Virus record (IMG/VR): IMGVR_UViG_3300048919_000540
Coordinates: 1-35,219 of that record
Reading direction: 5' to 3' (one strand)
Source of the DNA: a virus
DNA: 35,219 nucleotides
How positions within the stretch are numbered: the stretch's first letter is position 1; every line of letters starts with the position of its first letter. The notes beneath the pieces are model-generated. The model ran no database searches and was not told the DNA's origin. It was given only the letters and a program-made list of their open reading frames with translations. Made by a program: the position numbers and the translations under genes. Positions 1 through 35,219 of the stretch are shown in pieces.

Positions 1-48
1 CAGGCCGGCTCGAAGCCGGGCGGCGCGGAGGTTGTCAGAGAAGGCCAT
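1..48 (-). CDS. CI-like phage repressor, N-terminal fragment
   Basis: Only the first 16 codons lie in the window; the gene runs off the left edge. The leftward reading begins MAFSDNLRAARLRAGL, the usual first helix of an XRE/lambda-repressor helix-turn-helix domain. It is divergent from the YdaS/Cro-like gene at 130, and three palindromic operator-like sites lie between the two starts. This is the geometry of a CI/Cro switch, so the gene is inferred to encode the repressor that maintains lysogeny. Upstream of the ATG at 48 there is only a weak purine stretch (GAAGAA), so translation may be inefficient. The dimerisation or autocleavage domain cannot be seen. Confidence 0.75.
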   Translation of the reverse strand, partial: MAFSDNLRAARLRAGL

Positions 49-58
49 GGGCCAATTC

Positions 59-73
59 TTCACGGTCTGTGAT
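59..73. promoter_or_regulatory. Operator-like palindrome A (repressor-proximal)
   Basis: TTCAC-N5-GTGAT differs by one base from the ATCAC-N5-GTGAT consensus formed with the other two sites. It is the site nearest the CI-like start codon. Its centre (66) is 23 bp from the next site. Confidence 0.65.
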
Positions 74-81
74 GTGGCGCT

Positions 82-96
82 AACACGATTTGTGTT
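82..96. promoter_or_regulatory. Operator-like palindrome B (middle)
   Basis: AACAC-N5-GTGTT is a perfect 5+5 inverted repeat centred at 89, about halfway between the two divergent genes. A rightward -35-like TTGTGT (90-95) overlaps its right half. With TATGTG at 113-118 (17-bp spacer) this gives a plausible rightward early promoter. Confidence 0.65.
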
Positions 97-105
97 GCGG
101 GAAGG

Positions 106-120
106 ATCACGATATGTGAT
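106..120. promoter_or_regulatory. Operator-like palindrome C (Cro-proximal)
   Basis: ATCAC-GATAT-GTGAT is a perfect 5+5 inverted repeat centred at 113, 24 bp from site B. It covers the possible -10 (TATGTG) of the rightward promoter. Transcription would start about 5 nt before the ATG at 130, so the Cro-like mRNA may be nearly leaderless. This fits the absence of a Shine-Dalgarno sequence there. Confidence 0.65.
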
Positions 121-129
121 TCTCCCCCA

Positions 130-561
130 ATGGACGCACTCGACAGAGCCGTGAAAGCCGCCGGCGGGGTTACATGCCTTGCCTCCCATCTTGGTGTTCG
201 CCAGAGCGCTGTCAGCAATTGGCGCTCCCGGGGGCGTGTGCCCCCGGCCATGGCCATTCCCATCGAATCCGTCACTGGCGTTTCCCGCCATGACCTTTGT
301 CCCGACATTTTCGGCCCCTTGGGCGGTCTGGCCCCGGTGACCAAGCGGGAGTTGCTGGCAAAGCTCGGCCTCTCCAATGACGCACACCTGGCCGTCGTCT
401 TGGCCCTCCCGGCGGATCGCGTCGCATCGTGGGAGCTGGACGCAGCTGTCCCGGCTCTGCCCGGTGTTCTCGCCGTCCTGGGTGCTGCGCCAGCCGGTGC
501 TGTTTCGCGCGTCGAATCCGATCCCGACGCGGACCGCATTGGCCCGGTCGACACCGCCTGA
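130..561 (+). CDS. Cro/YdaS-family DNA-binding regulator
   Basis: 143 aa. Residues 1-60 follow the YdaS/Cro-like helix-turn-helix pattern: an AVKAAGG start, a recognition helix around QSAVSNWRSRG, and the closing SRHDLCPDI typical of the family. It is the first rightward gene after the operators, so it is inferred to act as the Cro counterpart of the CI-like repressor and to favour the lytic state. The remaining ~80 residues are longer than the usual YdaS protein (about 70-100 aa). They contain a second, degenerate segment (ELLAKLG, then RVASWELDAAVP) that resembles a worn helix-turn-helix copy, and an acidic tail. There is no clear ribosome-binding site. Confidence 0.75.
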   Translation: MDALDRAVKAAGGVTCLASHLGVRQSAVSNWRSRGRVPPAMAIPIESVTGVSRHDLCPDIFGPLGGLAPVTKRELLAKLGLSNDAHLAVVLALPADRVASWELDAAVPALPGVLAVLGAAPAGAVSRVESDPDADRIGPVDTA

Positions 562-671
562 AAGGCCATCCCTGGCCGTCGTCCCTGAATTGTTGATCTC
601 CATGGCGCCAATCCTGCGCCGCCCGAGCCCAGCCCGAAACCTTGAAACACCGTCCCTCCCAAGGTGACCTC

Positions 672-1205
672 ATGACCTGCCGTACATCCGCTCTCAACTG
701 GCTCGACGTTCTCTACAACTCCGTGCGCAAGACGCCCGGCGGTGTGGTGGATGCAGCCGCATTCCTGGCCGACCGTCGTGGGAAGTCGATGCACCCGGAA
801 ACCCTTCGCGCGAAGTTGCGTGGGTTGGAGGGTGAGTCGGTGACGATGGAAATCGCCGAACTGCTCACGGAGTGGATGCAGGAGAAGGCAGGGGGAAGTG
901 ATTACGCCCTTGACTGGATGCAGGCGCTGGCCGGGCAGTTCGGCATGGCCGTGGCCACGGTTCCACCGCCGCCGGAGGGCGGCTGGTCGGACGAGATCGG
1001 CGCCATCCAGACGAAGTTGCTGGAGATCACCACGCGGGTGGGGCGCTTGTCTGGCACGGCGGTGGAGGCAATGGCCGATCACCATATCGACAGCGACGAA
1101 GCGAAGTTGATGGTGGAAGAGGCCAACTCGCTGATCACGATGGCGCACCGGTTGATTCGCAACGTTTCGCGCGCTGCGGCGAAGGGGAGGGCACGAAATG
1201 TCTAA
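672..1205 (+). CDS. CII-like phage regulatory protein (CP76/YmfL type)
   Basis: 177 aa from the ATG at 672, chosen because AAGGTG (661-666) gives a good ribosome-binding site; an in-frame TTG at 642 lacks one. The pattern WLDVLYNSVRKTPGG, followed by an N-terminal helix-turn-helix-like segment, a middle ALAGQFG helix and a C-terminal helical half, matches the Phage_CP76/CII-like regulator family. Members of that family are taken as lysis-lysogeny regulators. It is second in the early operon after the Cro-like gene. The ~110 nt before it hold no convincing gene. Its stop overlaps the next small ORF. The exact target promoter is not visible. Confidence 0.7.
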   Translation: MTCRTSALNWLDVLYNSVRKTPGGVVDAAAFLADRRGKSMHPETLRAKLRGLEGESVTMEIAELLTEWMQEKAGGSDYALDWMQALAGQFGMAVATVPPPPEGGWSDEIGAIQTKLLEITTRVGRLSGTAVEAMADHHIDSDEAKLMVEEANSLITMAHRLIRNVSRAAAKGRARNV

Positions 1206-1293
1206 CTACCCCCAAATTCCCTTGAGCTGGCCTACAGCGCTCGAGATTTATGCAATGACCATTGGAAGCCTCTCCAGCGAGGTGCATCCATGA
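1198..1293 (+). CDS. Small 31-aa early protein, unknown
   Basis: A 31-codon ORF beginning MSNYPQIPLSW. It has a good ribosome-binding site (GGGGAGGG just before the ATG), overlaps the end of the CII-like gene, and its TGA overlaps the ATG of the next gene (ATGA). This two-sided coupling in an operon with no other gap suggests it is translated. Without it there would be an uncoupled 84-nt gap. No family is recognised. It could be a real micro-protein or only a coupling leader. Confidence 0.5.
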   Translation: MSNYPQIPLSWPTALEIYAMTIGSLSSEVHP

Positions 1294-1601
1294 ACGTTCG
1301 AGCCCGATCAACTGATCCCCGCAGCAGCCACGCTGCTGCTGCCGACCTTATCGCCAGCGGCGCGCTGCATGTCCAGCATGCCAAGACCGAAGCCGCGGTG
1401 ATCCGTCACCCGGGGCAGAGCAGCCTTCACCTATCGAAGTTGACTGGCCTGGACCGCCACATGCTGGGCCGCCGTCTGCCTGAACTGGCCAGAGCGGGAC
1501 GCATTTGGCGCGGCCCGGTCGCGCCTTGCGAAATCACTGGCAAACCCGCCTGTACCTGGTGGCCAGTGGCGCCGGGCGAAAACGTGTTGCTGGGGCTCTG
1601 A
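1290..1601 (+). CDS. Small winged-helix-like early protein
   Basis: 103 aa. Residues 34-75 (AAVIRHPGQSSLHLSKLTG, then MLGRRLPELARAGRIWRG) have the spacing of a winged helix-turn-helix: a helix, a recognition helix after SKLTG, and a GRIWRG wing. It is probably a DNA-binding protein of the early region. It starts in an ATGA overlap and ends 1 nt before the replication initiator, so the two are translated together. No specific family name is assigned. Confidence 0.6.
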   Translation: MNVRARSTDPRSSHAAAADLIASGALHVQHAKTEAAVIRHPGQSSLHLSKLTGLDRHMLGRRLPELARAGRIWRGPVAPCEITGKPACTWWPVAPGENVLLGL

Positions 1602-1602
1602 C

Positions 1603-2496
1603 ATGTCGACCATCATCATGTCGCAGTGCTGGCCGCTGCAGGGCCTGAGCGTCACGCAGAAGGCTGTCTTGATCTCGCTGGCTGACCAAGCCAACGACGA
1701 TGGCGTGTGCTGGCCGGCGGTGGGCACCATCGCCGCGCGCTGCTGCATGTCGCCGCGCGCTGTACGCACCGCCATGGATCATCTGGAAGTCGTGGGCCTA
1801 CTGACCCGCGACCGCAGGTTCAACAGCAGCACTGTCTACAACGTCACCCCGGCCAAGTTCGACAAGGCCGCAGCGCCGTCGAAGGGCACCCGCAAGGCCG
1901 GAAAAGCCGGTACTGCATCGGGCGCAGGTGCTGCGCCCCGTGCAGGGGGTGCGCCCGATGCAGGTGGGGATGCGCCCCGTGCAGGTGGGGATGCAGCGGG
2001 CGCAGGTCTGGAGGTGCGCCCCGTGCCGCCTAACCGTCATATAACCACCAATGAACCGTCAGAAGAACCGTCATCTCCGGCGGGCCTGTCGGCCGCGCCG
2101 CCGGTGGTGGATTCGGAAACGGAGTTGCAGGCCGCGTGCAGGGCGACATGGGCGGCATACGCCAGCGCCTACCGCATCCGCCATGGCGTTGCACCGGTCC
2201 GCAACGCGAAGGTCAACGCCAACGTGAAGCAGTTGGTGCAGCGGCTCGGGCATGCCGAAGCACCGGCCGTCGCCGGGTGGTTCCTGACCGTCAACGAGCG
2301 CTACGTGGTGCAGAACATGCACGACCTGGGGGCGCTGCTGTCGAAGTGCGAGGCCTACCGCACGCAGTGGGTCACCGGCCGGCAGATGACCGCGACCAGC
2401 GCCCAGCAGCAGGACCAGACCCAAAGCAACGCCAACGCCGCGGACGAGGCCAAGGCAAAGCTGCGCCAGCTGAGGGGGGCGACCAATGCTCACTGA
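1603..2496 (+). CDS. O-like phage replication initiator
   Basis: 297 aa. Residues ~15-80 form a winged helix-turn-helix of the HTH_36 type (LSVTQKAVLISLADQANDDG, PAVGTIAARCCMSPRAVRTA, then a VVGLLTRD wing), common in O-like and other phage replication initiators. Residues ~98-142 are a Gly/Ala/Pro/Arg-rich linker coded by direct DNA repeats that look like origin iterons. Residues ~165-260 form a helical domain conserved in such proteins. As in lambda O, the initiator gene apparently carries its own origin. The start follows the previous stop by one base, with GGGG 7 nt upstream. The next gene overlaps its end by 11 nt. It is inferred to bind the iterons and recruit the host helicase through the next gene product. 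Confidence 0.75.
   Translation: MSTIIMSQCWPLQGLSVTQKAVLISLADQANDDGVCWPAVGTIAARCCMSPRAVRTAMDHLEVVGLLTRDRRFNSSTVYNVTPAKFDKAAAPSKGTRKAGKAGTASGAGAAPRAGGAPDAGGDAPRAGGDAAGAGLEVRPVPPNRHITTNEPSEEPSSPAGLSAAPPVVDSETELQAACRATWAAYASAYRIRHGVAPVRNAKVNANVKQLVQRLGHAEAPAVAGWFLTVNERYVVQNMHDLGALLSKCEAYRTQWVTGRQMTATSAQQQDQTQSNANAADEAKAKLRQLRGATNAH
1932..2026 (+). repeat. Four 12-bp iteron-like repeats inside the replication gene
   Basis: TGCGCCCCGTGC or a close variant occurs at 1932-1943, 1950-1961 (two mismatches), 1971-1982 and 2015-2026. Between the copies are further shared stretches (CAGGTGGGGATGC twice). The last copy is 44 bp after the third, so it lies in a different codon phase. This argues that the DNA, not only the protein, is conserved. 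It is interpreted as binding sites for the initiator encoded by the same gene. Confidence 0.55.
2030..2080 (+). other. Putative phage replication origin, AT-richer element
   Basis: Directly after the GC-rich iterons is an unusually AT-rich stretch for this genome. It carries three copies of ACCGTCA(T/G), starting near 2033, 2056 and 2067. Iterons followed by an AT-rich unwinding segment within the O gene is the lambda origin layout. The assignment is by analogy. Confidence 0.4.
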
Positions 2497-3157
2497 CGCC
2501 GAGCAGGATCAGCTGGTGGACATGCTGGCCTCTACTGCCGAGGTCATGGGCGAGAAGATCAGCCCCAACGCGGCGACGTACATGGTGCTGGATCTGGTCA
2601 CCTATCCGCTGCGCGTGCTGGCTGAGGCGCTGACCGCCTGCCGCCGCGAGGTAAAGGGCCGGCTGAGCCTGGCCGCGATCATGGAGCGCATTGACGACGG
2701 GCACCCGGCACCGAACGAAGCGTGGGCTGTGGCGATCCGGGCCGCTGACGAGGCGGTGACCGTGGTATGGACCGAGCAGACCAGGGACGCATGGACGGCG
2801 GCGCTGCCGCTGGTCGAGGAAGGCGACAAGATCGCAGCGCGGCAGGCGTTTCTGGAGGTGTACGCCCGGTTGGTGAAGAGCGCGCGCGCTGTGGGTGGTT
2901 GTGCCGTCTATCAGCCGTCGCTGGGCCACGACGCGAGTGCCCGGGCCGCAGCGCTGCAGTTGGCGGTGGATGCTGGCCGCTTGGCGCACGAGCAGGTAGC
3001 CGACCACCTGGCGCTGCCGCCGGCCACGCCCGCGTTCAATCCGCTGGCCCTGCTCGCCGGCCGAGTGGAGGCGAGCCCGGAAGCGAACGAGCGCACCAAA
3101 CAGCGACTGGCGGAAATCGCCGAGCTGTTCGGTCCCGCTCAGGACGCAGCGGCATGA
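2486..3157 (+). CDS. Putative replication accessory protein (helicase-loader position)
   Basis: 223 aa, overlapping the O-like gene by 11 nt. The sequence is mainly helical: residues 1-75 (MLTDAEQDQLVDMLASTAEV, ALTACRREVKGRLSLAAIM, PAPNEAWA) look like the N-terminal domain found in several phage loader-type proteins. The C-terminal half is Ala/Leu-rich and ends near ERTKQRLAEIAELFG. No Walker A motif is present, so it is not a DnaC-type ATPase. Position immediately after the initiator suggests a lambda P-like role, delivering the host helicase to the origin. This is inference from gene order; the protein could instead be an unrelated early protein. Confidence 0.55.
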   Translation: MLTDAEQDQLVDMLASTAEVMGEKISPNAATYMVLDLVTYPLRVLAEALTACRREVKGRLSLAAIMERIDDGHPAPNEAWAVAIRAADEAVTVVWTEQTRDAWTAALPLVEEGDKIAARQAFLEVYARLVKSARAVGGCAVYQPSLGHDASARAAALQLAVDAGRLAHEQVADHLALPPATPAFNPLALLAGRVEASPEANERTKQRLAEIAELFGPAQDAAA

Positions 3158-3348
3158 GGCAGGACCACGTCGAACTGGAGGTGCGCCCTGTTTCCGAGCC
3201 GGTGGCGGTGGCCGGCTGGTATCTGGCCTATGGCTATGGGGTCAAGCCGCTGGTGCTGTACGCCACCCGTGGGGCCACCGTTTGGCGCGATGGTTGCCGG
3301 CAGATCCCGATCACCCGGTATGCCGGGCCGATTCCGGAACTGCGCTGA
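3154..3348 (+). CDS. Small early phage protein, unknown
   Basis: 64 aa beginning MRQDHVELEVRPV. Start and stop both overlap neighbours (ATGA at 3154 and TGATG at 3346), so it belongs to the early operon. The composition is that of a small soluble beta-rich protein: GWYLAYGYG, PLVLYA, TVWRDGCRQ, then PITRYAGPIPELR. No family is recognised. The unbroken coupling on both sides and codon use like its neighbours make it a likely real gene. Confidence 0.6.
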   Translation: MRQDHVELEVRPVSEPVAVAGWYLAYGYGVKPLVLYATRGATVWRDGCRQIPITRYAGPIPELR

Positions 3349-3716
3349 TGTGGTCCAACGATCCGCCGCCGACGAAGGCAGAGGCGGCACGCATCGAGTT
3401 GGCCAAGGCCGGCCCGTGCATGGCCTGTGTGGTGTTGCAGATCCAGCAGCTGCTGGACCCGGAACGGGTGGTCTACGGCTGCGACTACAACCACGCCAAG
3501 AGCGGCAACCGGCGGCGCGGCCACTACTTCGGTTTCGCGCTCTGCATATGGCACCACCGCCGCCGACTGATGGAAGGGAAAACCTTCGCTTGGATGCGGC
3601 AGATCTACGGTCCGAGCCTGATGGATGGCTCGCGGACCTTCCACGAAACCTACGGATCTGATGACGACCTGATCGAGCAGCAGACCTATATCAACGAACT
3701 GAGGGCGACGGCATGA
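3348..3716 (+). CDS. Ref-like recombination enhancement nuclease
   Basis: 122 aa from the ATG at 3348, which overlaps the preceding stop. The pattern is that of the phage P1 Ref family, an HNH-type nuclease that depends on RecA: a first metal pair C24/C27 (GPCMAC), H49 in YNHAKSG, the RRGH turn, C66 with the double histidine H69-H70 (CIWHH), and the trailing GPSL-x-DGSRTFHETYG. P1 Ref cuts DNA at RecA-mediated displacement loops. Here it would act in phage recombination or DNA processing. It is coupled to the next gene by ATGA. Confidence 0.75.
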   Translation: MWSNDPPPTKAEAARIELAKAGPCMACVVLQIQQLLDPERVVYGCDYNHAKSGNRRRGHYFGFALCIWHHRRRLMEGKTFAWMRQIYGPSLMDGSRTFHETYGSDDDLIEQQTYINELRATA

Positions 3717-3916
3717 AGAAGACGAAGACATTGGCACCGAGGTTGAACCCTCAGATCGCGCCCAGGGAGCGCCGAATGGACCACAACACGGTGTCCCGGC
3801 CCAAGCGTAGGAAGCCAGGGACATTCGCTGCCGGTCAGGTTGAGACGGTTGAGCAGTTCGAGGCCCGTGGCGGGCAGGTGCAGCGCCTTCCGGCCAGCTG
3901 GGATCAGGCGGCATGA
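3713..3916 (+). CDS. Small basic early protein, unknown
   Basis: 67 aa with a very basic N-terminal half (MKKTKTLAPRLNPQ, RPKRRKPG) and a short C-terminal part containing VEQFEARGGQVQRLPASW. It overlaps the Ref-like gene and the next gene by 4 nt each (ATGA). The charge pattern suggests a nucleic-acid-associated peptide, but no family is recognised. The C-terminal motif looks like a short phage ORF found between replication and late-control genes. Confidence 0.55.
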   Translation: MKKTKTLAPRLNPQIAPRERRMDHNTVSRPKRRKPGTFAAGQVETVEQFEARGGQVQRLPASWDQAA

Positions 3917-4176
3917 ACAACCGCCCCTTACTCAACAGCCTGCTGGCCCGATCCGCCGCCGACGGGCGCCTGTCGATCAACGCTGCGCGGGACATTCTCG
4001 CTGAATCGGAGTGGCCTGCTGTGCAGTGGCGTCCCATCGCGGAGGCTCCGCAGGACGGCACGCGGCTGATGCTGTGGGACTCGGTGAGCAAGCGGCCGGT
4101 GTTCGGCAGTTGGCGCTGGGACAACCCGAAGATCACGCACTACGCGGCCGAGCCGGCTGGCCCCGCGGCGGCCTGA
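3913..4176 (+). CDS. Phage protein with DUF551-like segment
   Basis: 87 aa. Residues 37-70 (QWRPIAEAPQDGTRLMLWDS, then PVFGSWRWDN) follow the WxPIxxxPxDGxxVLLW...xxGxW pattern of DUF551-like phage proteins, whose function is unknown. It is joined to the previous gene by an ATGA overlap and to the following 24-codon ORF by TGATG. It is probably translated with the early operon. Confidence 0.6.
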   Translation: MNNRPLLNSLLARSAADGRLSINAARDILAESEWPAVQWRPIAEAPQDGTRLMLWDSVSKRPVFGSWRWDNPKITHYAAEPAGPAAA

Positions 4177-4250
4177 TGAACGCAACCAAGAATCCGGCGC
4201 GACCGCGCGCTGCACGAGCAAACCACCAAGGGGAAGGCGCATGCGAATGA
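4176..4250 (+). CDS. Possible 24-aa basic micro-ORF
   Basis: A 24-codon ORF (MNATKNPARPRAARANHQGE and four more residues). It starts in a TGATG overlap with the preceding gene and ends inside the start of the Q-like gene. It fills the only uncoupled gap before that gene and could carry ribosomes to it. The peptide has no recognisable motif. Whether it matters as a protein or only as a translational coupler is unknown. Confidence 0.3.
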   Translation: MNATKNPARPRAARANHQGEGACE

Positions 4251-4945
4251 GTAATGCACGGGAGCTGCTGTCCAGCCGGACGGGCCCAAAGACCATGAGT
4301 TTCGATGGCAGCGCGGGCGGCCCGACCACCCAGGAGGTCGTGGCTGCGCTGGCGTACGTGCCGCACGGGCTGGGGCATGAGCTGCTGCAGGCAATGTGGT
4401 GGCCCGAGAGTGGTCAGCGCCGGCGCGAACAGCTGCGCCAGGCCGTCATCGCTTTGGTGGCACCGGAGTTCACCCGCCAGATGCACGAACTGGCCGACGC
4501 TCGCACGCACTTCGGCATCGCCAAGGCCAGCATGGGCTGGTGCGGCGGGACGGTCACCGATGCACAGCGACGCGAGCTGCGCCGAGCAGAGAAGGCGCTG
4601 GATGATGCGCGCGCTGCGGCATGGCCGAACAACACGATGGAGCAGCTTGGGGTTCTGGCTGGGGCGGTGATCGCGGAGATGGTCGGGGCATGCGAGTGCG
4701 AGCGTTGCGGCGGCAGGAAGGTTGTTCCAGATCCGGCGGGCGCAGGTGTAGTGAACTGCGGAGACTGCGGCGGGAGTGGCTGCGAGCCATTGAGCGGCCG
4801 AAAGCGCGCCGGCGCCATCGGGGCGGATTGGTCGGCCTACAGCCGGTTCTGGCGGCCGGTCTATGAGTGGATGCTTGCCAACTTCCGCGCGGCCGAGGCG
4901 CGCGCTGCACGGCAGTTCAGCAAGGCGCTCACGATGACGGCGTAA
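4241..4945 (+). CDS. Q-like late antiterminator with zinc finger
   Basis: 234 aa, with AAGGGGAAGG just upstream as a strong ribosome-binding site. A DnaJ-type zinc-binding pattern is visible: C153-ER-C156-GG and C173-GD-C176-GGSG. It is followed by helical segments rich in Trp and Arg (residues 195-234). A cysteine finger in a ~230-aa protein that ends the early operon, just before an intrinsic terminator and the lysis genes, matches the position and features of lambda-type Q antiterminators. The inferred role is to modify RNA polymerase at the late promoter so that it reads through the terminator at 5001. The sequence is not close enough to the classical Q proteins for certainty. Confidence 0.6.
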   Translation: MRMSNARELLSSRTGPKTMSFDGSAGGPTTQEVVAALAYVPHGLGHELLQAMWWPESGQRRREQLRQAVIALVAPEFTRQMHELADARTHFGIAKASMGWCGGTVTDAQRRELRRAEKALDDARAAAWPNNTMEQLGVLAGAVIAEMVGACECERCGGRKVVPDPAGAGVVNCGDCGGSGCEPLSGRKRAGAIGADWSAYSRFWRPVYEWMLANFRAAEARAARQFSKALTMTA

Positions 4946-4966
4946 CGATGACTTCCTAGGTCATCG
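4946..4966. promoter_or_regulatory. Perfect inverted repeat after the Q-like gene
   Basis: CGATGAC-N7-GTCATCG begins the base after the Q-like stop codon. The arms are perfect 7-mers. It lacks a following T-run, so it is not an intrinsic terminator. It could be a protein-binding site for the late control region or an RNA processing hairpin. Confidence 0.4.
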
Positions 4967-5000
4967 AAATAGGCGGCAATCTTGCCACCATCCAATCGCA

Positions 5001-5029
5001 AGCCCCGGCCCAGCCGGGGCTTTTTCTTT
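5001..5029 (+). terminator. Strong intrinsic terminator in tR' position
   Basis: AGCCCCGGC (5001-5009) and GCCGGGGCT (5013-5021) form a perfect 9-bp stem with a 3-nt loop, followed by a T-rich tail. It lies between the Q-like gene and the lysis cassette, where lambdoid phages place the terminator that Q overrides. No convincing late promoter sequence was identified in 4946-5000. Confidence 0.85.
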
Positions 5030-5104
5030 GCCCGCGTCCCAGCCGGACAAACTCTCGTGCCCAGCCGGCGCTAGGGGCGGGCACCCATCAACCGGGAGGG
5101 GCGT

Positions 5105-5332
5105 ATGCCGAACCGGACAAGTCACGGGGCCACCATGAAGGACGAGATCATCAGCACTGCGGCCGGTGCCGTGGCCAAAGCCGCACCGCCGGTAACCGTC
5201 GCCGGCGCCGTCGCTGCGGGCGCGGATCTAGACCGCGTGGTGGTGGTGTTGACCATCGTCTATCTCGTTGGCCAGATCGCTTACCTCGGGTGGCGCTGGG
5301 TCCGCGAGTGGCGGCAGAGGGCGCAGGCATGA
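5105..5332 (+). CDS. Holin
   Basis: 75 aa from the ATG at 5105, which has an excellent ribosome-binding site (GGGAGGGG). A second in-frame ATG at 5135 also has GGGG in front of it. The central region has a small-residue hydrophobic stretch (APPVTVAGAVAAGA) and a strong membrane helix (VVVVLTIVYLVGQIAYLGWRW), with a basic C-terminus. It lies immediately before the endolysin gene with a 4-nt overlap, the usual holin position. It is inferred to form the lethal membrane lesion that ends the infection cycle. The two starts could give holin and antiholin forms as in lambda S. Confidence 0.75.
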   Translation: MPNRTSHGATMKDEIISTAAGAVAKAAPPVTVAGAVAAGADLDRVVVVLTIVYLVGQIAYLGWRWVREWRQRAQA

Positions 5333-5793
5333 AGGCGAAAATCATCGGCGGCACTGCCGCAGCCGTTATTGCCCTGTCCGCCGCTGTGCTGGTCAAGCCG
5401 CGCGAGGGCTATGCACCGACGCCCTACATCGACATGGTCGGTGTCGCGACGTACTGCTACGGCGATACGGACAAGCCGGACAAGGCGTACTACACCGAGG
5501 CGGAGTGTGCTGCGCGGCTCAACAGCCGCCTGGGCGAGTACCTCACCGGCATACAGGCCTGCATCCATGTCCCGCTGGAACAGCACGAGTGGGCAGCACT
5601 GCTGAGCTGGTCCTACAACGTAGGGACCACCGCAGCCTGTGGCTCCTCGCTGGTGCGCAAGATCAACAGCGGTCGACCGCCCTCTGCCTGGTGCGCAGAG
5701 CTGGACCGGTGGGTCTATGCAGGTGGGAAACGCGTGCAGGGCCTCGTCTATCGCCGCGCCGCTGAGCGCGCCATGTGTGAAGGGAGGAAATGA
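5329..5793 (+). CDS. SAR endolysin (GH24 lysozyme)
   Basis: 154 aa from the ATG at 5329, overlapping the holin stop. Residues 4-22 are a weakly hydrophobic Ala/Gly-rich segment (KIIGGTAAAVIALSAAVLV), as in signal-arrest-release endolysins, which reach the periplasm by Sec and stay tethered until the membrane is depolarised. The T4-lysozyme-type catalytic triad is complete: E26, D35 and T41 with the exact E-x8-D-x5-T spacing. Several cysteines (for example C43) suggest disulfide-controlled activation. It cleaves the glycan strands of peptidoglycan. The conserved LLSWSYNVG region follows. Confidence 0.92.
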   Translation: MKAKIIGGTAAAVIALSAAVLVKPREGYAPTPYIDMVGVATYCYGDTDKPDKAYYTEAECAARLNSRLGEYLTGIQACIHVPLEQHEWAALLSWSYNVGTTAACGSSLVRKINSGRPPSAWCAELDRWVYAGGKRVQGLVYRRAAERAMCEGRK

Positions 5794-5794
5794 C

Positions 5795-5938
5795 ATGTAC
5801 GACGGTATCGGGAACGCTTTCGCGTTCGGCCTGGTGTTGGCCATGGCTGCAGGCGCGGCGCTGATGGCCATTCTGTTCTGGCTGATCCCCTGGCTCTGGG
5901 AGCTGGTGAAGCCTTGGATCCACATGGTGACCGCGTGA
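5795..5938 (+). CDS. Small membrane protein of the lysis cassette
   Basis: 47 aa, with AGGGAGGAAA directly upstream and a start 1 nt after the endolysin stop. Almost the whole chain is hydrophobic (residues 8-34, AFAFGLVLAMAAGAALMAIL and on), ending in a Trp-rich amphipathic tail (WLWELVKPWIHM). It lies between the endolysin and Rz and overlaps the GTG start of Rz. It could be a second holin, an antiholin or a pinholin-type regulator. No family is recognised. Confidence 0.65.
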   Translation: MYDGIGNAFAFGLVLAMAAGAALMAILFWLIPWLWELVKPWIHMVTA

Positions 5939-6411
5939 GCCGCACCGCCATCGCAGTTGTAGCCTTCGCCCTGTGGTCCGCGGCCATGTTCGGTGCTGGC
6001 TGGGCTTGGCGTGGTGATCGCGCTGAGGGTGCCGATGCGCGGCAGCAGGCCAGCGCTAGCTCCGCCCAGGTGCAGCAGGTCAACCAGAGCCGTGCCACCG
6101 AGCACGCCCAGGCCGAGACACTGGCCACCATTGGAGCGAAGCATGAAGAAGACCGGACTGCGGCCGAGGCCGTCCCTGCTGCTGTTGTGGCTGGCCTGCG
6201 CAGCGGCAATCTCCGCCTGCGCGACGACCTCGCCACCTGCCACACCGCTCGCCTGTCCGAAGCTGCCGCCGGCGCCGTCGAACGTGATGCGCGCGCCGAA
6301 CTACGTCCAGAGGTTGTCGGAGCTGCTGTTCGAATCGTCACCGACGCCGAGGACCACGTCCGAGCCTGCCAAGCAGTGATCGCCGCCGACCGCCAGCCGG
6401 TGACGCAATGA
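5935..6411 (+). CDS. Rz-like inner-membrane spanin
   Basis: 158 aa from a GTG start at 5935 that overlaps the preceding stop. Residues 4-22 form one N-terminal membrane helix (TAIAVVAFALWSAAMFGAGW), followed by a long periplasmic helical and coiled-coil region rich in Ala, Glu, Gln and Arg. This is the i-spanin architecture: the protein joins the outer-membrane lipoprotein Rz1 and fuses the membranes at the end of lysis. The Rz1 gene is nested in the +1 frame, which supports the call. Confidence 0.85.
   Translation: MSRTAIAVVAFALWSAAMFGAGWAWRGDRAEGADARQQASASSAQVQQVNQSRATEHAQAETLATIGAKHEEDRTAAEAVPAAVVAGLRSGNLRLRDDLATCHTARLSEAAAGAVERDARAELRPEVVGAAVRIVTDAEDHVRACQAVIAADRQPVTQ
6143..6379 (+). CDS. 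Rz1-like outer-membrane spanin lipoprotein, nested in Rz
   Basis: 78 aa encoded wholly inside the Rz gene in the +1 frame. The N-terminus MKKTGLRPRPSLLLLWLACA is a lipoprotein signal, with the lipobox AISAC just after it, so the mature protein begins with an acylated cysteine. It is followed by a proline-rich segment (TTSPPATPLACPKLPPAPS) typical of Rz1. It is inferred to sit in the outer membrane and bind the Rz C-terminus across the periplasm. Confidence 0.88.
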   Translation: MKKTGLRPRPSLLLLWLACAAAISACATTSPPATPLACPKLPPAPSNVMRAPNYVQRLSELLFESSPTPRTTSEPAKQ

Positions 6412-6752
6412 ACCGCCGGATGCTGGCACTGGGCCGGTTGAAGGCTGGCGAGATGAACAAGACCGAGGCGGCGTATGCCTCGCGGCTGAGCGCGCTGCAG
6501 GCTGCCGGCGAAATCCAATGGCACCGCTTCGAGGGCCTGAAGCTGCGCCTGGCGGACAACACGTTCTACACCCCGGACTTTGCCGTCATGTCAGCCGATG
6601 GCGTCATGGAGTGCCACGAGGTGAAGGGCCATTGGCAGGACGATGCAAGGGCCAAGATCAAGATCGCCGCGTCCATGTATCCGTTCCGCTTCATCGCGGT
6701 GAAGGTCAAGGCCAAGCGGGACGGCGGCGGCTGGGCAGTGGAGGAGTTCTGA
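6408..6752 (+). CDS. DUF1064-like phage endonuclease
   Basis: 114 aa, starting in a 4-nt overlap with the Rz stop. The pattern FYTPDFAV (D near 57) followed by ECHEVKGHWQDDARAKIKIAA is the PD-(D/E)xK core of the DUF1064 / phage endonuclease-I-like group: an acidic residue after the first strand, then E-x-K in the next. The family is small (100-150 aa) and usually found near replication or packaging genes. It is probably a nuclease for phage DNA processing. Here it lies between the lysis and packaging modules. Confidence 0.75.
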   Translation: MNRRMLALGRLKAGEMNKTEAAYASRLSALQAAGEIQWHRFEGLKLRLADNTFYTPDFAVMSADGVMECHEVKGHWQDDARAKIKIAASMYPFRFIAVKVKAKRDGGGWAVEEF

Positions 6753-6934
6753 TGGCTGGAGCAGTGACGGCTACCGTCCGCATGCGCTGGTGGCTGCGGT
6801 GCTACTTGGCCGCGGTGGTGTGGTTTGCCAGGACGACGGGCATGGAACCGGACTGGGATCGGGTCGAGCGGTGGATACGCCGCGGCTTGGTACTGCGAAC
6901 GACGAGGGTTGCTGATGGACGTTCCACGGATTGA
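6752..6934 (+). CDS. Small phage protein with hydrophobic stretch
   Basis: 60 aa beginning MAGAVTATVRMRWWLRCYL. An amphipathic or possibly membrane-associated Trp-rich helix (residues 11-27) precedes a charged segment MEPDWDRVERWIRRGL. It starts in a TGATG overlap with the DUF1064-like gene. The same compact pattern, MRWWLR...ARxTGMEPD...V, resembles small proteins of other phages from gamma-proteobacteria. Its function is unknown. Confidence 0.6.
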   Translation: MAGAVTATVRMRWWLRCYLAAVVWFARTTGMEPDWDRVERWIRRGLVLRTTRVADGRSTD

Positions 6935-7205
6935 AGAGGTTGCGGCAGCACTGGCCGCTGAGCAGGCTGCGCGCGCTGCAGCAGTCGCCGCCTTGGCTGC
7001 GCGCATCGATGGCAGCACAGACGCTCGCATTGACCGACTGGTCGGGATCATGGAGCAGCAGGGCAAGCAGCTCGCCGAACTGGTGACGCATGTCGGCATG
7101 TTGGTGCAGGCGGTCGCCCTCCTGTTGGGCGAGGAGGCTGGTGCGCCAGTGCAGGACGAAAGCGCCGAGCCCGAGCGTGCCGACCTGGATGGGAACCCGT
7201 ACTGA
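6915..7205 (+). CDS. Small coiled-coil phage protein
   Basis: 96 aa from the ATG at 6915, which overlaps the preceding gene by 20 nt. Residues 5-75 are almost entirely helical with heptad-like Ala/Leu spacing (EEVAAALAAEQAARAAAVAA, RIDRLVGIMEQQGKQLAELV). The tail is acidic. It ends in the TGATG overlap that starts the HNH gene. It may be a structural or regulatory coiled coil. No family is recognised. Confidence 0.6.
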   Translation: MDVPRIEEVAAALAAEQAARAAAVAALAARIDGSTDARIDRLVGIMEQQGKQLAELVTHVGMLVQAVALLLGEEAGAPVQDESAEPERADLDGNPY

Positions 7206-7543
7206 TGGCAGCAACGTCCACCCAACGTCGTGGCAGGACACGACAGACCGGCGGCAGTGCCTTCGCCCACCTGTACGGCACCGCGCGCTGGCAACGCACG
7301 CGCAAGGCGCAATTGGAACGTGAGCCGCTTTGCAGCAAGTGCAAGGCGCGAGGCCACGTCACGGTGGCGACAGTGTGCAACCACACCAACGGGCACCCGG
7401 CCGGAGAGACCGAGGAAATGTTCTGGACAGGTCCCTTCGATAGCCAGTGCGCCAACTGCCACAGCAGCGATCAGGCGCGCATAGAGCGTGGTTCGGCGCA
7501 GATCCGAGGGTGTGACAGCGACGGCTGGCCGATCGGCATCTAA
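7205..7543 (+). CDS. HNH endonuclease next to the terminase genes
   Basis: 112 aa. A zinc site is visible as C43-SK-C46 and C82-AN-C85-H. The HNH core is the NHTNGH segment (H60), FWTGPFDSQCANCHSSD closing the fold. The N-terminal YGTARWQRTRKAQLEREPLC is the standard lead-in of phage HNH proteins encoded just before terS. In HK97-like phages such HNH proteins work with the terminase in cutting DNA at cos, and the inverted repeats directly downstream fit this. The usual DHI at the first His is CNH here, a small departure from the common form. Confidence 0.85.
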   Translation: MAATSTQRRGRTRQTGGSAFAHLYGTARWQRTRKAQLEREPLCSKCKARGHVTVATVCNHTNGHPAGETEEMFWTGPFDSQCANCHSSDQARIERGSAQIRGCDSDGWPIGI

Positions 7544-7701
7544 CGTGTTTCACGAAAATGTTCCACGAGGGGGGTCAAATTTATGGAGGTGGTCGGCTCC
7601 TAGACCGACCGCCCCCCCAAACGCGCGTATCCACAATTCGTCGGACGACCCCCCGACGTTCTCAAACCCCCTTGATATCACTGCATTTTCCCGAGGAATT
7701 C
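7544..7701. other. Putative cos / packaging initiation region
   Basis: A 158-nt non-coding stretch between the HNH gene and terS. It holds two related inverted repeats: GGTCGG-N8-CCGACC (7591-7610) and CGTCGG-N8-CCGACG (7639-7658). There are also several runs of five or more G or C, and a small CGTG-TTT-CACG hairpin near its start. Cos sites of HK97-like phages lie here, between HNH and small terminase. The cut position cannot be deduced. Confidence 0.5.
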
Positions 7702-8106
7702 ATGGCAAGGCCTCGACTGCCCGTCGCAAAAGCTGCGACAAGCGGCGCCGCCATCAAGAACCCTGGCCGGCACGCCGGCAGGAAGCGCCCGACCGGCGTT
7801 CGCGCCTTGGGTGAGCCGTACAAGACGATGACGGCCGGCGAGAAGCGCGCCTGGAAGGAGTTCGCCGCAGAGATGCCCTGGCTCAACGCAAGCCACCGCG
7901 TGCTGCTGCGCCTGGCTTGCCTCTGGACCGCTCGCATGGAAGACCCGAAAGCCGAATTCGGCGTGTCAGCAACCCAGGCGCTCAGCTCGATCTTGTCGAA
8001 GCTGGGTGCCACTCCCGTGGATGAATCGAAGGTTTCGCATGGCGGTGACGACGAAGACGCGGGCGAAGAATTCTTCGCCGGCGCAGGTTCCGGCCGATCG
8101 CACTAA
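7702..8106 (+). CDS. terS: Terminase small subunit (P27-like)
   Basis: 134 aa from the ATG at 7702, preceded by GAGGAA. The N-terminus (MARPRLPVAKAATSGAAIKN, PGRHAGRKRP) and the central helical part (YKTMTAGEKRAWKEF, then LNASHRVLLRLACLWTARM) match the small terminase of HK97-like phages. It recognises the packaging site on phage DNA and presents it to the large subunit. Its position just after the cos-like repeats is as expected. The acidic C-terminus overlaps the large terminase start by 68 nt in another frame. Confidence 0.82.
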   Translation: MARPRLPVAKAATSGAAIKNPGRHAGRKRPTGVRALGEPYKTMTAGEKRAWKEFAAEMPWLNASHRVLLRLACLWTARMEDPKAEFGVSATQALSSILSKLGATPVDESKVSHGGDDEDAGEEFFAGAGSGRSH

Positions 8107-9946
8107 GGCATATGCGCTGGACGTGGTAGCTGGCCGCATTGTTGCCGGGCCACACGTACGCAATGCCTGCCGTCGCCACCTCCAGGATCTAATCCAAGGC
8201 CCCGAACGGGGCCTCTTCTTTGACCACGAAGCCGCCGATTACGCGTTCCGGTACTTCGAGAACGTGCTGATGCTGTCGGAGGGCCAGTTCGAGGGTCGGA
8301 AGTTCGAGCTGCACCCGTCGCAGGCGTTCATCATCGGCTCGTTGTTTGGCTGGAAAGGGCCGGATCGTCTGCGCCGCTTCCGCCGCGCGTACATCGAACA
8401 GGGCAAGGGCAACGGGAAAAGCCCGCTTGCCGGTGGGCTGGGCCTGTTGGGGATGACGGCAGCGGGTGAGGCCGGCGCGCAAATCTACGCGGCAGCGGCG
8501 AAGAAGGACCAGGCGGGCATTCTGTTCGCCGACGCCGTGAAGATGGTCAAGAAGTCGCCGCTGCTGGCCAAGCGAGTGGAGTTCGCTGGCGGCGAGGGCC
8601 GGGAATTCAGCATGGCGCACCACGCCAGCGCGAGTTTTTTCCGGCCCGTGTCCCGCGACACCGGGCGTACCGGTTCCGGTCCCCGGCCGTACTTCGTGCT
8701 GGTCGATGAGGTGCATGAGCTTCCCGACCGGCGAATCATCGAAATGTTGGAGCGCGGGTTCAAGTTCCGCCGCGAGCCGCTGCTTTTCATGATCACCAAC
8801 TCCGGCAGCGACCGGACCTCGGTCTGCTGGGAAGAGCACGAACATGCGGTGAAGGTTGCGGCCGGCCACACCGAAGCGGTCAACGATCCGACCTTCATTG
8901 GCGATGTGATCGATGACCGCACCTTCAGCTACGTGTGCAGCTTGGACGACGGCGACGACCCGCTCGAGGACCCCAGCTGCTGGGCGAAGGCCAATCCCCT
9001 GTTGGGGGTAACGATCACCGAGCAGTACCTGGCGGATGTGGTGGCGCAAGCCAAGGCCATCCCCGGGTCGCTGAACGGCATTCTTCGGCTGCACTTCTGC
9101 GTGTGGACCGATGCGGAGACCGCTTGGATGACACGCCCGACGCTTGAACCGGCCCTGGCCGACTTCGATCCGCACGTGCATGCGGGCCGCAAGGTTTACC
9201 TCGGCCTCGATCTGTCCCAGGTGCGGGATATCACCGCGATGGCAGCGGTGGTCGAGACCGGCACGGTGCCGGTGGAGGTCGAGGTTGAGGGCGAGAAGCT
9301 CATCATCGAGAAGCCGACATTCGACGCCTGGATCGAGGCGTGGACACCCGGCGACACGCTGGACGCGCGGCAGCTGCAGGACAAGCTTCCGTACCGCGCG
9401 TGGGTCAACGGTGGGTTCCTGCACGCACCGCAGGGTCAGGCGATTAACTTCCGGCACGTGGCCCAAGTCATGGCCGAGTACGACAACCGGTACGACGTGC
9501 AGCTGGTCGCATACGACCGGTATGCGTTTCGGCGCTTCGAAGAAGAGGTCAACGACATTGGCTTGTCGGTGACCTTCGCCGAGCACCCGCAGGGCGGCTG
9601 CAAGAAGGGCAAGCCATTGGACGCAGCGGTCGAGGCGGCCGAGCAGTCGGGCCAGCCAGCTCCGGAGGGCACGTGGATGCCCGGATCACTGCGGTTGCTG
9701 GAGGAAGCGCTGCTGGAAGGGCGCCTGCGCCTGCGTCGAAACCCAGTGTTGGTGTCCGCAATCATGTCCGCCGTCATCGAATCGGACCGCTGGGGTAACA
9801 GCTGGCTGTCGAAGGCGAGGTCGGCAAACAAGATCGACGCCGCGGTGGCCCTTTGCATGGCCATCGGCGCGGCACACGCCATGCCGCAGGACTCCGGCGG
9901 CATTGATGACTACCTGGAAAACGGCTTCTTTGGACTGATCGGATGA
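8039..9946 (+). CDS. terL: Terminase large subunit
   Basis: 635 aa from the ATG at 8039 (GAAGG 7 nt upstream). An upstream ATG at 8006 lacks a ribosome-binding site. The ATPase half has Walker A GKGNGKS (residues 122-128) and Walker B FVLVDE (220-224). The C-terminal nuclease half shows the acidic metal-binding strand GLDLSQVRD and the later YDRYAF. This is the Terminase_1 / HK97-type motor-nuclease that cuts concatemers and pumps DNA into the prohead. It ends in an ATGA overlap with portal. Confidence 0.95.
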   Translation: MAVTTKTRAKNSSPAQVPADRTKAYALDVVAGRIVAGPHVRNACRRHLQDLIQGPERGLFFDHEAADYAFRYFENVLMLSEGQFEGRKFELHPSQAFIIGSLFGWKGPDRLRRFRRAYIEQGKGNGKSPLAGGLGLLGMTAAGEAGAQIYAAAAKKDQAGILFADAVKMVKKSPLLAKRVEFAGGEGREFSMAHHASASFFRPVSRDTGRTGSGPRPYFVLVDEVHELPDRRIIEMLERGFKFRREPLLFMITNSGSDRTSVCWEEHEHAVKVAAGHTEAVNDPTFIGDVIDDRTFSYVCSLDDGDDPLEDPSCWAKANPLLGVTITEQYLADVVAQAKAIPGSLNGILRLHFCVWTDAETAWMTRPTLEPALADFDPHVHAGRKVYLGLDLSQVRDITAMAAVVETGTVPVEVEVEGEKLIIEKPTFDAWIEAWTPGDTLDARQLQDKLPYRAWVNGGFLHAPQGQAINFRHVAQVMAEYDNRYDVQLVAYDRYAFRRFEEEVNDIGLSVTFAEHPQGGCKKGKPLDAAVEAAEQSGQPAPEGTWMPGSLRLLEEALLEGRLRLRRNPVLVSAIMSAVIESDRWGNSWLSKARSANKIDAAVALCMAIGAAHAMPQDSGGIDDYLENGFFGLIG

Positions 9947-11202
9947 CAACTTTTCGCTGGTACAACCCGATGAGCTGGCGGTTCTTCGGCTATGACGACC
10001 CCGCGACGGGGAACTATGTCGAGGTCGACCTCTCGGTCGGTGGAAAGGGCACGAAGGCCGGTGTTCGCGTAACCCAGAAGAGCGCTCTTACGGTCAGCAT
10101 CGTCTGGTCGTGTGTGAAGGTTCTTTCCGAGTCCGCGGCCGGCCTGCCCTGGAAGCTGTACGAGGACACCGGCGGCCTGCGAGCGCTCGTGAAGGGCAGC
10201 AGCGCTCAACGGCGGCGCTTGCTCAGGCTGATCGCCAAGCCCAACCCGTACATCAAGTGGTTGGACCTGATCAAAGCCGTGGTGGTGAACATGGCGCTGC
10301 GGGGCAACTCCTTCGCCATCATCCAACGCGACGACAGCGGCGCATGGATCGGCCTGATTCCGGTCGGAGTGGACAGCGTCCGCATCGACACCGACGACGG
10401 GCTGATCTACTGGGCAACGATCAACGGCAAGGAGACACCTGTCTCGCCGGAAAACATGCTGCACTTCAAGCTGTTCAGCCCGGACGGCATCGTCGGCCTT
10501 TCACCGGTGGAGTACCAGGCCGAAACGATCGGTTTGGCGCGCGCCGCGCAGGACTGGTCGGCACGGTTCATGCGAAAGGGCGGCTTCACCGGTGGCTACA
10601 TCACCTATCCCGGGTTCCTGACCAAGGAGCAGCAGGCGCAGATCAAGGCGAAGCTGCCGGATATTCGTCAGGGTGATGTGGATGACCTGGGCAAGATGGC
10701 CATCCTTCAGGGCGGACCGACGATCACGCCGGCAGGCCTGACGCAGAAAGACAGTCAGTTCATCGAGTCGCAGCAGTTCCAGGAAGAAGCACTCGCCGGC
10801 ATCTGGGGCGTTCCGCTCTACCTGACCAATCGCGCGCGCTCGACTTCGGTTCTTGGGTCGAACCTTGAACAGCAGACCAGCGGCTTTGTGACCTTCGGCC
10901 TGAAGCCCTATCTGGACGCGATCGAAAGCGAGATCAACGACAAGCTCTTCGCTGACACGGAGATCTTTGTTGAGGCGGTCGTGGAGGGCTTGCTGCGCGC
11001 GGATAGCGGCGCCCGCTCCACCTACTACAAGACCGCCCTTGGCGGCTCCGGTGGCTCGGGCTGGATGACCATCAACGAGGTGCGGGTGAAGGAGAACCTC
11101 CCCGCGCTCGACGGTGATCAATACAACCAGGTCACCCGGTGGACCAGCAACCAACCCGATTCCAGCAACGACGACCCAACGGGAGATCCCGCCAATGCTT
11201 AG
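9943..11202 (+). CDS. HK97-family portal protein
   Basis: 419 aa. Features of the HK97 portal family are visible: the early ALTVSIVWSCVKVLSESAAG helix, LPWKLYE, NPYIKWLDLIKAVVVNMALR, the LIPVG turn, and the long C-terminal VPLYLTNRARSTSVLGSNLE motif preceding the stem and crown helices. Twelve copies form the ring at the capsid vertex through which DNA passes and to which the connectors attach. It overlaps the terminase gene by 4 nt and the protease gene by 8 nt. The C-terminal ~25 residues are polar and Asn/Pro-rich. Confidence 0.95.
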   Translation: MTTFRWYNPMSWRFFGYDDPATGNYVEVDLSVGGKGTKAGVRVTQKSALTVSIVWSCVKVLSESAAGLPWKLYEDTGGLRALVKGSSAQRRRLLRLIAKPNPYIKWLDLIKAVVVNMALRGNSFAIIQRDDSGAWIGLIPVGVDSVRIDTDDGLIYWATINGKETPVSPENMLHFKLFSPDGIVGLSPVEYQAETIGLARAAQDWSARFMRKGGFTGGYITYPGFLTKEQQAQIKAKLPDIRQGDVDDLGKMAILQGGPTITPAGLTQKDSQFIESQQFQEEALAGIWGVPLYLTNRARSTSVLGSNLEQQTSGFVTFGLKPYLDAIESEINDKLFADTEIFVEAVVEGLLRADSGARSTYYKTALGGSGGSGWMTINEVRVKENLPALDGDQYNQVTRWTSNQPDSSNDDPTGDPANA

Positions 11203-11839
11203 CAAGTATTCCTGCCCGTTCGAGGTCAAGGCGGCGGACGACGCCGGCAACTTCGAAGGCTACGCCTCGGTGTTCAACAACGTTGACCTCGGTGAGGACC
11301 TGATCCTGCCGGGCGCCTTCGTCAAGGTGAAGACGACCAGGACTGGCCGGCTACGCCTGGCGCTGTACCACAACCTGACCCGTTTGATCGGCGATGCCGA
11401 GTTCAAGCAGGACGACAACGGCCTGCACCTGAAAGGGAAGGTCAACCTCAACGTCAGCTACGCCAAGGACGCCTACGAGCTGATGAAGGCCGGCACGTTG
11501 GACGAAATGTCGGTCGGCTTCAACACGCTGGAGGACGCGATTGAAAACCGCGAGGGACGGCGGGTGCGCGTCATCAAGAAGGCCGAACTGTGGGAGGCCT
11601 CGGTCGTCCCCTTCGGCATGAACCCGGAAGCACAGGTGATGAGCGTCAAGTCCGACGTTCGCGCCTTCGAATCAGCCCTTCGCGAACGCATGGGGCTGTC
11701 CCAGAAAGAGGCGGCGGCCGTCGCCTCGCTCGGCTTTCCCGCGATCCACCGAGACGGTGGCATTGGGGACACGGAGACCGTGAAACAGCTGCAGAAACTC
11801 GGCAACTCCATCCAATCCATCTTTGAAGGAACGAACTAA
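11195..11839 (+). CDS. Prohead serine protease (HK97 family, U35)
   Basis: 214 aa from the ATG at 11195. It shows the typical GYASVFNNVDLGEDLILPGA start, H59 in LYHNL and S106 in DEMSVGF, which are the expected catalytic His and Ser. The ELWEASVVPFGMNP segment closes the fold. The enzyme cuts the delta domain from the major capsid protein and itself during head maturation. It lies between portal and capsid, as in HK97. Its stop overlaps the capsid ATG (TAATG). The C-terminal ~60 residues may be a removable scaffold-like tail. Confidence 0.93.
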   Translation: MLSKYSCPFEVKAADDAGNFEGYASVFNNVDLGEDLILPGAFVKVKTTRTGRLRLALYHNLTRLIGDAEFKQDDNGLHLKGKVNLNVSYAKDAYELMKAGTLDEMSVGFNTLEDAIENREGRRVRVIKKAELWEASVVPFGMNPEAQVMSVKSDVRAFESALRERMGLSQKEAAAVASLGFPAIHRDGGIGDTETVKQLQKLGNSIQSIFEGTN

Positions 11840-13050
11840 TGCCGGACAACATCATTGAGATCCGCGAAGGCCTGGAAAAGCAGCTGAAGGACGGCTTCGC
11901 CGGCCTGCAGAAGAAGTACGACAGCGCCTCGGCCGAGATCGAAAAAGGAAACCAGGTCACCACCGACCTGAAGAAGCAGATCCAGACCGCCACCGATGAG
12001 ATCCAGAAGGTGGTGGACAAGGTCCTGAAGCTGGAAGAAAAGGGCATCGGCCTGGGCAATCAGCCCGGCACGAAGAAGGGCTTCATCGACTTCATCAAGG
12101 GCAACGACGAGTACAAGGCGCTGCAGGGCCGTGAGAAGGCAGCGGCTGAGATCGAGGTCAAGAAGGACGAACTGGCGTCCATGCAGGAAACCAAGGCTGT
12201 CACCAGCGCCGGCATCGTGGTCCCCAACTTCGACCCGACCATCCAGCCGGGCATCCGCCAGGAACTGCGCATCCGCGACCTGATCCCGTCGATCTCCGTC
12301 ACCGGCCAGAGCTACACCTACTTCCGCGAGAAGCTGCACACCCGCGGCGCCGGTGCGGTCGGCGAGGGCACCGCCAAGCCGCAGAGCAACGTCACCTTCG
12401 AGCAGAAGACCGATCTGGTGAAGAAGCTGGCGGTCTGGATCCCGGTCACCGATGAAGCTCTGGACGACGTGCCGCAGATGTACGGCTACCTGCAGCAGCT
12501 GCTGCGCTACGACCTGAAGCTGGAAGAAGAAGCCCAGATCCTGAAGGGCGACGGCCTGGGCAACAATCTGCCGGGCCTGATGACCGACGCCACGCTGTTC
12601 GATGACGACCTGTCCAAGGCCAGCGACACCTCGATCGACACGGTCCGCCGCGCGATCTATCAGGTGCGCAAGCAGTCGAAGCTGTCGGCCGATGCCACGG
12701 TGATGACCGAGCTGGACTGGATGAACATCGAGCTGGAGAAGGACAGCCAGAACCGCTACCTGTTCGCCAACCTGCAGGGCTTCGTGACACCGATCCTGTG
12801 GGGCCGCCCGGTGGTGGCTTCGGACAGCATGGACGAGGGCGACGGCACCACCACCGGTGGCGAGTTCCTGGTCGCCAACTTCCAGCGCGGCGCCACGATC
12901 TACGACCGCATGAGCTTCCTCTTCAAGGTCGGCCTGATCAACGACGACTTCGTCAAGAACCAGCGCGTGCTGCTGGTGGAAGAGCGTCTGGGCCTGGCAA
13001 AGCGCCGCGTCGAAGCGTTCGTGAAGGGCCGCTTCAAGCCGGCGGCCTAA
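11839..13050 (+). CDS. Major capsid protein (HK97 fold)
   Basis: 403 aa. Residues ~1-115 form a charged coiled-coil delta domain (EGLEKQLKDGFAGLQKKY, TTDLKKQIQTATDEIQKVVD) that acts as an internal scaffold. The mature shell part begins near KAVTSAGIVVPN and continues with the HK97-type features: IRDLIPSISVTGQSYTYFRE, the KLAVWIPVTDEALDD region, and the LRYDLKLEEEAQILKGDG spine helix. The delta domain is probably removed near residues 115-120 by the protease encoded just upstream. The gene ends 28 nt before the next start. Confidence 0.95.
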   Translation: MPDNIIEIREGLEKQLKDGFAGLQKKYDSASAEIEKGNQVTTDLKKQIQTATDEIQKVVDKVLKLEEKGIGLGNQPGTKKGFIDFIKGNDEYKALQGREKAAAEIEVKKDELASMQETKAVTSAGIVVPNFDPTIQPGIRQELRIRDLIPSISVTGQSYTYFREKLHTRGAGAVGEGTAKPQSNVTFEQKTDLVKKLAVWIPVTDEALDDVPQMYGYLQQLLRYDLKLEEEAQILKGDGLGNNLPGLMTDATLFDDDLSKASDTSIDTVRRAIYQVRKQSKLSADATVMTELDWMNIELEKDSQNRYLFANLQGFVTPILWGRPVVASDSMDEGDGTTTGGEFLVANFQRGATIYDRMSFLFKVGLINDDFVKNQRVLLVEERLGLAKRRVEAFVKGRFKPAA

Positions 13051-13078
13051 TCGACGCCAACCACGAGGGAGGCCGGCC

Positions 13079-13600
13079 ATGCGCCGGTCTCTCTCCCGAT
13101 ACCGAGTGACGAAGATGAAAATCAAAGCACTGTGGGGCTTCCGTGGCGATGCCCCGAAGCTCAAATCCCCGTCTGCCGATGTGAAGGCGGGCGATGTATT
13201 CCCGGACGTGGATCCCGAATACGGGCACGCGCTTGTCGGCAAGGGCCTGGTGGTGCAGTTGCATGAAGGCGCTGCGCCCAAGGAGACGAAGCCGGCCCAG
13301 CCGAGTGAGTTCAAGGCAGGCGAGGGCGACACCTCGGCGGCGGCTCCGGATGCCCAGGCCGATGCCGTGGTCGACGCTGGCGGCGAGCAGGCGACCAGTG
13401 GTGATGCCACCGCCGCTACCCAGCCGACAGCTGCTGTCGAACCGGGCGCCGATGGTGTCGCCGATGCAGGCGGCGCAGATGAAAAGCAGCAGCTGATCCA
13501 GCAGCTGGAGGCGGCAGGAGCCACCTTTGATCGTCGCTGGGGCGTGCAGCGCCTGGCAGAGGTGCTGGCGGACGCCCAGAAGAGCGGGAAGTCGGCGTAA
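13079..13600 (+). CDS. Head-associated protein with Ala-rich linker
   Basis: 173 aa from 13079, which has the better ribosome-binding site (GGGAGG). The alternative ATG at 13115 would begin MKIKALWGFRGDAPKL, the form that looks like the conserved N-terminus. A small beta-rich N-terminal domain (WGFRGDAPKL, AGDVFPDVDPEYGHALVGKG) is followed by a long Ala/Asp/Gly/Glu-rich linker (residues ~75-140). The C-terminal KQQLIQQLEAAGATFDRRWG is a SAP/HeH-like helix-extended-helix segment. It lies between capsid and connector genes. It may be a head decoration or completion protein. Confidence 0.65.
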   Translation: MRRSLSRYRVTKMKIKALWGFRGDAPKLKSPSADVKAGDVFPDVDPEYGHALVGKGLVVQLHEGAAPKETKPAQPSEFKAGEGDTSAAAPDAQADAVVDAGGEQATSGDATAATQPTAAVEPGADGVADAGGADEKQQLIQQLEAAGATFDRRWGVQRLAEVLADAQKSGKSA

Positions 13601-13902
13601 TGGCTATCACCCTCGACCTTCCACTGGTGCGCGAGCAGTGCCGGATCGTTGACGAGATCAGCGACGCGTTGCTGCAGTCATACGTTGACGCTGCCCTGGC
13701 CCATGTGCAGATGCACTGCGATCGCACCTTGGTCGAGGGTGACCCTTCCAGCGAGGGCGAAATGGCATTGACGGCCGACGTGCGCCAGGCAGTGTTGCTG
13801 ATGGTCGGCAACTGGGCGGAAAACCGCAGCGCGGTAGGCGAGTTGACCTCGGAAATCGCGCTCGGCGTGTCCAGGCTTCTTTGGTACAGGAAACGATTCT
13901 GA
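13600..13902 (+). CDS. Head-tail connector (HK97 gp6-like)
   Basis: 100 aa. The sequence (DLPLVREQCRIVDEISDALL, then YVDAALAHVQMHCDRTL and ALTADVRQAVLLMVGNWAEN) has the all-helical pattern of the gp6-like connector family. These form a ring under the portal. It starts in a TAATG overlap and ends in a TGATG overlap, so it is tightly coupled to its neighbours. Confidence 0.85.
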   Translation: MAITLDLPLVREQCRIVDEISDALLQSYVDAALAHVQMHCDRTLVEGDPSSEGEMALTADVRQAVLLMVGNWAENRSAVGELTSEIALGVSRLLWYRKRF

Positions 13903-14237
13903 TGGCCACTTCAGCAGGGCAGCGCCGCCACCTGATCCGTTTCGAGCGGCCGGTAGACGTACGGGATCCGCTGGGTGGACCGGCCAAGAAGGGGTGGGAG
14001 CTCGTCGCCGAAGCGTGGGCGAAGAAGACGAACCAGCTCAGTGCCACGGCAGAGGCGATCGCGGCTGGCGCCGAGCGCTATCGGGAGCAAGTCCGCTGGG
14101 ACCTGATCCCGCGCCATGTCGAGCCCACCTGGCGCATTGTGGAGCGGGGCAAGCCGTATGCGATCAAGAGCATCGCCCCAAGCAACGATGGTAGCGAGAT
14201 GGCGATCATCGCCGTAGCGGGGTTAAGCAATGGCTGA
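13902..14237 (+). CDS. Head-tail adaptor / head closure protein
   Basis: 111 aa from the ATG at 13902. It matches the phage head-tail joining family (SPP1 gp16-like): AGQRRHLIRFERPVDVRDPL, then GWELVAEAWAKKTN, RVRWDL-like strand (QVRWDLIPRHVEPTWRIVE) and the YAIKSIAP closing strand. It is predicted to close the connector and hold packaged DNA. The next gene overlaps its end by 8 nt. Confidence 0.85.
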   Translation: MATSAGQRRHLIRFERPVDVRDPLGGPAKKGWELVAEAWAKKTNQLSATAEAIAAGAERYREQVRWDLIPRHVEPTWRIVERGKPYAIKSIAPSNDGSEMAIIAVAGLSNG

Positions 14238-14733
14238 GCAGGTATCCATTCACGGCTTGGCCGGCTTGCTGCGATCGCTACGGGAGGCGCCTAGGGCCGT
14301 GCAGGGAAGTGCCGTCCGAGCCGGTATGCGCAAGGGCGGCAATGTGATCCGGGACGATGCGAGGCGCCGTGCGCCGAAGGCGTCGGGGTTCTTGGCCAGC
14401 CAGATCATCACGCGCCGAGCCAACGCGCAAAACAGGGCCCGCGCTGGCGTGGGCAAGGACGGGGAGTACTTCACCGTTGGGGTGAAGTCTGGCCGCCGAC
14501 GCAAGTACGCCAACACCAAGCGGAACAAGCGACGTGGTCGAGCAGGGAAATCCTACGTTGACCGCGGCTGGGCCTACTACTGGCGGTTCCTCGAGTTCGG
14601 CACGAAGAAGCAGCGGGCTTCGCCGTTCTTGACGCCGGCCGGCGAAGCCAAAGGCCCCGAGGCGGCGCAGGTGATCATCGATGAAACCCGGGCCGCGCTC
14701 GACAAGCAGCTGAGGAAGGAGGGCTGGAGATGA
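14230..14733 (+). CDS. HK97 gp10-like tail/neck protein
   Basis: 167 aa. It has the HK97-gp10 pattern: a first helix (GLAGLLRSLREAPRAVQGSA), the AGMRKGGNVIRDDARRRAPK segment, then the FLEFGTKKQRASPFLTPA motif that is nearly diagnostic for the family. A strongly basic insert (KYANTKRNKRRGRAGK) lies in the middle. It is a minor protein of the neck/tail junction. It is coupled by overlaps on both sides. Confidence 0.88.
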   Translation: MAEQVSIHGLAGLLRSLREAPRAVQGSAVRAGMRKGGNVIRDDARRRAPKASGFLASQIITRRANAQNRARAGVGKDGEYFTVGVKSGRRRKYANTKRNKRRGRAGKSYVDRGWAYYWRFLEFGTKKQRASPFLTPAGEAKGPEAAQVIIDETRAALDKQLRKEGWR

Positions 14734-15092
14734 TGGTTCCCCTAATCCAATCGCTGCTGGAAGACGATGCGACCGTCCGGCAGGTGCTTGGCGACCCCGC
14801 CAACTTGTTCCTGGGCAGCGCGCCCCAGGGCACGCCGCTCCCTTACGCGACGTGGGAAGTTGTCGGCGGCTCGCCCACCGCGATGCTGTCTGAGCCGCCG
14901 CCGGCGGACGGCTGGCGGGTCCGCTTGACCGTGTGGGGCGAGAGCCTCAGCCAGGCCAACGGCGTTGCCGTCGCCATCCGGGATGTGATCGAGCGCGTGG
15001 GCAGCATCGAGTCGCACAACCCCACGCCCGACAGCGACGACACGGACGCAATGGGCATTTCATTCGACGCGCGCCTGCTGCAGCTGCGCTGA
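14730..15092 (+). CDS. Tail completion / terminator protein (DUF3168-like)
   Basis: 120 aa with GAAGGAGGG in front. The pattern (PLIQSLLEDDATVRQVLGDP, then PLPYATWEVVGGSP and WRVRLTVWGESLSQANGVAV AIRDV) is that of the DUF3168/gp17-like tail completion proteins, which cap the tail tube at the head-proximal end. It is the last connector gene; an intrinsic terminator follows. Confidence 0.85.
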   Translation: MMVPLIQSLLEDDATVRQVLGDPANLFLGSAPQGTPLPYATWEVVGGSPTAMLSEPPPADGWRVRLTVWGESLSQANGVAVAIRDVIERVGSIESHNPTPDSDDTDAMGISFDARLLQLR

Positions 15093-15114
15093 TCCACACA
15101 ACGGCAATCCACCG

Positions 15115-15134
15115 GCCCCGCAAGGGGCTTTTTT
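15115..15134 (+). terminator. Intrinsic terminator before the tail-tube gene
   Basis: GCCCC-GCAA-GGGGC followed by TTTTTT. A short stem with a GNRA-type tetraloop and a full T-run. It may reduce transcription between the connector and tail modules or simply be bypassed by Q-modified polymerase. Confidence 0.75.
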
Positions 15135-15170
15135 CATGCCCGGCGACGGGCACAACGCAAGGAAACCCCT

Positions 15171-15644
15171 ATGGGACAGGTACTCAAGTCGAAGCACACC
15201 CAGCTGTTCATCGCCATCGGCGCGGCGGAGGTCATCAAGGTGACCCGTGTCCGTTCGGTCGGCTTCCCGGATGGCCAGGCCTCGGAAATCGATATCTCGG
15301 ACTTCGATGACGACTGGGATCAGTTCGTCGCGGGCCGCAAGGCGACCGGCAGCACGAGCATCGAGGTGATCTATGACTCCGTCGATTCCGAGGCGCTGGA
15401 GGAACTGCACCGCACTGGCGCGGTGGTCAACTTCCTGGTCACTGCGCCGGCCAGCGAAACGGCGGGCGCGGCCAAGCCGGTGGCGGTCGATGGTGTCATC
15501 ACCCCGCCGACGACGGTTGTGTCGAAGCAGTTCAACGGCTTCGTCCAGAACTTCGCGGTGACGGTGGCCGACAACGACGTGTGGAAAGCCGCCATGACCA
15601 TCCGTGGCTCCGGCGCAGTCGAAACGCACCGCCCGACGCCCTGA
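15171..15644 (+). CDS. Major tail tube protein
   Basis: 157 aa with AAGGAAA as ribosome-binding site. It has the beta-rich pattern of siphovirus tail tube proteins: VIKVTRVRSVGFPDGQASEI, the DISDFDDDWDQFVAGRKATG segment, and the closing FNGFVQNFAVTVADNDVWKA strands. Hexameric rings of this protein stack around the tape measure to form the tail tube. It stands alone between two intrinsic terminators, which suggests its level is set separately from the adjacent genes. Confidence 0.85.
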   Translation: MGQVLKSKHTQLFIAIGAAEVIKVTRVRSVGFPDGQASEIDISDFDDDWDQFVAGRKATGSTSIEVIYDSVDSEALEELHRTGAVVNFLVTAPASETAGAAKPVAVDGVITPPTTVVSKQFNGFVQNFAVTVADNDVWKAAMTIRGSGAVETHRPTP

Positions 15645-15669
15645 CGGCAACAACGGCGCTTTCTCTTTC

Positions 15670-15695
15670 GGCCCACTTCGGTGGGCCTTCTCTTT
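15670..15695 (+). terminator. Intrinsic terminator after the tail-tube gene
   Basis: GGCCCAC-TTCG-GTGGGCC, a perfect 7-bp stem with an exceptionally stable UUCG tetraloop, followed by a pyrimidine tail TTCTCTTT. Together with the terminator at 15115 it brackets the tube gene. Confidence 0.75.
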
Positions 15696-15770
15696 GGCAG
15701 GGCGCGCGGATCCTCCGCCTGTTAGCCGTGCGCGGCCCGCGCGCCCTGTCGCCATTCAAGGAAACGGCCA

Positions 15771-16145
15771 ATGAGCAAGACCAACGACACCCCGGAAACC
15801 CAGCCGCAGCAGCCGGTGAGCATCCTGCAGTCGTTCACCAACCTGGGCATGTTCGCTTCGAAGGATGTGCACGCCGACACGATCACCCTGCCCAATGGCG
15901 ACAAGGCGCAGTTCCACGTTCGCGAGCTGCCGGATGTAGAGTTCCGCAAGCTGTGGAGTGAGGGCGACCGCGCCAAGCTGATCGCGGCATCCATCTGCGA
16001 CGAGGATGGCAAGCCTGTGATGAACGTGACGCAGGCCGCCCAGCTGAAACCGCTGGTGGCGGCAGAGCTGCAGCGCGTGGCCATGAAGCACTCTGGCTTC
16101 GGCGAAGAGGCCGCGCAGGCCCAGGCCGACGCGGGAAACGACTAA
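15771..16145 (+). CDS. Tail assembly chaperone G-like
   Basis: 124 aa with AAGGAAA upstream. It is the short product of a lambda G/GT-type pair: an N-terminal polar segment, a beta part (ADTITLPNGDKAQFHVRELP), helices with FRKLWSEGDRAKLIAASICD, and an Ala/Gln-rich end. Near its stop is a GGGAAAC heptamer in the correct phase (G GGA AAC), where ribosomes can slip by -1 into the T frame. The chaperone coats the tape measure before tube polymerisation. Position after the tube gene is standard, though here the tape measure comes 3.5 kb later. Confidence 0.85.
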   Translation: MSKTNDTPETQPQQPVSILQSFTNLGMFASKDVHADTITLPNGDKAQFHVRELPDVEFRKLWSEGDRAKLIAASICDEDGKPVMNVTQAAQLKPLVAAELQRVAMKHSGFGEEAAQAQADAGND

Positions 16146-16183
16146 GGCAGCGTGGCGAGGACTGGTTCTGGAAGGTCCTCGCC
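16133..16183 (+). promoter_or_regulatory. Programmed -1 frameshift signal (slippery site plus hairpin)
   Basis: The heptamer GGGAAAC (16133-16139) is read as G GGA AAC in the G frame, four codons' length before the TAA stop. Downstream, GGCGAGGAC (16154-16162) and GTCCTCGCC (16175-16183) form a perfect 9-bp stem with a 12-nt loop. Lambda uses the closely related GGGAAAG. The 14-nt spacer to the hairpin is longer than usual, so the stimulatory role of the hairpin is less certain than the heptamer. Confidence 0.8.
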
Positions 16184-16438
16184 GGCCACCTGCACCGGCC
16201 GGTGTCGGAGCTGCAGGCGACCATGTCGCGCCGCGAGTTTCTGGAATGGTGGGAGTTCCACAAGCGCAATCCCATCGACCCGGTCAGCCTGCACCTGAAG
16301 CCCGCTGCCTTCGTCGCATACATCACCGCTGCACACAGCCAGGGCGGCACCAAGCGCGGCATGCAGCACTACCTGGACGCCCTTGTGCCCCGATCCGACG
16401 AGGACGAGGCAGAGGACTGGTTCGATTCTCTTGGATGA
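16139..16438 (+). CDS. T-domain of tail assembly chaperone GT (frameshift product)
   Basis: This is the -1-frame extension of the G gene. After slippage the ribosome reads CGA CTA AGG and adds 99 residues to the first 123 of G, giving a ~222-aa GT protein. The T part (RGEDWFWKVLAGHLHRPVSE, then MSRREFLEWWEFHKRNPIDP) matches the DUF4035/tail-assembly-T pattern, 'xxELxxxMSxxEfxeWxxfyrxxP'. No good independent start exists: the GTG at 16202 and the ATG at 16223 lie inside the domain. GT recruits tube subunits to the tape measure. Confidence 0.85.
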   Translation, partial: RLRQRGEDWFWKVLAGHLHRPVSELQATMSRREFLEWWEFHKRNPIDPVSLHLKPAAFVAYITAAHSQGGTKRGMQHYLDALVPRSDEDEAEDWFDSLG

Positions 16439-16441
16439 CCC

Positions 16442-18409
16442 ATGGCCGACACCTTCGGGCGCTTCGCTGCGCTCCCCATTGGACCGTTGCTCGCTGCCCG
16501 AGATGGGGGGCTCACTCTCGCAACGACAGCCGCGGCCGATCTCAACCGGTGCGCGCGATCGGACTTTGCCCTGGCCACCGGCATTGTTGGCGTTGAATTC
16601 GCTCTGTGGGGCGATGACGACCTTTCCGCCGTGGTCGGATTTGTCACGCCGGCGGCGCCACTCAACCAGGCACCGGGCGCAAACGGGGAGGGGATCGGCT
16701 GGGAGCTGGCGACCGGCAGGCTGATCCAGGGCATCGGCGCCATCGCCACGGGCCTCCCGTTGGTCCAGCATGGCGATATCGTCGGGATGCGAGTCTCCTT
16801 CGGCAGTCCGTCCCGGCTGCACCTCTATCTCAACGGGTCGCTGGTCCACCAGCGCGACCTGCTGCTGGCCGGTCCGCTGCACTTTGCTGCATCCCTGGCC
16901 GCAACCAAGGCCGGCGGGCTGTGCCTGGCCGTGAACGCTGGACAGTGGGGCGCGCGGAGCGATGCCGCGATCGCCGGGTGGCGGCTGGAGCAGGCTCAGG
17001 CCGCCTTGACGCGGCTCGCTGATGCCGACTGGCTCTCTGCGCCAGGCGATAGCCCGGCAAACGCCCGCTATGAAGGACTGGTTGCCGAGGGCGTGAACCT
17101 GGTGCAGGAATTGAGTTTCTGGCCGTGGGGAGGTGACCCCGTCTCGCAAACGGCAGCGGCTGAGTGCGTGGTGGCTGATGCCGAGGGCATGCTTGATGGT
17201 CTCGCGCTCTCGGGCGGCTCGGGTGCCTCGGTCCAGATCCTGCTGGTTGATGAAACCGCCATGCTCGCCGACGCAGCGCCGGTGTTCCGTTGCGCGATCG
17301 ATCAGATCGAGATCAACGACGACGGCAGCAAGACCCTCCATCTGCGGGACGCGCACGACTATCTGGCCCAGCCCATCAACCGCGGCGTCTTCCTGCCCAA
17401 TGTCGCGTCACTGGCATGGAAGCCGCAGCCGGTCGTGATCGGCGCCGTGGCGAGCGTGCCGGCCGCTGGCGGCAACTCGGATGCCACCTCCATGTTCCTG
17501 GCCGATGGCCCGGTCTATGTCGACGCGGTAATGGATCGCGGCGACCTGATGGAGCCAGGGACGTTTGAAGTAGCACCGGATCAGCAACAGCTGCTGATGA
17601 AGTCTCCGCCGGTGACGCCTGTCGTGGTGGACCTGTCCAGCGTGGGTGCCGGTATGGCGCCAGCAACGCTGTCTGTGGCCGTCGCCGAGATCATGGGGCG
17701 CCTGGGCATGGGCGCGTGGTCGGCAGCGGACTGTGCCGCCGTGGATGCGGCCTCGGGTTACGCCGGGGTCGGGTACTACGCAGGAACCTCGATCACGGGC
17801 CGCGATGCGCTCAACGCGATCCTGCCAAGCTATGGGACCGGGTGCTACCAGGACGCGACCGGGGTGCTGCGATTCGTCCGGGTGGTGGCGCCGGAGAGCT
17901 ACGAGGGTGTGCCGGCGTTCGAGCTGACCGACGACGACATGGCCAGCGACCTGGTGGGCGTGCCTGATGAAGCGCCCAACCTCACCCGGCGCATGGCCTA
18001 CAGGCCGAATGCCCAAGCCTTGGGTGCGTCGGACCTGGTCACCGACGTGGTCGACGTTCCGCAGGCGAGGCGTGACGAACTGACCGCCTTGTATCGCGGT
18101 CAGGTGTTCGCGGCTGGGCCGTTGGACGCCCACTACCGCCGAGCCGAGGCAGCAGATCCGGTGATCTCGCTGTTCTGGCGGGCGGCCGACGCTCAGGCCG
18201 AAATCGACCGGGTGGTGGCCATCTATCAGCGGCAGCGCTTCTTCTATCAGGTCACCGTCCGCGGTGATCAGCAGCTTGCGCCGCTGCCGGGGCAGATTGG
18301 CCGGTTGTACTACAGCCGGTACGGCCTGGCCGACGGCAAGCCGGTGCTGGTGCGCCGAGTTGAGAAAAACCCAGCCACGGGTGAAGTGGTGCTGACCTTG
18401 TGGGGGTGA
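16442..18409 (+). CDS. Large virion-like protein with SPRY-like N-terminal domain
   Basis: 655 aa, no certain family. Residues ~20-190 resemble a SPRY/lectin-type sandwich: VGVEFALWG, GIGWELATGRLI, HGDIVGMRVSF, LHLYLNG, LHFAASLA and LCLAVNAGQWG occur in the SPRY order. Residues ~215-655 form a beta-rich domain (RDAHDYLAQPINRGVFLP, KPQPVVIGAV, then ITGRDALNAILPSYGTGCYQ and RFFYQVTVRGDQQLAPLPGQ) resembling hub or baseplate-like phage proteins. It starts 3 nt after the T frame and ends 4 nt before the next gene. The position suggests a tail structural part, perhaps the tail-tip hub. This is inference. Confidence 0.6.
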   Translation: MADTFGRFAALPIGPLLAARDGGLTLATTAAADLNRCARSDFALATGIVGVEFALWGDDDLSAVVGFVTPAAPLNQAPGANGEGIGWELATGRLIQGIGAIATGLPLVQHGDIVGMRVSFGSPSRLHLYLNGSLVHQRDLLLAGPLHFAASLAATKAGGLCLAVNAGQWGARSDAAIAGWRLEQAQAALTRLADADWLSAPGDSPANARYEGLVAEGVNLVQELSFWPWGGDPVSQTAAAECVVADAEGMLDGLALSGGSGASVQILLVDETAMLADAAPVFRCAIDQIEINDDGSKTLHLRDAHDYLAQPINRGVFLPNVASLAWKPQPVVIGAVASVPAAGGNSDATSMFLADGPVYVDAVMDRGDLMEPGTFEVAPDQQQLLMKSPPVTPVVVDLSSVGAGMAPATLSVAVAEIMGRLGMGAWSAADCAAVDAASGYAGVGYYAGTSITGRDALNAILPSYGTGCYQDATGVLRFVRVVAPESYEGVPAFELTDDDMASDLVGVPDEAPNLTRRMAYRPNAQALGASDLVTDVVDVPQARRDELTALYRGQVFAAGPLDAHYRRAEAADPVISLFWRAADAQAEIDRVVAIYQRQRFFYQVTVRGDQQLAPLPGQIGRLYYSRYGLADGKPVLVRRVEKNPATGEVVLTLWG

Positions 18410-18413
18410 GAGG

Positions 18414-19175
18414 GTGCTTATCGGATATGGAATGCCCGCCGCGGTGACCGTGGCGCTGGCCGGTGGAACATGGCTCAGCAGCGATCAAGGCGCCGCGCTG
18501 TTCGACGGCAAGCCCGGGCGCGCAAGCCGGGTCCGCCGGACGGGCGCGTTGTCCGTCACGGTGACGCTCGCCCAGGCTGTCGTGCCGGGGATCGTGGCGG
18601 TGCTGGGCCTCAACGTCCCAGCGGGTGTGGCGGTGCGCGCCGCCGGCGCCGTTGGCACGACCACGCGGCTCCCTGACGGAAGCGTGTGCGCATGGCTCTT
18701 CCCGCAGGGTTCGGTGCCTGTCACAACGGTGTCCGTGGAAATCGACACCACCGTGTCCAACATCGATATCGGCGAGATCGCCATCTTCCAAGCCGTGGAC
18801 GTGGGTATCAGCGATGGCTGGGGAGTTGCCACGATCGACACCAGCGCTCACACCAGGACGAAGGGCGGGCAGGTCAATACCGTGCCTGGAGCGCTGTACC
18901 GCAGGCTAACCTGCAACCTGTCCGGCCGGGCCACGGACGTTGTTCGCGGCGGCGGCTTGAACGGAACGGACTGGGAGACGATCGGCGCGGCGCTGGCTGG
19001 CCGTCGCCGCTCCTGCGTCGTCCCGCAGTACCGGGATATGGGGACCAAGGCTTTCGATCCGCTGCTGGCGGCCCGGTCAGCGCTCTACGGCTACCCCACT
19101 CAGCTGCCGACTGCCGAAAACATCAGCAGGCAGTACTTTTCCGGGTACATGGAGTTTGAAGAGGTCCCGGCATGA
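18414..19175 (+). CDS. Virion-like protein, unknown
   Basis: 253 aa from a GTG at 18414 (GGGGGTGAG upstream); an ATG at 18432 is a weaker alternative. It is beta-rich and Gly/Val/Thr-rich (AVTVALAGGTWLSSDQGAAL F, RTGALSVTVTLAQAVVPGIV, VSVEIDTTVSNIDIGEIAIF), like a jelly-roll or structural phage protein. The end (GYPTQLPTAENISRQYFSGY) is compact. It is paired with the 655-aa gene and its stop precedes a lipoprotein moron. Likely to be assembled in the tail with the 655-aa protein. The specific function is unknown. Confidence 0.55.
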   Translation: MLIGYGMPAAVTVALAGGTWLSSDQGAALFDGKPGRASRVRRTGALSVTVTLAQAVVPGIVAVLGLNVPAGVAVRAAGAVGTTTRLPDGSVCAWLFPQGSVPVTTVSVEIDTTVSNIDIGEIAIFQAVDVGISDGWGVATIDTSAHTRTKGGQVNTVPGALYRRLTCNLSGRATDVVRGGGLNGTDWETIGAALAGRRRSCVVPQYRDMGTKAFDPLLAARSALYGYPTQLPTAENISRQYFSGYMEFEEVPA

Positions 19176-19179
19176 CGGT

Positions 19180-19208
19180 TTGTTGTGACCGAGGGAGAGT
19201 GCGAGAAT
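19180..19208 (+). promoter_or_regulatory. Possible moron promoter
   Basis: TTGTTG (19180-19185) and GAGAAT (19203-19208) are separated by 17 bp, with 3/6 and 4/6 matches to the -35 and -10 consensus. They lie about 30 nt upstream of the lipoprotein start, where a moron's own promoter would be expected. The match is modest. Confidence 0.3.
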
Positions 19209-19237
19209 CCGCGGGGAACACTGATGCGAGGATCGTA

Positions 19238-19600
19238 ATGAGAAACCCCAAGGCCTTGGCAACGGCCGCTGTCTTCCTGGCCTCACAGATGCTCCTCGTG
19301 TCCTGTGGCGGGATCTCGCCCGAGCAGCGTGCTTTCCGCGAGGCGAGCAAAAATTGTCAGCAATGGATCAAGGAGTCCGTCAAGAATCCATCCTCGGCGA
19401 GAATCCCAGATCCAGTGTCGGTTGGCCAAGCGAACGGTCAGATAGTTGTTCAGTGGAGGCATGGAGATGGGCTGACGCTCATGAACGGATTCGGTGCAAA
19501 CGTCGACACCACTGCGCGATGCGCCATGTCACTGGATGGTCACTACCTGAAGGATCTGGTGATCAACGACGAAGTGATTCGAAGACCAGCCAGCGAATGA
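19238..19600 (+). CDS. Lipoprotein moron (possible superinfection-exclusion factor)
   Basis: 120 aa from the ATG at 19238. The N-terminus (MRNPKALATAAVFLASQMLL) is a signal peptide ending in the lipobox LVSC, so a mature acylated cysteine follows. The rest is a small soluble domain (CQQWIKESVKNPSSARIPDP, then IVVQWRHGDGLTLMNGFGAN and two more cysteines). It interrupts the tail operon, is lower in GC than its neighbours and is followed by two intrinsic terminators. These features mark a moron expressed in lysogeny. Phage lipoproteins of this kind often block superinfection. That role is inferred only. Confidence 0.65.
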   Translation: MRNPKALATAAVFLASQMLLVSCGGISPEQRAFREASKNCQQWIKESVKNPSSARIPDPVSVGQANGQIVVQWRHGDGLTLMNGFGANVDTTARCAMSLDGHYLKDLVINDEVIRRPASE

Positions 19601-19617
19601 TCGTTCGCTAATAGGAG

Positions 19618-19640
19618 CCGCCCACAAGGGCGGTTTTTTT
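19618..19640 (+). terminator. Intrinsic terminator after the lipoprotein
   Basis: CCGCCC-ACAA-GGGCGG followed by seven T residues. It ends the lipoprotein transcript. Confidence 0.85.
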
Positions 19641-19646
19641 ATCTCG

Positions 19647-19669
19647 GCCCGCCATGCGCGGGCTTTTTT
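19647..19669 (+). terminator. Second tandem intrinsic terminator
   Basis: GCCCGC-N5-GCGGGC followed by TTTTTT, only 6 nt after the first. The tape measure start follows 12 nt later, so late transcription must read through both. Confidence 0.8.
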
Positions 19670-19681
19670 GTGGACGACGGT

Positions 19682-22600
19682 ATGAGCCTTTACACCCTGA
19701 CCGTAGACCTGTTGCTGAAGACTGGCTCCTTCGAGCGAGATAGCGGGAAGGCCGCGCGTGTGGTCAAGCGCGACATGGACACCATTCAGTCGTCCATGTC
19801 GAATGCGGCGCGGCGCGGCGCGGATGAGGTATCTGCAGGCTTCCGCCGTGTAGCCTTCGAAGCCGTCGGAATGACCTCGGCCTTGGCGGCAGTTAGGGCT
19901 GTGATCGGGAAGGCCGATGAATGGACCAACCTGAACAACCGTCTACGCCTAGTCACCAAGGACCAAGCAGCATTCGTCGCAGCTCAGCAAGACGTACTGC
20001 AGATCGCCAAGGCGACCCGGCAGCCTCTCGGGGCGACGGCCGAGCTGTATCAGCGAATCGCCATGAACCAGGAGGCCCTTGGCCTTTCTGGCGTTGGACT
20101 GGCGCGGGTGGTTGAAACCATCAGCAAGACGCTGGTGATCAGCGGGAGCAGTGCTGCCTCCGCTGAGGGCGCACTCATTCAGTTGGGTCAGGCGTTCGCC
20201 TCCGGCGCATTGCGCGGCGAGGAACTGAATTCAGTACTGGAAGGTGCACCCGCGCTGGCGCAAGAAATTGCCAAGGGGCTTAACGTTCCGATGGGCAAGC
20301 TGCGCGAGCTTGGCCAGGCTGGGAAGCTGACGGCAGACCAGGTCATTACGGCACTCCAGCGACAGGCGGGCGCTGTCGATGAAGCGTTCGGAAAGATGGA
20401 CGCGACAGTGGGGCAGTCGCTGACGCTGCTTAACACCAACCTGTCCGAGATGATCGGTCGCGCAGATGACGCAACTGGCGCGTCCCAAGCCCTCGCTGCA
20501 GGAATTGGCATTCTTGGGAACAATCTCCAGACGGTAGCCGTTGCTTCCGCCGCGCTTGCATCCGGCCCCTTGGTGAAGGCACTCCTCGCGCGAGTCGCGG
20601 CCGCCAACGCGGCCATGACCGCAGACAGGGCAGCGGCTGCTCAGAATCTGGCCGCCGCGCAGCAGCTTGAACTGCGCGCGCGTGCGGCCATGCTTGACGC
20701 GCAGGCCGAAGTCCGCCGAATGGAAGTGATCGGCGGCAGCGTATCTGTCAGCTCCAAGGCTGCTGCCGCGACGCTTGAGCATCGGCAGGCGACCCTGTTG
20801 CTTGCTCAGGCACAGACCCAGTCGGCAGCCGCAAGCGCAAGCTGGGCCGCGAGGGCGGGGGCGTCCACGCTGGCGATGCTTGGCGGCCCTGCCGGCATTG
20901 TCACAATGCTGGCAACCGCTGCGGCTGGCTGGCTGCTCTTCCGCGACAACACGAACACCGCCGCTGCAGCTCTGATCGACTTCGGTGGCGCTGCCGACAC
21001 TGCCATCGAGAAGTTCCGGGAGCTGAACCGACAGCAGCAGGCCGGCGAGATCCTGCGCCTGCAGAAGGAGATCGACGCCAACTATCGGACCATCACCGAT
21101 TCGATGACGGAGATGGTGGCCGCAGCCACCAACTTTTCCACCGTCGCGCAAGCCTCGGACTTCATCAAGGAAACGGAGCGGCTGGATGCTGCGTTCAAGA
21201 CTGGCAAGATCTCTGCCGACGACTTCGCCAGCGGGCTGGATGCCGCCTGGAAGGCAATGATCGATGGCTCGCCGGCCGCCGCCGCAGTGGCAAAGAGCCT
21301 GACTGAAGAAACCGCGGCCGCGGCCACTGCTGGCCGGGAGGTTGATCGCAAGCGGGCAATCTTGGAGGCGTTCACCGGGAGCAGCACCCAAGCCAAGAGC
21401 GCGACCGACGCGCTGTCGGGATCGTTCAATGTCCTGGGGGACTCGGCAGGGGCGGCAGGCAAGCGCATTGCATCGGCCATGCAGTCGCTGCCCGGACAAC
21501 TCGCGCGCGTCGGCAAGAGCGCCGGCGAGGTGGCGAAGCTGGATGTAGCCGACTGGTTCAAGGAAGCCCAGGCCGGGGGCGTCGACTTCTCCAAGCGGGA
21601 TGACCCGAAGGTAAAGCAGTACATCGAACAGGGCGCGCAGTACATCCGGTTGCAGACCGACTTGGCTGCCGCGCAGAAGACCTTCACCGAATCCCGCAAG
21701 GGCGCGGCGGCGGCTGAGCGTGCGGGCGCGAAGGACCGCAAGGCAGACGCCGAGGCGATCAAGCGCTACGAGGAGCAGGCGGCCATGGCCGCGGCTACCA
21801 TGCGTGGGCCGTTGGCTGAGGCTACTGAGCGGCAGACGCAGCTGGAGAAGAAGCTCAAGACTGCGCTTGATGAGGGGCAGATATCGCGCGCGGCCTACAA
21901 CACGCTGGTGAAGGAGTCCGAGCAAGCGCTGGCTCAGTCGACTGCCGAGATCAACAAAGCTGTCTCCAGTCCAGAAGCGTTGCTGGCGACCATGGACGCC
22001 GAGGTGGCCATGCTCGGCAAGGTCGGCCGTGCTCGGGAGCTGGCGCGCCGGCAGATGATGAACGAGCGGGACATGCGGCAGGAGCTGCAGAGGGCTGTGG
22101 AAGCGGCGGGCAGCAAAGAAGAGCTGGCCAGGCGGAAGGGTGTCGCGTCCTACGAGGCGTACGAGCGGGCGATGCTGGCCGCAGCCGACGCGTCCGCTGC
22201 GCTGTCGATCCAGGTGGAGGAAGCAGCGGCCAATGCCGAGGCTTGGGCGAATGTGGTCCTGGACGGTGTGGATGGTGCTGCCGATGCACTGGCTGACTTT
22301 GCGGCCAGCGGTTTGCGCGATTTCAACGGTCTGTGGGACGACCTGAAGGACGTGGCCAAGCAGGGCCTGCGGGACATTACCCGGGAGCTGCTGCAGCAGA
22401 AGCTGGTGATCCCCATCCAGACGAAGATCATGGACGGGATCAGTGGCTGGGGCGGACAGGGCGGTGGCTTCAGCCTGGACAGCCTGATGGGCCTGTTTGG
22501 TGGCAACGGATCTGCTGCCGGCGGAAAGAACGTGAGCAACGTTGCCGGTCTGCTGTCGAAGGGGCAGGGGCTGTTCGGCTTCGGTCGCTCCGCTGGCGCA

Positions 22601-24274
22601 GCGTCAGGAACCCTTACCGGCTTCGGCGACGTGACCAGCATGGCCGGGATGACCGGTTCCAGCTTCTCGGGGCTAATTGGTGGCGGTACTGCAGGGGCTG
22701 GTGCCGGTGCCGCATCGACGGCGGCGGCAGCGGTGCCAATCATCGGCTGGATCGTCGCCGGCATGATGAAAAATGCCGAGTTGTTCGATCAGGGCTGGGA
22801 CATTGCCAACGGTGAGAGCTGGGCCGGCAAGATCGCCACGGCCGGCGCCGTGGGTCTCGCTGATAAGGGGTTCCGTGGACTGGGCTTCAACGACAAGACG
22901 GCATCCATCCTGTCGGGCTCCAGCATCCACGCCAAGCTGTTCGGCCGCAGCGCGCCCAAGGTCACCGGGCAGGGCATCACGGGCGATTACGGGTTCGGTG
23001 GCTTCAACGGCCAGTCCTACGCCGATATCAAGGCCAAGGGCGGCCTGTTCCGCAGCGACAAGAAGTGGACACAGTACGGGGCGCTGGATCCGGGCATCGA
23101 TCGCACGTTTGATATGGCGGCTCGCCAAGTGCGCGGCGCAGCCACTGACCTGGCCAAGCAGCTGGGCGTTGATCTCTCCGGGCAACTGGCCGGGGTGAAG
23201 GTGTCGCTGGGCAAGATGCAGCTGTCGGCAGATTCGGCAGAGGCGAAGGCGCAGCTGGAGGCTTACCTGGCCGACATGACGGACCGCCTGTTTACCGAGG
23301 CAGTACGTGCGGCAGGGTTCGGCGGCCAGCTGGATGGCTACTTCGAAGCGTCGGATGTGTTCTCGGCCCTCAGTGCTTCCATTGCACTGGCGGTGGGCAA
23401 CGCCGACGAGCTGGGCCGCGCCCTCAGCGGCATGGAGGTGGAGAAGGTCAACAAGGCCGTTGACTACTTCCAGGACCTGGCCAGCGTTGCCGGCACCGAC
23501 TTGGCCACGCAGGTCCAGAAGGTGACGGGGCTGCTGGGGAACTACGCAACGCTGATGGCGGACGTTTCCACGCAGCTGATGACCGGTGACCTGTCGAGCT
23601 ACCAGCAGCAGGCGCTGACCATCGAGCGCACCTACCGTCAGCAGGTGAAGTCGGCCAACGACTACGCCAAGGCCCTGGGCCTTTCCGGTGCGCGCGCTGA
23701 GGACCTGGCCAAGATCGAAGCCCTGCGGGCGATGAACATGGGCAAGCTGCAGGCGCAGATCGACAAGGACAAGAAGGCCATGCAGTACGGCCTGTCGATC
23801 AGCGACCTGTCGCCGCTGACGGACCAGGAGAAGCTGGGCGAGGCGATGAAGGAGCTGCAGCGGGCGGTGGCCGGTGGCGACACCAGCGCTGCTCAGTCAG
23901 CGGCCCAGGCGGCACTGGGCTTCGGTCGAAACCTGTATGCCAGCGGCAAGGACTACAACGGCCTGTACGACCAGGTAACCGGCCTGATCGACGGCATGAA
24001 GGTGGGTGACCTGGACAAGGAGGACGGCACGAGCATGGGCCACCTGGCCGATGCAATCGAAGCGCTGCCGGACAACTTCAGCCGTGCCGTGTTCGACCTG
24101 GTGGTGAACAAGGACGCGCAATCGCAGACCACCACAGCAGTGCAGCAGGGCAATGCGCTGCTCACCGAGCAGAACCAGCTGCTGCGGGACCTGCTGGCCA
24201 CCACCACTCAGGGCGTTCGCACGTCCAGCAGCAGCGCGCTGCGCAACTCTCTCAACGCTGTATACGCGAGGTAA
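19682..24274 (+). CDS. Tail tape measure protein
   Basis: 1530 aa from the ATG at 19682 (a GTG at 19670 is possible). The largest gene. The N-terminal ~250 residues carry the TMP domain pattern (NNRLRLVTKDQAAFVAAQQD, GEELNSVLEGAPALAQEIAKG). It is followed by long helical, Ala/Gln/Lys-rich segments, a hydrophobic stretch (STLAMLGGPAGIVTMLATAA, with AGWLLF), more coiled coil, a Gly-rich region (residues ~925-1030) and a helical end. Its length sets the tail length. At roughly 1.5 angstrom per residue it would give a tail of about 0.2 micrometres, an estimate only. It also helps DNA passage into the cell. Confidence 0.95.
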   Translation: MSLYTLTVDLLLKTGSFERDSGKAARVVKRDMDTIQSSMSNAARRGADEVSAGFRRVAFEAVGMTSALAAVRAVIGKADEWTNLNNRLRLVTKDQAAFVAAQQDVLQIAKATRQPLGATAELYQRIAMNQEALGLSGVGLARVVETISKTLVISGSSAASAEGALIQLGQAFASGALRGEELNSVLEGAPALAQEIAKGLNVPMGKLRELGQAGKLTADQVITALQRQAGAVDEAFGKMDATVGQSLTLLNTNLSEMIGRADDATGASQALAAGIGILGNNLQTVAVASAALASGPLVKALLARVAAANAAMTADRAAAAQNLAAAQQLELRARAAMLDAQAEVRRMEVIGGSVSVSSKAAAATLEHRQATLLLAQAQTQSAAASASWAARAGASTLAMLGGPAGIVTMLATAAAGWLLFRDNTNTAAAALIDFGGAADTAIEKFRELNRQQQAGEILRLQKEIDANYRTITDSMTEMVAAATNFSTVAQASDFIKETERLDAAFKTGKISADDFASGLDAAWKAMIDGSPAAAAVAKSLTEETAAAATAGREVDRKRAILEAFTGSSTQAKSATDALSGSFNVLGDSAGAAGKRIASAMQSLPGQLARVGKSAGEVAKLDVADWFKEAQAGGVDFSKRDDPKVKQYIEQGAQYIRLQTDLAAAQKTFTESRKGAAAAERAGAKDRKADAEAIKRYEEQAAMAAATMRGPLAEATERQTQLEKKLKTALDEGQISRAAYNTLVKESEQALAQSTAEINKAVSSPEALLATMDAEVAMLGKVGRARELARRQMMNERDMRQELQRAVEAAGSKEELARRKGVASYEAYERAMLAAADASAALSIQVEEAAANAEAWANVVLDGVDGAADALADFAASGLRDFNGLWDDLKDVAKQGLRDITRELLQQKLVIPIQTKIMDGISGWGGQGGGFSLDSLMGLFGGNGSAAGGKNVSNVAGLLSKGQGLFGFGRSAGAASGTLTGFGDVTSMAGMTGSSFSGLIGGGTAGAGAGAASTAAAAVPIIGWIVAGMMKNAELFDQGWDIANGESWAGKIATAGAVGLADKGFRGLGFNDKTASILSGSSIHAKLFGRSAPKVTGQGITGDYGFGGFNGQSYADIKAKGGLFRSDKKWTQYGALDPGIDRTFDMAARQVRGAATDLAKQLGVDLSGQLAGVKVSLGKMQLSADSAEAKAQLEAYLADMTDRLFTEAVRAAGFGGQLDGYFEASDVFSALSASIALAVGNADELGRALSGMEVEKVNKAVDYFQDLASVAGTDLATQVQKVTGLLGNYATLMADVSTQLMTGDLSSYQQQALTIERTYRQQVKSANDYAKALGLSGARAEDLAKIEALRAMNMGKLQAQIDKDKKAMQYGLSISDLSPLTDQEKLGEAMKELQRAVAGGDTSAAQSAAQAALGFGRNLYASGKDYNGLYDQVTGLIDGMKVGDLDKEDGTSMGHLADAIEALPDNFSRAVFDLVVNKDAQSQTTTAVQQGNALLTEQNQLLRDLLATTTQGVRTSSSSALRNSLNAVYAR

Positions 24275-24280
24275 TCCGCA

Positions 24281-27118
24281 ATGCTGGCAAGGAAACTCAC
24301 GCTGGTTGAAATCGGCGTGGGCGCGCTGCCGTCCCCGTCTCCGGCGGCACCGCGCTACTCGACCTGGTTCCCGGTGGCCTATCGGCCGCCGGAGGTGCCG
24401 CCGGTGGACGGGGTTGTCCCCAACCCCGTGGCCGATGGTGTGCTGATCGAATGGAACCCGGTCGACCAGGCCGGGGTGATCTACGTCATCGAGCGCGGGC
24501 CGAGCCCGCAGGGGCCGTGGACGGAGATTTACCGGACCGTCGAAACCCGCTACCTCTACAGCGACGGCAGCGGCACGAAGTGGTGGTTTCGGATCACCCC
24601 GACCGTGCGCGGAAAGCCGGGCTCGGGCTCGGTGGTGGAGGCTACGCCCTCGCCGACCACGAGCGACCTGATCGAGCAGCAGCAGCGGTTGGCCAAGGAA
24701 ATTGCCGACCGCATCGAGGGGGACGCAATCGAGGCCGCCGCCCGGGCCGACGGGCTGGCCGATGCTGCACGCGATCTGCTGGCCGAGGCGGCGCTGCGGC
24801 AGCAGGGCGTGTCGGACGCCATGGAAGCAATCACCCAGGAGGCGCAGCACCGAGCAGACGGCGACCTCAACGAACGACTGGCGCGCGAGGCCGCCATCAC
24901 GCTGGAGGCCGAAACCCGCCAGAGCGACGTTGAATCGCTGTCGCGCGCGCTGTCGGAGATCGTCGCCGGCAGCGGCACGCAGTTCGATAGCCGGAAAATT
25001 TGGTACTTCGACACCACGGCCGAGGGCTGGACCGGCAACGGGTCCGATCCCACTGTGATCGACGGCTGGCTGCGGCCGGCCAATGGCACCGAGGCACCAT
25101 GGGTGCAGTCGCCGCCGGCGTTGGAGATCGACGGCAGCGCCTATCGGTTCGCCAAGCTGCGCGTGAAGCGAGTGGGCACGCCGGTGTGGAACGGCTACCT
25201 GCAGTGGATCACGGCCGAGGACCAGAACTGGGACGTGGACAAGCGGGCGCCGATCCCCCAGCCCCTGTGGGATGACCATGGTGTGGCCACGGTCGACGTG
25301 GCGGACATTGCCTGGTGGCCGGGCGAGGTGGATGCAGTCCGCCTGCAGTTCGGCGATGAGCAGGCGGTGGCCAACTACTTCATGGTGGACTGGGTGGCCA
25401 TCGGCCGGCCGACGCCGGGTGCAGGCGTGGCGCTGGTGCAGGAGGAAGCACGGGCACGGGTGGCGGGTGACGTAGCCGAGGCGAGCAAGCGGGAAACGTT
25501 GGCCGCCCAGCTGCGTGGCGACTACGAAGGGACCGACCTGTCCCAGGTCGCCACCGGCTTGTTTGCGGTAGAGCGGGACGCACGCGTCAGTGCCGATGAG
25601 GCTTCGGCAACGGCAATCGAAATCCTGCAGGCGCGCATGCCGGTGGGTGACGGGCCGCTGGCCACCGAGGCGAGCGTGACTGAAGAGCGGCAAGCGCGCG
25701 CTGATGGCGATAGCGCCAACGCTGAGGCCATCGGCCGGGTGTCCGCGAGGATGCCCGCAGGAGACGGCGCTGTGGCCTCTGCGGAGGCGCTGGACGCCGT
25801 CTCCGCCCGGGTCGAAGAAACGGAGGACGGTGTCCGGGCAGTCGGCGATAGAACCTCGTCGCTCGAAGCCCAGATGACGTACAAGCACGCCGGCGACCGC
25901 GACTGGAACGCGGGAGACCGGACCGTACGCGCAGGTGTCAAGACGTGGCAATCGGTAATCGCCCAAGGCGATAAGGCCACCGCCAAGCAGGTGGAATCGG
26001 TGCGCGCCGAGTTGGGCGAGTTCGAGGCCAGTGCAACCAGGTCAATCGAGGTCATCGCCACGGAGCAGGCGGCCCAAGCGGTACAGGTCCAGCACCTCGG
26101 GGTCGAGCTGGACGGCAAGGCCTCAGCCGACTACGTCGAGGAGATCAGCGCCAGGGTAGAGGTAACCGAGCAGGGCATCGAAGCGGTCACCGGCCAGCTC
26201 ACGTCGGTCAAGGCCGAGGTGGACGGCAAGGCAAGCGCGCAAGTCGTTCAGGGCATGGAAGCCCGGGTGGTGCAGACCGAGGGTGGCCTGGCACAAGTGA
26301 TGGCCAAGGCGTTCCTGCACCTGATCGCTGATGCCGGCAACGGCCCGTTGGTCGGCGGCATGGAGCTGGGTAACGACGGCAACGTGGTCAGTCTGCGATT
26401 CCTGACCAGCAGCATGGAGATCGTCGCGCCTAACGGTGCTTCCGAGGGCATGGAATGGCGCAACGGCTACCTGCGCGTCTGGAAAGGGGCGGCACAGCGA
26501 ATCATCGGTCCTGGCTTCGGTGCCAACGGTGACAACCTGATCGACTACTTCGGCCCCAACGTCGGCGCCGCCGCCGCATCGAAGACCAACGCCATGATGT
26601 GGATGGACGCGAACGGCAGTGCGTACTTCGGCGGCCAGTTGTCGGCCGGCATTCTGCGCAACGCGGTTCAGACCACGACCACGCAGACCATCGGTACGGA
26701 GCTGGTCAACGGTCCATTCGCAACCAACGGCCGCGTGCGCACAGTGACCGTCAGTTTCACCCGGCGTCACGAGCGGGTTCAGACCACGCTGGGTTCGTCG
26801 GGCTTCGTGGCCGGAGCCGGGCAAAACACAGCACGCGTAGATATCTACCGCAAGATCGGCAACAACGCCGAATCGCTGTGGCAGGTTCTCAACGTTGGGG
26901 GCTCGGTGAACATCATGAACGAGCCGGACGGGGCGGATCGCGCCGTGTCCAACTGGGGCGGATCGTTCACCGTGAACGACACCAGCCCTAGCTCTGAAAC
27001 GATGCAGTACCGGGCAGTGATCTCCGGCTTCACTGCCCAGGACGTGACCCACACATCCGGCACCTTCCAGCAGCAGACCATCACGCAAAGTCTCGCGGTG
27101 ATCTCGGTCGAAAACTGA
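24281..27118 (+). CDS. Central tail fibre / tail tip protein (J-like C-terminal type)
   Basis: 945 aa. Residues ~40-125 resemble a fibronectin-type III module (ADGVLIEWNPVDQAGVIYVI, RYLYSDGSGTKWWFRI). Residues ~130-240 are helical. Residues ~240-380 form a beta domain (KIWYFDTTAEGWTGNGSDPT). Residues ~385-680 are repeated heptad coiled coil (SVTEERQARADGDSANAEAI, DAVSARVEETEDGVRAV), as in the DUF1983 part of lambda J-like proteins. The end is a beta-rich tip (GMELGNDGNVVSLRFLTSS, MMWMDANGSAYFGGQLSAGI). It probably forms the host-recognition fibre at the tail tip. Homologues of lambda M, L, K and I are not seen between it and the tape measure. Confidence 0.82.
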   Translation: MLARKLTLVEIGVGALPSPSPAAPRYSTWFPVAYRPPEVPPVDGVVPNPVADGVLIEWNPVDQAGVIYVIERGPSPQGPWTEIYRTVETRYLYSDGSGTKWWFRITPTVRGKPGSGSVVEATPSPTTSDLIEQQQRLAKEIADRIEGDAIEAAARADGLADAARDLLAEAALRQQGVSDAMEAITQEAQHRADGDLNERLAREAAITLEAETRQSDVESLSRALSEIVAGSGTQFDSRKIWYFDTTAEGWTGNGSDPTVIDGWLRPANGTEAPWVQSPPALEIDGSAYRFAKLRVKRVGTPVWNGYLQWITAEDQNWDVDKRAPIPQPLWDDHGVATVDVADIAWWPGEVDAVRLQFGDEQAVANYFMVDWVAIGRPTPGAGVALVQEEARARVAGDVAEASKRETLAAQLRGDYEGTDLSQVATGLFAVERDARVSADEASATAIEILQARMPVGDGPLATEASVTEERQARADGDSANAEAIGRVSARMPAGDGAVASAEALDAVSARVEETEDGVRAVGDRTSSLEAQMTYKHAGDRDWNAGDRTVRAGVKTWQSVIAQGDKATAKQVESVRAELGEFEASATRSIEVIATEQAAQAVQVQHLGVELDGKASADYVEEISARVEVTEQGIEAVTGQLTSVKAEVDGKASAQVVQGMEARVVQTEGGLAQVMAKAFLHLIADAGNGPLVGGMELGNDGNVVSLRFLTSSMEIVAPNGASEGMEWRNGYLRVWKGAAQRIIGPGFGANGDNLIDYFGPNVGAAAASKTNAMMWMDANGSAYFGGQLSAGILRNAVQTTTTQTIGTELVNGPFATNGRVRTVTVSFTRRHERVQTTLGSSGFVAGAGQNTARVDIYRKIGNNAESLWQVLNVGGSVNIMNEPDGADRAVSNWGGSFTVNDTSPSSETMQYRAVISGFTAQDVTHTSGTFQQQTITQSLAVISVEN

Positions 27119-27131
27119 AACAGCCCATAGC

Positions 27132-27157
27132 GCAGGCCGACAAGTTCGGCCTGCTTT
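27132..27157 (+). terminator. Hairpin between the two fibre genes (weak terminator)
   Basis: GCAGGCCGA-N5-TCGGCCTGC is a perfect 9-bp stem, followed by only TTT. It may attenuate or process the transcript between the two fibre genes. Confidence 0.45.
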
Positions 27158-27186
27158 GCCGTGGGCAATTCCAACAGGAAACACAC

Positions 27187-28377
27187 ATGCCGCAGAAATT
27201 CATCGATCAAACGACCATCCAGCCAGATGGCAAGCCCGGGGACGACGCTTTCACCGCGTTTGAGATCTGCAACGACAACTTCCAAGATGCCGAGGCGCGT
27301 CTCGTGGCGTTGGAGGCCGGCGGCGGAGAGACAGGCGGGCGCCTGGACAACGAGATCGCTGCGCGCACGGCAGCAGACACCGCACTCGGTGCCCGCATTG
27401 ATGCAGCAAATGACCGCATCACTTCGGTTGACACCAAAGCTACCGATGCTGGTACAGCAGCAGAGACTGCTGACGGCAAGGCCGTGGCCGCGCAGACTAC
27501 CGCCAATGCGGCCCTGCCAAAGACGGGTGGCACCATTACGAGTGATCTGTACGTGCAAGGTGCGATTGTCACCGGCACTGCGCCCAACGTGAACATGACC
27601 ATTGCATCGGACGCAAGCGTTCTTTACACCGAAGCTGTGAACCGCGCCACCAACACGCGCAAGCAGTGGAACGCCTACGCCGCCTCTTTCAATTTAGAGG
27701 TGGCCGGTGGGGTGCGCGTGGTTACCGTTCAGCTGTCTGCGGTAAGCCCTACTGTGCCTGCTGGCCTGTATGCTGGTTATACCCTTGGCCGCTGGGAATC
27801 CCGTCCCGGGGATAATTCTGATGCCTTGGAAATGCATTACTACCGCGAGGAGAACGCCAACAGCACTTCTTGGTCTGCTTTCAACTGGCGTCTGCAGCGA
27901 AAGGTTGATGCTACTCCTCAGCAGATCATTGAATTTAACCGATCAGGCAGTCTAGACATCCTGATCGGTAACCAGCGGTTCCGATTCCTCCCAAACGGAA
28001 ACGCCACCGCGCCCGGCAGCTTCATCAACGGCGGTTCCGATCCGCAGATTAAAGACCCCGAATCGCTGCGTCCCATCCAGAATGCAACCGAATCATTGCT
28101 GGGCTTGAACACCCGCATCGGTCGCTACCTTGAAAGCTTCGGCGACGGCGGCAAAACGGATCGTGCATTCGTGATGGCTGACGATGCGATGCGTGAACAT
28201 ACCCCCGAAGTCATCATTGAAGATGTGATTCAAGAGAAATACGCCGGTTGGGCAACCGACCAGCTGATTGCGTACTTGGTGGCTGCGCATCGCGAAGGTG
28301 TGGAGCGCGAACGCCAGATGCAGGTGACGATTGATTCGCTGATTGATCGAATTGCGGTGCTGGAAGGCGGGGCGTAA
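27187..28377 (+). CDS. Tail fibre protein with S74-like chaperone end
   Basis: 396 aa with AGGAAA upstream. The N-terminal ~50 residues look like a virion-attachment part. They are followed by an Ala/Asp/Thr-rich repeat region (residues ~55-120, ARTAADTALGARIDAANDRI) typical of trimeric fibre shafts. A beta receptor-binding-like domain follows (residues ~130-275). The end has GSDPQIKDPESLRPIQNATE, then YLESFGDGGKTDRAFVMADD, then a coiled coil. This resembles the peptidase S74 intramolecular chaperone, in which a Ser-Asp pair and Lys cut the chaperone off after trimerisation. Codon use and GC fall in the middle of the gene, suggesting exchange of the receptor-binding part. Confidence 0.8.
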   Translation: MPQKFIDQTTIQPDGKPGDDAFTAFEICNDNFQDAEARLVALEAGGGETGGRLDNEIAARTAADTALGARIDAANDRITSVDTKATDAGTAAETADGKAVAAQTTANAALPKTGGTITSDLYVQGAIVTGTAPNVNMTIASDASVLYTEAVNRATNTRKQWNAYAASFNLEVAGGVRVVTVQLSAVSPTVPAGLYAGYTLGRWESRPGDNSDALEMHYYREENANSTSWSAFNWRLQRKVDATPQQIIEFNRSGSLDILIGNQRFRFLPNGNATAPGSFINGGSDPQIKDPESLRPIQNATESLLGLNTRIGRYLESFGDGGKTDRAFVMADDAMREHTPEVIIEDVIQEKYAGWATDQLIAYLVAAHREGVERERQMQVTIDSLIDRIAVLEGGA

Positions 28378-28425
28378 CCGCGGCCCTCACGCCGTCGCAA
28401 CGCGGCCTGCGGCCAGATTGCGGCC

Positions 28426-29358
28426 ATGTGCTATTCCGCCCAAATCGAAGCCGCCTACCAGAAGCTGGTCCGCATGACCGGTGCCACCGTGTCGCTGCAG
28501 GAATTCGCCGCGCTCTACGCCCATGACCCGGGCAAGAAGCGGCCCAAGACCCCGAAGGCGATGGACGACGCATTCCGGGCCGGCACCAGCGCGGCAGAGC
28601 GGGCCGTGTGGGCGGAGATCCAGCAGTGGAACCAGGCCGAGGCCGCCATTCTGGAGCAGGAGCTTTTCGCCAACCGCAAGCGGCTGGCCGATGCGGAGCG
28701 ATCGCTGCAGGTCAAGGAGACGAAGAAGGCCCGGGAAGACGTGCGCATCGCTGGGAACAAGATCGAGCGCGCGATGGGCAAGCTGGCCGACCTCAAGCGC
28801 GCCGAGGGCAAGGACCGGGACAGCCGAATCTTCCCCGGGGTCTACGCCCCGGTGATCGTCTCGGAGGGCGGCAAGCTGACGATCAAGCCGATGCGCTATC
28901 AGTGCCGACTGGCCGGCAAGCCGGCCAACTACGACCAGCGTTTCCCCGGCACCTACAACGCCCGCCGCGACAGCCTGGAGAAGTTCTGGGCGCCGGCCTT
29001 CGGCCACACCCACGGCTTGATGGTGGTCGATACCTTCTACGAGAACGTGGAGGGGCCGGACGGCAAGAACCAGGTAGTGCAGTTCACCCCGCGCACGCGC
29101 GAGCCGATGCTGGTGGCCTGCCTGTGGTCGCACTGGGTGGATCCGGCCGGCAAGGAGCCGGATCTGCTGTCGTTCGCCGCGATCACCGACGACCCGGAAC
29201 CCGAAGTTGCCGCCGCCGGCCACGACCGGACGATCATCAACATCAAGCCCGAGCACGTCGACGCCTGGCTGAACCCTGATCCTGCCGATCTGGCGGCGCT
29301 GTACCGGATCTTTGACGACAAGCGGCACCCGTTTTACGAGCACCGGCTGGCAGCCTAG
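28426..29358 (+). CDS. SRAP (HMCES/YedK-like) protein with large helical insert
   Basis: 310 aa. The second residue is Cys (MCYSAQ), the SRAP nucleophile after Met removal. Other expected residues are present: N178 (YNARRDSLEKFW), E206 (VVDTFYE) and H266 (GHDRTIINIKPEHVDAWLN). SRAP proteins react with abasic sites in single-stranded DNA and form a protective thiazolidine crosslink. Family members are about 220 aa; here residues ~50-130 form an extra charged helical hairpin (EIQQWNQAEAAILEQELFAN, RLADAERSLQVKETKKARED). It overlaps the opposite-strand gene at its stop. It has no clear ribosome-binding site. It is likely a phage accessory gene shielding DNA damage during replication or induction. 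Confidence 0.88.
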   Translation: MCYSAQIEAAYQKLVRMTGATVSLQEFAALYAHDPGKKRPKTPKAMDDAFRAGTSAAERAVWAEIQQWNQAEAAILEQELFANRKRLADAERSLQVKETKKAREDVRIAGNKIERAMGKLADLKRAEGKDRDSRIFPGVYAPVIVSEGGKLTIKPMRYQCRLAGKPANYDQRFPGTYNARRDSLEKFWAPAFGHTHGLMVVDTFYENVEGPDGKNQVVQFTPRTREPMLVACLWSHWVDPAGKEPDLLSFAAITDDPEPEVAAAGHDRTIINIKPEHVDAWLNPDPADLAALYRIFDDKRHPFYEHRLAA

Positions 29359-29630
29359 AGCGCGTTCCTATCAAGGCCAATCTGCTCGGTTAAAACTGTC
29401 AGTGATTGCTGGAATGCTGCGACGAACAGCGGGCCGCCGTCATCCGCGTGGGTGCTTGCGATCGATGGGAGCAGCTTCGTCCATGTGTCGAGTAGGGCGC
29501 CTGGATCCTGATGGGTCAAGATTGAAACGCGAAGTGCGTATTCCATCGCCTTGAGGTAGCCGCGATGCACCTCAAGACCAGCCTCGCAGGCATGAAGGCG
29601 ATCTAGGATTTCGGTGATCTCGGTAGTCAT
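29355..29630 (-). CDS. Small helical protein, unknown
   Basis: 91 aa on the minus strand (MTTEITEILDRLHACEAGLE, then HRGYLKAMEYALRVSILTHQ). The whole chain is predicted helical, with a plausible gene-like composition. It converges with the SRAP gene (4-nt overlap of stops) and diverges from the Ntn-hydrolase gene. Its start is preceded by CGAGCCCACC, almost the same leader as the divergent gene. No family is recognised. Confidence 0.6.
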   Translation of the reverse strand: MTTEITEILDRLHACEAGLEVHRGYLKAMEYALRVSILTHQDPGALLDTWTKLLPSIASTHADDGGPLFVAAFQQSLTVLTEQIGLDRNAL

Positions 29631-29633
29631 GGT

Positions 29634-29688
29634 GGGCTCGACAGGTCTTGGAAGGAAAGCGATAGTTGGCGGACCCTAAAACGAGCCC
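29634..29688. promoter_or_regulatory. Divergent intergenic region with mirrored leaders
   Basis: GGGCTCG (29634-29640) and CGAGCCC (29682-29688) are perfect complements. Each lies 3 nt before the start codon of one of the two divergent genes, so both mRNAs begin their coding with CGAGCCC-N3-ATG. The symmetry suggests a shared regulator or a shared translational feature. No strong promoter is recognised. Confidence 0.35.
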
Positions 29689-29691
29689 GCT

Positions 29692-30306
29692 ATGAGCATC
29701 CTCAACGTTTTGCTCAATCGTGACCACCTCGTAGTCGCAGTGGACACCCTTGCTGAGGATGCCCGTACCGGTGCCCATTCGGCAGGTGCAAAGTTGTTGC
29801 TGATTCCCCAGCACAACCTGGTGCTGGCCACGCGGGGCTCTACCCAGTTCTTTCTCCGCATCTATGAGTTGGCTCTGCAGGCCAGCTTCCGCGCGGACTT
29901 CACGATAGAGCAGCTATCCGCTGAGCTCGGGCGGGTAATGGACCAGTTGTGGCCCAACTACGAGAAGGCGGCAAGGGAGGCCGGCCTGCCGATCGAACAG
30001 CTTGGGACGGAGCTGGTGCTCGGGGGCTGGTCGCCGAAGAGTGGCAGGATGGTGGCCACGGCGTATGCGAAGAACGACAGTTCGCGCAAAACATTGCTTC
30101 AACCCCTAGAGGGGGGCTTGGCTTCGCCCGGAGAGCCGCTGGCTGGTAGGCCGGATAGCTTTGCCGAAGCCGATTTGCTCGCAGCCGGAAAGATCCAAGC
30201 CGCTTGGCTCAACAGTCGGGTGGGGCGAGTGGTGGCTGGCGGTCGGTTGCTGGCCGGGTATCTGCAGAATGCGCAGGCAGTGGTGAAGGACCTCGGGCCA
30301 ATCTAA
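29692..30306 (+). CDS. Proteasome/HslV-like Ntn-hydrolase, Ser nucleophile predicted
   Basis: 204 aa. After removal of the initiator Met the protein would begin with Ser, and Asp and Lys then fall at mature positions 17 and 33 (VAVDT, AGAKLLL). Those are the positions of the proteasome/HslV catalytic residues Thr1, Asp17 and Lys33. The surrounding pattern also agrees: a first strand ILNVLLNRDHLVVAVD, then KLLLIPQHNLVLATRGSTQF (compare the HslV turn after K33), and a later ELVLGGWSPKSGRMVATAY strand pair. The Ntn fold is thus likely and a hydrolase or peptidase activity is possible. Substrate, assembly state and role are unknown. It sits in the accessory region, divergent from a small helical gene. 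Confidence 0.7.
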   Translation: MSILNVLLNRDHLVVAVDTLAEDARTGAHSAGAKLLLIPQHNLVLATRGSTQFFLRIYELALQASFRADFTIEQLSAELGRVMDQLWPNYEKAAREAGLPIEQLGTELVLGGWSPKSGRMVATAYAKNDSSRKTLLQPLEGGLASPGEPLAGRPDSFAEADLLAAGKIQAAWLNSRVGRVVAGGRLLAGYLQNAQAVVKDLGPI

Positions 30307-30346
30307 TGATCAGGCCAGTGCTGCGCTTCGCCGCCCACAGTGGTGT

Positions 30347-30613
30347 TCAGGCGCGATGGGGTTGGGATAGGGGAGTACCCAGTACGTGATCACACTCAAC
30401 CAGCCGAGCATTGCTCACGGCCTGGCGCCCGCCGCACTTGGCACAAGCGAGAAGGGTTCCGCCCGGCATGGATCCGAGGCTGGGGCCTGTCGAGTGAGTG
30501 ATGTGCTGGCAACTATTACAGCGGACGCTGATGGCGATGACGCTTTGGATATTCCCCTGCTGATCGCGCATCGGGTCGATGTTGAGAACGTAGAAAAGAC
30601 CTGTGTCTGGCAT
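30347..30613 (-). CDS. Zinc-ribbon protein A (paralogue of 31274-31516)
   Basis: 88 aa from the ATG at 30613, chosen by alignment with its paralogue; an ATG at 30640 is also open. It begins MPDTGLF. C32-NS-C35 and C57-AK-C60 form a four-cysteine zinc ribbon with PGGTLLACAKCGGRQAVSNA around the second pair. The same M-x-DTGLF start and PGG-xx-L-x-C-x-KC-xx-RQA-x-S-x-AR pattern occur in the minus-strand gene at 31274. The two lie on either side of the BLUF gene. Function is unknown; a nucleic-acid or protein adaptor role is possible. Confidence 0.65.
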   Translation of the reverse strand: MPDTGLFYVLNIDPMRDQQGNIQSVIAISVRCNSCQHITHSTGPSLGSMPGGTLLACAKCGGRQAVSNARLVECDHVLGTPLSQPHRA

Positions 30614-30699
30614 GGCCGTATACCGAGTAGTCAATTGCATGCTGCAGGGTGGGACGAGTAGATCTTGTGACGGGGGTCCGAATTCAGCAAGAGTTTGAA

Positions 30700-30730
30700 G
30701 CTGAATCGTTATGGATTCAGCCCATATATC
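30700..30730 (+). promoter_or_regulatory. Candidate operator and promoter upstream of BLUF gene
   Basis: GCTGAATC-N6-GATTCAGC (30700-30721) is a perfect inverted repeat, with a third half-site GAATTCAGC just upstream (30680-30688). A possible -35/-10 pair (CTGAAT at 30701, TATATC at 30725, 18-bp spacer) overlaps it. A repressor bound here would block the promoter. The sequence is unlike the early operators at 59-120. Confidence 0.4.
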
Positions 30731-30787
30731 TACACCGATTTGCGGCCTCGGCTGTTAGGGTTTTGCCTCTCAGCGAGGAGGTGCGCT

Positions 30788-31237
30788 ATGCCCATCAGGG
30801 CCATTGTGTATGCGAGCGAGGTCAGTCCGGCCATCGCGCAGGGGCGACTAGGGCAGTCTGACGGCAAGTTGGATGCGATCGTAGATGACGCATGCCGGTT
30901 CAATCGAGATGCCGGGGTGACGGGAGTTCTGCTCTTCGACGGAGAGCGGTTTCTTCAGTATCTCGAAGGGCCAGAGGATGGGCTGTCGGTAGCCTATTCC
31001 CGAGTCCTGAGCGCAAGCAGCCATTCCGCCTTGGTCGAGTTGCAGCGAGGGCGGGCGGGCTATCGGCGGCTTCCGTTCTGGCCGATGCGCTGGCTCCCTG
31101 TCGAGCCGTCGGAGCTGCGAAGCCTTGCTCATGCAGATTGGACCGGCTTCAAGCAGCGCAGCGATTCCGATGCCGCGAGCGCGACCGGGATGGACCTGCT
31201 GAGAGCGCTGGTCGAACCGTACGCAATCGCCGCTTGA
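30788..31237 (+). CDS. BLUF-domain blue-light photoreceptor
   Basis: 149 aa from the ATG at 30788 (GAGGAGG upstream); a longer in-frame start at 30695 lacks a ribosome-binding site. The BLUF flavin-binding domain fills residues 1-~105. The photocycle residues are all present: Y8 (IVYASEV), N39 (CRFNRDAG), Q57 (RFLQYLEGP), W98 and M100 (FWPMRW). The Q57-M100 interval equals that of AppA (Q63-M106), and a 7-residue insert lies between Y8 and N39. The short C-terminal tail (residues 105-149) has no output domain, so it is a short BLUF protein that must act through a partner. It is unusual cargo for a phage. Confidence 0.88.
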   Translation: MPIRAIVYASEVSPAIAQGRLGQSDGKLDAIVDDACRFNRDAGVTGVLLFDGERFLQYLEGPEDGLSVAYSRVLSASSHSALVELQRGRAGYRRLPFWPMRWLPVEPSELRSLAHADWTGFKQRSDSDAASATGMDLLRALVEPYAIAA

Positions 31238-31273
31238 GCGGCGATGCCAGCAGAAGGTCCGGGCGTCTGAGGG

Positions 31274-31516
31274 TCAAGCCCTCTTCTGCAAGAAGTCGGC
31301 GAATCTGGCCAGGCTGATAGCCTGCCGATTTGGGCACTTGGGGCAGCTGAGAATTGCGCCACCGGGGAGATCGAAGAGCCCTTCACTGGGCCGTCCGGTG
31401 AACCGGGACGAGCACTGCAGACAGCGGCACACGACTTGGGTTACCTGCAGCAGCCGACCACTGTCGTCTTCTTGCCCCAGAACGTCGCTGAGGAGGAACA
31501 ACCCTGTGTCGGCCAT
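31274..31516 (-). CDS. Zinc-ribbon protein B (paralogue of 30347-30613)
   Basis: 80 aa with AAGGA 9 nt before the ATG. It begins MADTGLF. C32-LQ-C35 and C58-PK-C61 form the zinc ribbon, with LPGGAILSCPKCPNRQAISL at the second pair. It is clearly related to protein A, with which it shares M-x-DTGLF, both CxxC pairs and RQA-x-S-x-AR. It converges on the BLUF gene, 36 nt from its stop. An extra Cys (C30) precedes the first pair. Confidence 0.7.
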   Translation of the reverse strand: MADTGLFLLSDVLGQEDDSGRLLQVTQVVCRCLQCSSRFTGRPSEGLFDLPGGAILSCPKCPNRQAISLARFADFLQKRA

Positions 31517-31717
31517 GCTCGTTTCCTTAGCGTCCTTTTGATGGTGCCGCAGTCTACAGCCTCCGTTGTGCTGGAGCTTTGCGCTATGCGCCGGCTCGCC
31601 CGAGTGTAGAGCCCTTGTTGATTACGGCACCCCTGATTGGGCTTCGACGGCATCCTTGCTCCGGCTGCACTGTCTTCGGTCTCTGGTCGGGCGGTTCTTA
31701 CTTGGTGGAAGCGTGAG

Positions 31718-31741
31718 CTGTCCCCGCTCGCGCGGGGACAG
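31718..31741. other. Perfect 10-bp hairpin downstream of the secreted-protein gene
   Basis: CTGTCCCCGC-TCGC-GCGGGGACAG, 26 nt downstream of the stop of the minus-strand secreted-protein gene. It lacks a T-run on either strand, so it may be a processing or protective hairpin rather than a classical terminator. The remaining bases of 31517-31766 show no gene that I can support. Confidence 0.55.
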
Positions 31742-31766
31742 TACAACTGGGTGCCAGGAGGGCCCA

Positions 31767-32321
31767 CTACTGACAGACGTACTCGGTCGAGCTTTGGAAG
31801 TACCTGTCGTAGTAGTCGTTGGGATTATCGCCAGAGCCGAAGTACACAAGCTCTGTACGGTAATAGTTGCCGACGCCATAGACTCCCGGCGAGCTACAGG
31901 TCGCCGGCATCGGGCCTGGGTAAGATTGACCGCTGAAGGTGTAGTGGTACTCCTCACAGGAATAGCCGCCGCCAACGGCTTCGGGATCTGGTCTACAGGA
32001 GCCGACAGTGCCCTTCATATTTTGAAAGCCGGTGTACGCGTCGGTCGGGCACGAGCCCAGCCCTTCCGGACCCCAGTCGCCGTACGTGTAGACGCCGCTG
32101 GGCCCGTCCACGCCGCCCTGACAGAAATTGGTATAGGCCACCGGATAAGGCTGGATGGTCTCCGAATCCACCCACAGCAGGCGGCCCGTTGGCACCCACT
32201 GACCAGCGAACGCGCTCTGGGCGAAGCCGACCGACAACAGGGCAAGTGACATGCCCAACATCAGGCGGCGAGTGGACGAGCGGGCAGTCCTGCAATCGTT
32301 ATGCGTTGAGTTCACTTCCAT
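31767..32321 (-). CDS. Secreted six-cysteine protein, unknown
   Basis: 184 aa from the ATG at 32321 (GGAG 4-7 nt upstream). Residues 20-39 (LMLGMSLALLSVGFAQSAFA) are a Sec signal peptide with an AFA cleavage site before GQW. The mature part is Tyr/Gly/Pro-rich with six cysteines (in FCQGG, SCPT, SCRP, SCEE, TCSS and the terminal VCQ), which could form three disulfides. It resembles a small exported protein rather than an enzyme; no family is recognised. As a minus-strand gene in the accessory region, it is a candidate lysogenic-conversion factor. Confidence 0.65.
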   Translation of the reverse strand: MEVNSTHNDCRTARSSTRRLMLGMSLALLSVGFAQSAFAGQWVPTGRLLWVDSETIQPYPVAYTNFCQGGVDGPSGVYTYGDWGPEGLGSCPTDAYTGFQNMKGTVGSCRPDPEAVGGGYSCEEYHYTFSGQSYPGPMPATCSSPGVYGVGNYYRTELVYFGSGDNPNDYYDRYFQSSTEYVCQ

Positions 32322-32334
32322 CTCTCCATGAGTA

Positions 32335-32353
32335 GGGTAGTGCTGCACTACCC
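32335..32353. promoter_or_regulatory. Perfect inverted repeat upstream of the secreted-protein gene
   Basis: GGGTAGTG-CTG-CACTACCC, an 8+8 palindrome 14 bp before the start of the minus-strand secreted-protein gene. It is either an operator or a 5'-UTR hairpin near the ribosome-binding site. The divergent gene at 32523 starts 170 bp away. Confidence 0.4.
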
Positions 32354-32522
32354 CTGCACGGTCGCAACGCCTGTGCATAGGTGCAATCAGAAAACCGCCC
32401 GGGCCGGTGTAGGTAAAGCCCCACGGTGGCCAGCGATGTGACACCTGTCGAAGTGTGAGCGCTTCAGGCTGGGGCCTTGCCGATTCGCAGGCTGTGCGAC
32501 GCCCAGCCGTATCCTTCCGCCC

Positions 32523-33029
32523 ATGCTCCCGATGCACGGTTACCAAGGCTTCCGCTCAGCACCACCACCCTCTGGCTGGGTCCAGCTGGGGGATGCCTGG
32601 GTGCTGTGGTGGGGCGGCCGGCAGATCGCCCAGATCTCGCCGGCGAAGGAGCGCGGGGTGCGAGTGCACCTCGATGCCCGGAAGATGTGGCAGACCAAGG
32701 ATGTATGGGCGGCGAGCGTCGACCAGGGCAAGCGGTACGCCGAGCGCTGGTGCGCGGCCAGGCTCTACCCTGAGATGCGGCTGCGAGCCGCTGTGGCTCG
32801 GATGGTGGACGGCTCCCCGGGGGAACCTCTACCGCCGCTGCCCGGCCTGCCGCCGACGCCCGAACAGCTGCAGCAGGCCCGGCGTCTGGCCGAGGCGGGG
32901 GCGAAGGAGCTGGAGCGGGTCAAGGAAGCGCTGGCGCCAATTCGTCCGCCGGCGGCAAAGAAGCCCAGGGCGAAGGACCCGATGAAGGCTTGGCTAAAGG
33001 CGGGGTATTCGCAGATTCGCGGCTACTAA
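32523..33029 (+). CDS. Conserved-looking protein, unknown
   Basis: 168 aa. Three frames are open here; this one is preferred for its composition, with a compact N-terminal domain (GYQGFRSAPPPSGWVQLGDA, WVLWWGGRQIAQISP, VRVHLDARKMWQTKD, GKRYAERWCAARLYP) and a basic, Pro/Ala-rich helical tail ending KAWLKAGYSQIRGY. The domain has the look of a small DNA- or phage-associated protein seen in Xanthomonadaceae genomes, but no function is known. The ribosome-binding site is weak. The flanking region is divergent from the secreted-protein gene. Confidence 0.6.
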   Translation: MLPMHGYQGFRSAPPPSGWVQLGDAWVLWWGGRQIAQISPAKERGVRVHLDARKMWQTKDVWAASVDQGKRYAERWCAARLYPEMRLRAAVARMVDGSPGEPLPPLPGLPPTPEQLQQARRLAEAGAKELERVKEALAPIRPPAAKKPRAKDPMKAWLKAGYSQIRGY

Positions 33030-33109
33030 CGCGATCAGATGTTGAGTTCGCCGCTTTCCGGTGTGTCGACGCCGAGTGGTAATCTCCGTCGATCGACGAT
33101 GGAGATGAA

Positions 33110-33721
33110 ATGGAAAGCACAATCGCGTCAGCCCTAATTGCTGCCGGGGCAGGTCTACTGACCGTTGGGATTACCGCAGCGGTAGCAGCCGCTGTGGCTA
33201 CAAAACAACTACGGCATGACCGGGAGGAGAGGGCCAAAGACCGTGCATTGGAATCCAAACGGGACAGACTGTTTACTGGCCTGGAGTTCGCGAATAACGC
33301 AATGCGGTCAATGCTACGTCTGGCGAATGCTGACGTGACTATTGAGGAGGCGGCTTCCGAATTCAACAAGGCCGTAGCAGGTTTGTCTGCCTCAGGCAGC
33401 GTAGCGAGCCTGGAGGTCGTAAGGCGCGGACGAGACCTCGTCGGTCAATGCGGTCGCATATTTTTCCTCGCGATGGCAAAGCGCCGGCGCATTGAGCTGC
33501 AGTCGCGGGAAGGTCCTCACGACTGGGTCGAATTTGCGGACTGGGCCATTACAACCCAAGTTGAGTTGCAGGTTCCATATGCCAGATTGCTGGCAGCTAT
33601 GCGCCGCGATTTGGGGATCGAAGGATCTTCCGACGATGAGGTCTTGAACGCTATCGCCGTGGATATGGCGGCGTTGAATGCGGCTGCGACCCAAGCAGCC
33701 GAGATCCTGCAAAAGCCTTAG
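33110..33721 (+). CDS. Membrane-anchored protein, unknown
   Basis: 203 aa with GGAGATG just before the ATG. Residues ~5-31 form one membrane helix (ALIAAGAGLLTVGITAAVAA and on), followed by a charged coiled coil (KQLRHDREERAKDRALESKR) and a helical cytoplasmic part. The type resembles small phage membrane proteins made by lysogens. GC content is visibly lower than in the structural genes, as in other cargo genes. It is the last gene before the attachment site. A role in exclusion or defence is possible but unproven. Confidence 0.6.
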   Translation: MESTIASALIAAGAGLLTVGITAAVAAAVATKQLRHDREERAKDRALESKRDRLFTGLEFANNAMRSMLRLANADVTIEEAASEFNKAVAGLSASGSVASLEVVRRGRDLVGQCGRIFFLAMAKRRRIELQSREGPHDWVEFADWAITTQVELQVPYARLLAAMRRDLGIEGSSDDEVLNAIAVDMAALNAAATQAAEILQKP

Positions 33722-33949
33722 TTCTCGCTCCGCAATCGTCAACGGAGGCCATGCTTCCCTTGGGAAACTAAGAGCCGTTCGGTTACTGATTGTGGAGCGA
33801 AATGTTGCCCTATCGTATTGATTTTGCGGGCCATATTCCAGCGCCTCCATCGCTACTGCTTCGGCTTGGCCTAGGTGCTTAGATCGTCCGATTTGGCACA
33901 GCTTTGGCGCAGATCGCCCCTCGTCCCTTGCCGCGTATACGCGGGTCGC
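33722..33949. other. Non-coding stretch before the attachment site
   Basis: I see no gene here. The only notable element is a perfect 14-bp palindrome, CCGCGTATACGCGG (33931-33944), immediately before the tRNA-derived segment. It could be an integrase or host-factor site. Confidence 0.4.
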
Positions 33950-33998
33950 CCCCCTCCTAAGGGGAAGGTCGCCCGTTCGAATCGGGCCGGGGTCACCA
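33950..33998 (+). other. Attachment core: 3' part of tRNA-Arg(CCT)
   Basis: The bases form the anticodon loop CTCCTAA (anticodon CCT) with most of its stem, the variable loop AGGTC, the T arm GCCCG-TTCGAAT-CGGGC, the acceptor 3' strand CGGGGTC, discriminator A and CCA at 33996-33998. The D arm and 5' acceptor strand are absent, and pairing of the anticodon stem fails at position 27-43. Phages that integrate in tRNA genes carry such a 3' segment as attP, restoring the tRNA on integration. The site corresponds to argW-type tRNA-Arg(CCT) loci. This is not an intact tRNA gene. Confidence 0.85.
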
Positions 33999-34103
33999 TA
34001 ATCAATGGCTTAGGCCATTCGGCGCATAGCCATTCGGCGCATAGCGTCTACTCCACTGTTTTCGGCATATCCATGCCGTTTGGTCACAGTAGTCACAGTC
34101 GGT
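33982..34103. repeat. Degenerate direct repeat, left copy (with att 3' end)
   Basis: The segment from the tRNA T-arm to the double GTCACAGT motif matches 34630-34735. Shared parts include TCGGGCCGGGGT, CCA(T/A)AATCAATG, ACTGTTT, GCATATCCA and TTTGGTC followed by a repeated half-site. This copy also contains a perfect 15-bp tandem repeat CCATTCGGCGCATAG (34015-34029, 34030-34044). These may be integrase arm-type sites. Confidence 0.65.
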
Positions 34104-34117
34104 CTGCGACTGCGAAT

Positions 34118-34585
34118 CTATCTGGCAGGAAGCCGAGCGCGCGGGGTGTCCTTCATGAGCGTGGCGCGAATGGCGGCGAGCCTTTCCGCCGGCGTTCGGG
34201 CGGAGCGCATCACGGCATCGATGCCAGGCTTCCAGCGGGTCAGCTTTTCGGTTTCGTGGTTCCAGTGGAGGATGTCCCGTATCGCGACGCCGTCCACAAC
34301 CCGCATCACCAGATGGTTGCCGGTTCCATTCGACGCGAGCGCCACAAGATCAAGTGAGCGAAGGTGCATTCCCCACGCACCGCGCAGGTTCTCATACGTG
34401 ACCGATCCGGCCGTCTTCCGCGGGTTGCCAGGGTCAAAGACCGGGAAAAATCGCCACCCACCCGGTAGCTCGGTGCCGTTGTGCGTGAGCCAGACGGCCC
34501 TGAGTTCAACTGGAAACACAACGCACAGCTCCCGCTCTGCCTCATCAATGAGCGCCGCAGTGGCAACGGTGGTACCTCCCGGCAT
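34118..34585 (-). CDS. SUKH (SMI1/KNR4) family immunity-like protein
   Basis: 155 aa from the ATG at 34585, chosen because AAAGGAG lies 7 nt upstream; an earlier ATG at 34630 lacks this. The pattern LIDEAERELCVVFPVELRAV, WLTHNGTELPGGWRFFPVFD is the signature of the SUKH fold, in which the HNG turn and the following aromatic F(Y/F)P strand are typical. Family members often neutralise polymorphic toxins. It is placed between the attachment core and the integrase and bounded by degenerate direct repeats. No toxin partner is visible in the window, so it may protect the lysogen from toxins of rivals. Confidence 0.8.
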   Translation of the reverse strand: MPGGTTVATAALIDEAERELCVVFPVELRAVWLTHNGTELPGGWRFFPVFDPGNPRKTAGSVTYENLRGAWGMHLRSLDLVALASNGTGNHLVMRVVDGVAIRDILHWNHETEKLTRWKPGIDAVMRSARTPAERLAAIRATLMKDTPRARLPAR

Positions 34586-34629
34586 CGTCGTCTCCTTTGT
34601 TCGGGACTGCCGATTGTACGAAACGAGCA

Positions 34630-34735
34630 TCGGGCCGGGGTTGCCAAAATCAATGAGTCAGGCAAGCGCAGTGGCGTGCAACTCCCACTGTTTCCCGCAT
34701 ATCCACAGGATTTGGTCCCAACGGTCCCAGCGGCG
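34630..34735. repeat. Degenerate direct repeat, right copy
   Basis: Begins TCGGGCCGGGGT, as the tRNA acceptor end does at 33982, then matches the left copy through AATCAATGAGTCAGG, CCCACTGTTT, GCATATCCA and TTTGGTCCCAACGGTCCCAG. It therefore looks like an older attachment-site copy. The SUKH gene lies between the two copies. Confidence 0.6.
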
Positions 34736-34739
34736 CCGG

Positions 34740-35219
34740 TCAGTACCGGAGCTTCGCCACGGCGCGATCATCGCCTTCAGGCGTCAAATGGGCGTAGTAC
34801 TTCTCGGTCGTGGCGTAATCAGCGTGCCCGGCCAGGATCTGCACCTTTCGCAACGGCACCCCGGCCATGACCATGTGGGCGCAGAAGGTGTGCCGTAGCC
34901 GGTGGAGGCTGCCGCCGATTCCCGCACGCTTGGCATCCGAGGCGAACCAGTCGGATACCGTGTCCTTGTGCACGGCGGCCAGCGGATCGGGTAGGTGGCG
35001 CAGCGCCCAGCGCGCATACCGATTCAGTGGCACCTCGCGCCACTTGCCCGACTTCGTGCGTCCCTGGTCATCTTCGTCCGGATCGCTCTCGACCCTGAGC
35101 CTGCGCCCGGCCACCGAGTCCTTGCCCAGTCCGACCAGCTCCCCGCGGTACAATCCCGTGTGGGCCATGAACAGCCACAGTGCTGCCCGGGCAGGGTTGG
35201 TACGATGGAGCTTGCGCAT
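34740..35219 (-). CDS. int: Tyrosine integrase, catalytic C-terminal part (partial)
   Basis: The gene enters from the right edge; 159 codons lie in the window and the N-terminal arm and core-binding domains are outside it. The catalytic set is complete: R25 in YRGEL, K56 in TKSGK, H106 and R109 in LHRLRH, H132 in AGHAD and Y142 in KYYAHL (numbering from the first codon in the window). The family cuts and rejoins DNA at att sites through a phosphotyrosine. It reads leftward toward the tRNA-derived core 740 bp away, as lambda-type integrases do relative to attP. Confidence 0.93.
   Translation of the reverse strand: MRKLHRTNPARAALWLFMAHTGLYRGELVGLGKDSVAGRRLRVESDPDEDDQGRTKSGKWREVPLNRYARWALRHLPDPLAAVHKDTVSDWFASDAKRAGIGGSLHRLRHTFCAHMVMAGVPLRKVQILAGHADYATTEKYYAHLTPEGDDRAVAKLRY

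Follow-up and report, generated by a model that had tools for sequence, protein, structure and literature searches.

A predicted serine-nucleophile, proteasome-like Ntn hydrolase encoded on an optional cassette of Stenotrophomonas prophages

The gene at 29692..30306 (+ strand) of the window, the 35,219-nucleotide stretch of viral DNA analysed here at its full length (IMG/VR record IMGVR_UViG_3300048919_000540), encodes a 204-amino acid proteasome-like Ntn hydrolase, termed the Ntn protein, an assignment drawing on the translation, residue conservation in 90 of 90 homologues, an AlphaFold2 model, structural matches and dN/dS. The preferred explanation is that this protein is a stand-alone peptidase or amidase of the proteasome-like family, with a serine nucleophile and a specific substrate, which would be expressed in the lysogen from a moron. 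Judged from the sequence comparisons and the predicted structures, the probability of this explanation is roughly 0.6.

Results

The host phage and the predicted catalytic residues

The window is a siphovirus-like provirus. It encodes terminase, portal, head maturation protease, HK97-type capsid, tail tube, tape measure and tail proteins, as well as a holin/endolysin pair and an integrase fragment. Relatives of the Ntn protein are found at about 90 loci in viral contigs and at 28 loci in 84,980 species genomes, 27 of the latter in Stenotrophomonas (including one misnamed [Pseudomonas] hibiscicola), indicating that Stenotrophomonas is the likely host genus. Elsewhere in the window, GC-rich short tandem repeats with 18-21 bp units occupy 1924-2007 inside an ORF with a helix-turn-helix domain (1603-2496). 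Downstream of the Ntn gene and on the same strand, 32523-33029 encodes a 168-residue protein of unknown function (phrog_26768), and 60 of 104 loci have relatives of it close to the Ntn gene.

The Ntn ORF begins with the ATG at 29692 and its stop codon ends at 30306. The translated N terminus reads MSILNVLLNRDHLVVAVDTLAEDARTGAHSAGAKLLLIPQHNLVLATRGS, and counting the Ser that follows the initiator Met as 1 places Asp17 within VAVDT and Lys33 within GAK (Ser1, Asp17, Lys33 and Gly48 correspond to residues 2, 18, 34 and 49 of the translation). The sequence-only reading had remarked that these residues fall on the catalytic positions of HslV and the proteasome, and the translation agrees. On its own, such a threefold coincidence in a single ORF carries little weight, and it is conservation and structure that decide.

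Ser1, Asp17 and Lys33 are identical in all of the 90 distinct full-length homologues from Stenotrophomonas prophages (55-100% identical), so the loss among homologues that would have weighed against a catalytic role is not seen, and Gly48, Asn4, Thr18 and the Gly-Gly pair at 182-183 (Ser1 numbering) are equally unchanging. More distant relatives, 16-27% identical, were gathered by HMM searches of whole genomes and then aligned. Across 15 divergent members residue 1 is only ever Ser or Thr and directly follows the start Met, there is no variation at Lys33 or Gly48, and 14 of them have Asp17, the exception being a Hydrogenophaga protein (L116) with Asn17. A position 1 restricted to Ser and Thr combined with an invariant Lys33 is the pattern predicted for a working N-terminal nucleophile. 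The oxyanion-hole glycine is expected near position 47, and Gly48 is placed there by sequence only. The Met-Ser or Met-Thr start is found throughout the family, with no propeptide. The L116 gene (10001-10606), which combines Asn17 with Thr1 and Lys33, seemingly adjoins a tRNA gene and is possibly degenerate.

In an alternative reading the Ntn protein is a catalytically silent binding protein (a decoy, inhibitor or scaffold) in which the proteasome-like fold has been kept and turnover lost, as has happened in the inactive alpha subunits of the proteasome. Asn17 in L116 points in this direction, as does Anbu, in which no peptidase activity was detected despite an intact triad of the same residues (PMC6376114). 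The restriction of position 1 to Ser and Thr and the invariance of Lys33 and Gly48 across very divergent sequences are, however, what is expected of a working nucleophile, making the silent binder unlikely.

The gene is under purifying selection. Its median pairwise dN/dS is 0.17 over the full length, 0.095 across residues 2-60 and 0.21 in the C-terminal third, the part that varies freely among homologues. In pairs such as the proteins of loci L009 and L092, residues 1-125 show 94% identity and the remainder 54%, and at the nucleotide level the drop is from 88% to 55%. Differences of this type indicate recombination within the Ntn gene. This suggests that the C-terminal part of the Ntn protein may meet a variable partner or target.

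Database searches and the terminase label

The Ntn protein has no match in Pfam at E 10, and PF00227 has no match in 24 members of the family; PF00227 genes are found separately in the host genome G001. No NCBIfam model matches the subfamily and PADLOC assigns the protein to no defence family. The sole family match is PHROG_13702, which is described as terminase large subunit. This match, together with the lack of any Pfam or NCBIfam match above chance, is what would favour a fortuitous resemblance, the protein being unrelated to Ntn hydrolases and instead, for example, a terminase. The identity as a terminase was rejected, as the protein contains no terminase ATPase or nuclease Pfam domain and the real terminase large subunit (TerL) of the phage is encoded at 8006-9946. 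The label is probably an annotation error, the members of PHROG_13702 resembling proteasome-like hydrolases, and it probably arose because a relative of the Ntn gene adjoins TerL in L160. With two confident models matching proteasome subunits (below), a fortuitous resemblance is scarcely credible.

Searches of solved structures by sequence, using the protein and alignments A1 and A2, returned nothing relevant. Among 50,697 phage records no relative was found with P0001, L116, L137 or the alpha-type relatives as query, and L136 gave only three weak matches with E about 1. A plasmid search returned one weak relative, from Salinibacter, and scans of viral contigs with three distant relatives and with alignment A2 gave nothing usable.

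Predicted structure

AlphaFold2 models were obtained for the Ntn protein of the window (mean pLDDT 88.7) and for the distant relative L137 (26% identical to it; mean pLDDT 93.1). The top Foldseek matches of both are proteasome beta subunits, with best E values of 3e-8 for the window model and 2e-9 for the L137 model. VIA-align superposes the window model on a proteasome subunit with Z 17.8 (174 residues, 2.8 Å) and on Anbu (5nyw_C) with Z 17.7 (181 residues, 2.8 Å), and the L137 model on proteasome/Anbu chains with Z 18.8 (175 residues, 2.6 Å). Both models support the four-layer alpha-beta-beta-alpha sandwich of the proteasome beta subunit, each matching proteasome beta subunits and Anbu. The likeness to HslV proposed from the sequence holds for the fold in its shared core, whereas the nearest folds are those of proteasome beta subunits and Anbu, and helix H3 is missing from the models.

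The arrangement of secondary structural elements is the same in both models, with helices H1 and H2 (H2 spanning residues 72-96 in the window model), one C-terminal helix that is H4 by position, and then a Gly-Gly hairpin. The strand that ends near residue 145 is followed by the helix at 159 with no H3 in between, and this segment has lower pLDDT. The main contacts between two beta rings are made by the H3/H4 pair (PMC8665760), and the absence of H3 therefore makes a double-ring barrel unlikely, with the caution due to a lower-pLDDT segment.

The placement of Ser1, Lys33 and Asp17 is taken from the sequence and the alignments. In the VIA table of the window model the first aligned pair is often Met1 with residue 1, possibly a one-residue register slip in strand 1; in that of the more confident L137 model many proteasome and Anbu chains have their residue 1 aligned to residue 2, as expected. 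Against 15 proteobacterial HslV sequences hhalign gives a weak profile similarity (P 0.007), yet the alignment sets Asp17 on Asp17 and Lys33 on Lys33. Conservation, the interchange of Ser and Thr, two structure predictions and the weak HslV profile alignment are thus all in agreement with the earlier assignment of a proteasome/HslV-like Ntn-hydrolase fold, with a predicted Ser1 nucleophile, to a phage protein.

Comparison with known proteasome-like families

Fuchs, Alva and Lupas described 22 new proteasome-like subfamilies in 2021, some of them on phages and with limited functional clues; PPH was called the first true viral member, AAH was found on many phages, and neither a genomic context suggesting function nor, generally, an AAA+ partner was reported for the new subfamilies (PMC8665760). 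The statement in the sequence-only reading that no phage role is established for this fold therefore stands, PPH and AAH having been published without a function, although a phage member of the fold is not in itself new. The Ntn protein shares with the PPH/AAH/GPH set the proteasome-like fold, the Thr1/Ser1-Asp17-Lys33 triad, the lack of a propeptide and of an AAA+ partner, and the occurrence on phages or in proteobacteria (PMC8665760).

The differences from these families lie in length and secondary structure. PPH has about 140 residues and no H2, whereas the Ntn protein has 204 residues with H2, and membership in PPH was rejected on these two grounds. The distant prophage relatives L148, L149 and L159, which align with the Ntn family (P 4e-8), presumably resemble AAH-type proteins. 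Group I, which includes AAH, is described as being without the C-terminal S12 element, whereas the Ntn protein ends in a beta hairpin. Apart from connectase and PPH/RPC, every family is reported to possess H1-H4, in contrast to the Ntn protein, which lacks H3 in a region of lower confidence; the published description of GPH likewise gives H1-H4, a comparison made by description only.

In HslV, positions 1, 17 and 33 coincide with those of the Ntn protein without a gap and the core fold is the same, but HslV has Thr1 where the Ntn protein and all 90 close homologues have Ser1. The Ntn gene further differs in having no adjoining HslU and no PF00227 match, and its product in the absence of H3 and the presence of the C-terminal hairpin. 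Anbu is among the best structural matches and also has no AAA+ partner, but it is longer, has a C-terminal H5 and Thr1 and is encoded in a bacterial operon (PMC6376114), whereas the Ntn protein has Ser1 and is encoded on a phage moron. The 20S proteasome beta subunit is the best structural match, with the same triad positions and with a Gly-Gly that, like the SGG motif, precedes the last hairpin. Its nucleophile is a strictly conserved Thr (PMC4792962), replaced by Ser in the Ntn protein, in which the propeptide and H3 are also absent and the second-shell Asp166 and Ser169 of the proteasome are apparently Arg and Ala when counted from the Gly-Gly anchor. In the proteasome Thr1 is activated by Lys33, which is oriented by Asp17; the T1S proteasome keeps 55-60% of its activity on one substrate, and the Asp17-to-Asn change severely impairs the yeast enzyme (PMC4792962).

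Connectase offers another model, in which the Ntn protein would be a protein ligase or transpeptidase that moves a peptide to a specific target. Connectase itself, a monomeric proteasome-like homologue, catalyses ligation in place of hydrolysis (PMC8665760), and a stand-alone enzyme without an unfoldase fits the ligation mode. The Ntn protein is nevertheless the opposite of connectase in having H1 and H2 and no obvious insertion between strands 3 and 4, and no partner substrate was identified, so that a connectase-type activity is improbable.

A 988-bp cassette that is present or absent between close phages

The Ntn gene and its divergent neighbour, orf91, form a cassette of 988 bp (29359..30346) delimited by blastn and by tblastn of the flanks. 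The 91-amino acid product of orf91 (29355..29630, - strand) is probably helical by inspection and belongs to no known family, with no match in Pfam, PADLOC or NCBIfam. In most Stenotrophomonas loci orf91 is directly upstream of the Ntn gene and divergent from it; in others it is displaced or absent. Outside the cassette, the left flank encodes an SRAP-domain protein starting MCYSAQ (28426..29358, + strand; PF02586, E 5e-19) and the right flank a convergent 97-amino acid ORF with CxxC pairs, read from the translation (30347..30640, - strand). In 39 of 104 loci a cluster related to the latter ORF is found close to the Ntn gene.

The viral contigs L194 and L198 lack the cassette. Their tail protein is 99-100% identical to that of the window and their SRAP gene 99% identical, and homology skips from window position 29358 to 30347 with about 40 bp in between. 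L195 carries the cassette at 99.5% identity, and L196 and L197 are also without it. This clean presence or absence of 988 bp between near-identical phages shows the Ntn gene to be optional for this type of phage and to move as a cassette. On sequence grounds, the footprint of a promoter of its own (below) and the difference between close phages define the Ntn gene as a moron.

The position of the gene after the tail-fibre and SRAP genes, and of two distant relatives (L159 and L160) among tail or terminase genes, could be read as the mark of a late gene whose product processes a virion protein of its own phage, such as the tail fibre, tape measure or capsid. The gene is, however, missing from phages with a 99% identical tail protein and has its own promoter, and the phage already encodes a standard head maturation protease (11114-11839). 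Virion processing, one of the roles put forward in the sequence-only reading, is quite unlikely overall, and in this phage the optional nature of the moron and the promoter dedicated to it speak against such a role; the host-directed, defence and anti-defence roles named alongside it are possible.

No AAA+ unfoldase, HslU included, was found among the conserved neighbour clusters inspected and the window ORFs scanned; host HslU could possibly act on the Ntn protein in trans. The SRAP gene (HMCES/YedK-like), which directly adjoins that of the Ser1 enzyme, encodes another probable N-terminal nucleophile enzyme, with Cys as nucleophile, and 34 of 104 loci have an SRAP-like cluster close to the Ntn gene. 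The same part of the prophage often carries, as an accessory gene, one for a BLUF blue-light sensor protein (PF04940, E 2e-17; L015, 7219-7665, + strand), found in about 31 of 104 loci. The prophage-like region of L159 encodes two divergent Ntn paralogues (5388-6134 and 9817-10437, both - strand), one starting MS and the other MT, with two genes between them, one of which encodes a 724-residue protein with a carbohydrate-binding module.

A conserved promoter upstream of the Ntn gene

A promoter scan places a -35-like hexamer, TCGACA, at 29638..29643 and a -10-like hexamer, GATAGT, at 29661..29666 (both + strand), separated by a 17-nt spacer and ending 25 nt before the ATG. The family consensus, T[CGA]GACA, 16 to 18 nt and [GCA]ATAGT, is present in 47 of 57 non-redundant upstream regions, where it ends 24-27 nt before the start codon, and nearly all other sequence upstream of the start codon has diverged. 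This footprint occurs in 0.2% of mononucleotide shuffles and, with the proteins clustered at 80% identity, is present in 18 of the 20 clusters. A promoter common to other nearby morons was considered and rejected, as none of 19 other neighbouring gene clusters carries it. At position 2 of the -35 hexamer and position 1 of the -10 hexamer the consensus base T occurs in none of the 47 promoter-bearing regions, which fits a weakened (attenuated) sigma-70-type promoter, these sequences not being independent of one another.

An own terminator is a feature of many morons. No intrinsic terminator was found at 29300-30700, and the transcript possibly has a Rho-dependent end. Visual inspection suggested a conserved hairpin in the stretch from the -10 box to the ATG, but the idea was dropped: the stem has 3.8 pairs compared with 3.5 in shuffles, the mean folding energy is -5.9 compared with -4.6, and a large part of this stretch precedes the probable transcription start. 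The window has no Rfam matches.

Discussion

In the mechanism proposed for the Ntn protein, methionine aminopeptidase would remove Met1, Met-Ser and Met-Thr being good substrates, and expose Ser1 without a propeptide. By analogy with the proteasome mechanism, Lys33, oriented by Asp17, would then activate the Ser1 hydroxyl, and the backbone of Gly48 would supply the oxyanion hole. Given the same three residues and no propeptide, removal of Met alone should yield an active enzyme. The absence of an ATPase partner gene and of H3 suggests that the protein is probably a monomer or small oligomer, not a processive degradation barrel, and it may cut or transfer one specific exposed peptide or amide bond. 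The gene's own promoter and its dispensability suggest that it is probably expressed in lysogeny and that the target probably belongs to the host cell or to competing elements. The weakest step in this scheme is that the protein would be made in the lysogen and act on a host protein or on an incoming phage or mobile element. Which target or partner is recognised is probably determined by the interchangeable C-terminal third.

Several observations count against this explanation, namely the Asn17 of the L116 protein, the location of the distant relatives L159 and L160 among packaging or tail genes, which would fit a late virion-related role, the weak HslV profile similarity, and the absence of a Pfam family and of an intrinsic terminator. 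Anbu, in which the triad is intact and no peptidase activity was detected (PMC6376114), also counts against it. A bolder and only tentative proposal is that these morons form a family of stand-alone, site-specific proteases or ligases with a Ser nucleophile and no H3, which may reprogram, within the lysogen, a protein of the host or of a rival phage, the recombining C-terminal third serving as a swappable specificity module.

Phage-borne proteasome homologues such as PPH and AAH have been known since 2021, without a function (PMC8665760). The subfamily described here supplies genomic context, in that the gene belongs to a discrete cassette that has a conserved promoter of its own and a conserved divergent neighbour, and near-identical phages are found with and without the cassette. 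The analysis also exposes a misleading database label, the PHROG family that holds the Ntn protein being named terminase. Many Stenotrophomonas prophages thus appear to carry a small, optional gene with its own predicted promoter for a stand-alone relative of proteasome subunits, in which Ser takes the place of the usual Thr. The existence of cassette-plus and cassette-minus phages would make a first function for a phage-borne proteasome homologue testable by comparing lysogens.
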